Shown: in pieces, positions 1-64,000 of the stretch | Position numbering within the stretch: position 1 is the first letter of the stretch | Layout: each line of letters opens with the position of its first letter | Assembly: GCF_010729485.1 (NCBI RefSeq) | Contig: NZ_AP022609.1 | Span: 1,674,001-1,738,000, forward strand | DNA length: 64,000 bases | Direction of reading: 5' to 3' | Source: Mycolicibacter hiberniae | GTDB taxonomy: Bacteria > Actinomycetota > Actinomycetes > Mycobacteriales > Mycobacteriaceae | Program-made: the position numbers and the translations under genes | The notes under the pieces: model-generated | The model's database searches: none | Told to the model about the DNA's origin: nothing | The model's input: the letters and a program-made list of their open reading frames with translations, nothing else

Positions 1-2
1 TG

Positions 3-191
3 TCGATCTGCCGCGACAGCGTCGACTGTTTGTCCGATCCCCCGTTCGACCAGCCGATACTGCGCTTCGGGCAGAGCGCGGAGGCCGGGCCGTTCAACTG
101 CCGCTCGGAAGCCGAGGGCGTGACCTGCACCGTCAGCCCCTCCGAACGCGGCTTCACGATCTCGCCGTCCGGGATCGAACCCGTCGGCTGA
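3..191 (+). CDS. C-terminus of a cysteine-containing secreted protein (partial)
   Basis: An open frame enters from the left edge and ends at the TGA at 189-191, giving the last 62 residues of a protein. Four cysteines are visible (SICRDSVDC, NCRSEAEGVTCTV), and the tail reads GFTISPSGIEPVG. A Cys-Ser-x-x-x-GVTC core followed by a GF-x-I-S ending is typical, as I recall it, of small exported or lipoprotein-like mycobacterial proteins. The N-terminus, and so any signal peptide, lies outside the window, and no function can be assigned. Amino-acid composition and the clean stop support a real gene rather than a shadow frame. Confidence 0.6.
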   Translation, partial: SICRDSVDCLSDPPFDQPILRFGQSAEAGPFNCRSEAEGVTCTVSPSERGFTISPSGIEPVG

Positions 192-194
192 CTC

Positions 195-341
195 TCAGCG
201 CGGCGAATACATGATCACGGCCACCCCGGCACCCGCCCACAGCAGACCACGCTGTTCCCGCACCCCTTGCCACACCAGCCAGGCGCCGTCGATCTCGGCG
301 ACCGCGGCTAAGACGAACAGCGCGACGGAACGCAACACCAT
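195..341 (-). pseudogene. ynfA: YnfA/UPF0060 membrane protein remnant with internal deletion
   Basis: A 48-codon minus-strand frame runs from an ATG at 341 to the TGA at 195-197. Residues 1-36 (starting [20 protein letters not shown]) match the N-terminus of the YnfA/UPF0060 family as I know it. Residues 37-48 ([11 protein letters not shown]) match its extreme C-terminus. YnfA proteins are normally about 110 residues with four membrane helices. Here about 60 codons are missing in frame, so helices 2 and 3 and the loops between them are gone. The frame has no premature stop, so a short product could still be made, but it cannot fold like the family. A deletion remnant is the best reading. Confidence 0.72.
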
Positions 342-405
342 GAACGCTGACCCTAGAGGCAGGCCTGCGACCAGGCGAAACCGCCAACCGCGGGGTTGGC
401 GCGAT

Positions 406-411
406 TAGGCT
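406..411 (+). promoter_or_regulatory. Likely -10 element of a leaderless cya transcript
   Basis: TAGGCT fits the actinobacterial TANNNT -10 consensus. It is followed by 7 nt and then the GTG start at 419, so transcription would begin at or next to the start codon. No Shine-Dalgarno sequence precedes the GTG, which fits a leaderless mRNA. Confidence 0.5.
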
Positions 412-418
412 GGAGCTC

Positions 419-1729
419 GTGTCCGTCAAGCGGTTCCTCGCGGTGCCCGCCGAGGCGCAGACCCCCTACCGCCGCACCCACTGCGTGCCGGCCCGCACCC
501 GGCACTACGCGGGGCGGCTGTCACAGCGGCTGCGCATCCTCAAGGTGTCCGCGGGGATGGCCGCGATGATCAGCGCCGGCTGGGGTCTGCTGGAGCTCTG
601 GGCCGCGCCCGCCCACTGGGGGATCGCGCTGATCAACCTCGTGGCCGCGACCGCCCTGGCCCTGACCCCGCTGCTGTACCGCTTCGGCGAGCTCATCGCG
701 CCCCTGGCCTTCGTCGGGATCGCCTACCTGACGACCGCCGTGGTCTGCTGGGTGGTGGGCACCGGATCGGGCATCCAGTTCTATTTCCTGGCCGCCGCAT
801 CGATCAGCGTGCTCATCCTCGGCGTGGACCGGATCAAGCTGGCGGCCGCCGTGGCCGGGGTCGGGGCGTCGCTGACCATCGCCCTGCATTACCTGGTGCC
901 CGCCGACAAGCTGCAGCAGCCGGCCTGGCTGCACAACCTGTCCTACGTCATGGTGGTCGTCTCGGCGTGCTTCATGGTGGTCGCCACCGTCTGGTTCGCG
1001 CTGCGCGAGATCGCCCGCGCCGAAGCGGCGATGGAAGCCGAATACGAGCGTTCCGAAGCCCTGCTGGCCAACATCTTGCCCACAGCCGTCGCCGACCGCC
1101 TCAAGAACCCGGCGGTCGACGTCATCGCCGACAGCTACCCGGACGCCTCGGTGCTGTTCGCCGACATCGCCGATTTCACCCGGCGGGCCAGCCAGACCGA
1201 CCCGGGGCAGCTGGTCGGTTTCCTCAACGAGCTTTACAGCGGCCTGGACCGCCTGGTCGACCAGCACGGCCTCGAGAAGATCAAGACCAGCGGCGACTCC
1301 TACATGGTGGTCAGCGGGGTTCCCGATCCGCGGCCGGACCACCTGCATGCGCTGGCCCGGCTGGCCCTCGACATCGCCGCCACCATCGCCGGCCTGCGCG
1401 ACCCCCTGGGCCGCCCGGTATCGCTGCGGATCGGGCTGGCCACCGGACCGGTGGTGGCCGGTGTGGTGGGCAACCGCCGGTTCTTCTACGACGTCTGGGG
1501 CGACGCGGTGAACCTCGCCTCGCGGATGGAGTCGACCGGTGTGGCCAACCGCATCCAGGTGCCCCAAGAGGTCAGGGACCGCCTGAGCGACGTCTTCGTG
1601 CTCGAGGAGCGCGGCGACGTGGACGTCAAGGGCAAGGGTGTGATGCGGACATGGTTTCTGGTCGGCGTCCGCCCCCGCGCCGCGCGCGGTCCGGCCGGCC
1701 GCTCCCTGTCGGTGACTCCGGCACGCTGA
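419..1729 (+). CDS. cya: Membrane class III adenylate cyclase (Rv1625c type)
   Basis: This 436-residue protein converts ATP to cAMP. Six hydrophobic segments lie at about residues 43-63, 69-88, 93-115, 119-136, 142-161 and 174-195, followed by a linker helix and a class III cyclase domain from about 240 to 410. All canonical residues are present: metal-binding D249 and D293, adenine-selecting K289 and D358, and transition-state N365 and R369. They are offset by exactly seven from the residues I recall for M. tuberculosis Rv1625c. With one six-helix cassette and one catalytic domain, it should work as a homodimer resembling half of a mammalian cyclase. The GTG start is chosen because a TANNNT box sits 7 nt before it. 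The gene stands alone, with a lipase gene 65 nt downstream. Confidence 0.95.
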   Translation: MSVKRFLAVPAEAQTPYRRTHCVPARTRHYAGRLSQRLRILKVSAGMAAMISAGWGLLELWAAPAHWGIALINLVAATALALTPLLYRFGELIAPLAFVGIAYLTTAVVCWVVGTGSGIQFYFLAAASISVLILGVDRIKLAAAVAGVGASLTIALHYLVPADKLQQPAWLHNLSYVMVVVSACFMVVATVWFALREIARAEAAMEAEYERSEALLANILPTAVADRLKNPAVDVIADSYPDASVLFADIADFTRRASQTDPGQLVGFLNELYSGLDRLVDQHGLEKIKTSGDSYMVVSGVPDPRPDHLHALARLALDIAATIAGLRDPLGRPVSLRIGLATGPVVAGVVGNRRFFYDVWGDAVNLASRMESTGVANRIQVPQEVRDRLSDVFVLEERGDVDVKGKGVMRTWFLVGVRPRAARGPAGRSLSVTPAR

Positions 1730-1794
1730 GCCGGCGGTTCGGCCGGTTTCGGTAGGGTGCCGGATCAGGTCGTCCCACAACGCTGAGGAGCGCA

Positions 1795-3039
1795 ATGACA
1801 AGGCTTTTGGCCGTGCTCGGCTCGCTGGCCGGTCTGGCCAACACCATCAACGGTTACCGGCCGCTGACCCGGCGTGGCTATCCCTCGTTGTATGCGTTCG
1901 GCTTCGGCCTGATCACCTCGGAGCTGCCCCTGCAACTCATCGCCGGTCAGTCCGCGGTGCTGGCGGCGCTGTCGCGGTGGCTGTCGCCGCAGGCCCGGCG
2001 GGCCGGCTGGCTGCTGTCGGCATTGTCCTGGCTGGGCCTGCTGGGGCTGCACCATGCCGGGCGCACCGCCGATAAGCACCTGACCGCGGCGCTGGACGCC
2101 GGACTCGGGACCCGGCGGCGCACCGACAGCCGGGACCTGTGGCAGCGGCCGGGTCCCGACGGCGAGATCGCCAAGGCGCCCGGTGTGGTGCGGATGATGC
2201 GGGTTTATCGGGACTACGCCACCGACTCCAACATCCCCTACGGCGAATACGGCGGTCGCAACACCCTGGATGTGTGGCGGCACCGCGACCTGCCCCGCGA
2301 CGGTCGCGCACCGGTCCTGGTGCAGGTGCACGGGGGCGCATGGATGGTCGGAAGCAAACGCGGCCAAGCACATCCGCTGATGACACACCTGGTGGAGCGG
2401 GGCTGGGTGTGCGTGTCGATCAACTACCGGTTGAGTCCGCGCTCCACCTGGCCCGACCACATCGTCGACGTCAAGCGGGCGCTGGCCTGGACCAAGGCGA
2501 ACATTGCCGCCTACGGCGGCGACCCGGACTGGATCGCGCTGACCGGCGGCTCGGCGGGCGGCCACCTGTGTGCTCTGACCGCACTGACTCCCAACGACCC
2601 GCGATTTCAGCCGGGCTTCGCCGACGCCGACACCAGCGTGCGGGCGGCGGTCCCGTTCTACGGGGTCTACGACTTCACCGGCGAGACCGGGCTGCACCCG
2701 CTGTTGACCCCCACGGTGGGCGCCTATGTGTTCAAGCAGAGCTGGCGGCGTTTCCCCGAGACCTATCGCGACGCCTCCCCGATGACCTACATCTCTGCCG
2801 AGGCCCCACCGTTTTTCCTGCTGCACGGGCGCAACGATTCGCTGGTGCCGGTGGAGCAGGGCCGCGCTTTCGCCGCCCGGCTGCGCGAGGTCAGCGCGAA
2901 CCCGGTGGTGTATGCCGAGTTGCCTCGGGCAGAGCATGCCTTCGACATTTTCGGTTCGCCGCGGGCCGGTCACACGGCGATCGCCGTCGAGCAGTTCCTG
3001 GCCGAGATTTACGCCCGGGAAACCGCGCCGGCGTCCTGA
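1795..3039 (+). CDS. Alpha/beta-hydrolase fold-3 esterase with N-terminal hydrophobic region
   Basis: This 414-residue protein belongs to the hormone-sensitive-lipase-like esterases of the mycobacterial Lip group. The oxyanion motif HGGAW begins at H179, the nucleophile is S253 in GGSAGGH, and the acid and base are probably D348 (HGRND) and H381 (RAEHAFD). Residues 1-95 contain three hydrophobic stretches, so the enzyme is probably membrane attached. GAGGAG lies just before the ATG and a TAGGGT box is about 40 nt upstream, giving a normal leadered mRNA. The substrate is not readable; short- to medium-chain esters are usual for the family. It sits between the cyclase and a DUF308 gene that are neighbours in M. 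tuberculosis as I recall, so it may be an insertion here. Confidence 0.88.
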   Translation: MTRLLAVLGSLAGLANTINGYRPLTRRGYPSLYAFGFGLITSELPLQLIAGQSAVLAALSRWLSPQARRAGWLLSALSWLGLLGLHHAGRTADKHLTAALDAGLGTRRRTDSRDLWQRPGPDGEIAKAPGVVRMMRVYRDYATDSNIPYGEYGGRNTLDVWRHRDLPRDGRAPVLVQVHGGAWMVGSKRGQAHPLMTHLVERGWVCVSINYRLSPRSTWPDHIVDVKRALAWTKANIAAYGGDPDWIALTGGSAGGHLCALTALTPNDPRFQPGFADADTSVRAAVPFYGVYDFTGETGLHPLLTPTVGAYVFKQSWRRFPETYRDASPMTYISAEAPPFFLLHGRNDSLVPVEQGRAFAARLREVSANPVVYAELPRAEHAFDIFGSPRAGHTAIAVEQFLAEIYARETAPAS

Positions 3040-3096
3040 GCGCTCCGGGGGTGCGATACCCCGGCCAGAACGCCGTAGTTGTGCCAGACTTCGGCT

Positions 3097-3687
3097 ATGG
3101 AAACGTCGGTTCCGAGCCTGCTGCCGAATTTGTGGAAGACGACGCTGGTCTCTGGTGTATTGGCCCTTATTTTGGGCGTGCTGGTCTTGGTCTGGCCTGG
3201 CCGATCCATTCTGGTTGCTGCCGTGCTGTTCGGTGTGTACCTGGTGGTCACTGGGGTTGCGCAGCTGATCTTCGCGTTCAGCCTTCCCATCATGTCGGCC
3301 GGCGGAAGGGTGTTGCTGTTTCTCAGCGGCACCGCGTCGGTGATTCTGGCCGTCCTGTGCTTCCGGCACTTCAACTCGGACGAAGAGGCGCTGGCCGTGC
3401 TGCTGCTGGCCATCTGGATCGCGGTCGGGTTCATCTTCCGCGGAGTGGCGACGGCGGTGGCGGCCATCAGCGACCCGGCGCTGCCGGGCCGCGGCTGGCA
3501 GATCTTCATGGGCGTGGTCAGCCTGCTGGCCGGTCTGGTGACGCTGGCGTCGCCGTTCGCCTCGTTGTGGGTGCTGGCGGTGGTCGTCGGCAGCTGGCTG
3601 ATCGTCATCGGCATCACCGAGATCATCACCGGCTTCAAGATTCGCAGCGCATCTCGCGAACTCGCAACCACCTTCTCGGTCGGGTAA
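3097..3687 (+). CDS. DUF308/HdeD-type six-helix membrane protein
   Basis: The 196-residue product is almost entirely hydrophobic, with about six membrane segments in three pairs. Repeated G-x-Y-L-V-V-x-G and GSWLIVIGITEII motifs are typical of the DUF308 (HdeD-like) family. HdeD proteins are linked to acid resistance in enterobacteria, but mycobacterial members have no settled role. The ATG at 3097 is preferred over an in-frame TTG at 3079, because METSV followed by a short amphipathic stretch and helix 1 fits the family. There is no strong Shine-Dalgarno sequence. M. tuberculosis, from memory, has a comparable gene (Rv1624c) next to the cyclase Rv1625c, so this is the expected neighbour. Confidence 0.82.
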   Translation: METSVPSLLPNLWKTTLVSGVLALILGVLVLVWPGRSILVAAVLFGVYLVVTGVAQLIFAFSLPIMSAGGRVLLFLSGTASVILAVLCFRHFNSDEEALAVLLLAIWIAVGFIFRGVATAVAAISDPALPGRGWQIFMGVVSLLAGLVTLASPFASLWVLAVVVGSWLIVIGITEIITGFKIRSASRELATTFSVG

Positions 3688-3792
3688 TCGGGCGGCCGAA
3701 CGTCCGCGACCGCCGCCCGGGCGCCGTCGCGGGTACCCTGAGTCCTGATCCGTTGTCACACCTGCCTGATGCTCTGATGTGGAGTCCGCTCA

Positions 3793-4344
3793 ATGCCCGA
3801 GTCCGGCACGCCGTCGCTGTCGCCCGAGTCTCAGCCGTCCGTCGATAGCTATCCCTCGCCGGGCTACCTGTATCCGTACTCGGCGCCCGGGCAGTACCCC
3901 GGCTATCCCCCGCCCGGGGCGCCCCCGGCGCTCAGGAACGGCGCAGGTATCGCCGCGCTGATCGTGGCGATCGCCGGCATCGTGACAGCGCTGTCGGTGA
4001 TCGGCGGGGTGGCCCTGGGCCTGGTGGCGATGGTGCTGGGCATCATCGGCCGCGGGCGGGCCAAGCGCGGCGAAGCCGACAACGGTGGCGTCGCCCTCGC
4101 CGGGATCGTGCTGGGCGCGCTGGCAGTGGTCGCCGGGATCGGCTGCATCTTCATCTACGTCGGCATCTGGCGCACCGCAGGCGGCGGCGACTACGTGGCC
4201 TGCATGACGAAGGCCGGTTCAAATACCGCGGCCCAGCAGCAATGCACCGAGCGGTTCAAAGAGCACTTCGAGAACACCTTCGGCAGCGGTGCCGACGCCC
4301 CGATGGTGCAGGAGGAATCTGACACCGGCCTGATGCCGGCCTAG
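3793..4344 (+). CDS. DUF4190-type membrane protein with Pro/Tyr-rich N-terminus
   Basis: The protein has 183 residues. Residues 1-47 form a disordered cytosolic tail rich in Pro, Tyr and Gly (YPSPGYLYPYS, YPGYPPPGAPP). Two membrane helices follow at about 52-86 and 97-125, with a basic RGRAKRG loop between them. An outer segment carries two cysteines (VACMTK, QQQCTERF) that could form a disulfide. This tail-plus-two-helix layout is common in mycobacterial envelope proteins annotated as DUF4190. A GGAG lies 9 nt before the ATG, and a TACCCT box is about 55 nt upstream. It is convergent with tesB. No specific function can be read. Confidence 0.8.
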   Translation: MPESGTPSLSPESQPSVDSYPSPGYLYPYSAPGQYPGYPPPGAPPALRNGAGIAALIVAIAGIVTALSVIGGVALGLVAMVLGIIGRGRAKRGEADNGGVALAGIVLGALAVVAGIGCIFIYVGIWRTAGGGDYVACMTKAGSNTAAQQQCTERFKEHFENTFGSGADAPMVQEESDTGLMPA

Positions 4345-4402
4345 CGCTGACTGCGAGCGCGGCGGAGCCGGGCGAAGCAGGTCCGCGCGAAACCCGCCCC
4401 GC

Positions 4403-5281
4403 CTAGCGCTTGACCTTCGGGAAGTACTTCAGCACGCCTTCCTGCGTGACGGTCGCCAGCAGCTGCCCGGAGCGGTCGAAGAAGTGCCCGGAGCCCAGTC
4501 CGCGGGAGTCGGCGGCCACCGGTGACGACGTCGCGTAGAGCACCCAGTCGTCGAACCGGATCGGCCGGTGAAACCACACGGTGTGGTTGGCGCTGGCCGC
4601 AAAGATCCGATCGAAGCCCCACGACAGGCCGTGGGTGGTGATGATCGAATCCAGGACCGTGGTGTCCGAGGAGTAGACCAGCATCGCGGTGTGCAGCACC
4701 GGATCCTCCGGGATCGGCCCGTCCGCCTTGACCCAGACGCGGTTGTGCGCAAGGCGATCGCCCTTGTCTCGCATCACCCAGGCCGGATCGTTGACGTAGC
4801 GCCACTCGATCGGGTGCGGCGCGTTGACGAAGCCCGGCACGACCTCTTCATAACCGTCGAGCAATTCACCCAGCCGGGGCAACGTTTCGGGCTCGGCGAC
4901 CGCCGGCGCCTCGACACTGTGCTCCAGACCGCTGCCCCCGGACAGGTAGGAGACCATCGAGGTGGCGATCAGGGTGTCGCCCTGCAGCGCGTCCACCCGC
5001 CGGTTGGCGAACCGGCGTTCGTCACGCAGCCGGTGTACCCGGAATTCGATGTCGCGGGCCGGGTCGCCACCGTTGATGAAGTGGACCGACAGCGTGCCGG
5101 GCGGCAGGTGCGGGGCCACGGTGCGGCTGGCCGCCACCATGGACTGGGCCATCAGCTGCCCGCCGAAGGTCCGCAACGGCGTCTTACTGGGATGCGATCC
5201 GACGAAGCAGTCGTCGTCGCCAAGCTTGAGGTCCAGTACCGCCAGTAGTTCTTCGAGATCCGTATTCGGCTCGGACGGCAC
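4403..5281 (-). CDS. tesB: Acyl-CoA thioesterase II
   Basis: TesB hydrolyses acyl-CoA to the free fatty acid and CoA. The 292-residue length and double hot-dog layout match the family. The probable catalytic triad is D206 (YSSD), T234 (NHTVWFH) and Q280 (VTQEG), which corresponds to the Asp-Thr-Gln triad of E. coli TesB. The N-terminal hot dog carries TFGGQLMAQS. The GTG start at 5281 shares its first base with the TAG stop of pyk, so translation is probably coupled to the kinase. The pyk-tesB pair is also adjacent in M. tuberculosis as I recall (Rv1617-Rv1618). The physiological acyl chain length is not readable. Confidence 0.94.
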   Translation of the reverse strand: MPSEPNTDLEELLAVLDLKLGDDDCFVGSHPSKTPLRTFGGQLMAQSMVAASRTVAPHLPPGTLSVHFINGGDPARDIEFRVHRLRDERRFANRRVDALQGDTLIATSMVSYLSGGSGLEHSVEAPAVAEPETLPRLGELLDGYEEVVPGFVNAPHPIEWRYVNDPAWVMRDKGDRLAHNRVWVKADGPIPEDPVLHTAMLVYSSDTTVLDSIITTHGLSWGFDRIFAASANHTVWFHRPIRFDDWVLYATSSPVAADSRGLGSGHFFDRSGQLLATVTQEGVLKYFPKVKR

Positions 5282-6699
5282 TAGACGTAGTCCTCCCCGA
5301 TGCGGTGCACGTGGATCATGTTGGTCGATCCCTCAGTCCCCGGCGGAGCGCCCGCGACGATGACCACCAGATCACCGCGCTCGTAGCGCCCCAGACCCAG
5401 CAGCGCCTTGTCCACCTGGCGGATCATGCTGTCGGTCGTGTGTGCCTGCGGGACGATGAAGGTCTCGGTCCCCCACGTCATCGCCAACTGGCTGCGGATC
5501 TCGGGCAGGGCGGTGAACGCCAGCAGCGGCAGCCGGGTGTGCAACCGGGCCAGTCGGCGCACCGTGTCGCCGGATTGGGTGAACGCCACCAGTGCCTTGG
5601 CGTCCAGGCGTTCGCCGATCTCGCGGGCCGCGAAGGAGATCACGCCCCGCTTGGTGCGCGGCATGTGCGTCAGCGGCGGTACCGCCGTGGAGTTCTGTTC
5701 CACAGCACAGATGATGCGGCTCATGGTCCGCACGGCGTCCAGCGCGTGCTTGCCCACCGCGGTCTCGCCGGAGAGCATCAACGCGTCCGCGCCGTCGAGC
5801 ACCGCGTTGGCGACATCGGAGGCTTCGGCCCGGGTGGGCCGGAAGTTGTCGATCATCGACTCCAGCATCTGCGTGGCCACGATCACCGGCCGGGCGTTCT
5901 CGCGAGCCACCTGGATGGCGCGTTTCTGCACCAGGGGCACCTCTTCGAGCGCCAGCTCCACGCCGAGGTCGCCGCGCGCCACCATGATGGCGTCGAAGGC
6001 CAGCACCACCGCCTCGAGGTTCTCGATGGCTTGCGGCTTTTCCAGTTTGGCGATCACCGGGACCCGGCGGCCGACCCGGTCCATCACCTCGTGCACCAGC
6101 TCGACGTCCGACGGCGAGCGCACGAACGACAGCGCCACCATGTCGACACCGAGTTGCAGCGCGAACTCGAGGTCTTCGATGTCCTTCTCCGACAGCGCCG
6201 GCGCGGAGACCTTCATGCCCGGCAGCGACATGCCCTTGTGGTTGCTGACCGGACCACCGTCGGTGACCCGGCACAGCACGTCCTCGCCGTCGATGCGCTC
6301 CACCACCAGCCCGACCTTGCCGTCGTCGACCAGGACGCGGTCGCCCGGGGCGGCGTCAGCGGCCAGTTTCTTGTACGTGGTGGACACCCGGTCGTGGTCG
6401 CCGGGGCAGTCGGCGACGGTGATGCGCACCGTCTCACCGGCGGCCCAGTAGGTGGGGCCGTCGGCAAAACGCCCCAACCGGATCTTGGGCCCCTGCAGAT
6501 CGGCGAGCACGCCCACGGCCCGCCCGGTCGCGTCGGAGGCGGCGCGGACGCGCTCGTAAGAAGCCTGGTGGTCTTTGTGGTCGCCGTGGCTGAAGTTCAG
6601 GCGGGCCACGTCCATGCCCGCGTCAACCAGAGCCCGGACCATCTCCGCGGAGTGGGTCGCCGGGCCGAGAGTGCAGACGATCTTGCTGCGTCTATTCAC
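5281..6699 (-). CDS. pyk: Pyruvate kinase
   Basis: This enzyme transfers phosphate from phosphoenolpyruvate to ADP in the last step of glycolysis. It is 472 residues long, as in M. tuberculosis PykA. Visible motifs are the N-terminal RRSKIVCTLGPA, ARLNFSHG, KIRLGRF, the catalytic lysine segment IAKLEKPQAIENLEAV, the metal site MVARGDLGVEL, ATQMLESM and SGETAVGKHALDAV. The C-terminal domain of about 130 residues has the form expected for allosteric control, but the effector cannot be told from the sequence. The GTG at 6699 follows a TATGCT box by 6 nt, so the mRNA is probably leaderless. tesB follows, overlapping the stop by one base. Confidence 0.97.
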   Translation of the reverse strand: MNRRSKIVCTLGPATHSAEMVRALVDAGMDVARLNFSHGDHKDHQASYERVRAASDATGRAVGVLADLQGPKIRLGRFADGPTYWAAGETVRITVADCPGDHDRVSTTYKKLAADAAPGDRVLVDDGKVGLVVERIDGEDVLCRVTDGGPVSNHKGMSLPGMKVSAPALSEKDIEDLEFALQLGVDMVALSFVRSPSDVELVHEVMDRVGRRVPVIAKLEKPQAIENLEAVVLAFDAIMVARGDLGVELALEEVPLVQKRAIQVARENARPVIVATQMLESMIDNFRPTRAEASDVANAVLDGADALMLSGETAVGKHALDAVRTMSRIICAVEQNSTAVPPLTHMPRTKRGVISFAAREIGERLDAKALVAFTQSGDTVRRLARLHTRLPLLAFTALPEIRSQLAMTWGTETFIVPQAHTTDSMIRQVDKALLGLGRYERGDLVVIVAGAPPGTEGSTNMIHVHRIGEDYV

Positions 6700-6705
6700 G
6701 GCGCC

Positions 6706-6711
6706 AGCATA
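6706..6711 (-). promoter_or_regulatory. Likely -10 element of a leaderless pyk transcript
   Basis: On the minus strand TATGCT is followed by 6 nt and then the GTG start of pyk at 6699. There is no Shine-Dalgarno sequence, so transcription probably starts on the GTG. Confidence 0.5.
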
Positions 6712-6798
6712 GTCGGACAGACTGAGGCGCCTTCCTCAGGAATGGTTACGGACAGCGAAAATCCGTGTGGCGCATCGGTGCGAGCGCTCAACCGGGGG

Positions 6799-7173
6799 CT
6801 AGCGCAGCGGCCGGCCTTGCCTGTCGTGCACCCGCCCGCTCAGCATCAGGACCGCGTCTATGACACCCCAGCCGAAGGGCACGATGATCCCGAGCCCGTA
6901 GGTGGTGACGGTGGCCAGCAGCCCGACCGTCAGCTGCACCAAACCCAGTCCGGTCTGGCCCAGGTACATCCGCCCGAAACCCAGGAAGCCGAAGAACCCG
7001 AGCAGCTGCAGCAACGCCGCGGTCATTTTGGACTTCGGCGAGTACGGCAGCCCGGTCGCCGGGGAGCGGCCGTAGGGCGCCCACATGTCGGGATGCCCCT
7101 GATACGGCGGCGGGTAGCCAGGCGGGGGCCAGTCGCCGTGCGGCCCGGCCGGAGGCCATGGCGGGACAGTCAT
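6799..7173 (-). CDS. TM2-domain membrane protein with Pro-rich N-terminus
   Basis: The product has 124 residues. The first 45 are rich in Pro, Gly, Tyr and Trp (PPWPPAGPHGDWPPPGYPPP). A TM2 domain follows from about residue 48, with FGFLGFGRMYLGQTGLG and a second helix ending in the PFGWGVIDAVLML motif. TM2 proteins have two helices joined by a short turn. Their molecular role in mycobacteria is unknown. It lies between pyk and lgt, matching Rv1616 in M. tuberculosis as I recall. CATGCT sits 6 nt before the ATG, a weaker candidate leaderless promoter. The intervening Rv1615-type gene expected before lgt is absent, and only 45 nt separate the two. Confidence 0.85.
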   Translation of the reverse strand: MTVPPWPPAGPHGDWPPPGYPPPYQGHPDMWAPYGRSPATGLPYSPKSKMTAALLQLLGFFGFLGFGRMYLGQTGLGLVQLTVGLLATVTTYGLGIIVPFGWGVIDAVLMLSGRVHDRQGRPLR

Positions 7174-7218
7174 CTATGCAGCATGCCAGAACTGCCGGCT
7201 ACGGCGTCCGGTCTGAGA

Positions 7219-8568
7219 TCAGCGCTGCTCAGCGGCGTCGTCGGTGGCTGCGTCGTCTGGCAGTTCGCCGGCGTCGGGATGCTCGGCGCTCTGCGCGTCG
7301 CCGCCGTCGGAATCCTCCGGGCCCGGGTTATCGGCATCGCCGGTTTCGGCCTCGGGTTCGCCAACCTCGGGTTCGGCGACCTCGGCGACCTCCGAGTCCG
7401 GCACCACCCGGCCCGCATCGGCGTCGCCGGCTTCGGCGTCGGCCTCGGTGTCCTGCTGGGCCGCGGAGTCGGCGAACTGCGCCTCCTCCTGCTCGCCGGA
7501 CGGGTCGTCGACGGCCTCGGGCTCGGCCGAGTCGGCCTGGCCGGTAAGGCTTTCCGGCACCGCGACCACCGCGCCGACACCGGCCGGCGCCTCGGGCGCA
7601 TCCGGCTCGTCCGGCGCCTCGGTTGCCGGTTCCTCCGGCGCCTCGATTGCCGGCTCCTCCGGCGTTTCGGCGTCGTGGCCGCCGGCCTCCCGTGATTGCC
7701 AGGCGCTGCGAATCGCTTCGGGATCTTCGCGTCCCTTGGTCGCGAGCAGGATGTACACCACCGCGCCGATGAAGACGAATGTCGAGGTGAACGAGTTGAC
7801 CCGGATGCCGGCGATATGTGTCGCGGCGTCGTCACGGAGTAGTTCGATGCCGAACCGGCCGATGCAGTACCCCGCGACGTAAAGCGCGAACAACCGTCCG
7901 TGCCCCATTCTGAACCGCCGGTCGGCGTAGATCAGAACGAGGAACACCACGAGGTTCCAGAGCAATTCGTAGAGGAACGTCGGCTGGACGATCTTGTACA
8001 GCTCGCCCGTGGACACGCCGTCGAGCAGGTGCGGATCCCGCATGCCCGAGGCGTCTTCGCGCCAGAAGATCTCCAGCCCCCACGGCAGCGTGGTCTCGCG
8101 GCCGTAGAGCTCCTGATTGAAGTAGTTCCCGACGCGTCCGATGGCCTGCGCCAAGACGATCCCCGGGGCGATCGCGTCACCGAACGCCGGCAGGGAGATC
8201 CCCCGACGGCGGCAACCGATCCAGGCGCCCACCCCGCCGAGCGCCACCGCGCCCCAGATCCCCAGACCGCCATCCCAGATCCGTGGCGTCGCTTCCCATC
8301 CGACGCCACCCTCGCCGAAATAGGTCCGCCAGTCGGTCATCAGGTGATAGAGCCGCCCGCCGATCAATCCGAACGGCACCGCCCACAGGGCGATGTCATA
8401 GATGACGCCCGGCTCACCGCCCCGGGCCCGCCACCGGCGATCCCCGATCAGCAGGGCGACGACGATGCCCAGGATGATGCACAGGGCGTAAGCCCGGATC
8501 GGAACCGGACCGAGATGCCACACTCCGCGCGCAGGACTGGGGAAATAGGTCAGCCAATCCAACGTCAT
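7219..8568 (-). CDS. lgt: Prolipoprotein diacylglyceryl transferase with long acidic tail
   Basis: Lgt transfers diacylglycerol from phosphatidylglycerol to the lipobox cysteine of prelipoproteins at the membrane. Residues 1-285 hold the multi-helix catalytic core, with GGRLYHLMTDW (R72, H75), the signature GRVGNYFNQELYG (R145, N148) and a second essential-arginine region at ELLRDDAATHIAG. About 160 further residues form a disordered tail dominated by Glu, Ala, Asp and Pro, with repeats such as EAPEEPATEAPDEP. Long C-terminal extensions are known in mycobacterial Lgt, and this 449-residue form is typical. The ATG overlaps the trpA stop in an ATGA arrangement, so lgt is the last cistron of the trp transcript. 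LspA, which acts next in the pathway, lies at 52383-52964. Confidence 0.96.
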   Translation of the reverse strand: MTLDWLTYFPSPARGVWHLGPVPIRAYALCIILGIVVALLIGDRRWRARGGEPGVIYDIALWAVPFGLIGGRLYHLMTDWRTYFGEGGVGWEATPRIWDGGLGIWGAVALGGVGAWIGCRRRGISLPAFGDAIAPGIVLAQAIGRVGNYFNQELYGRETTLPWGLEIFWREDASGMRDPHLLDGVSTGELYKIVQPTFLYELLWNLVVFLVLIYADRRFRMGHGRLFALYVAGYCIGRFGIELLRDDAATHIAGIRVNSFTSTFVFIGAVVYILLATKGREDPEAIRSAWQSREAGGHDAETPEEPAIEAPEEPATEAPDEPDAPEAPAGVGAVVAVPESLTGQADSAEPEAVDDPSGEQEEAQFADSAAQQDTEADAEAGDADAGRVVPDSEVAEVAEPEVGEPEAETGDADNPGPEDSDGGDAQSAEHPDAGELPDDAATDDAAEQR

Positions 8569-9371
8569 CGCGTGGTAACTCCTTGGCGCACTCCCGAAGT
8601 CAGCCCCGTTGTCAGTGTCCGCAGGGCGTTCAGGCCCTCGCTCAGCGCGGTCACCAGCGCCGAGCCGACGATGACACCGTCGGTGTAGGCAGCGATCTCG
8701 GCGGCCTGGGCGCCCGATCGCACGCCCAGCCCGACACCGACGGGAATGCCGGAGACCTCGCGCACCCTGGCCACCAACTCCGGTGCCGCGTTGGACACCG
8801 TGTTGCGGGCACCGGTGACGCCCATCGTGGAGGCGGCGTAGACGAATCCGCGGGTCGCCTTGACCGTCTCGGCGAGTCGTTGCGGCGTCGAGGACGGCGC
8901 CACCAGGAAGATCCGGTCCAGCGCGTGCTGTTGGGAGGCAGCCAGCCAGTCATCGGCTTCGTCGACGATCAGGTCGGGGGTGATCAGGCCCAGTCCCCCG
9001 GCTGAGGCCAGGTCGCGGGCGAACGCGTCGACCCCGTAGCGCAGCACCGGGTTCCAGTAGGTCATCACCACGGCACGACCCCCGGCGGCGGTGATCGCCT
9101 CGACGGCGCGCAGCGTGTCGCGCACTCGCACACCGCCTTGCAGCGCGGTCTCCGTGGCGCGCGCGATGGTCGGGCCGTCCATCCCCGGATCGGAGTACGG
9201 CACGCCGACTTCGACGAGGTCGCAACCGGTTTCGACCAAAGCGGTCATCGCGGCGATCGATCCCGCCACATCCGGGTAGCCGGTCGGCAGATAGCCGATC
9301 AGTGCGGCACGGCCCTCGGCCCGGCAGGCCGCGAACATCGGGGCCAACCGGTCGCCGGCGTGGTCGGTCAC
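8565..9371 (-). CDS. trpA: Tryptophan synthase alpha subunit
   Basis: TrpA cleaves indole-3-glycerol phosphate to indole and glyceraldehyde 3-phosphate and passes indole to TrpB. The 268-residue barrel shows the catalytic pair in [11 protein letters not shown] (family Glu49 and Asp60), [11 protein letters not shown] near the start, [12 protein letters not shown] and the phosphate-binding GVGLGVRSG. The GTG start at 9371 overlaps the TGA of trpB (GTGA). The frame stays open upstream through trpB only as a shadow. Its own stop overlaps the lgt start. It should form the alpha2beta2 complex with the adjacent TrpB. Confidence 0.96.
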
Positions 9372-10636
9372 GACGCGTCCCCCGTCTGGTCGAACAGCCC
9401 GAACCACTCGGCCGCCGTTTCCACGTCCTTGTCGCCGCGGCCGGACACGTTCACCACGATGATCTTTCCGGGCCCCAGCTCGGCCGCCAGTTTGAGCGCG
9501 CCGGCTATCGCGTGTGCCGATTCGATCGCGGGAATGATCCCCTCGGTGCGGCACAGGACGCCGAAGGCATCCATGGCTTCGGCGTCGGTGATCGGGCGGT
9601 ATTCGGCGCGCCCGGTCTCGCGCAGCCAGGCGTGTTCGGGGCCCACACCGGGATAGTCCAGGCCCGCCGAGATCGAATGCGACTCGATGGTCTGACCGTC
9701 CTCGTCTTGCAGCAGGTAGGAGAACGAGCCCTGAAAGGCACCCGGCGATCCGCCGGCGAAGGTCGCGGCATGCCGGCCGGTGTCCACCCCGTCGCCGCCG
9801 GCTTCGAACCCGATCAGCCGAACCGCCGGATCGTCGATGAAGGCGTGGAAGATGCCGATGGCGTTGGACCCGCCGCCCACGCACGCCACCACGGCATCGG
9901 GCAACCGGCCCGCCATCTGCTGGATCTGAACGCGCGTCTCCAGTCCGACGATCCGCTGGAAGTCCCGCACCATGGTCGGGAACGGGTGCGGTCCGGCCGC
10001 GGTGCCGAAGCAGTAGTAGGTGCGATCGGCATTGGTGACCCAGTCCCGGAACGCCTCGTTGATGGCGTCTTTGAGGGTCTGCGAACCGGATTCGACGGAC
10101 ACCACCTGGGCGCCCAGCAGCCGCATCCTGGCCACGTTGAGCGCCTGACGGCGGGTGTCGACCGCACCCATGTAGATCACGCACTCCAGCCCGAGCAGGG
10201 CGCAGGCGGTCGCGGTGGCGACGCCGTGCTGGCCGGCACCGGTCTCGGCGATCACCCGGGTCTTGCCCATGCGGCGCGCCAACAGCGCCTGGCCGAGCAC
10301 GTTGTTGATCTTGTGCGAACCGGTGTGGTTGAGGTCTTCGCGCTTCAAGAAGATGCGGGCGCCGCCGCCGTGGGCCGTCAGGCGCTGCGCCTCATACAGC
10401 GGCGAGGGCCGGCCGGTGTAGTGGGTCTGCAGGTCGTCGAGGGTGTCGAGGAACTCGCGGTCGTTGCGCACCTTGTCGTAGGCGGCGGTGACCTCTTCGA
10501 TGACCGCCATCAGCGCTTCGGCGACGTAGCGGCCGCCGTAGACGCCGAAATGCCCGCGGGCGTCGGGCTCGTGGCGGGTGGGTTCAGCCACTCCGGCACT
10601 GGCGCGCGGAAGACTCGGGTGCGGGTTCTCTGACAT
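9368..10636 (-). CDS. trpB: Tryptophan synthase beta subunit
   Basis: TrpB is the pyridoxal-phosphate enzyme that joins indole and serine to make tryptophan. The 422-residue protein has the PLP lysine in [15 protein letters not shown], the phosphate loop GGGSNAIG and the N-terminal [16 protein letters not shown] segment. Its ATG lies directly after the trpC stop TAA with no spacer. Its TGA overlaps the GTG of trpA. This spacing implies strict translational coupling across trpC-B-A. Nothing unusual is seen in the active-site motifs. Confidence 0.97.
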
Positions 10637-11449
10637 TTAGCGGGCCGACTTCGGGCAGGACGGATGCTTACCCGCACTGACCAAATCGGCAACAGCTGCT
10701 CGCGGGTCGCCGCTGGTGACCAGCCCCTCGCCGACCAGGACCGCATCCGCGCCGGCACCGGCGTAGGCCAACAGGTCCGCGGTGCCGCGGACGCCGGACT
10801 CGGCGATCTTGACCACCTCGGTGGGCAGTCCGGGCGCGATGCGTGCGAAGCAGTCGCGGTCGACTTCCAGTGTCGTGAGGTCGCGGGCGTTGACACCGAT
10901 CACCTTGGCGCCGGCGGTCAGTGCGCGGTCGGCCTCCTCTTCGGTGTGCACCTCGACCAGGGCGGTCATGCCGAGCGACTCGGTGCGGTCCAGCAGGGAT
11001 TCCAGGGCCTGCTGGCCGAGTGCCGCCACGATCAGCAGCAGCATGTCCGCGCCGTGGGCGCGCGCCTCGTGAATCTGGTACGGGCGCACGATGAAGTCTT
11101 TGCGCAGCACCGGAACCGACACCGCGGCCCGCACCGCGTCCAAGTCCGCCAGCGAGCCGTTGAACCGGCGCTGCTCGGTCAGCACACTGATCGCGCGGGC
11201 GCCGCCATCGGCATAGGAGCTGGCCAGATCCGCCGGGTCGGCGATGGGAGCCAGCTGCCCCTTCGACGGACTGGCCCGCTTCACCTCCGCGATCACCGCG
11301 ATGCCGGGCTCGCGCAGCGCAGCCATCACGTCCAGCGGCGGGGGCATGGCCTCAGCTGCGGCTTTGACTTCCGCCAGTGGGGCGGCAGCCTCTCGGACGG
11401 CAAGGTCGGCGCAGACTCCCTCGATGATGGAGTCGAGAACCGAAGTCAT
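10637..11449 (-). CDS. trpC: Indole-3-glycerol-phosphate synthase
   Basis: TrpC closes the indole ring from the CdRP intermediate. Expected motifs are present: [52 protein letters not shown] and [11 protein letters not shown]. The ATG at 11449 (MTSVLDSII) is chosen because AGAGGAAG lies about 10 nt upstream and the protein then has the family length of 270 residues. The longer frame to 11500 adds a non-homologous leader. The protein is monofunctional, with no TrpF domain attached, which is relevant because no trpF gene is in the window. The stop abuts the trpB start. Confidence 0.96.
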
Positions 11450-11530
11450 GACTGCCGCTTCCTCTCCCGCGTCCGGTGGGCCTTCGTCGAACACTTCCAA
11501 GAAGGGTAACGATCGTCGCTGCCCGCGCTG

Positions 11531-12190
11531 TCACCGACCCTCGCCGTCCGGTCCCGGTGGCCGCTCCTCCGGATCCCCGGTGGGGTCGCGCCCCTCGTCG
11601 AGGGCGTCCCACATCATTCGTTCCGACACCTGCGCACCCGCCGGTCCGGCGGGCAGATCCCGGGTGGCCGCACGGCGCGCCGCAGGCGCGGAATACTTGC
11701 TGACGCGGCCGCCGCCGTGCGCGGCGGTGCGCATCAGCAACACGGCCGCTGCCAGCACGCACCCGGCCGCAACCAGGGTCAACACCGCTCCGGTCAGGCG
11801 CCGGTCGGTGCCCAGCAGAGAGGTCAGCGGCACCTCGGCGATGTCCAGCGCCCGCACCGTGATGTCACGGGCCGCCCACATGCTCAGGCCCAGGTAGCCG
11901 CACGCCAGGCTCACCGCGGCCAGCACCACCGCCAGGACCCGCAGTTGCCATCCGCGCACCGCCATCGCGGCCACCGCAGCAGCCAGGCACAACAGCGCCA
12001 TCGGCACCAGCGCGGTGGACCAGGACGCCCCGGTGACGGTGAGCTGTCTGGGCTGGCCGAGCCCGTCGAACGAGCGAATCAGCACCCACGGCAGCCGGGA
12101 GGCGCCCCACAACCCTCCGGCGGCGACTACCAGCAGCAGTTGCGCCCCGCGAAGGGTGCGGGCCTGGTGAGGTTCGCGGCCGTCAGCCAT
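11531..12190 (-). CDS. Trp-region conserved membrane protein (TIGR02234 type)
   Basis: This 219-residue protein has four membrane helices, near residues 15-33, 58-79, 84-102 and 128-148. A cytosolic tail rich in Arg, Pro and Glu follows, with [16 protein letters not shown]. Actinobacteria commonly carry such a gene between trpE and trpC (Rv1610 in M. tuberculosis, as I recall), where it is named only for that location. The ATG at 12190 overlaps the end of trpE by 8 nt, so it is coupled to trpE translation. The function is unknown. Strict positional conservation suggests a link to chorismate or anthranilate metabolism or transport, but that is inference. Confidence 0.88.
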
Positions 12191-13730
12191 CGGTCCCGGG
12201 CGCGCCCAGCGTCTGTGCGGCGGCGATCGCGGCCAGCACGGCGCGGGCCTTGTTGGAGGCCTCGGTGTATTCGTAGGGGCCGTTGGAGTCGGCGACCACG
12301 CCCCCACCGGCCTGGACATAGGCGGTGCCGGAGCGCATCAGCGCGGTGCGGATCGCGATGGCGAAGTCGGCGTTGCCGGCGAAGTCCAGGTAACCGACCA
12401 CGCCGCCGTAGAGCCCGCGCCGGGTCTTCTCGACTTCCTCGATCAGCTCCATCGCCCTGACCTTGGGGGCCCCGGACAGGGTGCCGGCGGGAAAACAGGC
12501 GGTCACCGCGTCCAGCGCGGTCCGGTCCTCGGCGAGTTCCCCGGTGACGGTGGACACCAGGTGCATGACGTGGCTGTAGCGCTCGATGTGGCTGTAATCG
12601 GAGACCCGCACCGTCCCCGGAACGCACACCCGGCCCAGGTCGTTGCGGCCCAGATCGACCAGCATCAGGTGTTCGGCGAGCTCCTTCTCGTCCTCCAGGA
12701 GCCCCTTGGCCAGCAGCTGGTCTTCCTCCTCGGTCGCGCCCCGCCACCGGGTTCCGGCGATCGGGTGGGTGGTCGCGCGGCCCTCCTGGACGGTCACCAG
12801 CGCCTCGGGGCTCGAACCCACGATCGAGAAGGCCAGTTCCCCGTCGCCGTCGGGCACCTGCAGCAGGTACATGTACGGGCTGGGATTGGACACCCGCAGC
12901 ATCCGGTAGACATCGAGCGGGTCGGCCGTCGTCGTCATCTCGAAACGCTGCGAGGGAACCACCTGAAACGCCTCGCCGGCTTCGATCTCGCCGACCAGTC
13001 GCTCGACGATCGCCCCGTACTCCTCGGGGGTCCGCTGCCCGCGGTAGTCCGGGTCGGGCCGGTCGAAGGTCGCGACGCTGGACTCCAGCGGCTGGCTCAA
13101 CGCCGCCGTCATCACATCCAGGCGGGCGACCGCGTCGTCGTAGGCCTCGTCGACATGCTCGTCGGTGCCGTTCCAGTTGACCGCGTTGGCGATCAGGGTG
13201 ATGGTGCCCTCGTGGTGGTCCACGGCCGCCATGTCGCTGGCCAGCAGCAGCAGCATGTCGGGCAGCCCCAGGTCATCGACCGCGAGTTCGGGCAGCCGCT
13301 CGAGGCGGCGCACCAGGTCATAGGTGAAGAAGCCCACCAGCCCGCTCGACAGCGGCGGCAGCCCGGGGATGGTCGCCGTCTCCAGCAGGGCCAATGTCTG
13401 GCGCAGGGCCTGCAAGGGGTCGCCTCCGGTGGGCGCGTCCTGCGGCACCGCGCCCAGCCACACCGCCTCACCGTCGCGCACCGTCAACGCCGAGGTGGTG
13501 CCGGCGCCGATGAACGACCACCGCGACCACGACCGGCCGTTCTCGGCCGATTCGAGCAGAAACGTGCCGGGCCGGTTGGCGGCCAGCTTGCGGTAGGCCG
13601 ACAGCGGCGTCTCGGCGTCGGCCAGAACCTTGCGGGTCACCGGGACCACTCGGTGCTCAGCCGCCAGGGCCCGGAAGTCCGCCCGGGAGGTGACACCGAC
13701 CCTCGAAGTGCTCGTGGTTTGCACGCGCAT
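12183..13730 (-). CDS. trpE: Anthranilate synthase component I
   Basis: TrpE makes anthranilate from chorismate, with ammonia supplied by a TrpG partner not found here. The 515-residue protein shows the LLES tryptophan feedback motif in [19 protein letters not shown]. Its chorismate-binding core includes [30 protein letters not shown] and [18 protein letters not shown]. The ATG at 13730 is a choice; an in-frame ATG at 13745 and a GTG a few codons inside are possible, and a close GGGAAG precedes the chosen ATG. It is the first gene of the trp cluster and is divergent from bcpB. I see no Trp-rich leader peptide in the 106-bp divergent spacer. Confidence 0.95.
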
Positions 13731-13823
13731 ATCTTCCCAGACCATGCTGATTGCCGGCGCGGCGGCGCAGCGGCCCGGCGGAATCGGACCCGGTGATCGC
13801 CGTCGCGACGCTGACACCGGGAG

Positions 13824-13829
13824 TAGCGT
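13824..13829 (+). promoter_or_regulatory. Likely -10 element of a leaderless bcpB transcript
   Basis: TAGCGT is followed by 7 nt and the ATG of bcpB. No ribosome-binding site is visible, as expected for a leaderless mRNA. Confidence 0.45.
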
Positions 13830-13836
13830 GGCCGGC

Positions 13837-14301
13837 ATGAAAACCGGTGACACCGTGGCGGACTTCGAGCTCCCCGACCAGACCGGGGCGCTGCGCACCC
13901 TCAGTGAGCTGCTGGCCGCGGGGCCGGTGGTGCTGTTCTTCTATCCGGCGGCGATGACGCCGGGCTGCACCAAGGAAGCCTGTCACTTCCGCGACCTGGC
14001 CGGCGAGTTCGCCGCCGTCGGGGCCACCCGGGTGGGTATCAGCGCCGACGCGGTCGCCAAACAGGCCAAGTTCGCCGACCAGCAGGGGTTCGATTACCCG
14101 CTTTTGTCCGACGCCGACGGCACCGTGGCGGCGCAGTTCGGCGTCAAGCGCGGCCTGCTGGGCAAGTTCCTGCCGGTGAAGCGGACCACGTTCGTGATCG
14201 ACACCGACCGCACCGTGCTGGCCGTGATCGCCAGCGAGTTCTCGATGGACACCCACGCCGATACGGCGCTGGAGGCGTTGCGGACGCGCCGGACGGCCTA
14301 G
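13837..14301 (+). CDS. bcpB: Thiol peroxidase of the BCP/PrxQ family
   Basis: This 154-residue peroxiredoxin reduces hydroperoxides. The peroxidatic cysteine is C44 in [10 protein letters not shown] and the resolving cysteine is C49, the C-x4-C spacing of atypical two-cysteine PrxQ enzymes. The thioredoxin-fold elements [10 protein letters not shown] and the later RTTFVIDTD strand are intact. The length matches Rv1608c BcpB as I recall. The start at ATG 13837 gives [15 protein letters not shown], the usual N-terminus. The gene is divergent from trpE and convergent with the first DivIVA-like gene, with only 19 nt between their stops. Confidence 0.94.
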
Positions 14302-14320
14302 CAGCGCGGCTCTACCCCGG

Positions 14321-15361
14321 TTATCCGCCGGTGTGCGCCGGTGCCTCGGATTCGGCCTCGCTCGCCTCGGCTGGGCCGGCCGCTGCCCGGGCCTCGCCGA
14401 CCGCGGTGTCGATCCAATTTCTGATCTCGCTGAGGTGGGTGACGATGCCGGCGCGTTCGCGGCCGAGTTGCTCCACCTCGGCCTGCGTGCGGTCGCGCAG
14501 CAGTTTGGCCTCGCGTTTGGTGTTGGCGATCAGCGAGGACGCCTCCAGGCGGGCCTCCTTGTCCAGCTTGGCGATGTTGGCCTCGGCCTGCTCCCACGCC
14601 GCCTTCATCTTCTGGTCCAGGCGCTGCTGGGCCTCGCGGCGGTTGCGCTCGTCCTCTTCCCAGGCCAGCTTGATCTGCTCGTCGAGGGCCTCCTGCGCCG
14701 CCCGGCGATTGCGTTCGTCGTCCTCGGCCAGCCGCTGGTACACCTCGCGGCGACTGCGCTCGGCTTCTTCGATCTCCTGGGCGATGCGGCTGCGCTCCTC
14801 GTGGGCGATGCGCAGGATCTGCTCCGCCTCCTGGGTCGCGGCTTCGAGAATCTTCGTCCGGCGGGCGTGGGTGGACGCCTGGAACTCGGCGAGTGCCGCA
14901 CTGGCAGCAGCCCGGTCGTGACTGGCCGCCTCCAGCTGCTCGCGCAGCTCCGTGGTGAGGGCCTCGGCGTCCTGGCGTGCCAGTTCCTTGGTGCGCCGCG
15001 CCTCCTCGGAGGCGATGCGCATCATCCGCGCGATCCGGTCGGACATGCCCTCGACGGAGTCGACCGGGCCGGCGACCTGCTCGAACTGCGATCGCAGCTG
15101 GGCCAGTTCGGCCGTGAGGCGCTGCCGCTCGTTCTCGGCCTCGGCGGTCATACGCACCACGTCGTTTTGCAGCCGCGTGACTTCGGCGGCCAGCTGTTCG
15201 CGGTCGATGAGCGTCTTCGACTTGCTCGCCTCGAGGGACTTGTTGCGCTCCTGCAGCACGCTGATCTCGTGGTGCAGCCTGCCGATGTAGTCGGAGACCT
15301 CATTGCGATCGAAACCGCGCATCTGCGTTTCGAAGTCGGGAATCTCCAGCGCCACCGGCAT
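14321..15361 (-). CDS. DivIVA-domain coiled-coil protein (paralog A)
   Basis: The 346-residue protein opens with a DivIVA-like segment, FETQMRGFDRNEVSDYIGRL (residues 9-28), then predicted coiled coil to about residue 320 and an acidic Ala/Glu tail. Residues 191-278 contain four units of exactly 22 residues. Units 213-234 and 235-256 are nearly identical in pattern (E-x-D-E-R-N-R-R at the start, K-x-A-W at the end). DivIVA proteins such as Wag31 bind curved membrane at poles and scaffold growth, but this is not Wag31: it lacks the Wag31 length and context. A GTG at 15373 is an alternative start. It is a clear paralog of the next gene and has its own sigma-A-like promoter. A polar or cytoskeletal scaffold role is inference. 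Confidence 0.82.
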   Translation of the reverse strand: MPVALEIPDFETQMRGFDRNEVSDYIGRLHHEISVLQERNKSLEASKSKTLIDREQLAAEVTRLQNDVVRMTAEAENERQRLTAELAQLRSQFEQVAGPVDSVEGMSDRIARMMRIASEEARRTKELARQDAEALTTELREQLEAASHDRAAASAALAEFQASTHARRTKILEAATQEAEQILRIAHEERSRIAQEIEEAERSRREVYQRLAEDDERNRRAAQEALDEQIKLAWEEDERNRREAQQRLDQKMKAAWEQAEANIAKLDKEARLEASSLIANTKREAKLLRDRTQAEVEQLGRERAGIVTHLSEIRNWIDTAVGEARAAAGPAEASEAESEAPAHTGG

Positions 15362-15475
15362 GCTCCTAAGCACCTGAGGGGGTCGGTCTTCGGTCGATGG
15401 GGTAGCCGGAATTCAACCGAGTTGGCTTGTGCCCGAAGCCAACTGGATGTGCCGACTCAAGTCACCGTGCGACGG

Positions 15476-15504
15476 AGCGTATCAGAACCCCGCGGGCATG
15501 TCAC
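15476..15504 (-). promoter_or_regulatory. Sigma-A-like promoter of DivIVA paralog A
   Basis: On the minus strand GTGACA (15504-15499) and TACGCT (15481-15476) are separated by 17 nt, close to the housekeeping -35/-10 consensus. The element starts just downstream of the stop of paralog B and leaves a leader of about 110 nt before paralog A. A near-copy precedes paralog B. Confidence 0.6.
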
Positions 15505-15509
15505 CGGAC

Positions 15510-16493
15510 TTACGGTGGGCGAACAGCTTGGGTTTCGCTACCGGCAGTGCCGATCCACTTCTGGATCTCGTCGAGGTCGGCGCGGATTCCGGCGCGCTCG
15601 ACGTGCAGCAGCGCCCCGTCGGCGTGTGCTCGTTCGCGCAGCGCCCCGGCTTGTCGCTCGGCATCGGCGATCAGGGCCGTCGCTTGCGCCCGCGCCTGTT
15701 CGTCGATCGTGGCGATGTTGGCCTCGACCTGTTCCCAGGTGGCCTGCAGCTTCTGCTCCAGCTGCCGCCGCGACCGACGGCGATTGCGTTCGTCGTCTTC
15801 CCAGGACCGCTTGATCTGGTTGTCGAGGGCCTCGTTGGACGCCAGGCGGCGGCGTTCGTCCTCCTCGGCCAGCCGGCGGTACAACGCCCGGCGGCGCTGT
15901 TGGGCCTCGGCGGTCTGTTCGGCGATGCGAGCGCGCTCCTCGTGCGCCGATCGCAGGATCTGCTGCGCTTCGGCGGTTGCGATGTCCAGGATCTTGATCT
16001 GGCGCGTTCGGGCCGCCGACTCCACCCCGGTCAGTTCTTCGCCGGCGGCGGCCCGCTCGTAGCGGGCGGCCACCAGCTTCTCGCGCAGATCCCGGGTCAG
16101 AGCGTCAGTCTCCCGACAAGCCAGCTCCTTGACGCGCCGCGCCTCCTCGGCGGCCATCCGCATCATCACCGTCAGCCGCTCGGGTGCTCCGACCGCCGGA
16201 TTCTCGGCGCCGGTGGCCTCAGCGAGCCGGCGGCGCAGGTTCTGTATCTCGGCGATGAGTTCACCGCGCCGGCAGTCGGCATCGGCGGCCTTGTGCACGA
16301 CGTCCTTCTTCAGCCTCGCCAGCTCGGCAATGAGTTGTTCGCGATTCGATTCAGCCTGCGTCCGCACGGCGTTGAGCGATTTCGCCCGGTCGCGCAAATA
16401 GTCGATTTCGTGGTGGAGGCGCGCGAGGTAATCCGCCACCGCAGTGCGATCGAAACCGCGCATCTGCGTTGGGAATGGCGGAATATTCAGCAC
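15510..16493 (-). CDS. DivIVA-domain coiled-coil protein (paralog B)
   Basis: This 327-residue protein is collinear with paralog A. It starts with FPTQMRGFDRTAVADYLARL, has a long heptad/hendecad coiled coil and ends in DLDEIQKWIGTA, the counterpart of A's LSEIRNWIDTA. The same 22-residue units recur in its C-terminal half (EEDERRRLA..., EDDERNRRR..., EQVEANIAT...). It lacks A's acidic tail and is more basic. A cysteine pair is seen at VKELACRE and DADCRRGE. Strong AGGAGGAG precedes the GTG start at 16493. Gene order, architecture and promoter similarity indicate tandem duplication. It may hetero-oligomerise with A through the coiled coil; that is inference. Confidence 0.8.
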   Translation of the reverse strand: MLNIPPFPTQMRGFDRTAVADYLARLHHEIDYLRDRAKSLNAVRTQAESNREQLIAELARLKKDVVHKAADADCRRGELIAEIQNLRRRLAEATGAENPAVGAPERLTVMMRMAAEEARRVKELACRETDALTRDLREKLVAARYERAAAGEELTGVESAARTRQIKILDIATAEAQQILRSAHEERARIAEQTAEAQQRRRALYRRLAEEDERRRLASNEALDNQIKRSWEDDERNRRRSRRQLEQKLQATWEQVEANIATIDEQARAQATALIADAERQAGALRERAHADGALLHVERAGIRADLDEIQKWIGTAGSETQAVRPP

Positions 16494-16608
16494 CGGAACC
16501 GACTCCTCCTCTCGGCAAGACTCGATGGTCGGCCGGCGCCTGGGTCAACCCCGGGAAAAGCGCACATCAGGACAGGTCAGCCGCCACAGACACGCCGCCG
16601 CGCGACGA

Positions 16609-16637
16609 AGCGTAGCAGACGGGTGCGAACGTGTCAC
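16609..16637 (-). promoter_or_regulatory. Sigma-A-like promoter of DivIVA paralog B
   Basis: On the minus strand GTGACA (16637-16632) and TACGCT (16614-16609) are again 17 nt apart. Flanking bases also match the paralog A promoter (CGGTGACA before and CGTCGC after the -10), so the promoter was duplicated with the gene. Confidence 0.6.
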
Positions 16638-16665
16638 CGAAAAAATAAATGGCCGAAGCGGTACT

Positions 16666-17445
16666 TCAGTGCGGGCGATTTTCTCGAAACCAGGTTTCTC
16701 TGGCCGACAATGCCGATTCGCGATCCACCTGCCGCGCGGCATTAACTTGAGTTTCGGCATTAACTTGTTTGGCGCGATTGGCCTGCGATGTCGACCGCTC
16801 AATCTGGCCGACGATCTTCGCGCGCGCATCGATGAGTTCGGCCAGGCGCCGTTGCGCGTCTGCGACGTGGCTGGTGATCGCCTGGTTCATCTCGGTCAGG
16901 ATCGCCGAGGCGTGACTTTCGGCCTCTTTCATGATTTCGGCCGCGCTCAGCACGGCCTGTCGCCGCAGATGCGCGGCCTGCGCCCGCAGGTGTTTGTGCT
17001 GTGTTTCCAGCTCGGCCCGCAGTTCGGCTGCCTCGCGGCGCTGAGCCTCGGCGTCGGCGAGAACGGCCGCAGCCTCGCTCTGGGCCGCCGCGCGCAGCTC
17101 GTCGGCGAAGCGCTGCGCCTCTGCGCGGATATCCTCGGCTTCGGCCATCGCGCCGTTGAGAATGCCAGACAGTCGATCGCTGAGATCCACGATGTCGCCC
17201 GGAATCGCGGAGGCCAACTCGGTGAACTGCGCCGAGGCGGATTCCAGATTCGCTTGCGATTCGCTCAGCTGGTTCGTCAGCGCGATGATCCGCGATCCGT
17301 CCCGCGGCATGTGCGCTTCGATGTCACTGACGGTGCCGTGTGCGTAGTGCGAGTCGATCTGCAGCGACACCCGGTCCAGCTCCACCCCCCGGGTGCGCTG
17401 GCTGTGCTCCAACAGGTACCGGTCGTCAGGCTCGTCGGAAGTCAC
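16666..17445 (-). CDS. Ala/Glu-rich coiled-coil protein next to the DivIVA-like pair
   Basis: The protein has 259 residues from a GTG at 17445 (VTSDEPDDRYLLEHSQ). After a short acidic, non-helical head, it is almost all predicted coiled coil from about residue 45 to 235, with AEAEDIRAEAQRFADELRAA and AAELRAELETQHKHLRAQ. A basic Gln/Asn-rich tail ends it. The head lacks the G-F-D-R DivIVA signature, so it is not a simple third copy. The heptads resemble those of ATP-synthase b subunits and DivIVA tails, a low-complexity likeness only. TATGCT lies 8 nt before the GTG, suggesting a near-leaderless mRNA. The three same-strand coiled-coil genes probably work together; no function is established. 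Confidence 0.72.
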   Translation of the reverse strand: MTSDEPDDRYLLEHSQRTRGVELDRVSLQIDSHYAHGTVSDIEAHMPRDGSRIIALTNQLSESQANLESASAQFTELASAIPGDIVDLSDRLSGILNGAMAEAEDIRAEAQRFADELRAAAQSEAAAVLADAEAQRREAAELRAELETQHKHLRAQAAHLRRQAVLSAAEIMKEAESHASAILTEMNQAITSHVADAQRRLAELIDARAKIVGQIERSTSQANRAKQVNAETQVNAARQVDRESALSARETWFRENRPH

Positions 17446-17532
17446 AGTCGGCCAGCATACCGCTCCGCAGCCGGTACCGAATGGATCTGCGGGACTGTCG
17501 AAGACGTCGCGGTGTGCGGACAAATCCGGCTG

Positions 17533-18519
17533 CTACAGATACGTCCTGAGGTGGTCGCGCAGGCTGGACGTGAACGCGGCGGCAACCGCTGATCTGGGCG
17601 CATAGCCGTCTGCGGCGTGGTACATCCCCGCCACGGTGAGAAGTTCGCACGGCACGCCGCAGGCGCGCAGCGTGTGCGCGTAGGCGACGTCCTCCGCGTA
17701 GAAGAGGTCCAGTTCACCCACCCCGATCCAGGCGGGCGCCAGACCGGACAGGTTCGCGCGCCGGGCCGGCGCGGCGTAGGGCGGTGCGTCGGTCATCCGC
17801 GGCGCCCGGCCCAGGTAGGCGGTCCAGGCGAAGCGATTGGACTCCGGCGTCCAGACCAACCGTCCGCGCCCACCGCTGTCGCGCAGTACCGTGCGGTCGT
17901 CGAGCATGGGGTAGACCAGGGCCTGGGCCCGCAATGCGAGGCCCTCGTCGTGGCAACGCTGGGCGACGGCCGCCGCGAGACCGCCGCCGGCGCTGAACCC
18001 GGCCACCGCGATGCGGTCGGGGTCGATTCCCAACGTGACGGCACGCTCGCGCATCCAGCTCAGCGTCGCCATGCAGTCGTCCAGGGCAGCCGGGAAGGGG
18101 TTTTCCGGCGCCAACCGATAGTCCGGCGCCACGATCACCGCGTCCAGCTCGCGGGCAAGACGCCCGTAAGTGCTCAATTCCAGGCGGGCAGAACCCACGA
18201 TCATCCCGCCGCCGTGCAGCATCAGGACAGCGGGCCCGGGCCGGCGGGCGCTGCGGGGTGTCGCCACCAGCACCCGCATACCGGCCGCGCCGACACGCTG
18301 GGTCGTCACGGTGACGCCGGGACCGGCCGGCCGCTTGATCCGGTAGACCGCCCGCAGGAACGGCAGCGTGTGTGCGCGGTAGGTCATGGTCACATACGGC
18401 AACAGCGGACTGCGGAGCTCGGGTGCGACGCCGGCGAAGGCCGGGCGCAACCGCAGGTAGCGGCGCGCCGCGAGCGCCGCCGTTGCCGTGGCGGCAGCGC
18501 CGGCCAGGGTTGCGCGCAC
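17533..18519 (-). CDS. HSL-family alpha/beta hydrolase (lipase/esterase)
   Basis: This 328-residue enzyme carries HGGG at 102-105, the nucleophile S176 in GFSAGGG, the acid D271 in GELDLF and the base H301 in AGMYHAAD, the complete hormone-sensitive-lipase triad. Residues 1-20 are Ala-rich and may attach the protein to the membrane. It ends close upstream of hisI, but on the same strand after a 6-nt gap (it starts at 18519, hisI stops at 18526), so it could be the last gene of the his transcript. In M. tuberculosis, from memory, a chaA gene occupies this end of the his cluster. The substrate is unknown; family members hydrolyse short-chain esters and some lipids. Confidence 0.9.
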   Translation of the reverse strand: MRATLAGAAATATAALAARRYLRLRPAFAGVAPELRSPLLPYVTMTYRAHTLPFLRAVYRIKRPAGPGVTVTTQRVGAAGMRVLVATPRSARRPGPAVLMLHGGGMIVGSARLELSTYGRLARELDAVIVAPDYRLAPENPFPAALDDCMATLSWMRERAVTLGIDPDRIAVAGFSAGGGLAAAVAQRCHDEGLALRAQALVYPMLDDRTVLRDSGGRGRLVWTPESNRFAWTAYLGRAPRMTDAPPYAAPARRANLSGLAPAWIGVGELDLFYAEDVAYAHTLRACGVPCELLTVAGMYHAADGYAPRSAVAAAFTSSLRDHLRTYL

Positions 18520-18525
18520 GTCGGC

Positions 18526-18873
18526 CTAGGGTGCGAGCAACTGGTCGGCGTCGAAACAGCTGTGATCGCCGGTGTGGCAGGCGCCGCCGGTCTGATCGAC
18601 GGTCAGCAGCACGGTGTCGCCGTCGCAGTCCAGCCGTACCGAGTGCACGTACTGGGTGTGCCCGGAGGTCGCGCCCTTGATCCACTGCTGCTGGCGCGAC
18701 CGCGAGAAGTACGTGGCCTCACGCGTGGCCAGCGTGCGCGCCAGCGCTTCGTCGTCCATCCAGGCGACCATGAGTACGTCGCCACTGCCCCGCTCCTGGA
18801 CCACCGCGGCGATCAGGCCCTCGGTGTTTCGCTTGAGGCGGGCCGCGATGGCCGGGTCGAGCCGGTGGGTCAT
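18526..18873 (-). CDS. hisI: Phosphoribosyl-AMP cyclohydrolase
   Basis: HisI opens the purine ring of phosphoribosyl-AMP in step three of histidine synthesis. It is a monofunctional 115-residue form; the HisE pyrophosphohydrolase is not fused and not in this window. Metal-site residues are visible in [17 protein letters not shown] and in the cysteines of [14 protein letters not shown], with the conserved WMDDEAL and [18 protein letters not shown] segments. The ATG overlaps the hisF TGA by four bases (ATGA). It is the last his gene of the operon. Confidence 0.96.
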
Positions 18874-19655
18874 CGCACCACGATTCCCTCCGCAGCCATC
18901 GCCGCCTTCACCTCGCCGATGGTGATCTCGCCGAAATGAAACACACTGGCCGCCAGCACCGCATCGGCGCCGGCGGCGACCGCCGGGACGAAATGCTCCA
19001 CCGCGCCGGCTCCCCCGCTGGCGATCACCGGCACGTTCACCGCCGCCCGGACCGCGCGCAACATCCGCAGGTCGAATCCGGCCTTGGTGCCGTCGGCATC
19101 CATCGAATTCAGCAGGATCTCCCCGACGCCCAACTCGACACCGCGGACCGCCCATTCGACGGCGTCGATACCGGTGCCCTGCCGGCCACCGTGGGTGGTG
19201 ACTTCCCATCCGGACGCGGTGGGAGCCGAATCGGCCGGCACGGTGCGCGCATCGACCGACAGCACGATGCACTGGGAACCGAACTGCCGCGACAGCTCGG
19301 CAAGAAGTTCCGGGCGGGCGATCGCGGCGGTGTTCACCGAAACCTTGTCCGCTCCGGCCCGCAACAGCACGTCGACGTCGGCGACCGTACGTACCCCCCC
19401 GCCGACGGTGAGCGGGATGAAGACCTGATCGGCGGTGCGCGCGACCACCTCGAGCATGGTCGCCCGGCCGGACGACGACGCCGTCACGTCGAGGAAGGTC
19501 AGCTCGTCGGCGCCCGCGGCGTCATAGGCCGCGGCCAGCTCGACCGGGTCGCCGGCATCGCGCAGGTTGGCGAAGTTCACCCCTTTGACGACCCGGCCGC
19601 CGTCGACGTCCAGACACGGAATGACCCGTACGGCCACATCACTGCGCTTATGCAT
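18870..19655 (-). CDS. hisF: Imidazole glycerol phosphate synthase, cyclase subunit
   Basis: HisF uses ammonia from HisH to form imidazole glycerol phosphate and AICAR from PRFAR. The barrel shows [19 protein letters not shown] with the first catalytic aspartate, LSVDAR with the second, [10 protein letters not shown] and PVIASGGAG. From the ATG at 19655 it has 261 residues, close to the usual 255-267. The frame stays open for 38 more codons through two 57-bp repeats to an ATG at 19769, one base after the impA stop. Three in-frame starts are therefore possible: 19769, 19712 and 19655. The longest would add two [16 protein letters not shown] units. The shortest is chosen on homology. The ATG at 19655 has AGGAGAGG about 15 nt upstream, inside the repeat. 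Confidence 0.9.
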
Positions 19656-19769
19656 CGGTCCCAGCTTCGCCTCTCCTGCGTCGAGCCTCGCTGAACCGCT
19701 GTGCTTATGCATCGGTCCCAGCTTCGCCTCTCCTGCGTCGAGACTCGCTGAACCGCTGTGTTGTTCCAT
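19656..19769 (-). repeat. Two tandem 57-bp in-frame repeats at the hisF start
   Basis: Two 57-bp units (19769-19713 and 19712-19656 on the minus strand) are almost identical; a few bases differ, mainly at the first codons. Each unit is 19 codons long, begins with ATG and keeps the hisF frame. The peptide is HSGSA-[SR][10 protein letters not shown] plus flanks. A partial third copy (ATGCATAAG) forms the hisF start itself. The position between impA and hisF, the codon-multiple length and the embedded ATG resemble the MIRU class of mycobacterial intercistronic repeats. Copy number could vary between strains. Confidence 0.85.
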
Positions 19770-19770
19770 A

Positions 19771-20586
19771 TCAGTAGTCCCCCGGTGCGCCGACTCGCAT
19801 GAGGATGTCGAGAATCTGATCGTGTGCCCCCGGCGCCGCGACCAGCGCCGAGTCCGACGATGCCGTCCAGGGAGCGCCGGACAGGTCGGTGACGATGCCG
19901 CCCGCCGCCCGCACCATGGCCACGCCGGCGGCGTGGTCCCAGATGTGGTGGCCGAAACTGATCGCACCGCCGAGCGTGCCGTCGGCGACATAGGCCAGGT
20001 CGATTCCGGTGGCGCCGTGCATCCGCGTCCGCGAGGTCACCCTGGTCAGTCCCTCGAGCACGGCCAGCCGGTAGCGGCCGGGAAAGCGGCCCCGCCATTC
20101 GACGTTGAATGTGCCGATGCCGACCAACGAGTGGGCTAGGTCGGCGGGCTCCAGTCGTGGTTGCGCCACCCCGTTGCGGATCAGCGGGCCGCCCGCCACC
20201 GCGGTGTAGCGCTGACCGGCGAACGGCAGCCAGGTCAGCCCCGCGATCGGCTCCCCGTCGCGTAGCAGCCCCAGCAGTATGGCGGCCATCGGTGAGCCGG
20301 CGGCGTAGTTGAAGGTCCCGTCGATGGGATCGAGCACCCATACCAACGGGGAATCGATTGGCGGGCCGCCGAATTCCTCGCCGTGCACTCCGATTCCGGT
20401 CGCCGCGACCAGTGCATCGGTGATCTGTCGTTCCAGGGCGAGGTCAACCTCGGTCGCAAAGTCGTTGCCGCCCTTGCGCACTGCCGATCCAGCCCGATGG
20501 CCGGCCAGAAATGGCTCGGCTGCGACATCGAGGATCTCCGACGCCGCTGCGACCAGCGCCTCCAGATCCACGGTGTCCAGCGCCAT
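19771..20586 (-). CDS. impA: Inositol monophosphatase family protein in the his operon
   Basis: The 271-residue protein has the Li-sensitive phosphatase signature. GEEFGG carries the metal-binding glutamate, [17 protein letters not shown] holds the DPIDGT motif, and [24 protein letters not shown] holds the second WD motif. Family members hydrolyse inositol-1-phosphate, but the operon position between hisA and hisF leaves histidinol phosphate as a possible substrate; the sequence cannot decide. It matches Rv1604 (ImpA) in place and size as I recall. The start lies 6 nt after the hisA stop, and its TGA is one base from the ATG of the hisF-frame repeat. Confidence 0.93.
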
Positions 20587-20592
20587 GGCGGC

Positions 20593-21357
20593 CTACTCCT
20601 GCACCGTGGACAACGCCTCGGGCAGCGTGAACCGGCCCGCGTAGAGGGCCTTGCCGACGATAGCGCCCTCCACGCCGCGGTTCACCAGCGTGGCGATAGC
20701 GCGCAGGTCGTCGAGGCTCGAGACTCCGCCGGAGGCGATCACCGGAGCGTCGGTGCGGTCGGCGACCGCGCCGAGCAGCTCCAGGTTGGGCCCGCCCAGG
20801 GTGCCGTCCTTGGTCACATCGGTGACGACGTAGCGTGAACACCCTTCGCGGTCAAGCCGTTCCAGGACCGGCCACAGATCCCCGCCGTCGGTCTCCCAGC
20901 CCCGGCCGCGCAGCCGGTGGATGCCGTCGGGATGACTGGGGTCGATCTGCACATCGAGCCCGACCGCGACCTTCTCGCCGTGTTCGGCGATCGCCCGCGC
21001 GCACCATTGTGGGTTCTCCAAGGCCGCCGTGCCGAGGTTCACCCGGGCGCAGCCGGTGGCCAGCGCCGCTGCCAGCGACTCGTCGTCGCGGATCCCGCCG
21101 GACAGTTCCACCTTGACATCGAGGCGGCCCACCACATCGGCCAGCAGCTCGCGGTTGGAACCGCGCCCGAAGGCGGCGTCCAGATCGACCAGGTGGATCC
21201 ATTCCGCGCCGTCGCGCTGCCAGCCCAGCGCGGCGTCGAGCGCCGAACCGTACTCGGTCTCGCTGCCGGCCTTTCCCTGCACCAGACGCACGGCGCGCCC
21301 GTCGACGACATCGACGGCCGGCAACAGAACCAGTGCCGTGTTCGCAGTCGTACTCAC
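20593..21357 (-). CDS. hisA: ProFAR isomerase, probably bifunctional HisA/TrpF (PriA)
   Basis: The 254-residue barrel isomerises ProFAR in histidine synthesis. In actinobacteria lacking trpF the same protein (PriA) also isomerises PRA for tryptophan. The two catalytic aspartates are in [15 protein letters not shown] and [25 protein letters not shown], the phosphate loop [11 protein letters not shown] and [10 protein letters not shown] are intact. No trpF lies in this window although trpE, C, B and A do, which supports PriA. The GTG start at 21357 overlaps the hisH TGA (GTGA). Confidence 0.93.
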
Positions 21358-21979
21358 AGTGCCTCCACCCAGTTGCTCAACAGCGCCGCCCCGGCATCCC
21401 CACTCTTTTCGGGGTGAAACTGGGTGGCGGCCAATGGCCCATCCTCGACAGCCGCCACGAACGGTACCTGATGGGTCGCCCAGGTCACCAAAGCCTCCGG
21501 ACGGCCCTCCCAGCGCTGCGCGGCGTAGGAGTGCACGAAGTAGAACCGGGTGTCGGCGTCCAGGCCGGCGAACAGCGTGCTGCCCGGCGCGGCATCGACG
21601 ACGTTCCAGCCCATGTGCGGGATCACCGGGGCGTCCAGCCGGGTGACCGCACCCGGCCACTGCCCGCATCCGGTGGTGTCGACCCCGAACTCGACGCCGT
21701 GGGCGAACAGAATCTGCATCCCGACGCAGACTCCGAGGACCGGCCGCCCGGACTGCACGCGTTCGGCGATGATCTTGTCGCCGTTGACGTTGCGCAGGCC
21801 CGCCATGCACGCCGCATAGGCACCGACGCCCGGCACCAGCAGGCCGTCGGCCCCGGCGGCGGCGTCGGCGTCGGCGGTCACCTCGACCTGCGCACCGACC
21901 CGCTGCAGAGCCCGCTGGGCTGAGCGCAGGTTCCCGGAACCGTAGTCCAGGATCACCACCCTGGGTTTGACAGATCCGC

Positions 21980-21983
<4 letters not shown>
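21354..21983 (-). CDS. hisH: Imidazole glycerol phosphate synthase, glutaminase subunit
   Basis: HisH is the class I glutamine amidotransferase that feeds ammonia to HisF. The 209-residue protein has the nucleophile in [11 protein letters not shown], the His-Glu pair in TQFHPEKSG and the oxyanion strand [25 protein letters not shown] marks the N-terminus. A GTGA overlap joins it to hisB upstream, and another to hisA downstream. HisH and HisF are separated by hisA and impA, as is usual in actinobacteria. Confidence 0.96.
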
Positions 21984-25164
<3,181 letters not shown>

Positions 25165-25288
25165 TCAATATCGCCGCGCCGGGATGACCCCCGCTACCCG
25201 GGCCCCGCGGCTAGGGTGGTGCGCAGTTGCGGCGTCGGCGAGCACCGATCGCGGCGTCGTGGTCGTCCCCAGGGAGAACGGAGTTGCC

Positions 25289-25699
25289 ATGGCTGTCGAC
25301 AAGGGTGCCGTCGGCCCGTCCACGCTGCCGGCGGTGTTCCCCGCCTGGCTGGATCGGCTGCAGATCAAGTACGTCAATCCGGTGGTCAAGCCGCTGGCGA
25401 AGTTCATTCCCGGCACGTCGGTGATCACCCATCGCGGCCGCAAGTCCGGCAAGGTGTACCAGACGGTGGTGACGACCTACCGCAAGGGCGACACGCTGGC
25501 GATCGCGCTCGGCCACGGCAAGACCGACTGGGTGAAGAACGTGTTGGCCGCCGGGGAGGCCGATGTGCAGCTGTTCCGGCATCAGCTGCACCTGGTGAAC
25601 CCGCGGATCGTGCCCGCCGGCTCCGGTGACACCGCGCTGCCGCCGCTGCTGCGGCTGCAGAACCGCAAAGTGGCGGTGCTGGTCACCGATATCGGCTGA
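25289..25699 (+). CDS. Deazaflavin-type (DUF385) small protein, Rv1598c-like
   Basis: The protein is 136 residues long, the size I recall for Rv1598c. GTSVITHRGRKSGKVYQTVV is the core nitroreductase/DUF385 motif (T-x-G-R-x-S-G-x) that in relatives contacts the F420 phosphate. Pairing of KTDWVKNVLAAGEADVQL with it also fits the split-barrel family. F420H2 use is known for Ddn-like members, but related proteins bind other ligands, so the reaction is unassigned. GGGAG and GGAG lie 10-25 nt before the ATG, with a TAGGGT box further upstream. It is divergent from hisD and convergent with nadC, 7 nt apart. Confidence 0.85.
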   Translation: MAVDKGAVGPSTLPAVFPAWLDRLQIKYVNPVVKPLAKFIPGTSVITHRGRKSGKVYQTVVTTYRKGDTLAIALGHGKTDWVKNVLAAGEADVQLFRHQLHLVNPRIVPAGSGDTALPPLLRLQNRKVAVLVTDIG

Positions 25700-25706
25700 C
25701 CGGCCG

Positions 25707-26561
25707 TCACATGTCCAGGCCGATGTCGAGTACCCGCACCGAATGGGTGAGGGCGCCCACGGCCAGATAGTCGACGCCGGTGGCGGCGTACGCGCCGGCG
25801 GTCTCCAGGGTCAGTCCGCCGGACGACTCCAGCAGCACCCCGGGGGCGCGGGAGTCCCGCCGCTGCACCGCCATCTGGGTCTGCCATACCTCGAAGTTGT
25901 CCAGCAGCACCAGTTCGGGCCCCTCGGCGAGCACCTCGTCGAACTGCTCGAGCGAGTCCACCTCGACCTCGCAGGGCACGTCGGGAGCGGCCTCGCGCAC
26001 CGCCCGCAGCGCCGCGGCCACCGATCCGGCCGCCGCGACGTGGTTGTCCTTGATCAGGGCGGCGTCGCCCAGCCCCATCCGGTGGTTCACCCCGCCGCCG
26101 ACGCGCACCGCGTACTTCTGCAGCACCCGCAGCCCCGGCAGCGTCTTGCGGGTGTCACGCACCCGAGCCGACGTCCCGTCCACGGCGTCGACCCACGCCG
26201 CGGTCGCGGTCGCGATCCCGGACAGGTGGCAGACCAGGTTGAGCATGGTGCGTTCAGCGGTGAGCAGGCCGCGGGTGTCGGCCCGCAGGCTCAGCACCGG
26301 CGCGCCGGCGTCGACCCGGGTGCCGTCGGCCACCCGCTGCACCACCTGGTAGCCGTCGGCGCCGAGGACCTCGTCGAGGACCAGTAGCGCCACGTCGAGC
26401 CCGGCGATCACGCCGGGCACCCGGGTGACCATCGCCGCCTCGGCCTTCACGCCGGCCGGCACCGTCGCGGCGGTGGTGACGTCGGGCCCGTAGCGCAGAT
26501 CCTCGTCGAGGGCGCGCACGATGATCTGCCGCGCCTCGTCGAGTTCGGTCTCGGAAAGCAT
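25707..26561 (-). CDS. nadC: Quinolinate phosphoribosyltransferase
   Basis: NadC joins quinolinate and PRPP to make nicotinate mononucleotide. The 284-residue protein has DTRKTLPGLRVLQKYAV with substrate-binding Arg and Lys residues, GGGVNHRMGLGDAALIKDNH, the EVEVDSL strand and the C-terminal LESSGGLTLE. The ATG overlaps the nadB TGA by one base. It is the last gene of the nadA-nadB-nadC operon under the NrtR operator. Confidence 0.96.
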   Translation of the reverse strand: MLSETELDEARQIIVRALDEDLRYGPDVTTAATVPAGVKAEAAMVTRVPGVIAGLDVALLVLDEVLGADGYQVVQRVADGTRVDAGAPVLSLRADTRGLLTAERTMLNLVCHLSGIATATAAWVDAVDGTSARVRDTRKTLPGLRVLQKYAVRVGGGVNHRMGLGDAALIKDNHVAAAGSVAAALRAVREAAPDVPCEVEVDSLEQFDEVLAEGPELVLLDNFEVWQTQMAVQRRDSRAPGVLLESSGGLTLETAGAYAATGVDYLAVGALTHSVRVLDIGLDM

Positions 26562-28129
26562 CAGACTCCCGCGGGGGTTTCGAGCGCGACACTGCCGTCG
26601 CGCAGCCGGATGGTGGAACTGCGGGCCTGCCCGGGGTCGGCGGCCGGGTACTGCGCCCGGTGGTGGCAGCCGCGGCTCTCGGTGCGGGCCGATGCCGCCG
26701 TCGCGATCACCCGGGCGGCCACGGTCAGTGCGGCTTCCTCGACTCCGTACCGGTCGGCGACGTGGCGCCGGGCGGCGTCGGCCAGCAGCTGCTGCAGCCG
26801 CGCCAGTCCGGACGTGTCGCGGACCACCGAGGCATCGCGGGACATCGCCTCCTGCAGCCGCTGCCGGGGCAGCACCGGGTGCCGGGCGGGCTCGGGGAAC
26901 GCGGCCCGGGCCGGTCCGGCGGCTGCGCAGTGCGCCGCGGCGGCGGCGCCGGCGCGGGCGCCGACCACCAGCCCTTCCAGCAGGCTGTTGGACGCCAGCC
27001 GGTTGGCTCCGTGCATGCCGGTACGGCCGACCTCCCCGGCGGCGAAAAGACCCGGCAGCTCGGTACGGCCGGTGACATCGGTGAGCACCCCTCCGCAGCT
27101 GTAGTGCGCGCCGGGGACCACCGGAATCGGTTGCCGGACAGGGTCGATACCGGCATCGCGGCAGGCCGCGGTGACGGTCGGAAAGCGGTCTTCGAAGTCG
27201 GCGATCCCGCGAGCGTCGAGGAAGACGCACCGGTCACCGGTCTCGCGCAGGCGGGCGTCGACGGCTGCCGCCACCACGTCGCGGGGCGCCAGGTCCCCCA
27301 TCGGGTGCACCCCGTCGGTGATCGCCGCGCCGCGGGCGTCGACCAGCCGGGCGCCCTCCCCCCGCACCGCCTCGGTGATCAGCGGCCGGCGTCCGGCGCC
27401 GTCGCCCGAGAACAGCATCGTGGGATGGAACTGGATGAATTCCAGGTCGCTGACGGCCACCCCGGCCCACAGCGCCAGGGCCACGCCGTCGCCGGTCGCC
27501 CCGCCGGGGTTGGTGGTCGCCCGGTACAGGTGGCCCAGGCCGCCGGTGGCCAGCACCACCGCGGGGGCGTGGATCACGCCGATCCCGTCGGCGTTGGCCA
27601 CCAGCACACCGGTGACCTGGTCGGTGTCGCGCAGGACCTGAAGCACCACCTGGCCGCCACGAACGTCCAGTGCGGCCGCCGCCTGATCCAGCGCGCGCTG
27701 CACCTCGGCCCCGGTCGCGTCGCCGCCGGCATGAATGATGCGGCGCCGCGAGTGCCCCCCTTCGCGGGTGAGCGCCCAATGGCCGTCTCGCGCGCGGTCG
27801 AACTGCGCACCGGTGTCGGCCAGGTCGCGGACCGCGCGATACCCGTCGGCCACGATGGAGGTCACCGCGTCGCGGTCGCACAATCCGCCGCCGGCGGCCA
27901 CGGTGTCGGCGACGTGGGCGGTCACCGTGTCGTCGGTGCCGGGCAGCACCACCGCGATCCCGCCCTGGGCGTAGTGGGTCGCCGTTGCGGCCGCACCGGC
28001 GGCGGACTTGCTGAGCACTACGACGTCGCGCCCGGCCCGGTGGGCGGCGCGAGCCGCCGCCAGCCCCCCGACACCGGTGCCGATGACGACGACATCGGCC
28101 CGCTGCTGCCAGCTGGGACCAGGGGTCAC
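26561..28129 (-). CDS. nadB: L-aspartate oxidase
   Basis: NadB oxidises aspartate to iminoaspartate with FAD. The 522-residue protein begins with the Rossmann motif [20 protein letters not shown]. It contains [43 protein letters not shown] and [20 protein letters not shown], the fumarate-reductase-like signature. The C-terminal helical domain is present. The GTG start overlaps the nadA TGA. Its product is used at once by NadA, consistent with coupling. Confidence 0.96.
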
Positions 28130-29178
28130 TTGCTGACCGGGACGGAGTGTCCGATCGCGATCATCCGCTGCACGCTACGCGCGGCCAGCCGTGCCGTCTC
28201 CGGGTCGACATGGATCTCGTCGGCGCCCTCGGTCAGGCAGCGCAGCAACGCGGCCGGGGTGATCATCTTCATGTACTTGCAGGCCGCCTTGCGGTTGACC
28301 GCCTCGAAATCCACCTGCGGCGCGGCCTTGCGCAGCTGGTGGATCATGCCGATCTCGGTGGCGACCAGCACCTTGGTGGCCCCGGTACGCGCGGCCTCTT
28401 CGAGCATGCCGCCGGTGGAGAGAATCTTGACCTGCTCGGCGGGGAAATGGCCTTCGCCGACCAGGTACAGCGACGACGTCGCGCACCCGCACTCGGGGTG
28501 CACGAACAGTTCGGCCTCGGGGTTGGCCCGCGCCATCGCCTCGAGCTCGTCGCCGTTGATGGCGGCGTGCACGTGGCATTCACCGGCCCAGATGCGGATG
28601 TTGTCGCGGCCGGTGACGCGCTTGACGTGCTGGCCCAGAAACTGGTCGGGCAGGAAGAGCACCTCGCGGTCCGGATCGATCGCGTTGACCACGTCGACGG
28701 CATTCGAGGAGGTGCAGCAGTAGTCGGTCAGGGCCTTCACCGCCGCCGTGGTGTTGACGTAGGAGACCACCACCGCGCCCGGGAACTCCTCGCGCCAGGC
28801 CTGCAGCTCCTCGGCGGTGATGGAGTCGGCCAGCGAACAGCCCGCCCGGGTGTCGGGCAGCAGCACCGTCTTGTCCGGGGAGAGGATCTTGGCGGTCTCG
28901 GCCATGAAGTGCACACCGCAGAACACGATGGTGTCCTCGGCCGCGGTGGCCGCGATGCGGGCCAGCGCCAGGGAGTCCCCGACGTGATCGGCGATGTCCT
29001 GGATCTCGGGCAGTTGGTAGTTGTGGGCCAGGATCGTCGCGTTGCGTTCCTTCTTGAGCCGGAGCACCTCGGCCACCCACTCCGCATCGGCTTCGACACC
29101 GCTGTAGCCGGCCGGGGAGTTCACGATGCGGCCGGTCAGGCTGCCCGCCTGCACACCGGTGTCGGTGAGGGTGGTCAT
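28126..29178 (-). CDS. nadA: Quinolinate synthase
   Basis: NadA condenses iminoaspartate with dihydroxyacetone phosphate using a 4Fe-4S cluster. The 350-residue protein has the three cluster cysteines in [20 protein letters not shown] and [10 protein letters not shown], plus [15 protein letters not shown] and [14 protein letters not shown]. The ATG at 29178 (MTTLTDTG) is fixed by AGAGGAG 6 nt upstream; the longer frame would run through the operator. It is the first gene of the operon, and its promoter overlaps the NrtR palindrome. Confidence 0.97.
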
Positions 29179-29198
29179 GGTGACTCCTCTCAAAACAG

Positions 29199-29221
29199 GT
29201 TTTCGACTTATAATCGAAAAC
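29199..29221. promoter_or_regulatory. NrtR-type operator in the nadA/nrtR divergent promoter
   Basis: A 23-bp palindrome has perfect 8-bp arms (GTTTTCGA and TCGAAAAC) around a 7-bp AT-rich centre, CTTATAA. It lies between nadA and nrtR and ends on the base before the nrtR ATG. The centre holds TATAAT on the plus strand and TATAAG on the minus strand, so both promoters would be blocked by one repressor. Location and symmetry fit the NrtR boxes described in mycobacteria; the exact consensus could not be compared here. Confidence 0.85.
29209..29214 (+). promoter_or_regulatory. Perfect -10 hexamer for a leaderless nrtR transcript
   Basis: TATAAT sits 7 nt before the ATG of nrtR at 29222, so the transcript should start on the start codon. 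The hexamer lies inside the NrtR palindrome, which implies autoregulation. Confidence 0.65.
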
Positions 29222-29914
29222 ATGGTTCATACTAGCACCGCCCACGAGGTGCTCACCGTGGTCTTCCAGGTTGGCGGCCTGGATCAGCGCCGCCCCCAGC
29301 TCAATGTGCTGCTGTGGGAACGCGCCCGCGAACCGCAGTCCGGCCGGTGGTCGTTGCCCGGCGGCCTGCTGCGCACCGACGAGGATGTCACGGCATCGGC
29401 CCGCCGCCAGCTCGCCGAAAAGGTCGATCTGCGTGAGATCGCCCACCTTGAGCAGCTGGCTGTGTTCTCCGACCCCGGCAGGGTACCCGGGGTACGCACT
29501 ATCGCATCGACGTTTCTGGGCCTGGTGCCCTCCCCCGCCGTCCCCGAGCTGCCGAGCGACACGCACTGGCATCCCGTGGACGACTTACCGCCGATGGCGT
29601 TCGACCACGGGCCCATGGTGGAGCACGCACGCAGCCGTCTGGTCGCCAAAATGTCCTACACCAACATCGGATTCGGCTTGGCCCCAACAGAATTCATCCT
29701 GTCCACCTTGCGAGACATCTACAGCGTGGTGCTGGGCTACCAAGTCGACGCGACCAACCTGCAGCGGGTGCTGGTACGCCGCGGGGTGATCACCCGCACC
29801 GGCACCACCGCCCGCTCCGGGCGCAGCGGGGGCCGTCCGGCGGCCCGCTACCGGTTCACCGACTCCGAATTACGGGTCACCGACGAATTCGCCGCCCTGC
29901 GACCGCCCGGGTGA
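29222..29914 (+). CDS. nrtR: Nudix-related NAD biosynthesis repressor NrtR
   Basis: The 230-residue protein has an N-terminal Nudix-like fold (residues 10-140) and a C-terminal winged helix, with [15 protein letters not shown] and the [10 protein letters not shown] wing typical of NrtR. The Nudix box [20 protein letters not shown] keeps the first Gly and Glu. The catalytic R-E-x2-E-E core is replaced by RRQLAEK, so hydrolysis is unlikely and the fold probably senses ADP-ribose or an NAD metabolite. It is divergent from nadA-B-C and shares their operator, so it should repress both. It corresponds to Rv1593c as I recall. Confidence 0.92.
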
Positions 29915-29948
29915 GTCGACTGGAATCTTAACGCCCTCTTAAGAGACA

Positions 29949-31289
29949 ATGGTCGACGTGGAATTCGACAGCCTGGCGCGAAAAAGTTCTGTCGAGTGGA
30001 TCGGGCAGGCTCCGCACGAGCCGGCGCCACCCGGCGCTCGCCCCCTGCTGCCCGCCGAAGATCCGTTCTACGACCCACCGGCCGGCTTTGCCCACGCGGC
30101 GCCCGGCACGGTGCTGCGCTCGCGCGACGTCGAACTGGCGTTTCTCGGGCTGATCCCGCAACGGATGCGTGCCACCCAACTGCTCTACCGGACCACCGAC
30201 CGTAACGACGTCGCGCAGGCGGCGGTGACGACGGTGCTGGTCCCGGCCGACCGCGGCCCGCACTGCCCGATCGTGTCCTACCAGTGCGCGATCGACGCCG
30301 CCGACGGCCGTTGCTTCCCGTCGTACGCGTTGCGCCGCCGCGCCCGGGCACACGGATCTTTCACGCAGCTCGAATTCGTGCTGATCGCGGCTATCCTGTC
30401 GCAGGGCTGGGCGGTATCGGTCCCCGACCATGAGGGCCGCTTCGGGCACTGGGGGGCGCCGAAGGAACCCGGCTACCACGTGCTCGACGCGCTGCGGGCC
30501 GCGCTGGGGACCGAGCGGCTGGAGCTGTCCCCGGACGCCCCGGCGGGCCTGTGGGGCTATTCCGGCGGCGGCCTGGCCACCGGCTGGGCGGCGGAAGTCT
30601 GCGGCGATTACGCCCCGGATCTCAACATCGTGGGTGCGGTGCTCGGGTCGCCGGTGGGTGACCTCGGGCACACTTTCCTCGGGTTGGACGGGACGTTCTT
30701 CTCCGGGTTGCCCGCGGTGATGATCGCCACCTTGGCGAAGGTCTACCCCGACTTACAGAAGGTGATCGACGACCACGCCACCGCCGAGGGCAAGGCCTTG
30801 CTGCATTCACTGGAATCGATGACCACGCTCGGCGCCATCATGCGGATGCGCCACAAGTCACTCGAGAAGTTCCTCGACCAGCCACTCCAGGACGTGGTGG
30901 AACTCCCTGCGGTGCAACACGTCTTCGACGACACCAAGCTTGGCTACCTTGCGCCGAAACCACCGGTACTGATGTTGCAAGCCGTTCACGACCAGGTGAT
31001 TTCAGTCGTGCACATCGACCACTTGGCCGAGGCCTATGCGAACGCCGGCGCGCGGGTGACCTATCACCGCGACCTGCTCAGCGAGCATGTGACGCTGCAC
31101 CCGTTGTCGGCGCCGATGGTGATGGAGTGGTTGCGCGACCGGTTCGCCGACCGGCCGCTGCGCCAGTCCACCGTCAGCAGCGGGTGGCCGGCACTGCTGA
31201 ACCCCAGGACCTACCTCGGCCTGGCGCGCCTGGGCCTGGTGGCGACCCGCGTCGTCACGGGAGGGGCGCTGGGCCGCCTTGGCCTCTGA
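29949..31289 (+). CDS. Secretory-lipase family hydrolase (Rv1592c-like)
   Basis: The 446-residue protein belongs to the LIP/secretory lipase alpha/beta hydrolases. The nucleophile is S205 in [14 protein letters not shown]. An aspartate in [11 protein letters not shown] and a histidine in [10 protein letters not shown] complete the likely triad. The cap-like insert between them is about 130 residues. It lacks an obvious signal peptide at this start, so the name may not describe its location. A 10-bp palindrome CTCTTAAGAG at 29936-29945 precedes the ATG by 3 nt. The length equals Rv1592c as I recall. Its 3' end overlaps the next gene by 35 bp in convergent orientation. Confidence 0.88.
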
Positions 31290-31872
31290 GGCCGGCCGGC
31301 GGTTCGGGCGGATAACCGCCGAGGTCGTCGCGGGTGCTCCACATGGCGCACCCCCCGTACACCAGTGCCGCGGTGGCCGCCGGCAGCAGCAGTGAGGCGC
31401 CGATCTGCAGCGCGGTGTGCCCGAAGAACACCGGCGGCCCCTCGGCCACGTAGTGCACCCGGTGTTCGGGGCTGACCGGCGCGGCCTCGATGTCGATGGT
31501 GCCGTAGCGGCGCTGCACCAGGACGGCCCCGGTCAGTACCGCCAGTGCTGCCCCGCCGATCAGCCCGGCGGTCATGGTCAGCACCATGCCCGGTCCCCGA
31601 TGCGCCCGCCATTGCCACGCCAGGGCGGCCGCCACCACGGCCACCGCGGCGAGCAGTCCGATCAGCAGGACCGGCGCGATGAAGAAGTTCTCGGCCTCGT
31701 TGCCCAGGTAAGCCTGTACCCGTTCGCCGCTGCGCGTCAGTGCCACCACGCCGTGGATCGGTGGGGCGATCCACGCCCACACCGCCCCGACCGGCAACCC
31801 GATGACGGTCAGTCCGGCGGCCAGCCTCAGGCCGGCCCCTGCGCGCGTCAGCCGCGGGGCGGCGGTGCTCAT
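31255..31872 (-). CDS. DUF2567-type four-helix membrane protein (Rv1591-like)
   Basis: The product has 205 residues with four membrane helices: [20 protein letters not shown] near 16-35, then [40 protein letters not shown] and [18 protein letters not shown] periplasmic loop after helix 1 and a Pro/Gly-rich C-terminal tail are evident. No catalytic motif is visible. The ATG overlaps the bsaP TGA by one base, so it belongs to the bioB-bsaP transcript. Whether it has any role in biotin metabolism is unknown; it might assist transport, but that is only inference from position. Confidence 0.82.
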
Positions 31873-32111
31873 CACCGTTGCGGGTCCAGGTCGGTGGAGT
31901 CCACCAGGCCGTGCCGCGAACACTTGGCCCACCAGCCGTCCGGGCGAACCTGCACCATCATCCGGCGCCCGCAGGACGCGCAGAAGCGCGGCGCCTCCAG
32001 GCCCAGCTGCGCCGCGGTGGGCAGCGACCCTCCGGCGGGATCGTCGATGCGTACGCCGGTGTAGACGTTGAAGACGCCGGCACTGAGGGCAACGGGCAGG
32101 TCGGCCAGCAT
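31872..32111 (-). CDS. bsaP: Biotin synthase auxiliary protein
   Basis: This 79-residue protein has [20 protein letters not shown] followed by KCSRHG, giving a C-x2-C plus a later Cys-x2-His as a likely metal or cluster site. The gene directly follows bioB with a one-base TGA/ATG overlap. In mycobacteria the equivalent (Rv1590) has been reported as an auxiliary factor needed by biotin synthase, and size and place agree. The likely job is to support Fe-S cluster function in BioB for sulphur insertion into dethiobiotin. I see no signal peptide. Confidence 0.85.
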
Positions 32112-33109
32112 CAGAGGGTGGCGTTGAGAGCCTTGATCGGCATCTGCAGGTCGTTGAGCAGTTCCAGGTCCGCTTCGGCGGGCCGGCCCAGCGTGGTCAG
32201 GTAGTTGCCGACGATGACCGCGTTGATGCCGCCCAGGATCCCCTTCTTGGCGCCCAGGTCGCCCAGCGTGATCTCCCGGCCGCCGGCGAACCGCAACATG
32301 GTGCGCGGCAGGGCCAGCCGGAATGCGGCGACTGCCCGCAGCGCGTCGGCCACCGGCAGCACCTCCAGGTCGCCGAACGGGGTGCCCGGGCGCGGGTTGA
32401 GGAAGTTCAGCGGGACCTCGTGGGGATTCAGTTCGGCCAGGTCGGCGGCGAACTCGGCCCGCTGCTCCAGCGTCTCCCCCATGCCGAGGATGCCGCCGCA
32501 ACACACCTCCATGCCGGCTTCGCCCACCATGCGCAGGGTCTCCCAGCGCTCCTCCCAGGTGTGGGTGGTGACGACGTTGGAGAAGTGCGACCGGGCGGTC
32601 TCCAGGTTGTGGTTGTAGCGGTGCACGCCCATGGCGGCCAGTTGATCCACCTGCTCCTGGGTCAACATGCCCAGCGAGCAGGCGATCTGGATGTCGACCT
32701 CGTTGCGGATGGCTTCGATTCCCGCGGCGACCTGGGCCAGCAGCCGCTCGTCGGGGCCGCGCACCGCGGCGACGATGCAGAACTCGGTGGCCCCGGACTT
32801 GGCGGTCTGCTTGGCCGCCTCGACCAGACTCGGAATGTCCAGCCAGGCGCTGCGCACCGGCGAAGAGAACAGGCCCGACTGCGAACAGAAGTGGCAATCC
32901 TCCGGGCAGCCACCGGTCTTCAGGCTGATGATGCCCTCGACCTCGACCTCCGGGCCGCACCAGCGCATCCGGACGTCGTGAGCCAGCGACAGCAGCTCCT
33001 CGAGCCGGTCGTCGGGCAGCTGCAACACTTCGAGCACCTGATCCCGCCGCAACGCCTCACCGCGCTCGAGTACTTGCTCCCTGGCCAGCGCCAGGATGTC
33101 GTCGGTCAT
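32111..33109 (-). CDS. bioB: Biotin synthase
   Basis: BioB is the radical-SAM enzyme that inserts sulphur into dethiobiotin. C68, C72 and C75 in [14 protein letters not shown] are the SAM cluster ligands. Later motifs include [16 protein letters not shown] ([11 protein letters not shown]), the [10 protein letters not shown] strand and [11 protein letters not shown], which contributes to the second cluster site. The length of 332 residues is normal. The ATG at 33109 has a GAGGAGGAG block upstream supplied by a MIRU-like element. The promoter region carries a BioQ-type palindrome at 33182-33194. Confidence 0.96.
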
Positions 33110-33147
33110 GCGCGCCGCTCCTCCTCATCGCTTCGCCCTGCATCGTC
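33107..33147 (-). repeat. MIRU-like element carrying the bioB ribosome-binding site
   Basis: The minus-strand stretch reads GACGATGCAGGGCGAAGCG, then ATGAGGAGGAGCGGCGCGC and the bioB ATG. This closely matches the conserved end of mycobacterial interspersed repetitive units as I remember it. The GAGGAGGAG block is the likely Shine-Dalgarno sequence. Only the conserved end is clear here, and only one copy is present. Confidence 0.65.
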
Positions 33148-33181
33148 GGCGCCGCGGGTCACGCGTGCTCCCATCAAGACT

Positions 33182-33194
33182 TGAACGGTGTTCA
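33182..33194. promoter_or_regulatory. BioQ-type operator between bioB and bioQ
   Basis: TGAAC-GGT-GTTCA is a perfect 5-3-5 palindrome. On the minus strand TAACCT or TAGCCT, both TANNNT, lie at or just before it, so the operator would cover the bioB transcription start. On the plus strand the bioQ -10 follows 4 nt later. A second copy with the same flanks lies at 36180-36192. Confidence 0.8.
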
Positions 33195-33197
33195 GGT

Positions 33198-33203
33198 TAG
33201 GCT
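33198..33203 (+). promoter_or_regulatory. Likely -10 element of a leaderless bioQ transcript
   Basis: TAGGCT is followed by 6 nt and the GTG start at 33210, with no Shine-Dalgarno sequence. It lies next to the BioQ operator, which supports autoregulation. Confidence 0.5.
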
Positions 33204-33209
33204 AGCGGG

Positions 33210-33785
33210 GTGCAGCTGCACAAACCTGACGTGGTCGCCGCGGCGACCACCATCCTGGACGACTACGGCATCGCCGACCTGTCGATGCGCCGGCTGGCGC
33301 GCGAGCTCAATGTCAGCCCCAGCGCGCTGTACTGGCATTTCGCCAACAAGCAGCAACTACTCGGGGCGGTCGCCGATCGGGTGCTGGCGCCGGCCTGCGC
33401 AGACCCCGGGCCGGGCAGCTGGCAGTGGCGGATCGAGACCGTGGGCCAACGCCTGCGCGACGCATTGCTGTCGCACACCGACGGCGCCGAACTGGTGTCG
33501 GCCAGCATGGCGGCCGGCCAGTCGCAGGCGGCCACGGCAATCCTGGCGCTGCTCGCGGACACGGCGACGGCGGCGGGCGTGCCGCCCGAGCAGGCCGGGC
33601 AGGTCGGCCGGACCGTCGTCTACTACGTCTTGGGGTTCACCGCCGACGAGCAGTCCCGCCTGCAGTGGGATGCCGCCGGGGCCGCCGACATCACCCGCGA
33701 CGCCGACCCGAGCACCGCGTTCGGCTTCGGGCTGGGCTTGCTGATCGACGGCCTGGCGATGCGCGCCGGGCTGGCCGTGAGCTAG
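33210..33785 (+). CDS. bioQ: TetR-family biotin operon repressor
   Basis: The 191-residue regulator has an N-terminal helix-turn-helix, LSMRRLARELNVSPSALYWH followed by FANKQQLLGAV, and a TetR-type C-terminal ligand/dimer domain. It is divergent from bioB with a palindromic operator between, and a second identical-pattern operator precedes bioF. BioQ of mycobacteria is a TetR-family repressor of biotin genes beside bioB, so the assignment is strong. What it senses is not readable. The GTG at 33210 is chosen for the TANNNT box 6 nt before it. Confidence 0.88.
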   Translation: MQLHKPDVVAAATTILDDYGIADLSMRRLARELNVSPSALYWHFANKQQLLGAVADRVLAPACADPGPGSWQWRIETVGQRLRDALLSHTDGAELVSASMAAGQSQAATAILALLADTATAAGVPPEQAGQVGRTVVYYVLGFTADEQSRLQWDAAGAADITRDADPSTAFGFGLGLLIDGLAMRAGLAVS

Positions 33786-33804
33786 CTTTCGCGCCGGCTC
33801 GCTG

Positions 33805-34311
33805 TCACGGGATCGGCGTTTCGGTGCGGGACTTGCCGTCCCAGCGCCGCAACCCGACAAACCGGCCGGCGACCTCGGGGCGGCCGGCGATGCGCTGCGC
33901 CGCGCCCAGTTGGGCCGGGCCGACCCGGCGGGCCAGCGTGACGTGCGGGGTCCATTGGCCGGGTGCCACGTGAGCCAGTGGGCCGGGTTCCAGATGCGGT
34001 GCCGACAACCGGTAGACGAGCTCGTGCAGAGCCAGCAGTTCGGCCGTCGGCACCACCAGGCGGGCCAGCACGGCGTGCGAGCGGCCGAAGATCAGCGTCG
34101 CGCCCAGTCGGGCGTCCACGGGCAGGCGTGGGGCCGCCGCGACCAGGGCGGCGTCGACGCGCGGATCGATGCGCTCGGCGACCACCAGGGTGACGTGCGG
34201 TCGAGCCGCCGGGGCCTGGCCGGGCAGGCCGGCCGCGGCCAGCTCGCTCCAGGTCCGCCGCACCGCGTTCTCGCTGTCGGCGTCGAAGACCAGCTCGATC
34301 GAGTGGACCAT
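33805..34311 (-). CDS. 2H-family phosphoesterase-like protein
   Basis: The 168-residue protein has two H-x-T motifs, ARPHVTLVV near residue 40 and WTPHVTLAR near residue 121. This is the pattern of the 2H phosphoesterases that act on cyclic or 2'-5' phosphodiesters of RNA. It is translationally linked to bioD by a one-base ATG/TGA overlap and ends the bioA-F-D transcript. A comparable gene follows bioD in M. tuberculosis (Rv1571) as I recall. Its substrate and any tie to biotin are unknown. Confidence 0.84.
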   Translation of the reverse strand: MVHSIELVFDADSENAVRRTWSELAAAGLPGQAPAARPHVTLVVAERIDPRVDAALVAAAPRLPVDARLGATLIFGRSHAVLARLVVPTAELLALHELVYRLSAPHLEPGPLAHVAPGQWTPHVTLARRVGPAQLGAAQRIAGRPEVAGRFVGLRRWDGKSRTETPIP

Positions 34312-34991
34312 CAGCCCGCCAGGCTGCGCACCCAGTCGGGATCGAACGCGGCTCTGCTCATGGCGGCGAACTGCGCGGCATCCAGTGCCGCGGATCCGGC
34401 CGGCAGCACCGCGCGTACCGGCGCGTGGCGGGCCAGCGCGCCGCGGTTGCCGGCGGCCGCCAGATCGGGCCGCTCGGGCCAGCTGCCGATCACCAATCCG
34501 GCACACGACAGCCCTTGGTTGCCAAGCGATTCCAGGGTCAGCGCGGTGTGGTTGAGGGTGCCCAGTTCAGCGCCGACCACCACCAGCACGGCCGCGCCGA
34601 GATCGACAGCCACGTCGCGCAGGGTGACCCCGTCGGCAGCCAGCTCGACCAGCAGGCCGCCAGCGCCCTCCACCAGGGTCAGCCGGTTCGGGCGGTCGGC
34701 GGCGCGGATCATCGTCACCAGGGCCGTGCGGCTCGGCAGTGCCGACCCGGCCTGCTCGGCCGCGGCCGCCGGGGCCAGCGGCGCCGGGTAACGGGCGCCG
34801 GCGAACAGTTCGGTCGCCCCCGACAGCCGGCCGACCTCGGCAAGGTCGTCGTCGCCGTCGGCGGTGCCGGTTTGGACCGGCTTGCAGACCGCCACATCCA
34901 GGCCCGCTTGGCGGGCGGCGCAGGCCAGTGCCGCGGTGGCGATCGTCTTGCCCACCCCGGTGCCCGTGCCGGTGATGACCAGGACGGTCAT
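34311..34991 (-). CDS. bioD: Dethiobiotin synthetase
   Basis: BioD closes the ureido ring of dethiobiotin from DAPA, carbon dioxide and ATP. The 226-residue protein shows the P-loop GTGTGVGKT, the DAPA-contacting CKPVQTGT and [12 protein letters not shown]. The ATG overlaps the bioF TGA (ATGA). Both ends are coupled, to bioF upstream and to the 2H gene downstream. Its product is the BioB substrate. Confidence 0.96.
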
Positions 34992-36148
34992 AACGACGCC
35001 ACGGCGGGGTGATCGCGCAGGACCTCCTGCAGCACCCGTCGGGCCAGCTCCAGATCGGCATCGGTCAGCGACGCCCGCGCGGTCAACCGCAGCCGCGACG
35101 TGCCGGCCGGCACGGTCGGCGGCCGGAAGCAGCCCACCCGCACGCCGGCATCCAGGCACGCGGCCGCTGCCGCCACCGCCACCTCCGGGTCGCCCAGAAC
35201 GACCGAGACCACGGCGGATTCCGGCTGCGGGCCCACCCCGCAGATCTCGGCCAGCACGGCGGCGTGCCGCAGCACGTCGGTGGCGCGCGACGGCTCGGCG
35301 ATCAGCACGTCCAGGGCAGCCGAGGCCGAACCGAGTGCCGCCGGGGCCAGACCGGTGTCGAAGATGAACGAGCGGGCCGTGTCGATCAGGTGGTCGCGCA
35401 CCTCCACCGGCCCCAGCACCGCCCCGCCCTGGCTGCCCAGCGCCTTGGACAAGGTCGTGGTGATCACGATGTCGGGTGCGGCGGCCAGCCCGGATTCGTG
35501 CACCAGCCCGCGGCCGCCCGTGCCGCGCACCCCCAGCGCGTGCGCCTCGTCGACGATCAGCAGCGCACCGTGACGGCGGCATACCTCGTGCAGCTGCCGC
35601 AGCGGGGCCAGCGCTCCGTCGGTGCTGAACACCGACTCGGTCAGGACCACGGCGCGGTCTTCGGCGCGCGAGGCCAGCGCGGCGGCCACAGCGTCGACGT
35701 CGCGGTGCTCGGTGACCACGACCCGGGACCGGGACAGCCGGCACGCGTCGACCAGCGAGGCGTGGCAGTAGGCGTCGGACACCACCAGTGCGCCCGGGCC
35801 GGACAGGCTGACCACCGCGCCCAGGTTGGCGGTGTAGCCCGACGAGAAGACCAGCCCGGCGGGCGCGCCCACGAAGTCGGCCAACTGCTGTTCGAAGCGC
35901 TGATGAAGTTCGGTGTTGCCGGTCACCAGCCGGGATCCGCCGGCGCCGCCACCCCAGGTCTGCAGGGCCTCGATGCCGCCGGCGATGACGGCGGGGTGCG
36001 TGGCCAGGCCCAGGTAGTCGTTGGACGCCAGGTCCAGCTCGGTCGCGACGACGGGCCGCACCCGCAGGGAACGCCGCAGGCCGTCCTTCCGGCGCCGCTT
36101 CGCCACCTCGGCCAGCCAGGCCAGTGGTGACAGATCGGTGCGGGTCAC
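34988..36148 (-). CDS. bioF: 7-keto-8-aminopelargonate synthase
   Basis: BioF condenses a pimeloyl thioester with alanine, using PLP. The 386-residue protein has the PLP lysine in [46 protein letters not shown] and GGSRLVTGN. The length equals M. tuberculosis BioF1 as I recall. The GTG start at 36148 ([11 protein letters not shown]) has AGGGAG 8 nt upstream. The BioQ operator 31 nt upstream gives bioF-bioD their own regulated promoter inside the bioA-led cluster. Confidence 0.96.
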
Positions 36149-36179
36149 GCGGTGCTCCCTGTGCTGTCTCGAGGCGACT

Positions 36180-36192
36180 TGAACACCGTTCA
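36180..36192. promoter_or_regulatory. BioQ-type operator at the bioA/bioF junction
   Basis: TGAAC-ACC-GTTCA has the same 5-3-5 palindrome as the bioB site, and its flanks match too (CTTGAAC before, CAGG-Y-TA after). Its last three bases are the bioA stop codon. On the minus strand TAGCCT directly precedes it as a likely -10 for bioF. Confidence 0.8.
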
Positions 36193-37482
36193 GGCTAAGG
36201 CATGCGCCACGGCCACCATCGCGCCGCCGATGCGGGCGATCTCGTCGGGCGTACACACATACGGCGGCATCGCGTAGACCAGGTTGCGGAAGGGCCGCAG
36301 CCACACCCCATGCTCCAGTGCGACCGGCGTGGCGACGGCCAGGTCCACCGGTTGCCGGCATTCGATGACCCCGATGGCGCCACAGACCCGCACGTCGGCG
36401 ACGCCGGGCAGCTCCCGTGCGGGGTCCAGGGCGTCGGTCAGCCCGGCCCCGATCCCGGCGACCGCCGCTCGCCAGTCCTGGCTCAACAACAGTTCGGTGC
36501 TGGCGACCGAGACTGCGCAGGCCAGCGGGTTGGCCATGAACGTCGGGCCGTGCATCAGGGCGCCGGCCTCGCCACTGCTGATGGTGTGGGCGACCTCCGC
36601 GCTGCACAGCGTTGCGGCCAGGCTGAGGTAGCCGCCGGTCAGCGCCTTACCCACACACATGATGTCGGGGCTGACCCCGGCATGGTCGGCGGCGAACAGT
36701 TCGCCGGCGCGGCCGAAACCGGTGGCGATCTCGTCGAAAATCAGCAGCACGCCCTGGCGGGTGCAGGCGTCCCGCAGATCGGTCAGGTAGCGCGGATCGT
36801 GGAACCGCATTCCGCCGGCGCCCTGCACCACCGGCTCGACGACCACCGCAGCCACCTCGTCGCGGTGCTGTTCCAGTTGGGCCTCGAAGGCGGCGCTGTA
36901 GGCCGGGTCGTAGTGGCGCGGCACCTGTGGGGCGAACACCTGGTCCGCCAGGACGTCGCGCCACAGCGAGTGCATGCCGCCGTCGGGGTCGCAAATGCTC
37001 ATCGGGGTGAAGGTGTCCCCGTGGTAACCACCGCGCCAGGTCATCAGCCGGTGTTTGGCCGGGCGGCCGCGAGCGCGCCAGTACTGCAACGCCATCTTGA
37101 CTGCGACTTCCACCGACACCGACCCGGAATCGGAGAAGAACACGGTGTCCAGCCCGGCCGGGGTGATCTCGACCAGCAGCTTGGCCAGTCGGGCGGCGGG
37201 CTCATGGGTGAGGCCGCCGAACATCACGTGGCTCATGGTGGCCAGCTGTGCGGTGGCCGCGGCATCCAGGGCAGGGTGGCCGTGGCCGTGGATCGCCGCC
37301 CACCAGGAACTCATCGCGTCGAGCACGTCGTGTCCCGCGTCGTCGCCGGCCAGCGTCAGATACGCGCCGCGGGCGCCCAGCACCACCGCCGGCCGCAGGG
37401 TCTCGGCGCCGATAGTGCTGTACGGGTGCCAGAGATGGGCGGCGTCGATGGCGCTGATCTGGTCGGGAGTCAACGCGGACAT
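36190..37482 (-). CDS. bioA: DAPA aminotransferase
   Basis: BioA makes 7,8-diaminopelargonate from KAPA using SAM as amino donor. The 430-residue protein shows [46 protein letters not shown] and the PLP lysine in [21 protein letters not shown] 37482 ([11 protein letters not shown]) fits known N-termini. A TACTGT box lies 8 nt before it, so the mRNA is nearly leaderless. No BioQ palindrome precedes bioA, so it may escape direct repression, unlike bioF-D and bioB. Confidence 0.96.
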
Positions 37483-37644
37483 GCCTGACGACAGTAGTGG
37501 CCGGTGGCGTAACCGTTGGGTCACAGGTTGCGCAATTTCTCTCCCACGACCGGTGCGCATGCGTACACGGCAGGTAACCTCTGTGACAGAAGTGATTAGT
37601 GATACTGCCGTGAAAATCGGCCCGAGAAATTGGGGGTTGCACCG

Positions 37645-38268
37645 ATGAAACGCGTCTGCGCTACCGCGATCGCACTGGCGGCGGCCCTGGCCCCGGCGCT
37701 GGGTGCGGCGCCGGCCTACGCCGACCCGCTTTCGCAGACCACCCAGAACCAGCTCATCGAGCGGGTGATCCAGCGGGCCCTGTCGCAGCGCGGAGTGCCC
37801 TTCGTCTACGGCGGCGGCGACATCAACGGGCCCACCAACAGCGCCCGCGCCCGGGCCGCCACCACCCGCAGCGCGCTGACCGACCTCACCGGCCGCGCCC
37901 TGCCCACCGGTCCACTCACGACCGGCAGCACCACCGCGGGCCTGCCGGGCACCACGCTGGCGCCCAGCGACGACTTCGCAGACACCACCACCGTCGGCTT
38001 CGACGCCTCGGGCCTGATCCAGTACGCGTTCGCCGGCGCCGGCATCAAGATGCCCCGCACCTCCGGCGAGCAGTGCAGTGTCGGCCAGAAGGTGCCGCCC
38101 GCGCAGGCCCGCCCCGGCGACCTGCTGTGCTACGGCCCGGGTGGCTCGCAGAGCGTCGCGCTGTACCTGGGCAACAACCAGATGATCGAGGGCACCAGCC
38201 CCGCCGTGACGGTCTCCCCGGCCCGCACCACCAACATGGTCCCGTACCTGACCCGGGTGCTCGGCTGA
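37645..38268 (+). CDS. ripD: RipD-like exported protein with inactive NlpC/P60 domain
   Basis: The 207-residue protein has a Sec signal peptide with likely cleavage after AYA26. An NlpC/P60 fold follows. The catalytic cysteine position is A121 in [12 protein letters not shown] (active enzymes have DCSGL), and the histidine position is S170 in [11 protein letters not shown], so peptidase activity is not expected. An unusual Thr/Gly/Pro-rich insert lies between the VPFVYGGG strand and the DASGL helix. RipD of M. tuberculosis is a known non-catalytic peptidoglycan binder with these changes. It has no partner operon; a GGGGG tract sits before the ATG. Confidence 0.9.
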
Positions 38269-38360
38269 GGCTCTCGGGAGGTACCAGAACCCGCTCGATG
38301 GACATCACAACGCGCGGAGTGCGGTTTCCCCAGGACGATTAGGTAGATTGTCGGGCGATC

Positions 38361-40571
38361 ATGATTGCCCTGTCTCCCTCCCGACCGGCGGTAACTCCTG
38401 TCGCGGGATCTGCCGCGGCGCCGGTTTCAACCCCTGGGCCGGCCGCCACGATGGGCACCCGCAAAGCGGGCTTCTACCGTCACGACCTCGACGGTCTGCG
38501 GGGCGTCGCCATCGCCTTGGTCGCGGTGTTCCACGTCTGGTTCGGCCGGGTCTCCGGCGGGGTCGACGTCTTCCTGGCGCTCTCGGGCTTCTTCTTCGGC
38601 GGAAAGCTGCTGCGGGTCGCCCTCAAACCCGGTTCGTCGCTGTCGCCGATCCCCGACCTGATCCGGCTGGTCCGCCGGCTGCTGCCCGCGCTGGTGGTGG
38701 TGCTGGCCGCCTGCGCCGTGCTGACCATCCTCATCCAGCCGCAGACCCGCTGGGAGACCTTCGCCGATCAGAGCCTGGCCAGCCTGGGGTACTACCAGAA
38801 CTGGGAACTGGCGCGCAGCGCCGCGGACTACCTGCAGGCCGGCGAGGCCGTGAGCCCGCTGCAGCACATCTGGTCCATGTCGGTGCAGGGCCAGTTCTAC
38901 CTCAGCTTCCTGCTGCTGGTCTTCGGCTTCGCCTACCTGCTCAGGCGGATGCTGGGCAGCCATCTGCGGGCCGCGTTCGTCGTGTTGATCACCGCGCTGA
39001 CGGTGGCCTCGTTCTGGTATGCGATCGTCGCGCACCAGGCCAACCAGACCCTGGCCTACTACAACAGTTTCGCCCGCGCCTGGGAACTGCTGATCGGCGT
39101 GCTGGCCGGGGCCCTGGTCCCCTACATTCGCTGGCCGATGTGGCTGCGCACCGTGGTCGCCACCGTCGCGCTGGCCGCCATCTTGAGCTGCGGGGCGCTG
39201 ATCGAGGGAGTTCGGGAGTTCCCCGGCCCGTGGGCACTGGTACCGGTGGGTGCCACCGTGGCGTTCATCCTGGCCGGCGCCAACCGGGCCGCCCAGCCGA
39301 GCACCGCCGCCAAACTGGCATGGCCCAACCGGTGGCTGGCCTCGGCGCCGCTGGTGACGCTGGGGTCGATGGCCTACTCGCTGTACCTGTGGCACTGGCC
39401 GCTGCTGATCTTCTGGCTGTCCTACAGCGGGAACCGCGAAGCCGGCCTGCTCGACGGCGCGGTGATCCTGGCGCTGTCGGCGGTGCTGGCCTACCTGACC
39501 ACCCGGTTCGTCGAGGACCCGCTGCGCTATCGCAACCCGGTCGGCGCCGACCCGGCACCGGTGGTGCGGCCCCGCTGGCGCAGGCCTGCGGCCGGCTGGT
39601 GGCGCCGGCCCACCATGGTGCTGGGCTCGACGGTGGTGCTGCTGGGAGTCACGTTGACGGCGACATCGTTCTCCTGGCGTGAGCACGTCACCGTACAGCG
39701 GGCCAGCGGCACCGAACTGGTCAAGCTCAGCAAGGACGACTACCCCGGCGCCCGCGCGCTGCTCAAGCACAAGCGGGTGCCCAAACTGCGGATGCGGCCC
39801 ACCATCCTGGAGGCCAAGAAGGACCTGCCGCGGTCCACCCGGGACGGCTGTATCAGCACCTTCACAAATCCGGACCTGATCAACTGCACCTACGGGGATC
39901 CCGAGGCGACTCGCACCGTCGCGCTCGCCGGCGGATCGCACGCCGAACACTGGCTGCCGGCCCTGGACATCCTCGGCCAGCGGCACCACTTCAAGGTGGT
40001 CACCTACCTCAAGATGGGCTGTCCGCTGTCCACCGAGAAGGTTCCGCTGATCATGGGCAACAACGCGCCCTACCCGCAGTGCTACGACTGGGTGCGCAAG
40101 ACCATGGACAAGCTGATCGCCGACCGGCCGGACTTCGTGTTCACCACCGCCACCCGGCCCTGGAACATCAAGCCGGGCGATGTCATGCCCGCCACCTACA
40201 TCGGGATCTGGAAGCAGCTGTCGGACAACGATATTCCGATCCTCGGCGTGCGCGACACGCCGTGGTTGGTCCGGGACGGGGACCCGTTCAAACCGGCGGA
40301 CTGCCTGGCCTCCGGCGGAGACGCGGAGTCCTGCGGGATCAAACGCTCGGAGGTCCTCGTCGAGCGCAACCCCACCCTGGACTTCGTCGGCAAGTTCCCG
40401 CTGCTCAAGCCGCTGGACCTGTCCGACGCCGTCTGCGACAAGGAAGTCTGCCGCGCCGTCGAGGGCAATGTGCTGGTCTACCACGACTCGCACCACCTGT
40501 CGGCCACCTACATGCGCACCATGACCGGAGAGCTCGGTCGTCAGATGGGCGCGGCCACCGGCTGGTGGTGA
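38361..40571 (+). CDS. OafA-type membrane acyltransferase with SGNH domain
   Basis: The 736-residue protein is an acyltransferase-3. HDLDGLRGVAIALVAVFHVW holds the active-site His, followed by GGVDVFLALSGFFFGG and ten or so membrane helices to about residue 445. An extracytoplasmic SGNH domain fills the C-terminus, with GGSHAEHWLPALD carrying the Ser and HDSHHLSATYM the Asp and His. Family members move acetyl or acyl groups across the membrane onto cell-wall glycans or glycolipids. The acceptor is not readable; in mycobacteria these enzymes modify envelope sugars. It follows ripD and precedes glgX, as in the Rv1566c-Rv1564c order that I recall. The start at ATG 38361 follows TAGATT by 11 nt. 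Confidence 0.92.
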   Translation: MIALSPSRPAVTPVAGSAAAPVSTPGPAATMGTRKAGFYRHDLDGLRGVAIALVAVFHVWFGRVSGGVDVFLALSGFFFGGKLLRVALKPGSSLSPIPDLIRLVRRLLPALVVVLAACAVLTILIQPQTRWETFADQSLASLGYYQNWELARSAADYLQAGEAVSPLQHIWSMSVQGQFYLSFLLLVFGFAYLLRRMLGSHLRAAFVVLITALTVASFWYAIVAHQANQTLAYYNSFARAWELLIGVLAGALVPYIRWPMWLRTVVATVALAAILSCGALIEGVREFPGPWALVPVGATVAFILAGANRAAQPSTAAKLAWPNRWLASAPLVTLGSMAYSLYLWHWPLLIFWLSYSGNREAGLLDGAVILALSAVLAYLTTRFVEDPLRYRNPVGADPAPVVRPRWRRPAAGWWRRPTMVLGSTVVLLGVTLTATSFSWREHVTVQRASGTELVKLSKDDYPGARALLKHKRVPKLRMRPTILEAKKDLPRSTRDGCISTFTNPDLINCTYGDPEATRTVALAGGSHAEHWLPALDILGQRHHFKVVTYLKMGCPLSTEKVPLIMGNNAPYPQCYDWVRKTMDKLIADRPDFVFTTATRPWNIKPGDVMPATYIGIWKQLSDNDIPILGVRDTPWLVRDGDPFKPADCLASGGDAESCGIKRSEVLVERNPTLDFVGKFPLLKPLDLSDAVCDKEVCRAVEGNVLVYHDSHHLSATYMRTMTGELGRQMGAATGWW

Positions 40572-40609
40572 ACCAAGCCGCGCTCGGCGGCGTATGCCGG
40601 GAAAGCGGA

Positions 40610-40615
40610 TAAGGT
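40610..40615 (+). promoter_or_regulatory. Likely -10 element of a leaderless glgX transcript
   Basis: TAAGGT lies 6 nt before the glgX ATG at 40622, and no Shine-Dalgarno sequence is present. Confidence 0.45.
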
Positions 40616-40621
40616 CAAGCG

Positions 40622-42784
<2,163 letters not shown>

Positions 42785-42787
42785 GCT

Positions 42788-44077
42788 TTACAGCAGGTAG
42801 CGGTAGGCCGGTGAGCCGGGCTCGAGCGGCTCGACGTGGATCTCCGAGGTGCGCATGCGCTCCAGCAGCCCGTCGAGATCGGCCGACGACCCCAACTGCA
42901 CCCCGACCAGAGCCTCACCGGTCTCGCGGTTGTTGCGTTTGACGTACTCGAACAGCGTGATGTCGTCGCCGGGCCCGAGGATCTGGTCGAGGAAACGCCG
43001 CAAAGCGCCCGGTTCCTGCGGGAAGTCGACCAGAAAATAGTGCTTGAGGCCCAGGTGCACCAGGGAGCGTTCCAGGATCTCGCCGTACCGCGAGACGTCG
43101 TTGTTGCCGCCGGAGATCAGGCAGACCACCGTCGAGCCGGGCGTGACCTCGGCCTCCAGCAGGCCGGCCACCGACAGGGCTCCCGCGGGTTCGGCGATGA
43201 TCCCCTCGTTCTGGTACAGGTCGAGCATCGCGGTGCAGACCGCGCCTTCGTCGACGGCGGTCACCGACACCATGTCGCCGGCTCCGGACAGCACCGAGAA
43301 GGGCAACGCCCCGGCCCGCCGGACGGCCGCGCCGTCGACGAACTGGTCGACATGATCCAGGCTCACCAGTTCCCCCGCGGCCAGCGCCGCCAACATCGAG
43401 GCGGCGCCGGCCGGTTCCACGCCCAGCACGGCACTGGTGGCGGTCCGCTCCGCCAGGTAGGTGGTGATGCCCGAGATGCATCCACCGCCGCCCACCGGCA
43501 CCACCACCAGATCCGGCTCGCGGCCGAGCTGGTCGAGGATCTCCACCGCGATGGTGCCCTGGCCGGCCATGGTTCGCAGGTCGTCGTAGGGCGGAACCAG
43601 CGTGGCCCCGGTACGAGCCACATCGGCCAGGGCCGCCTCGGCGGCCAGCTCGTAGGTGGCGCCGCCGACGATCAATTCGATGAAGTCGCCGCCGTGGTAG
43701 CGGATGCGGTCCCGCTTCTGCTTGGGGGTTTTGGCCGGCACGTACACCCGGCCGTGCACTCCCAGCGACCGGCAGGCGTAGGCGAAGCCTTGGGCGTGAT
43801 TGCCGGCCGACGAGCACACCACCCCGGCGGCCAGCTCGGCGTCACTGAGCTGGACCAGCAGGTTGTAGGCACCGCGCAGCTTGTAGGAACGCACCGACTG
43901 CAGGTCTTCGCGCTTGAGGTACACGTCGGCACCGGTCAGTGCGGAGAGCCGGTCATTGCGCTGCAGCGGGGTGGCTGCGACCACGCCGCCGATCCGCTCG
44001 GCCGCCGCGTCGATGTCGGCCGCGGTCAACGGACCGGGGCGGGAGCTGGCTCGGCTGCGACGTGGTTCGGCGGACAC
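42788..44077 (-). CDS. ilvA: Threonine dehydratase (biosynthetic)
   Basis: IlvA makes 2-oxobutanoate from threonine for isoleucine synthesis. The 429-residue protein has the PLP lysine in REDLQSVRSYKLRGAY, SAGNHAQGFAY and the phosphate loop VPVGGGGCISG. A short C-terminal ACT-like domain starts near residue 335 (HYFLVDFPQEPGAL), so isoleucine feedback is plausible. The start is GTG 44077. It is convergent with glgX. No T-box or leader peptide is seen upstream. Confidence 0.95.
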   Translation of the reverse strand: MSAEPRRSRASSRPGPLTAADIDAAAERIGGVVAATPLQRNDRLSALTGADVYLKREDLQSVRSYKLRGAYNLLVQLSDAELAAGVVCSSAGNHAQGFAYACRSLGVHGRVYVPAKTPKQKRDRIRYHGGDFIELIVGGATYELAAEAALADVARTGATLVPPYDDLRTMAGQGTIAVEILDQLGREPDLVVVPVGGGGCISGITTYLAERTATSAVLGVEPAGAASMLAALAAGELVSLDHVDQFVDGAAVRRAGALPFSVLSGAGDMVSVTAVDEGAVCTAMLDLYQNEGIIAEPAGALSVAGLLEAEVTPGSTVVCLISGGNNDVSRYGEILERSLVHLGLKHYFLVDFPQEPGALRRFLDQILGPGDDITLFEYVKRNNRETGEALVGVQLGSSADLDGLLERMRTSEIHVEPLEPGSPAYRYLL

Positions 44078-44105
44078 CGCAATATGGTGTCACCCAGCAG
44101 CGGGT

Positions 44106-44543
44106 TCAGCCCACTGGGGTCAGCACGAAAACCGGGATCTGCCGGTCGGTCTTCTCCTGATACTCGGCGTAGTAGGGAAATGCCTCGACGGCACGCTCCC
44201 ACCACCGCGCCTTTTCCTCGCCGAAGACCTCGCGGGCTTCGTAGTCCCCGGTGACCGGCCCGTCCTGCAGCTCGACCCGCGGATTCGCGGCGACGTTGTA
44301 GTACCAGACCGGGTTCTTCGGCGCGCCGCCCAGCGAGGCGACGATGGCGTACTGACCTTCGTGCTCCACCCGCATCAGCGGGATCTTGCGCAGCTTGCCG
44401 GTCTTGGCGCCGACCGTGGTCAGCAACACCACCGGTTTGCCCTTCATCTCGGTGCCCTCGGTTCCACCGGACGCCATGTATTTCTCGGCGTTCGCGCGCG
44501 ACCAATCCAAGGGGCTGGGTGCATATTCTCCGCTCAACGGCAT
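44106..44543 (-). CDS. Deazaflavin-dependent nitroreductase-like protein (Rv1558 type)
   Basis: The 145-residue protein belongs to the F420-dependent Ddn-like family. [20 protein letters not shown] is the cofactor-binding signature (T-x-G-x-K-T-G-x2-R), followed by [20 protein letters not shown], which is characteristic of Ddn-type members. [20 protein letters not shown] lines the C-terminal region. Ddn relatives reduce quinones or nitroimidazoles with F420H2; the native substrate here is unknown. ATG 44543 ([14 protein letters not shown]) fits Rv1558; an ATG three codons upstream is also possible. It lies immediately upstream of ilvA on the same strand. Confidence 0.9.
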
Positions 44544-44600
44544 GCGATCCACCCTAACGCCGCGCCGCGGAGTTCGGTTGCCCGAATATTTGGTTGTCAG

Positions 44601-44616
44601 ATACCGTTAACGGTAT
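44601..44616. promoter_or_regulatory. Perfect 16-bp palindrome at the start of a tiny membrane gene
   Basis: ATACCGTTAACGGTAT is a perfect inverted repeat. Its last two bases are the first bases of the ATG at 44615. TACCGT in its left half lies 7 nt before that ATG, a TANNNT -10 for a leaderless mRNA. This looks like an operator for an unidentified dimeric regulator. Confidence 0.6.
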
Positions 44617-44812
44617 GGCAAGCGGGCATTCCAGGGACCAGGTGGCCCTTGCCGGCGTGCCGTGGCCGACCTACAAACTGGTCGCGCTGGCTCTCGGTTT
44701 CCTGGCCCTGGTGATCGTGGGCGCGGTGACCTCCAGCGCCGCCGCCGCCGTGCTGACCGGCGCGGGCGTGTGCACCGTGGCCTGGCTGATGCTGGCTGTT
44801 ACTCAGCAGTGA
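44615..44812 (+). CDS. Small two-helix membrane protein of unknown function
   Basis: The 65-residue product has a short polar head (MASGHSRDQVALAGVPWPTY), then two hydrophobic segments, LVALALGFLALVIVGAVT and a second from about residue 42 to 62. It is too small for an enzyme and no family is recognised. Support comes from the palindrome and -10 box directly before the ATG and from the hydrophobic pattern. It overlaps the 3' end of the convergent enoyl-CoA hydratase gene by 14 bp. An upstream in-frame TTG at 44594 is less likely. Confidence 0.68.
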   Translation: MASGHSRDQVALAGVPWPTYKLVALALGFLALVIVGAVTSSAAAAVLTGAGVCTVAWLMLAVTQQ

Positions 44813-45605
44813 GCCCGCCCCCACGATGGGTGGTCCGTTCCAGATAGGCCGCGGCGGCGGCCCGCGATTCGGGGTCCTGCAGGGCGGTGACCAGCGCATC
44901 GGCGTCGTTCCAGCTGCGCACGGTCCCCACCATGCCCTCCGTCACGGCGTTGACCTGCCTTTTGGTGCCACCGAGGGTGAGTGCGGACTTGCCGGTCAAC
45001 TGGGCAGCCAACGCGTGTACCGCGGCGTCCAGATCGGCCTGCGGCACGAGGCGATTGAGGAATCCGATTTCCTTGGCCTCGGCGGCATCCAGCGGCCGGC
45101 AGGTCATCACCAGTTCCTTGGTGAGCGCGGGACCGATCTCGCGGACCAACCGCGGAATTCCGCCCCAGGCCAGCGGAATGCCCAGGTCCACCTCCGGAAT
45201 CGAGAAGCGCGTGCCCTCGGCCGCCACCCGCAGATCGCAGCACGCCGCCAGCACTACCCCACCGCCCACGCAGTGTCCGTGCAGCCGGGCCACCGTCACC
45301 GCCCGCATCGCTTCGACGGCGTCGGCCATCCGCCGGCCGGCGTCGGCGGCCTCCCGCAGGGCTGCGCCGTCTTGGGCGGCGGCGACGAACGCGGCCAGGT
45401 CGGCCCCGGCGCAGAACGCCCGGCCGGCGCCGGCAACGATCACCACCTTCACCGCCGGCCGGGCGTCGAACCAGTGGGCGGCGGCCACCAACTCCTGCAG
45501 GGTCGCGGGGCTCAGCGGGTTGAGCTGGTCCGGGCGGTTCAGCGTGATCGAGCCGAGCGCGCCGTCTGCCGACACCACCAGCGTGGCGGCCCGCAATGTG
45601 TCCAT
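44799..45605 (-). CDS. Enoyl-CoA hydratase/isomerase family protein
   Basis: The 268-residue crotonase-fold protein shows AGAGRAFCAGADLAAFV with the first oxyanion-hole segment, HGHCVGGGVVLAACCDLRVA with the second, and FSIPEVDLGIPLAWGGIPRL. The canonical hydratase glutamates are only partly readable: one is E in PEVDLG, while the other position looks non-acidic, so isomerase or another crotonase activity is possible. It is divergent from a methyltransferase gene (85 nt apart) with no operon partner to suggest a substrate. Confidence 0.9.
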   Translation of the reverse strand: MDTLRAATLVVSADGALGSITLNRPDQLNPLSPATLQELVAAAHWFDARPAVKVVIVAGAGRAFCAGADLAAFVAAAQDGAALREAADAGRRMADAVEAMRAVTVARLHGHCVGGGVVLAACCDLRVAAEGTRFSIPEVDLGIPLAWGGIPRLVREIGPALTKELVMTCRPLDAAEAKEIGFLNRLVPQADLDAAVHALAAQLTGKSALTLGGTKRQVNAVTEGMVGTVRSWNDADALVTALQDPESRAAAAAYLERTTHRGGGLTAE

Positions 45606-45678
45606 GCCGTCGAAGTTAGCGCCGCCGCGGGGCCCGGGCGCGACATTGCCCTTACGTATCCCGGCGGTGGGTATCGCT

Positions 45679-45684
45679 TACGGT
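45679..45684 (+). promoter_or_regulatory. Likely -10 element of a leaderless methyltransferase transcript
   Basis: TACGGT lies 6 nt before the ATG at 45691 and no ribosome-binding site is present. Confidence 0.45.
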
Positions 45685-45690
45685 GGGGCC

Positions 45691-46524
45691 ATGCCGATAA
45701 CCGTCTCCGAGTTCAGCCCGGTGGAGCAGACAGCGTTCCTGACCGCCTCGGCGCGTGCACTGGACTGCCGGGCCGCCGCCCCGATCCTGGGTGATGCGTT
45801 CTCCGAGCGGGTTGTGGGGCAGATCGACTACGACTTCGCCGCGTTGCGGATTCCGCCCAGCGTGGTGCGCCAGACGGCGCTGCGGGCCAAGATGCTCGAC
45901 GAGCGGGTCCGTCGGTACACCGCTGCCCACCCCGACGCGGTCGTGGTCGACGTGGGCGCCGGGCTCAACGAACCGTTGGCCCGGGTGCAGCCGCCGGCCG
46001 GCGTGGACTGGTACAGCATCGACCTGCCGCGGGTGATCGCGCTGCGCAACGAAATCGTGCCGGCGCAGCCGGGCGAGCACGCCGTGGCCGCCGACCTGAC
46101 CGGCGAGGACTGGGCGGCGGGCATCCCGGCGGGACGGCCCACCATGGTGATCGCCGACGGATTGTTCGCATTCCTCACCGAGCCGCAGGTGATCGCGCTG
46201 ATCGGCCAGGTGGTCGACCACTTCGGCAGCGGCGAGCTGGCGTTCAACGACTACGGCCGGGTCGGGGCACTCAGCTCGCTGGGCATGCGGCTGGCACCGC
46301 GCGGAATGTTCACTCTGCTGCGCCAGGTGTGGGCCAATCCCGGCTTCACCGATCCGCGGACTCCCCAGCGGTGGGAGCCGCGCCTGCGCCTGGTCGAGCA
46401 GGCCTGCTTGGCACATGCAGCCGAGGTGGATTCGTTTCCCGAGCCCGCCCGCACCCTGACCCGGCTGGCCGGGCGGTTCAAGTCCGCCGCCGGCCGGGCA
46501 CGGGTGCTGCGCTACAAGTTCTGA
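45691..46524 (+). CDS. LCMT-family SAM-dependent methyltransferase
   Basis: The 277-residue protein has a class I methyltransferase fold of the leucine-carboxyl/polyketide O-methyltransferase type. VVVDVGAGLNEPLARV is the SAM-binding loop, DWYSIDLPRVIALRNEIV the acidic loop region, and MVIADGLFAFL the post-IV motif. N-terminal SVVRQTALRAKMLDERV is the usual family cap. The acceptor is unknown; relatives methylate small molecules or polyketides. It stands alone between a crotonase and a secreted protein. Confidence 0.87.
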   Translation: MPITVSEFSPVEQTAFLTASARALDCRAAAPILGDAFSERVVGQIDYDFAALRIPPSVVRQTALRAKMLDERVRRYTAAHPDAVVVDVGAGLNEPLARVQPPAGVDWYSIDLPRVIALRNEIVPAQPGEHAVAADLTGEDWAAGIPAGRPTMVIADGLFAFLTEPQVIALIGQVVDHFGSGELAFNDYGRVGALSSLGMRLAPRGMFTLLRQVWANPGFTDPRTPQRWEPRLRLVEQACLAHAAEVDSFPEPARTLTRLAGRFKSAAGRARVLRYKF

Positions 46525-46534
46525 GCAGGGCGTT

Positions 46535-47257
46535 CTAGAACGTCGCCAGCGACGAGCCGAGGTAATCGCCCGGGTCGAAATCGAGGTCGGTGAACGGATC
46601 CGCCGGGATCAGATAGTCCGGCACCTCGGGCACCCACGGGTGGAAGAGACTGTTCCACAGGAACAGGTCGTCGTCGCCGATCGACAGGTAGGCCGCGGAG
46701 GCGAAGTTGATGGGGTCGGTCACCACGGTGTAGCCGAAGTCGCCGGCGGACATCACCCAGTAGTTCAGGTCGTGCGGACCCACGCCGTTGATGGTCAAGT
46801 TGGTGAAGTCACCGATGTTGATCTGGTAGATCGAGCTTCCGGACAGGTAGCCGTAATCGCCCAGCACACCCAGGTCGAAGCCCTCGGGCAGGTCAGGGCT
46901 GGTGACGAAGTCGCCGAACTGATAGGCCGAGGTGGAGTAGAAGACGTTCCAGAAGTCCTCGATCTTGATGGTGTAGGTCCCCACATCGATCGCGTTCTCA
47001 CCGTCGGTGTAGGAGATGGTGTAGGGCTGGTCGCCCTTCCAGTCGGTGATGAACGGACGCACGCCCTGGTAGGTCCAGTCGCCGTCGCGCAGGTCACCCA
47101 TCACCATGCAGACGGCCTCGTTGCACGTCTCATAGGTCCCTCCGTCGAGGAACGGGTCGCCCGCCGCCGTAGCGGTCGCCGTCGGAAGGATCAGTGCGGC
47201 GAACACGGCCGCAGCGCCTATCCCGAGCAGGTTGAGAAGACGACCCGAACCACCCAT
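46535..47257 (-). CDS. Acidic, aromatic-rich secreted protein of unknown function
   Basis: The 240-residue precursor has a signal peptide (hydrophobic residues 8-24, cleavage probably after ATATAA). The mature part is strongly acidic and rich in Tyr, Phe, Asp and Gly, with one likely disulfide (ETCNEAVCMV). Beta-rich repeats such as YTISYTDGENAIDVGTYTI suggest a beta sandwich. The C-terminus repeats Asp-rich motifs (DPFTDLDFDPGDYLG). No catalytic motif is recognised. GGGAGG sits 6 nt before the ATG, and the 230-bp spacer upstream is unusually AT-rich. Its position next to dnaE1 seems incidental. Confidence 0.8.
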   Translation of the reverse strand: MGGSGRLLNLLGIGAAAVFAALILPTATATAAGDPFLDGGTYETCNEAVCMVMGDLRDGDWTYQGVRPFITDWKGDQPYTISYTDGENAIDVGTYTIKIEDFWNVFYSTSAYQFGDFVTSPDLPEGFDLGVLGDYGYLSGSSIYQINIGDFTNLTINGVGPHDLNYWVMSAGDFGYTVVTDPINFASAAYLSIGDDDLFLWNSLFHPWVPEVPDYLIPADPFTDLDFDPGDYLGSSLATF

Positions 47258-47487
47258 GAGGACCTCCCTGTGCGCTCATACCGGCCTGCGACTCGACAAG
47301 CGTTGTACGTTACGATTGTGTTACAGCATTGACATCCTATGCTAATACCACTCTTGGGTAAAGCATCAAATTTCCTCACAGCCGGGGACTTTCCGGCCAG
47401 CACATGCCAGACCCGCCGGCTGTCCGCCGGCAGGCGTGCGCGCCGGGCAGGGCTGCGCGCCCCGCTACCGCCGTTGCGCCGTGCCGG
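47258..47487. other. AT-rich promoter region between the secreted gene and dnaE1 end
   Basis: The 230-bp spacer holds no gene. Positions about 47300-47390 are clearly AT-richer than the surroundings. Minus-strand hexamers resembling -10 elements (TAGCAT, TATTAG, TATGAG) occur within it, so it probably contains the promoter of the secreted protein. A GCCGGC repeat near 47415 could pair but has no U-tract. Confidence 0.5.
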
Positions 47488-50400
47488 TCAGCCGCCCAGG
47501 CAACCGGGGCCCAGCAGCGCCTTGAGATCACCCATCAGCGCCGAGGACGGCGTCACCCGCAGCGACGGATCCAGCTCCAGTACGGTGATGCGCTCGCCGC
47601 TGATCAGCCGCAGTTGTACCTGCGCCGTGCCGGGATGCCGGGTCAGCACCTGCTTGAGCGCGCTGACTTTGTCCAGGGTGCACTGCCGCGTGGGAAGGCT
47701 CACCGCCAGCGGACGATCCGGAGCATTGGCGGTGAAGTCCGGCACCACCAGCTCATTGGCGATCAGCGAGATCCGGTCGTCGCGGATGTTCACCTTGCCG
47801 CTGACCAGCACCACCGCGTCGTCGGCGACCTCGGCCCCGTAAGCGGAGTAGGTCTGCGGAAAGAACATCACCTCGATGCCGCCGGTAAGATCCTCCAATT
47901 GCGCTGAGGCCCAGGGCAGTCCGTTCTTGTTGACGCGGCGGTTCACCGAGGCCAGGATGCCGCCGACCCGCACCTGGGTATCGGCGGCGACGTCCCCCTC
48001 CAGGATGGCCGGGATCTGGGTGTCGACCTGGGCGGCCAGCAGGTGCGCGATGCCGTTGAGCGGGTGACCCGAGACGTAGAGTCCGAGCATCTCCCGCTCC
48101 AGCGCCAGCTTGTGCTTGTCCGGCCACTCCTCGTCGGGCACCTTGATACCGAAAACGGCGTCGGCGCCGGTGTTTTCGCCGTCTCCCCCACCGAACAGGT
48201 CGAACTGCCCCACCGCCTCAGCCTTTTTGGTGCCCAGCACCGAGTCCACCGCGTCGGTGTGGACCAGGAACAGGCCCTTGCGGGGGTGCCCCAGCGAGTC
48301 GAAGGCCCCGGCCTTGATCAAGGACTCGGTGACCTTCTTGTTGCACGCCGCGATATCGATCTTGTTCAGGTAATCCGAGAAATCGGTGAAGCGGCCCTTG
48401 TGAGTCCGGGTCGCGATCAGGGAGCTGACGACGTTGGCGCCGACGTTGCGCACCGCACCCAGCCCGTAGCGGATGTCCTCGCCCACCGAGGCGAAATTCA
48501 GCTCGGACTCGTTGACGTCCGGCGGCAGCACGGTGATTCCCAGCCGCCGGCAGTCGGCCAGGTAGACCGCGGCCTTGTCCTTGTCGTCACCGACCGACGT
48601 CAGCAGGCCCGCCATGTATTCGGCCGGGTAGTTGGCCTTGAGGTACGCCGTCCAGTACGACACCAGACCGTAACCGGCGGCGTGCGACTTGTTGAACGCG
48701 TAACCGGCGAACGGGAGGATGGTGTCCCACAGCGCCTTGACCGCGCGCTCGGAGAACCCGTTGGCCGTCATGCCCTCGTAGAAACCTTTGTATTCGGCTT
48801 CGAGCACTTCAAGTTTCTTCTTGCCCATGGCTTTACGCAGCGCGTCGGCCTTGCCCATGGTGTAGGACGCCACCTTCTGGGCGATGAACATGATCTGCTC
48901 TTGGTAGACGATCAGACCGTAGGTCTCCGAGAGGATGTCGCGCAGCGGCTCCTCGAGCTCGGGGTGAATGGGTTTGACGGCCTGGCGGTTGTTCTTGCGG
49001 TCGGCGTAGTCGTTGTGGGCGTTCATGCCCATGGGGCCGGGCCGGTACAGCGCCAGTACCGCGACGATGTCGTTGAACTCGGTGGGCTGCATGCGGCGCA
49101 GCAGGTCACGCATCGGGCCGCCGTCGAGCTGGAACACCCCCAGGGTGTCGCCACGGCCCAACAGCTCGTAGGTGGCCGGATCGTCGAACGGCAAGGTGTC
49201 CAGGTCCAGATCGATACCCCGGTTGGCCTTGATGTTCTCCAGGCAGTCACCGATGATCGTCAGGTTGCGCAGGCCCAGGAAGTCCATCTTCAGCAGGCCG
49301 ATTTCTTCACACGACGGGTAGTCCCAGCCGGTGATGATGGCGCCGTCCTGCGGCCGCTTCCACAACGGGATGGCCTCGATCAGCGGCTCGGAGCTCATGA
49401 TGACCGCGCAGGCGTGCACCCCGGCGTTGCGGACCAGGCCCTCCAGGCCGCGCGCCGTCTCGTAGATGGTGCGCACGTCGGGGTCGGTGTCGATCAGCCC
49501 GCGAACCTCGGCGGCCTCTTTGTACCGCTCGTGGTTCGGGTCGGTGATGCCCGACAACGGAATGTCCTTGGCCATGATCGGCGGAGGCAGCGCCTTGGTG
49601 ATGCGGTCGGCAATCGCATAACCCGGCTGGCCGTAATTCACGCGCGCCGAGTCCTTCAGCGCAGCTTTGGTTTTAATGGTTCCGAAGGTGATCACCTGGG
49701 CCACCCGGTCACTGCCCCACCGTTCGGCGGCATAGCGCACCATCTCGCCGCGGCGACGGTCGTCGAAGTCGATGTCGATATCAGGGGCCGACGGCCGTTC
49801 CGGGTTGAGGAACCGTTCGAAGAGCAGCCCATGCGGAATCGGGTCGATGTTGGTGATGCCCAGCGAATAGGCCACCAGTGACCCGGCCGCCGATCCGCGG
49901 CCCGGGCCCACCCGGATGTTGATCGAGCGCGCGTAGTTGATCAGGTCCGCCACGATCAGGAAGTACGACGGAAAGCCCTTGCCGCAGATGACGTCGATCT
50001 CGTAGGACGCCCGATCGGTGTACTCCTGCGGTACGCCGGCCGGGAACCGGCGCTGCAGACCGGCCTGCACCTCATGCCGCAGCCAGGAACCCTGGTCATG
50101 GCCCTCGGGAACCGGGAACACCGGCATCCGGTCGCGCGGGGCCCAGACGTCGGCGTAGGACTGCACGCGCTCGGCGATCAGCAGGGTGGAGTCACAGGCC
50201 TCGGGCAGCTCGTGGTCCCACAGCGCGCGCATCTCGGCGGCCGACTTCAGGTAGTAGCCGTCGCCGTCGAACTTGAACCGGGTGGGATCCGACAGGGTCT
50301 TTCCGGTCTGGACGCACAGCAGGGCTTCGTGGTTGCTGGCGGCCTCGCGGGTGACGTAGTGGCAGTCGTTGGTGGCCAGCGTCGGAATGCCGAGTTTGCG

Positions 50401-51039
50401 GCCGACCTCCAGCAGACCTTCACGTACCCGGCGCTCGATGGACAGGCCGTGGTCCATCACCTCCAGGAAGTAGTTCTGCGCGCCGAAGATCTCTCGCCAT
50501 CGGGCCGCCGCCTCCAGCGCTTCGCGGTCCTGACCCAGCCGCAGCCGGGTCTGCACCTCTCCGGACGGGCAGCCGGTGGTGGCGATGATGCCCTCGGCGT
50601 GCTCGGCGATGATCTCGGCGTCCATCCGCGCCCACTTGCCGAGCTGGCCCTCGAAGGAGGCCAGTGAGGTGAGCCGGAACAGGTTGCGCAGACCGGTGGC
50701 GTTCTCGGCGACCATGGTCAGGTGCGTGTAGGCGCCGCCGCCGGAGACGTCGTCGCTCTTCTGGCCGGGATCGCCCCAGTGCACCCGGCGGGTGTCGAAC
50801 CGCGACCCCGGGGCGATGTAAGCCTCCACCCCGATGATCGGCTTGATCCCGACCTTGGTTGCCGCGTTGTAGAACTCGCTGGCGCCGAACATGTTTCCGT
50901 GGTCGGTCATCCCGATCGCGGGCATCTCGAGGCGCTGCGCCTCGGCCAGCATCGGGGCGATCTTCGCCGCGCCGTCGAGCATGGAGTACTCGGTGTGGTT
51001 ATGCAGGTGCACGAAGGACCGCGACGATGAACTGTCCAT
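47488..51039 (-). CDS. dnaE1: DNA polymerase III alpha subunit DnaE1
   Basis: DnaE1 is the replicative polymerase. Its 1183 residues run from an N-terminal PHP domain ([15 protein letters not shown]; in mycobacteria this domain is the proofreading exonuclease) through the polymerase core. The catalytic aspartates lie in [14 protein letters not shown], with [16 protein letters not shown] before and VHACAVIM after. The beta-clamp/OB region follows ([18 protein letters not shown]). No intein is inserted. The ATG at 51039 begins [15 protein letters not shown]. The gene is monocistronic with dodecin divergent at its head. Confidence 0.97.
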
Positions 51040-51178
51040 AGGACCGCCAGTCTATGGCCGACCGCTGACGCAGTCCGGGCGTGTCGTGAGCCGTGTCTCT
51101 CGCACCGTCGTTTCCCGGGACAGCGGCCACCGGTGTGCACTACGTTGAGGTTCGCCCTGAAGCGGAGGAGAGTCATAC

Positions 51179-51418
51179 ATGAGCGTGTACCGGGTGATCG
51201 ACATCATCGGGACCAGCCCCTCGTCTTGGGAGAACGCCGCGGCCGAAGCGGTGCACCGTGCCAAGCAGACCATCGACGACATCCGGGTCGCCCAGGTCGT
51301 CGAGCAGGACCTCACCCTCGACGACAAGGGCGGGATCGTCTACCGCACCAAGCTGCGCATCTCCTTCAAGATCCGGCCGCCGAAGGCCAAGCCGGTCGAG
51401 GGCGAGGCGCAGGCGTAG
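51179..51418 (+). CDS. Dodecin (flavin-binding small protein)
   Basis: The 79-residue protein shows the dodecin pattern: VYRVIDIIGTSPSSWENAAA leads to EAVHRAKQTIDDIRVAQVVE and ends in a beta strand, YRTKLRISFKI. Dodecins form 12-mers that store or buffer flavins; the Trp in SSWENA stacks on the flavin. A strong GGAGGAG lies 8 nt before the ATG. The C-terminal tail rich in Lys, Pro and Glu is longer than in minimal dodecins. It is divergent from dnaE1 and convergent with the pseudouridine synthase. Confidence 0.93.
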   Translation: MSVYRVIDIIGTSPSSWENAAAEAVHRAKQTIDDIRVAQVVEQDLTLDDKGGIVYRTKLRISFKIRPPKAKPVEGEAQA

Positions 51419-51454
51419 CCGGCAACCGGCGAGTCGGGCTCGCAGGCGCAGCCG

Positions 51455-52375
51455 TCAGCGCCGCAGGACGTCCAGGGCGTGCTGCAGGTCGGCCGGGTAT
51501 TCGCTGGTGATCTCGATGTTCCGGCCGTCGCCGGGGTGCGCGAAGGACAGCGATCGGGCGTGCAGCCACTGCCGTTCCAGGCCCAGTTTGCGCGCCAGCG
51601 TCGGGTCGGCCCCGTAGGTCAGGTCACCGCAGCACGGATGCCGTAACGCCGAGAAGTGCACCCGGATCTGATGGGTGCGGCCGGTTTCCAGGTGCACGTC
51701 GAGCAGGCTGGCGGCGACGAAGGCCTCCACCGTGTCGTAGTGGGTGATGCTGTGCCGGCCGTCGGCGGTGACGGCGAATTTCCAGTCCGGCCCGTGATGG
51801 CGGCCGATCGGGGCGTCGATGGTGCCGCTGGAGGGGTCCGGGTGGCCCTGCACCAGCGCGTGATAGCGCTTGTCGACCGTGCGGGCCTTGAACGCCCGTT
51901 TGAGTGCGGTGTAGGCCCGTTCGGAGATCGCCACCACCATCACCCCGGAGGTTCCGACGTCCAGACGGTGCACGATCCCCTGCCGCTCCGGAACCCCGGA
52001 GGTGGTGATCCGATAGCCCGCGGCGGCCAGTCCGCCCAGCACCGTGGGCCCGGTCCAGCCCACCGACGCGTGCGCGGCGACCCCGGCGGGTTTGTCGACG
52101 GCGACGATGTCGCCGTCGGAGTACAGGATCGTCATACCCTCGACCTCGGCCGGGGTGTTCTGCAGCGGCGGGGGCGCCTCGGGCAGCCGGACCTGCAACC
52201 ACGCACCGGCGACCAGCCGATCCGACTTGCCCGCGGCCACGCCGTCGAGCTCCACGTCGCCGTTCTCGGCCAAGGTGGCCACGACGTTCCGCGACAGGCC
52301 CAGCAGGCGTGCCAGCCCGGCGTCGACGCGCATTCCGGCCAGGCCCTCGGGGACCGGCATCGATCGTTCCGTCAC
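51455..52375 (-). CDS. RluA/RluD-family pseudouridine synthase
   Basis: The 306-residue protein converts uridine to pseudouridine in RNA. An S4-like N-terminal domain ([20 protein letters not shown]) is followed by the catalytic motif [16 protein letters not shown], with D in RLD as the nucleophile. The family motifs [10 protein letters not shown] and [18 protein letters not shown] are also present. RluD sets the 23S rRNA sites in E. coli; the target here is not proven. GTG 52375 is preferred because it lies 7 nt after the lspA stop; a longer frame exists. lspA-rlu is a common actinobacterial pair. Confidence 0.92.
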
Positions 52376-52382
52376 AGCCGCC

Positions 52383-52964
52383 TCAGGCCTGCTCGCCGCC
52401 ATCGGCGCGGCGGCGGCCCACCGCGTCGAAGTCGAACCCGAACACCGACAGCGCCACCAGCAGAATCGCACCGCCCACCACCGCGGGGTCGGCGACGTTG
52501 AACACCGGCCACCAGCCGATCGACAGGAAATCCACCACGTGACCCTGCAGATGCCCCGGCGCCCGGAAGAACCGGTCCACCAGGTTGCCCAGTGCGCCGC
52601 CGAGGATCATCCCGAGCCCGATCGCCCACCACGGCGAGACCAGGCGGCGTGACATCCAGATGATGCCGAGCACCACCGAGCTGGCGATCAGCGTCAGCAC
52701 CCAGGTGTAACTGGTGGCCATCGAGAACGCGGCGCCGGAATTGCGGACCAGAGTCCATGTCACGGTGTCGCCGATGATCGACACGGGCTGGCCCGGCGTG
52801 AGCATCTTCACCGCCAGCACCTTGGTGACGACGTCAGCCGTCAGCACCACCGCAGCCACCGACAGCAGCAGTCCCAGCCGGCGGCGCGGCGCGGCGGGCT
52901 CCCCCGGCTGCTGCACCTCCGTCTCGGTCGAGTCGGTTGTCTCCTCAGTCACGACCCCCATCAT
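52383..52964 (-). CDS. lspA: Lipoprotein signal peptidase (SPase II)
   Basis: LspA removes signal peptides from prolipoproteins after Lgt has acted. The 193-residue protein has four helices and the two catalytic aspartates D130 (GNLVDRF) and D159 (FNVADP). [10 protein letters not shown] and LGGALGN are intact. An acidic N-terminal extension of about 28 residues is seen in mycobacteria. It is followed by the pseudouridine synthase gene, probably co-transcribed. It is divergent from ansA, with 30 nt between the starts. Confidence 0.96.
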
Positions 52965-52994
52965 CCCTTAACCCGCGTGCGGCATGATCGCGGC

Positions 52995-53933
52995 ATGCTG
53001 TCACCACGCCTGACCGTCATCACCACCGGCGGCACCATCTCCTGCAGCACCGACAGCGACGGCGCGTTGCGGCCCGGCCGCAACGGTTCGGAGCTGCTCG
53101 CCGGCGCCGGTGACGCCGACGTCACCGTGGTGGACCTGATGGCACGCGACAGCTCCGAGCTCGGTCCGGCCGACTGGTCTGCGGTCCTGGCCGCGATCGG
53201 TACCGCGGTGGACTCCGGTGCCGACGGCGTGGTCGTCACCCACGGCACCGACACCTGCGAAGAGGGCGCGCTGTGGCTGGAGCTCGGCTACACCGGGGAC
53301 GTCCCTGTGGTGCTGACCGGCGCCCAGCGCGGCGCGGACGCCCCCGACGCCGACGGGCCGGGCAATCTGCGCGACGCGTTGGCGCTGGCGGCGGCCCCGG
53401 CGGCCCGCGGTATGGGGGTGCTGGTGTGCTTCGCCGGCCGGGTGCTGGCACCGCTGGGCCTGCAGAAGACCACCCTGACCGGCCTGGCCGGGTTCACCGG
53501 CCCGCTGCTGGGCACCGTCTCCGACGGGCGGGCCACCCTGACCGGCCGCAAGACCCGTCCCGACCTGGCCGTCCCGGCCACCGCGCCACGGGTGGACGTC
53601 GTCGCCCTGTACGCCGGCGCGGACTCGGTGGCCCTGGATGCCTGTGCGGCGGCCGGGGCACGCGGGGTGGTGCTGGCCGGGCTCGGTTCCGGCAACGCGC
53701 CGTCGGCGGTGATCGACGCGGTTCGCCGGCACCGCCGGGCCGGCCTGGTGGTCGCGGTGTCCAGCCGCGTCCCCGACGGACGGGTGAGCGCCGACTACGG
53801 ACCGGGGCGGGCCCTGGTGGAGGCCGGGGCGGTGGTGGTGCCGCGGCTGCGGCCCCCGCAGGCACGGATTCTGCTGATGGCGGCCCTGGCCGACGGCCGG
53901 CCGGTCGCCGAGATCATCGACCGGTGGGGCTGA
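52995..53933 (+). CDS. ansA: L-asparaginase (type I-like)
   Basis: The 312-residue enzyme hydrolyses asparagine to aspartate and ammonia. Both catalytic threonine motifs are present: [14 protein letters not shown] and [16 protein letters not shown], with [20 protein letters not shown] between the domains. There is no signal peptide, so it is cytoplasmic. ATG 52995 is the start that gives [13 protein letters not shown]; an earlier in-frame start would add six residues. The 3' end overlaps the Y-family polymerase gene by 20 bp convergently. Confidence 0.94.
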
Positions 53934-55293
53934 TCGGCGACTCGTCGCCGGCGGCCTGCTCGTGGACGTAGTCTCCCCAGTCCAGGCTGTCGACCGGGTC
54001 GGCACGGCTGATACCGGGCTCGTCCGCGGGAAACGTCCGCACCGGTCCCGGACCTGAACTGCGCGTTTCGAATCGGACGGTGACCACCCCGTGGCCGGCG
54101 CCCTGCACCCAGCCGTGCCCCAGCTCGCGGTGCCTGACGTCGTCGCCGACGCGCCAGGACGCCGTACCGGCCACCGACGGCGTCTCCCGCGCGGTGGTGT
54201 CCGGGATCGCCGCCCCATCCGGGAATTCCAGGTCCGGGAAGAGCGACTCCTGGCGAACGTCGGTCAGGCCGGAGAATCCGACGCCGAGCAGTCGGATGGG
54301 GCCGATCTCGCGCGGGTCGAGCAGCAACCGGGCAGCCGCCGCCATGAGCGCGCCCGCGTCGGTGGTGGCCAACGGCAGGGTGGCCGAGCGGGTCAACACA
54401 CTCATGTCGGCCTTCTTGAGCTTGACCGTCACGGTCCGCGCGCCGCGGCCGTCGCGCAGCAGCCGGCGGTGCGCGTGCGCGCCGATCGGGCCGATGGCGG
54501 CCCGCAGCTGCTCCAGGGTCGTCAGGTCGACGGCGAAGGTGGATTCGGCGCTGATCTGTTTGGCCTCAGCGCGTTCGGCGACCCGGCGGTCGTCGATACC
54601 GCGGGCCAGCCGGTGCAGCGCCGGACCGACGGTGGCGCCAAGAACGTCGGCCGCCTCGGTGTCGCTCAGCGCGGCAAGCTGACCGATCGTGTCGATGCCC
54701 AGCCGGTGCAGCCGCTCCTCGGCGACCGGACCGATCCCCCACAGCCGCCGCACCGGGAGCCCGTCGAGCAGCAGACGTTCCTCGGTTCGGCCGACCACCC
54801 GTACCCCGTCGGGCTTGGCCAGGTCGGAGGCGATCTTGGCGATCTGCTTACCCGATCCCGCCCCGACCGAGGCCACCAAGCCGGTCTCCTCGCGCACCCG
54901 GCGCCGCAGTCTTTCGCAGTACCGCACGACCTCGGCCTCGTCGGCCCCGGCCAGCTCAGCCGGTTCGCCGAACGCCTCGTCGAAGGACAGCTGCTCGACG
55001 ACCGGGATCTGGGTCCGCACGGTCTCGAAGACCCGGCGGCTGGCCATGCCGTAGACGGCGCCCCGCGGCGGCAGCACCACCGCCGGTGCCCCCACCAGCC
55101 TGCGGGCCTGGTGCATCGGCATCGCCGAGCGGGCGCCGAAGACTCGTGCCTCGTAGCTGGCCCCGGCCACCACGCCGCGTCCCCCGAGCCCGCCGACCAA
55201 TACCGGCCGGCCCCGCAGCGTCGGGCGGGTCAGTTGCTCGACGGAGGCGAAAAACGCGTCCATATCCAGGTGCAGGACCCAGCGGGCGTCCAC
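53914..55293 (-). CDS. dinB: Y-family DNA polymerase IV
   Basis: The 459-residue translesion polymerase has [18 protein letters not shown] with the first catalytic Asp, [12 protein letters not shown] with the second acidic pair and the little-finger domain to about 350. A likely clamp-binding motif QESLFPDL lies near residue 342. A C-terminal tail, [21 protein letters not shown], resembles a small beta domain found in mycobacterial DinX. The GTG start gives [12 protein letters not shown]. It corresponds in place to DinX (Rv1537) as I recall. The stop overlaps ansA. Confidence 0.93.
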
Positions 55294-55339
55294 GACGGCC
55301 AGCCTATTGGGCGCCCCCAGCGCGGGTGGGGCTGGATCG

Positions 55340-55681
55340 CTACTTGGCTCCGCCGCCGCCCTTGAGCTGGTGCGGGCAATAGGTTTTGGCCGAGATCGCG
55401 GCGAACCGCGCGGCGTCGGGGATGGTCAGCTCGGGGTTGGCGTCGGTGATGTCGGTCAGCAGTTCAAGGCCCGACTCACCGTTGGCCGCCAGCCCGCACA
55501 GCGCACGGGCCGCTTCCACGGCCTGAGCCGGGTCGGCGAAGGTGATCCCGACCTGGTTCAGCGACGCGATGAACTCCGCGCTGTCGACCTCGTCAGGCTC
55601 TGCGGTACCGGGATAGGCGTGCCCGGGCGCGGCCAGCACCACTGCGGCGGTGGCGACGAGCGGGACGATCAACAACTTCAT
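55340..55681 (-). CDS. DUF732 small exported protein
   Basis: The 113-residue precursor has a signal peptide (hydrophobic 3-18, cleavage probably after GHA). The mature helical domain has the DUF732 pattern: [20 protein letters not shown], then a cysteine in ARALCGLA paired with a later TYCPHQL cysteine. DUF732 proteins are widespread exported mycobacterial proteins with no settled role. AGGAG is 7 nt upstream of the ATG. It lies just downstream of the PPE pair on the same strand, possibly in the same transcript. Confidence 0.88.
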
Positions 55682-55728
55682 CGGGAATCTCCTGGAGCGA
55701 CCGAAGGGTTTCGCGCATCGACGCGGCG

Positions 55729-57075
55729 TCAGCCGAGCGCGGAGTTCGTGCCCGCCAGCGCAGTGTCGCTGTCGTCGAGGACGTGCACCGCGTGAATGCC
55801 CGGCTTCAGGGACAGCTTGGCGACCAACTCGTCCAGGCCGGCCTGATCAACGTTCCAATGCTGCACGACATCCGGCGTCTGCTGCAACTGGGCGATCACC
55901 TGGTCCAGCGGTACCGGCGCGTTGCGGTCGTCGATATTGGTCGAAACCACGCGTGCCACCGGCGCCACCGTCCGGGTGCGCGCCGCGGGAGCGCCCAGCG
56001 CGCCGCCGGCGGCGCTGCCCAGGGCCGCCGGTGCCAGCATGCCCGGCACAGCGCCCGCGGCCGGTGCGGCGCCCAGCGCCGTCTCGGGAAACGACGTGGA
56101 CGCCAGCTGAATGGCCGAGGTCGCGCTGGCCCAGTTCGGCGGCACCGACAGCGCACCGACCCGCATCGCGCTGGCCGTACTGGCACCGGCGGCGCTGGTC
56201 AGCCCCGCGCCCGCGGTCAGGCCGGTGCTGGTCAGGCCGCCGCCGAGTGCGGCTTTGGGAACCGCGGGCAGCACCGCCTTGTAGCCCGACCGGAACTGCG
56301 TGATGCTCATGTTGGTGCTGGCGTGCACCGTGTTGACCCAGGCGGTCTGGCTGCTGGTCCCCGAGATCAACGCCAGGTGTGATTCCAGGTAGGACCGGGC
56401 CTCGGGGCCGCCGGTGGCGGTGTCGATGAAGTCCTGCCAGCCCTTGTTGTAGCCCGCGGTCATGTCGTTGATCTCTTTGAGGACGCCCTGCAGGATGTCG
56501 TGCGGTGTCACCGGGGCGCTCGCCTCGGAACTGCCCGCGGTGGCGTTGGTGGTCTGCGGCGGCTCGGTGAATGACGTGAGGTCGGTGGCGGCCGCCGAGG
56601 CGCCGGCGTAGCCGAGCATCGCGGAGATGTCCTGCGACCACATCTGACCGTATTCGGCCTCGACGGCGGCGATCGCGGTGCTGTTCTGGCCGAGGATGTT
56701 GGTGGCCACCAGCGAGGCCAGCTGGCTGCGGTTGGCCGCGATCGCCGGCGGCGGCACGATCCCGGCGAAAGCCGATTCGTAGGCGCTGGCCGCGGCCGTC
56801 GCCTTGGCCGCGGTCTCCTGGGCCTGCGCCGCGGTGGTGGACAACCAGGTCACATAGGGAGCCGCGGCGGCCGCCATGGCCGCCGCCGCAGGACCCTGCC
56901 AGCCCCCACTGAGGCCCGACAGCGCTGCCTGGTACGACGACGCGGCGGCATGCAGCTCGGCGGCCAATCCCGACCAGGCCACCGCGGCGGCGAACAGCGG
57001 GTCAGCACCCGGACCGGAGTACAACTGGCCCGAGATCACCTCGGGGGGCTGCGCGGCAAAACTGTAGAACACCAT
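55729..57075 (-). CDS. PPE-family protein, SVP subgroup (second of the pair)
   Basis: The 448-residue protein starts with a PPE domain (QPPEVISGQLYSGPGADPL) that normally packs with a PE protein. WQGPAAAAMAAAAAPYVTWL is the expected helix-turn-helix W-x-G. A middle linker leads to the SVP motif VGALSVPPNWASA near residue 310 and an Ala-rich C-terminus. It lies 18 nt after the stop of the upstream PPE gene, and AGTAGGT precedes the ATG. No PE, EsxA/B or ESX core gene is adjacent, so an unlinked partner or ESX-5 export is inferred only from the SVP class. The C-terminus is unrelated in detail to its neighbour's. Confidence 0.92.
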   Translation of the reverse strand: MVFYSFAAQPPEVISGQLYSGPGADPLFAAAVAWSGLAAELHAAASSYQAALSGLSGGWQGPAAAAMAAAAAPYVTWLSTTAAQAQETAAKATAAASAYESAFAGIVPPPAIAANRSQLASLVATNILGQNSTAIAAVEAEYGQMWSQDISAMLGYAGASAAATDLTSFTEPPQTTNATAGSSEASAPVTPHDILQGVLKEINDMTAGYNKGWQDFIDTATGGPEARSYLESHLALISGTSSQTAWVNTVHASTNMSITQFRSGYKAVLPAVPKAALGGGLTSTGLTAGAGLTSAAGASTASAMRVGALSVPPNWASATSAIQLASTSFPETALGAAPAAGAVPGMLAPAALGSAAGGALGAPAARTRTVAPVARVVSTNIDDRNAPVPLDQVIAQLQQTPDVVQHWNVDQAGLDELVAKLSLKPGIHAVHVLDDSDTALAGTNSALG

Positions 57076-57093
57076 GAACGCGACCTACTTTCG

Positions 57094-58329
57094 CTATTTC
57101 GCGATCGGCGGGATGACGATGACGGTGGCCGTGGTGGCGATATCCGGCCCCGTCTGGGTGTTGGTGACGTGGCTGATGGCGCTGATCGCGCGGGTGGAGG
57201 CGGCTCCGGCGGCCTGACGCACCGGGGTGCCGATCGCGCGACCGGCGAGGCTCGACAGCGCCATCTGGCCGGCCAGCAGGCTCTCCCCGTTGGCGGCCAG
57301 GGCGGGCGCGGCCTCGAGCACGCCGGCCTGCAGGGCCACCGCAGCGGTCTTGGCGGCCGGGACCGCGCTCGCCCAGCTGGCCGGAACCGACATCGACCCG
57401 ATCAGTCCCGCCCGGCCCATCGCCCCCGACACCGGCACGGCGTGCGAGCCGCTCAGCATGGTGCTGGACATCAACGGCGCCAAGGCACCGACGATCGGCT
57501 TGGGGCTGAGCGTGGACGTCAGGTTGCCGAGCGAGTTGGCCACCGCCGGGATGCTGATCGACATCTGGTAGATGCCGCGGGCCGAATTGATCAATCCGGT
57601 GGCGTAGGGCCCGTTGTAGGTGCTCAGCGCCGTGGACAGGGTCTTGACGATCGCCTGGTAATCCTCGAATAGCTGGGTGGGCAGCATCAACGGGTTCAGG
57701 GTCATGTTCTGCAGGGCTTCGGGAATCTGGCTGAGCAGGTCCGACAGCGTCGACTGACCTGCGGCAGCAGTCGCCGCCGCGGGCTGGCTGATCTGGCCGG
57801 TGCCGTTCGTGGTCTCCGCGGGGGCGGTGAACGGGGCCAGCTGGCTGGCAGCCGCCGACGAGCCGGCGTAGGCGTACATCGCGGCCGCGTCCTGAGCCCA
57901 CATCTCGCCGTACTGCGCCTCGGTCGCCGCGATCGCCGGGGCGTTCTGTCCCAGGAAGTTGGTGGCGACCAGCGACGCCAGCAGCGCGCGGTTGGCCGCG
58001 ATCAACGGCGGCGGCACGGTTGCGGCATAGGCGGCCTCGTAGGCGGCCGCCGCCGCGGTGGCCTTCATCGCCGTCTCTTCGGCCCCGGTCGCGGTGGCTT
58101 TGAGCCACGCCGCGTACGGGGCGGCCGCCGCAACCATGGCGGCCGCGGAGGGACCCTGCCAGGCCGAGTCCGCGAGGTCGGCGATCACCGCGGCATAGGA
58201 GGTCGCGGTGTAGTTCAGCTCGGTGGCCATCGCCGCCCAGTTCGCCGCGGCGGCCAGCAACGGCGCCGAGCCGGGGCCGGCGTACATGTTCGCCGAATTG
58301 ACCTCCGGCGGAAGTGCCCCGAAATCCAT
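57094..58329 (-). CDS. PPE-family protein, SVP subgroup (first of the pair)
   Basis: The 411-residue protein has the canonical [20 protein letters not shown] start. [20 protein letters not shown] holds the W-x-G, followed by [20 protein letters not shown] shared with the neighbouring PPE, and [13 protein letters not shown] is the SVP motif. The N-terminal 180 residues align closely with the second PPE while the tails differ, as in tandem duplication followed by drift. A structured 371-bp region precedes it. No ESX or PE gene is next to it. Confidence 0.92.
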
Positions 58330-58700
58330 GAAAGCCCCTGCCCCTCATACCCCGGTAATGGACGACCCACCCGAGTCGCGTCCCGCGACGCCTTGCCCGG
58401 GTGGGTCGAGAACCAGCCGCAGCCAGCTCATGCTAGGTCTGGAGGCTAATCCGCTGCCGCGGTCCCCCGCCGCGACGTACGCGGCGGTGCGGGGCCGCCA
58501 CCGGCCCGCCTCGGTGGCCGCCCAGGGGCGTCCGCGCGCCGCGCAAGACGGTTTTTCACCACCGCATACTGCACAAATGACATGATCGGGTGGCGCTTCG
58601 GGGCCTGCGGCTGCCCTGTCCGACCACCGCTGTCAACGATAAGAATCTTCGCGCGAGAAAGTCGGCCCTGGCAGCGGCCCCAATCCCGGCCCCTGCACCG
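58330..58700. other. Gene-free 371-bp spacer between ileS and the PPE pair
   Basis: No gene was found on either strand; short open frames here lack start sites and codon structure. The region holds two strong inverted repeats (58364-58407 and 58467-58487) and the likely PPE promoter and 5' leader. Bases 58360-58500 are very GC-rich, while 58560-58650 is more AT-rich. Confidence 0.6.
58364..58407. promoter_or_regulatory. Nested hairpin in the PPE leader
   Basis: An outer perfect 10-bp stem (GACCCACCCG with CGGGTGGGTC) encloses an inner 6-bp stem (GTCGCG, loop TCC, CGCGAC). The minus-strand copy ends about 35 nt before the PPE start, so it would fold in the leader RNA. There is no U-tract, so it is not a typical terminator. 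Confidence 0.5.
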
Positions 58701-61700
58701 TCAGACCTTGGCGATCGACACCTGCACACCGTCCCCTATCTCCACGGGATCGGTCGGGGTCCCGAACTCGAAGCTGGTGGCCAGGATTTCTCCGGCGATC
58801 AGGTCCGCATGGGACTGCGCCCAGCCCAGCCGCTGCTCGGGAACCGCGAGCACCACACTGATCCGGTCGGAGACGTCCAGACCGGTGTTCTTGCGCAGTT
58901 CCTGCAGCTCGCGGATCCGGTCCTTCGCCCAGCCCTCGGCTTCCAGCTCCGGCGTCACGGCGCTGTCGAGCACCACCAGGCCCGCGCCGTCGGGCAGCGC
59001 AACGGTGTAGTCGGGATCGGCGGCCACCAGCTTGGCGGTGTATTCGCCTTCGAGCAGCACCACCGGACCCGCGCGCAGCGTGCCATCGGGGTTGACGACG
59101 CCCTCGCCGGCCTTGACGGCCTTGATCGCGGCTTGCACATCCTTGCCCAGTCGAGGCCCGGCGACCTTGGCGTTGACCGCCAGGTCGAATCGGCCGTAGC
59201 CGGCGATGTCGTCGGTCAGCTCGACGGCCTTGACGTTGAGCTCGTCGGCGATCAGATCGGTGAACGGCGCAAGCCGCTGGGGCTCCTCGACCGCCACGGT
59301 GAGTTTGGGCAGCGGCAGGCGGACCCGCAGTTGGTGGGCCTTGCGCACCGACGACGCCGCCGAACAGACCTCGCGCACCTGGTCCATCGCCGCGACCAGC
59401 GCCGGGTCCGCGGGCAGATCGGCGGCCTGCGGCCAGTCGGTCAGGTGCACCGACCGCTGGCCGGTGAGGCCGCGCCAGATCACCTCGGTGGTCAGCGGGA
59501 GCAGCGGCGCGGCCAGTCGCGCGGTGATCTCCAGCACCGTGTGCAACGTGTCGATCGCGTCGCGGTCCTCGTCCCAGAACCGCTGCCGGGAGCGCCGCAC
59601 ATACCAGTTGGTCAGCGCCTCGGTGAACTGCCGCAGCTGCTCGCAGGCACCGGAGATGTCGCACACGTCCAGCGCAGCGGTCAGGTCGTCGCGCAGCGAG
59701 GCCAGTTTGGCCAGAATGTAGCGATCCAGCACGTGCTGCGAATCGGTGCGCCAGACACCGGGTTTCGGGGCGTATAGCGTCAAGAAGCTGTAGGCGTTGG
59801 TCAGCGGCAGCATCACCTGGCGTACGCCCTCCCGGATGCCCGCCTCGGTGACGATCAGGTTGCCGCCGCGCAGGATCGGCGAGGCCATCAGGAACCACCG
59901 CATGGCATCGGAGCCATCCCGGTCGAACACTTCGCTCACGTCCGGGTAGTTGCGCAGCGACTTGCTCATTTTCTGACCGTCACTGCCGAGCACGATGCCG
60001 TGTGCCACACAGGTTTTGAACGCCGGGCGGTCGAACAGCGCGGTCGCCAGCACATGCATCATGTAGAACCAGCCACGGGTCTGCCCGATGTACTCGACGA
60101 TGAAGTCGCCGGGATAATGGGTCTGGAACCAGTCCTCGTTCTCAAACGGATAGTGCACCTGGGCATAGGGCATCGACCCGGAGTCGAACCAGACATCGAG
60201 CACGTCGGGGATGCGCCGCATCGTCGAACGGCCGGTCGGGTCATCCGGGTTGGGACGGGTCAGCTCGTCGATGTAGGGGCGGTGCAGGTTGTCCGGCCGC
60301 ACCCCGAAATCACGCTCGAGTTCATCGAGGCTTCCGTAGACGTCGATCCGCGGATAGGCCGGGTCGTCGGAACGCCACACCGGAATCGGGGTTCCCCAGT
60401 AGCGGTTGCGGGAGATCGACCAGTCGCGGGCGCCGCGCAGCCAGTTGCCGAAGATCCCGTCCTTGATGTGCTCGGGATACCAGGTGATCTGCTCGTTGAG
60501 TTCGACCATGCGGTCCCGGATCTCGGTGACGCGGACGAACCACGACGACACCGCCTTGTAGATCAGCGGGTTGCGGCAGCGCCAGCAGTGCGGATACGGG
60601 TGCTCGTAGGTCTCATGGCGGACCAGCACGGCGCCGTTGGCCGCGGCCGGGCCGGTGCCGTTCTTCAGGTCGGCGATGATCGCCTTGTTCGCGTCGAAGA
60701 CATGCTGACCGGCGTAGTCGGGCACGCTGGAGTCGAAGCGGCCCTTGGCGTCCACCGGAGTGACCGGAGTGATCCCGGCCGGGTCGGTGGTGTTCTTGTC
60801 GTCCTCGCCGTACGCGGGCGCCAGGTGCACGATGCCCGTCCCGTCCTCGGTGGAGACGAAGTCGGCGGCGAGCACGCGGAAAGCGTTGTCGGAGTCCATG
60901 AAATACGGGAACGGCGGCACATAGCGCAGGCCGAGCAGCTCGGACCCGCGGTAGCTGCCCAGCACCTGGGGCTGTTCGCCCTCGCCCAGGCCCAGCTCGC
61001 GCCCGTAGGCGCGCAGCCGCGCCTCGGCCAGCAGGTACCGGTGCTGTCCCGCCGCGACCTGCACGTAGGTCACGTCGGGGTTGACCGCGACCGCCTGGTT
61101 GGACGGCAGGGTCCACGGCGTGGTGGTCCACACCAACAGGTGGGCGCCGGCGAGGTCATCGGCCGGCCCGGGGCCGGCGATCCGGAACCCGACGGTCAGG
61201 GCCGGATCCTGGCGGCTCTTGTAGACGTCGTCGTCCATCCGCAGTTCGTGGTTGGACAGCGGCGTCTCATCACGCCAGCAGTAGGGCAGCACCCGATAGC
61301 CCTCATAGGCCAGGCCTTTGTCCCACAGCTGCTTGAACGCCCACAGCACCGACTCCATGAACGGCAGGTCGAGGGTCTTGTAGTCGTTGTCGAAGTCCAC
61401 CCAGCGGGCCTGCCGGGTGACGTAGGCCTGCCACTCGGAGGTGTAACGCAGCACCGAGTCCCGGCACGCCTGGTTGAACGCGGCGATGCCCATGGTGTCG
61501 ATCTGCGACTTGTCGGTGATCCCGAGCTGACGCTCGACCTCGAGCTCGGCGGGCAGGCCATGGGTGTCCCAACCGAACCGGCGCTCCACCTTGTAGCCGC
61601 GCATGGTGCGGTAGCGCGGCACGATGTCCTTGACATAGCCGGTCAGCAGATGCCCGTAGTGCGGCAGTCCGTTGGCGAACGGCGGACCGTCGTAGAAGAC

Positions 61701-61838
61701 GTATTCCTGTGCGCCCTCACGGCGGGCGATGCTGGCCCGGAACGTGTCGTCGTCGGCCCAGTACTGCAGGACGGCGGCCTCGGCCGCCGGGAAGTCGGGG
61801 GCGCCGGCGGGCGGCTTCGGATAGCTGCGTTCGGTCAC
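58701..61838 (-). CDS. ileS: Isoleucyl-tRNA synthetase
   Basis: IleS charges tRNA-Ile and edits valine. The 1045-residue protein has the HIGH-type motif [15 protein letters not shown] and the KMSKS motif [14 protein letters not shown]1 editing-domain segments such as [13 protein letters not shown] are present, with a long anticodon-binding C-terminus. The size is typical of mycobacterial eukaryote-like IleS. GTG 61838 ([14 protein letters not shown]) is chosen because GGGAG lies 10 nt upstream and a T-box leader precedes it. The longer frame to 61907 would run into the T-box. Confidence 0.96.
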
Positions 61839-61848
61839 GGTGTGTTGT

Positions 61849-62047
61849 CTCCCAAGGGCCCGGCCCGGGGACGACGCCGCACGGTTGCGCCAGCGCCGCG
61901 GTACCACCCCGCTTGCCGCGCACCCAGGGCGGGGCGCGACCGCTCGAACAAGGCTGTGACGGGCCGTCCCGTTCGGTTCTACTGAGTCGGTCGCAGATCG
62001 ACTGTTCTTCCGAAGGCTCCCCGGTGATTGCCGGTTCAGTGCCGTTG
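61849..62047 (-). promoter_or_regulatory. T-box riboswitch controlling ileS
   Basis: The leader contains the T-box core TGGTACCGCG (61906-61897) and an ATC specifier candidate (61998-61996) for isoleucine in the upstream stem. TGGT can pair with the ACCA end of uncharged tRNA-Ile. The downstream region ends in GGGAG (61853-61849) before the GTG. This fits the translational T-boxes of actinobacterial ileS genes, which expose the Shine-Dalgarno site on binding uncharged tRNA. A TAGAAT -10 at 62059-62054 would start the leader near 62047. Confidence 0.88.
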
Positions 62048-62063
62048 GCCGAGATTCTAAGGC

Positions 62064-62088
62064 CTGCCGCCGCCGGCCGGGGCGGCAG
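62064..62088. promoter_or_regulatory. Inverted repeat between the ileS and lipase promoters
   Basis: CTGCCGCC and GGCGGCAG are perfect 8-bp arms around a GC-rich 9-nt loop. The repeat lies between the ileS -10 and the plus-strand -10 at 62101, so it may be an operator or simply a structured GC tract. Confidence 0.4.
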
Positions 62089-62100
62089 GGCCGGGGCTCC

Positions 62101-62106
62101 TACACT
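62101..62106 (+). promoter_or_regulatory. Likely -10 element of a leaderless lipase transcript
   Basis: TACACT is followed by 7 nt and the GTG start at 62114, with no Shine-Dalgarno sequence. Confidence 0.45.
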
Positions 62107-62113
62107 GGCCACT

Positions 62114-62872
62114 GTGGCATTCAGTCCGTCGAATGCTCGCGACGTGGCGTTACCGCTGGTGTCGGCGGCCTACGCCGTGATGGCCGGCGCCGAGCCCACG
62201 CTGCCCGCGGGGTTGCGCCAGACCGCGCTGATCCTCGCGGACCGGGCGCACCTGGCGGGGCTGCCCGACCGACATCCTGCCGCGGTGATGGCCCGCGACA
62301 CCGACGTCTTCGGCCTGATGGGCCATGACACGTCCTCGGCGACGGCGTTCATCGCCTTCCGGGGCAGCGCCGATGTGGCGGACTGGATCGCCGGTTTCGA
62401 CTACGCGCCGACGCCCTACACCCCGCTTGCCGGATTCGGCCAGGTGCACACCGGCTTTCAGGAGATCTACGGTTGCGTACGCGGGTCCATCGCCGCCAAT
62501 GTGGCTGCCGCGATCAGTGGGTGCGGCCAGATCCTGATCACCGGGCACAGCCTCGGTGCGGCCCTGGCCGTGCTGGCTGCACCGGATGTCGCCGCAGCGA
62601 TGCCTCCGAACACCATCGAGCCGCGGCTGACCACCTTCGGCGGCCCGCGAGTCGGTCTGGACGACTTCAAGGCCGCGTTCGACGCCGCCATCGAATGCTG
62701 TTACCGCGTAGTGAATTTCCTCGACATCGTCCCGCTGGTGCCGCCGGAGCCCTTCGTGCATGTCGGCGCCGGGATCGCCGTCGACAGTGGTGGCGCCGTC
62801 GACCTCGGCTGGCGGCACAGCCTGGCTGCCTATCGCACCGGCCTGACACCGCTCGTCGCCGCACAAGCCTGA
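62114..62872 (+). CDS. Class 3 lipase
   Basis: The 252-residue protein is a fungal-type class 3 lipase. The nucleophile Ser is in ILITGHSLGAALAVLAAP. The oxyanion strand is TAFIAFRGSADVADWIAGFD. A catalytic aspartate is in NFLDIVPLVPPE and a histidine in WRHSLAAY. TTFGGPRVGLDDF is a standard family motif. It has no signal peptide at this start, so it is probably cytosolic or surface-linked by other means. GTG 62114 is chosen because a TANNNT box lies 7 nt before it. It is divergent from ileS and convergent with the hemerythrin gene, with 7 nt between them. Confidence 0.88.
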   Translation: MAFSPSNARDVALPLVSAAYAVMAGAEPTLPAGLRQTALILADRAHLAGLPDRHPAAVMARDTDVFGLMGHDTSSATAFIAFRGSADVADWIAGFDYAPTPYTPLAGFGQVHTGFQEIYGCVRGSIAANVAAAISGCGQILITGHSLGAALAVLAAPDVAAAMPPNTIEPRLTTFGGPRVGLDDFKAAFDAAIECCYRVVNFLDIVPLVPPEPFVHVGAGIAVDSGGAVDLGWRHSLAAYRTGLTPLVAAQA

Positions 62873-62879
62873 TGGGGCC

Positions 62880-63350
62880 TCAGGCTGCTTTGGCGCAGAT
62901 CCACCCGTCGGGCATCTGGCCGCCGGCAAGGAATTCGGTGAGCTCGGCGGCCTGGTCGGGGGCCAGCCCGGTGTCGGCGGCCGCGTAGATCACCCGCTCC
63001 TCCACCAGGTGGTGAGCGGCCAGCAGCTCGAGGAGCCGATGGCTGACGCCGTGCAGCGTGGTATGGCCTGCGCCCACCTGGACCAGCTCCTCCAGCGCAT
63101 GCATGGCGCGCCAGATCTCGCCGTGTCCGCGGATCATCCCGAACACCGCCATCCGGTGAGCCCCTTGGCTGATCGGCGGGAACAACAACTGTTCTTCCAG
63201 GTAGATGTGCCGGCGCAGCACGGCCAGCGCCGCGCTCAGTCCCGCGGCGTCGACGGTGCCGTCGGCGAGGCGATCGAGAAAGTCTCGGATGCCCCGGTCG
63301 ATCAGCAGATGCTCGCGTGCCAGGGTGGATGAAAGAGCTTCGTCGGGCAT
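62880..63350 (-). CDS. Hemerythrin-like iron protein
   Basis: The 156-residue protein has a four-helix hemerythrin HHE domain. Candidate iron ligands are seen in AREHLLIDRGIRDFL, LRRHIYLEEQLLFP, RGHGEIWRAMHALEEL and AAHHLVEERVIY, matching the H...H-x3-E pattern of the family. Such proteins bind oxygen, NO or iron, or sense redox; which applies here is unknown. The C-terminus is a short LAGGQMPDGWICAKAA tail. It is convergent with the lipase gene and separated from the MmpL gene by 145 nt. Confidence 0.88.
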   Translation of the reverse strand: MPDEALSSTLAREHLLIDRGIRDFLDRLADGTVDAAGLSAALAVLRRHIYLEEQLLFPPISQGAHRMAVFGMIRGHGEIWRAMHALEELVQVGAGHTTLHGVSHRLLELLAAHHLVEERVIYAAADTGLAPDQAAELTEFLAGGQMPDGWICAKAA

Positions 63351-63495
63351 CTCGGCCGCTCCCCTTTGACCTTCGACAACGGTGCCCCAAACCGTCGAAC
63401 GCCGACGCAGGACCGCCGCACCGTTTTCTCCAAGTGAACCTTGTTGAAATCTAGCCCACGCCGCGGGGCGCCGAGCCGGCAGGGTCGAGCCGCGA

Positions 63496-64000
63496 TCAGC
63501 GGTCGGGCTCCTCCTCCGGGGGGCGGACCGTGGCCAGCACCTCGGTGGGGCGATCGTCGGCCGGTCTGCCGGAGAGCTCCGGGAACGCCGTGGCGACCAT
63601 GTCCTCGAAGCTCCGTTGTCTGCGGGCGGGTGCTACCGGTGCGGCAGCACCGCCGGCCGCCGCCGGCATCCGCGCCGGGCGCTGCCGCACGTTCAGCGGC
63701 CACCAGAACCACCGTCCCAGCATCGCCGCCATCGACGGCATCATGAAGGAGCGCACCACCAGGGTGTCGAAGAGCAGACCCAGCCCGATCGTGGTCCCCA
63801 CCTGACCCACCACCCGCAGATCGCTGACCAGCATCGAGGCCATGGTGAAGGCAAACACCAGGCCGGCGGCCGTGACGACCTTGCCGGTGCCGCCCATGGT
63901 CCGGATGATCCCGGTCTTCAGCCCGGCACCCATCTCCTCCTTGAACCGGGCCACCAGTAGCAGGTTGTAGTCACAGCCCACCGCCAACAGGATGATCACC
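63496..64000 (-). CDS. C-terminus of an MmpL-family transporter (partial)
   Basis: At least 168 residues of the C-terminus are present; the N-terminus lies beyond the right edge. [18 protein letters not shown] is the conserved RND segment with the D-Y pair of the proton path. The last helices [20 protein letters not shown] and [30 protein letters not shown] match MmpL/RND proteins. A disordered cytosolic tail rich in Ala, Pro and Arg follows (about 70 residues). MmpL proteins export lipids or siderophores; the substrate cannot be told. Confidence 0.9.

Follow-up and report, generated by a model that had tools for sequence, protein, structure and literature searches.

The three genes at positions 14321 to 17445 of the window (the whole 64,000-nucleotide stretch of DNA analyzed here, from the environmental-type mycobacterium Mycolicibacter hiberniae) contain a conserved pair, C-A, which we consider, at roughly even odds, to encode an accessory, exchangeable scaffold resembling FilP and Scy, with A as the anchoring protein and C co-assembling with it. 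Coding frames on the minus strand fill the interval, in agreement with an earlier sequence-only reading that placed three same-strand coiled-coil genes here; judging from their family, all three would be scaffold proteins. Gene A (14321 to 15355, minus strand; 344 amino acids [aa], GTG start) encodes a FilP/DivIVA-like protein with the head FETQMRGFDRNEVSDY, a predicted helix at residues 19 to 97, a break at GPVDSVEGMSDR, a second predicted helix at 103 to 321 and a disordered tail (helix positions follow the numbering of the 346-aa form). The listed open reading frame uses the GTG at 15373 as its start codon and also contains an ATG at 15361. Among nine aligned loci, the ATG is present only in the window and in L023, while GTG 15355, behind TAGGAG, is kept in 9/9, so 14321 to 15355 are the most likely limits of the gene. 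Gene B (15510 to 16493, minus strand; GTG at 16493 behind AGGAGGAG) is a duplicate of A with the same head type. Gene C (16666 to 17445, minus strand; 259 aa, GTG start) encodes a related rod lacking the canonical head, with a predicted helix at residues 49 to 233 and the motif LSDRLSGILNGAMAEAE.

A strong match to A was found in 18 of 198 Mycobacterium genomes, and C adjoined A in the same 18, always upstream of it, a co-occurrence that is beyond chance. B lay between them in seven of these genomes and was missing in 11. The expectation that all three genes travel together therefore stood for C and A and failed for B: the conserved unit is the pair, not the trio, and since B is missing in 11 of 18 genomes, the three proteins do not form a fixed complex. 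The pair occupies at least six different genomic contexts and is not tied to the his-end place; in the 11 genomes nearest the window by DnaE1 (window included), it sits at the his-trp place in every case. Most searched genomes lack the pair, and frame-broken copies occur in two draft genomes (A and both copies of C in G075, C in G173), indicating that it is dispensable. We read the pair C-A as an accessory that may be exchangeable, rather than as a core factor of growth. Insertion linked to tRNA genes was considered and rejected, as a tRNA-Leu lay beside the pair in L070 only and none did in the other nine sources scanned.

The sequence-only reading described A and B as paralogs with a DivIVA-type head, and profile comparison upheld this. 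The two proteins are ~51% identical, and both match the DivIVA family PF05103 (E = 1.4e-5 and 25.5 bits for A, E = 3.3e-5 and 24.3 bits for B) below the Pfam cutoff of 28; A reached 32.1 bits in a whole-genome scan with neighboring stretches included, and relatives exceeded the cutoff (39.2 bits for A of L070, 33.9 bits for P0044), so that the search did not come back without a DivIVA-domain match. The A-family profile also matched the solved DivIVA head 2wuj (E = 3.9e-4), with two unrelated coiled-coil chains scoring slightly better. A DivIVA-like domain has been defined by an RGYDxxEVD motif ahead of a heptad coiled coil (PMC9858780); the A family carries a variant instead, RG[FL]D..[EQ]V[SAT]DY, and 0 of the 48 A homologues returned matched the survey pattern GY[DN]xx[QE]V[DN]. 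Of the 44 heads that could be read, 43 have Phe or Leu in place of the loop Tyr, and 38 have Ser, Ala or Thr at the Asp position, where none has Asp; both partners of the inter-chain bond of the head are changed relative to the canonical motif. By profile, the head nevertheless resembles that of DivIVA. At its tip, a hydrophobic residue precedes Arg in 43 of the 44 readable heads, for which F17/R18 is the counterpart in DivIVA as described in PMC3924036. A basic C-terminal motif is present in 17 of the 48 homologues and missing from A of the window. The alignment of A, B and relatives shows a single head motif, compared to PolyDIV proteins, in which one chain holds between two and eight DivIVA-like domains (PMC9858780).

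The closest full-length relatives found for A and B are, on profile evidence, proteins from the FilP gene context and not Wag31. The A family aligned over near its full length with seven actinobacterial, non-Mycobacterium proteins encoded near methylmalonyl-CoA epimerase (hhalign probability 99.85%, E = 7e-31, 260 columns), and the C family aligned with the same seven (97.8%, E = 1.2e-12). The link to FilP runs through these relatives, assigned by a gene neighborhood that is the context of Scy and some FilP clusters (PMC9858780), and not through named FilP sequences. The FilP family includes SCO5396 of Streptomyces and, as a named filament-forming member, Mb 1709 of M. bovis, and its hallmark is described as a motif at the N-terminal border of both the first and the second coiled-coil segment (Bagchi 2008, PMC2680258). 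As in FilP, A has a DivIVA-like head and a segmented rod, and its motif positions fit this description: the head opens segment 1, and a second conserved motif, SVEGMSDRIARMMRIASEEA, lies at the break that separates the predicted helices, where segment 2 would start. This motif aligns with the same stretch of the FilP-context proteins; the fit to the published motifs is one of position. A differs from FilP in its head (RGYD..EVD in FilP), in being paired with C and in its neighborhood, with an epimerase gene at 0/28 pair loci and at 4/4 control loci. At E = 1e-6, a class-wide scan of 148 genomes with the A profile gave matches in 11, only three of them outside the order, so the profile misses most of the FilP proteins that should exist elsewhere. 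A 22-residue step is shared by the rods of A, B, P0003 and P0028 and absent from the other ten rows of the alignment; it equals two hendecads and would preserve the coiled-coil phase. Hydrophobic periodicity was scored against shuffles at the 99% level, a test that two globular controls fail: C passes clearly, A passes barely (90.3 versus 88.4) and B fails; the two FilP-context relatives scored split into one pass and one failure, and in G171 A fails and C passes. The structure models are single chains, with a pTM of 0.32.

Gene C had been read as a coiled-coil partner without a head, and this was borne out for the canonical head: the C family is related to A by profile (hhalign 94.7%), and C carries only the hinge (second) motif and the second-segment rod that it shares with A. 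C itself had no Pfam match above the cutoff. Among three homologues scanned with PF05103, P0085 passed (30.6 bits, profile positions 32 to 128), P0086 fell below the cutoff (24.6 bits, positions 56 to 128) and P0067 had no match; both matches cover the part of the profile after the head. C is similar to Scy, which stands in tandem with FilP in Streptomyces, in that a second coiled-coil gene of the same family with an altered N terminus adjoins the FilP-like one. In contrast, Scy exceeds 1,000 aa and keeps the RGYD motif (PMC9858780) that C lacks, and the Scy equivalog NF041483 (cutoff 1,040 bits) was absent from the matches of A, B and C up to E = 1.

Both genes of the pair are under purifying selection, with w of 0.12 to 0.20 for A and 0.09 to 0.19 for C in five Mycolicibacter comparisons (hisF and hisA of L023 were left out, as the overlap rule had picked paralogues); against L067, a comparison in the terrae clade, w rose to 0.39 for A and 0.47 for C. 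B evolves fast (w 0.42 to 0.59) and, by its sequence, is a duplicate of A that arose within Mycolicibacter with the promoter-like element copied along. In two pairs of close relatives, A and C at the same locus are far more diverged than their neighbors, silent sites included (values are for trimmed frames, since untrimmed open-frame ends bring in noncoding bases), suggesting replacement, transfer or old paralogy. In the trees of A and C, G171 groups with G014 (support 100/99 and 94/88), in conflict with the DnaE1 tree. Recent transfer between these two genomes was considered and rejected, however, because the silent-site divergence of A (0.89) is like that of the trp genes (0.79 to 0.96), and the grouping is not taken as transfer.

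We propose that A could dimerize in parallel through its head and first segment, with the hydrophobic-Arg tip contacting the membrane, and that A dimers may build a meshwork at the poles or the subpolar membrane. C, which would be unable to anchor itself, could join A through the second-segment rod and set filament length or branching, much as Scy and FilP cooperate in Streptomyces; we infer this contact from gene order and the shared rod only. The altered head interface (Tyr to Phe or Leu, Asp to Ser, Ala or Thr) may prevent mixing of Wag31 with A and B, and B would diversify the A side in Mycolicibacter. A bolder version, which we hold to be rather doubtful, is that the pair is a horizontally exchanged, accessory two-gene mycobacterial cytoskeleton, made up of an obligatory headless partner and a FilP-like anchor whose dimer interface has been rewired. 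It would be swapped as a unit between species and into the same chromosomal site and would stand in for the FilP reportedly missing from most mycobacteria.

An alternative hypothesis is that A, B and C are extra Wag31-type scaffolds, forming a three-protein complex that brings enzymes of wall synthesis to the pole or septum. A shares with Wag31 and DivIVA its head family, the hydrophobic-Arg tip and a coiled-coil rod, and the pair of G138 adjoins an operon that, by eye, is fhaA-pstP-rodA-pbpA-pknAB-like. However, the Wag31 equivalog NF050102 (cutoff 260 bits) scores A at 20.1 bits and finds neither B nor C up to E = 1, while Wag31 proper of this genome scores 385.6 and is encoded at L001, beside sepF and yggT (by eye) and away from A-B-C. 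A thus belongs to another subfamily by profile score, in another gene context, and is accessory where Wag31 is universal. Together with the far stronger match to FilP-context proteins and the genomes that lack B, this makes the Wag31-type complex unlikely. SepIVA (Rv2927c/MSMEG_2416) is likewise a mycobacterial DivIVA-like coiled-coil protein, acting at the septum, but is described as present across mycobacteria (PMC7654743), whereas the pair occurs in some.

Less probable still is a role outside growth, for example in conflicts involving phages or plasmids, in which the DivIVA-like rod would serve as a membrane platform. This would account for the patchiness and turnover of the pair, including its many contexts and its excess divergence over its neighbors, and by eye, transposase-like genes lie within some kilobases of it in G031, G163 and G023. 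Yet the proteins carry no effector domain, and the only PADLOC match is a weak one of A to LmuB (16.1 bits), with B and C unmatched. PHROGs gave one weak tape-measure match for C and none for A or B. A plasmid or phage home was also rejected, as A, the only query, had no relative at E = 1e-5 among 72,556 records of plasmids and 50,697 of phages. Retention by chance of genes that have little or no function would fit the broken copies and the high w of B, but it is the most improbable of these explanations given a w of at most 0.20 for A and C in the Mycolicibacter comparisons, the constant his-trp place in the DnaE1-nearest genomes and the -10 block before A, which is kept in 15 of 17 Mycolicibacter loci.

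If the FilP/Scy-like reading of the pair is right, a FilP-like protein is tied to one partner gene in some mycobacteria, and species with and without it can be compared. Genuine exchange of the pair as a unit would mean that the filaments which determine shape in polar-growing bacteria can be accessory and swappable. The altered head would also offer a handle on how several DivIVA-like proteins per cell avoid mixing.

A consensus promoter scan returned no promoters, and a terminator scan returned three terminator-like sites versus 2.3 expected. An RNA element in the leader of A (15356 to 15468, minus strand), which is conserved among Mycolicibacter loci, was considered and rejected: Rfam gave no match across 8 kb, and an alifold energy of -1.81 kcal/mol over 134 columns, with 3 of 12 predicted pairs changed on both sides, gives no supported fold. 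Comparison of loci revealed promoter-like elements of the same type before A (15469 to 15504, minus strand) and B (16602 to 16637, minus strand), each with GTGACA, 17 bases and TACGCT (hexamers and spacing by eye); in that of A, TGA precedes the second hexamer. A weak candidate -10 hexamer for C, TATGCT, also read by eye, lies just upstream of its GTG (17454 to 17459, minus strand) and would possibly make the C transcript leaderless.

The conserved unit is a pair of minus-strand coiled-coil genes, C followed by A, within a three-gene cluster that is flanked by bcpB and a lipase gene at the his end. The sequence-only reading gave the outer coordinates of this cluster (14321..17445) correctly, and three minus-strand coding frames match: gene A (14321-15355), its duplicate gene B (15510-16493), and gene C (16666-17445), in a 4.40-Mb genome on one contig. 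Gene A, 98% identical to its Mycolicibacter engbaekii counterpart, most likely starts at a GTG (15355) preceded by TAGGAG in 9/9 aligned loci; its ATG at 15361 is common to one of the 8 other aligned loci besides the window. Querying 198 Mycobacterium genomes with A (E of 1e-3) matched 26 (18 strong, 7 weak on the rod, and 1 weak on the head), and C matched 20, namely the 18 strong-A genomes and 2 weak ones. C lies upstream of A, with the genes together, in 18/18 genomes, with B in between in 7/18. A second C-type gene occurs without an adjoining A in genome G163 (L063 9037-9837).

A query with B retrieved the same 18 genomes, and two A-type copies were present only in the 7 with B; two copies were also found in 9 of 12 named loci (11 Mycolicibacter and one Mycobacterium sp.). 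Since the tree places the B copies together (support 93/89), apart from a group of Mycolicibacter A copies that takes in the B-less G149 (89/81), B would most simply derive from a single duplication, followed by loss in places. Over five comparisons, the selection ratio was 0.42 to 0.59 for B, 0.12 to 0.20 for A, and 0.09 to 0.19 for C; B is under weaker constraint than A or C. A promoter-like block, TCTGnTACGCTnCGTCGC (0 to 3 mismatches), lies upstream of A in 15/17 Mycolicibacter loci and of B in 11/13, with L026/L075 and L032/L076 each being one contig counted twice, and upstream of A in 0/9 loci of other lineages. In the loci read, GTGACA or a near form stands 17 bases upstream of it.

The heads of A and B are DivIVA-like by sequence, matching PF05103 at E values of 1.4e-5 and 3.3e-5, both below the curated cut-off, and an A-family profile matched the DivIVA structure 2wuj (E of 3.9e-4) behind two unrelated coiled-coil chains. 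Wag31 is encoded elsewhere in the same genome and scores 385.6 bits with its model versus 20.1 for A. Profile relatives of A occur in 127/249 genomes of the order, Mycobacterium included (E of 1e-6), and a class-wide search matched 11/148 genomes, 3 of them outside the order. Eighteen loci were retrieved around such relatives. In loci from outside Mycobacterium, an A-like gene lies close to genes for methylmalonyl-CoA epimerase and for acetyl-CoA acetyltransferase, both named by eye (9 loci, 7 inspected by eye; L104 and L105 confirmed), and excerpts of PMC9858780 give the epimerase context for Scy and some FilP clusters. We refer to these proteins as FilP-context relatives, a label taken from gene context. 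An alignment of seven of them (A7) matched the A family over 260 columns (E of 7e-31) and the C family at an E of 1.2e-12. According to PMC4255298 (in part), most mycobacteria apparently lack FilP; the A7 profile matches 52/118 Mycobacterium genomes (E of 1e-4), and its only matches in the window's genome are A and C. Its match is strong (E about 1e-45) in G050, G087, and G091, adjoining orn and an Ldt-like gene (by eye) in G087. In G171, a thiolase upstream of C (L064 11245-12423) is 37% identical to the thiolase beside FilP-context genes. Other mycobacteria (L096, L098, L100, and L101) encode, beside thyA-dfrA-like genes (by eye), a further DivIVA-like protein whose head has the canonical GYD..V form; the A profile (E of 1e-6) found none of this type in the window's genome.

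Among the matches listed there are at least 48 A homologues, 44 of them with a readable head. In these 44, the loop Tyr of the canonical RGYDxxEVD is replaced by Phe (36) or Leu (7) and kept in 1; following Val, 38 heads carry Ser, Ala, or Thr in place of Asp, and 0 retain it. Both canonical residues are hydrogen-bond partners between chains according to excerpts of PMC9858780, whose survey pattern GY[DN]xx[QE]V[DN] fits 0/48 A homologues among the matches listed. The residue preceding Arg is hydrophobic in 43/44 of these heads, similar to B. subtilis DivIVA, in which the membrane-inserting F17 lies beside R18 (PMC3924036, in part). From these substitutions, we infer that the altered head may insulate A from Wag31.

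AlphaFold predicts two helices for A, 19-97 and 103-321 on the 346-aa form (mean pLDDT 84.7, pTM 0.32), and for C a single long helix, 49-233, with a disordered N-terminus (mean pLDDT 79.6, pTM 0.32). A second conserved motif, GPVDSVEGMSDR, begins at the helix break of A. Bagchi 2008 (PMC2680258, in part) reports filaments from three members of the FilP family and gives as its hallmark motifs that mark the N-terminal border of coiled-coil segments 1 and 2; the two motifs of A match this hallmark by position, and C carries the second motif only. Hydrophobic periodicity gives the predicted coiled coils partial support, with a clear pass for C, a marginal pass for A, and a fail for B. In alignment A1, the rods of A, B, and the homologues P0003 and P0028 share a 22-residue step (two hendecads) that is absent from the other ten rows.

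The sequences show the family, the predicted architecture, how the genes pair, the duplication, and the selection acting on them. Beyond these, we propose, at a probability of about 0.5, that the pair forms a FilP/Scy-like meshwork in which A would act as the anchor and C would modulate the assembly through a putative contact with A; the assembly itself and its cellular location are likewise putative. Searches of open-licence literature listed no paper on the C-A pair, and the available main text of a 2018 survey of Mycolicibacter signature proteins (PMC5819568) mentions neither DivIVA nor coiled coils.

The pair occupies the his-trp place in 11/11 genomes nearest by DnaE1 (≥94% identity, the window's included, among the matches listed; 8 loci read, then 3 more). 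The other 7 pair-bearing genomes are scattered by DnaE1, six at 87 to 90% and G138 not among the matches listed. With names assigned by eye, the pair lies at a menD-like place in G163 and G075 and adjoins an fhaA-rodA-pknB-like operon in G138; G031 and G171 each have their own context, and the contig of G023 was too short for assignment. G014 and G416, the latter from the order-wide scan, have a divergent TetR-like neighbour in common and different outer flanks. These regulators, before C-A, are 76 to 78% identical (L059 7303-7932, L095 6598-8052).

Between G022 and G069, with the pair at the same place, silent-site divergence (dS) is 0.28 for trp genes, 0.90 for A, and 1.51 for C; between G163 and G031, with the pair at different places, it is 0.32 to 0.41, 1.38, and 1.76, values above 1 being close to saturation. 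Because this divergence far exceeds that of neighbouring genes, the C-A copies appear to have parted long before their species, whether by transfer replacement or by ancient paralogy followed by loss. A simple transfer story is weakened because A in G171 and G014 (dS of 0.89 versus 0.79 to 0.96 for trp genes) is without excess.

In mycobacteria, the contents of the hisI-bcpB junction vary as well (window 14301-18520; L164-L177): in the 14 genomes read, it holds antiporter-like, ABC ATPase, P450 plus regulator, kinase-like, or other genes, and it is empty in G012, G014, G002, and G087. An Abhydrolase_3 lipase/esterase gene (17533-18519) adjoins C in the window and L023 and looks like a late insertion, because five other loci tested lack it. 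In the relatives L069, L071, L072, L076, L025, and L032, A is separated from bcpB (or trpE) by a 277-aa methyltransferase-like gene that is not present in the window. Elsewhere in the window, two neighbouring genes (55729-58329) have PPE-type starts, as read by eye.
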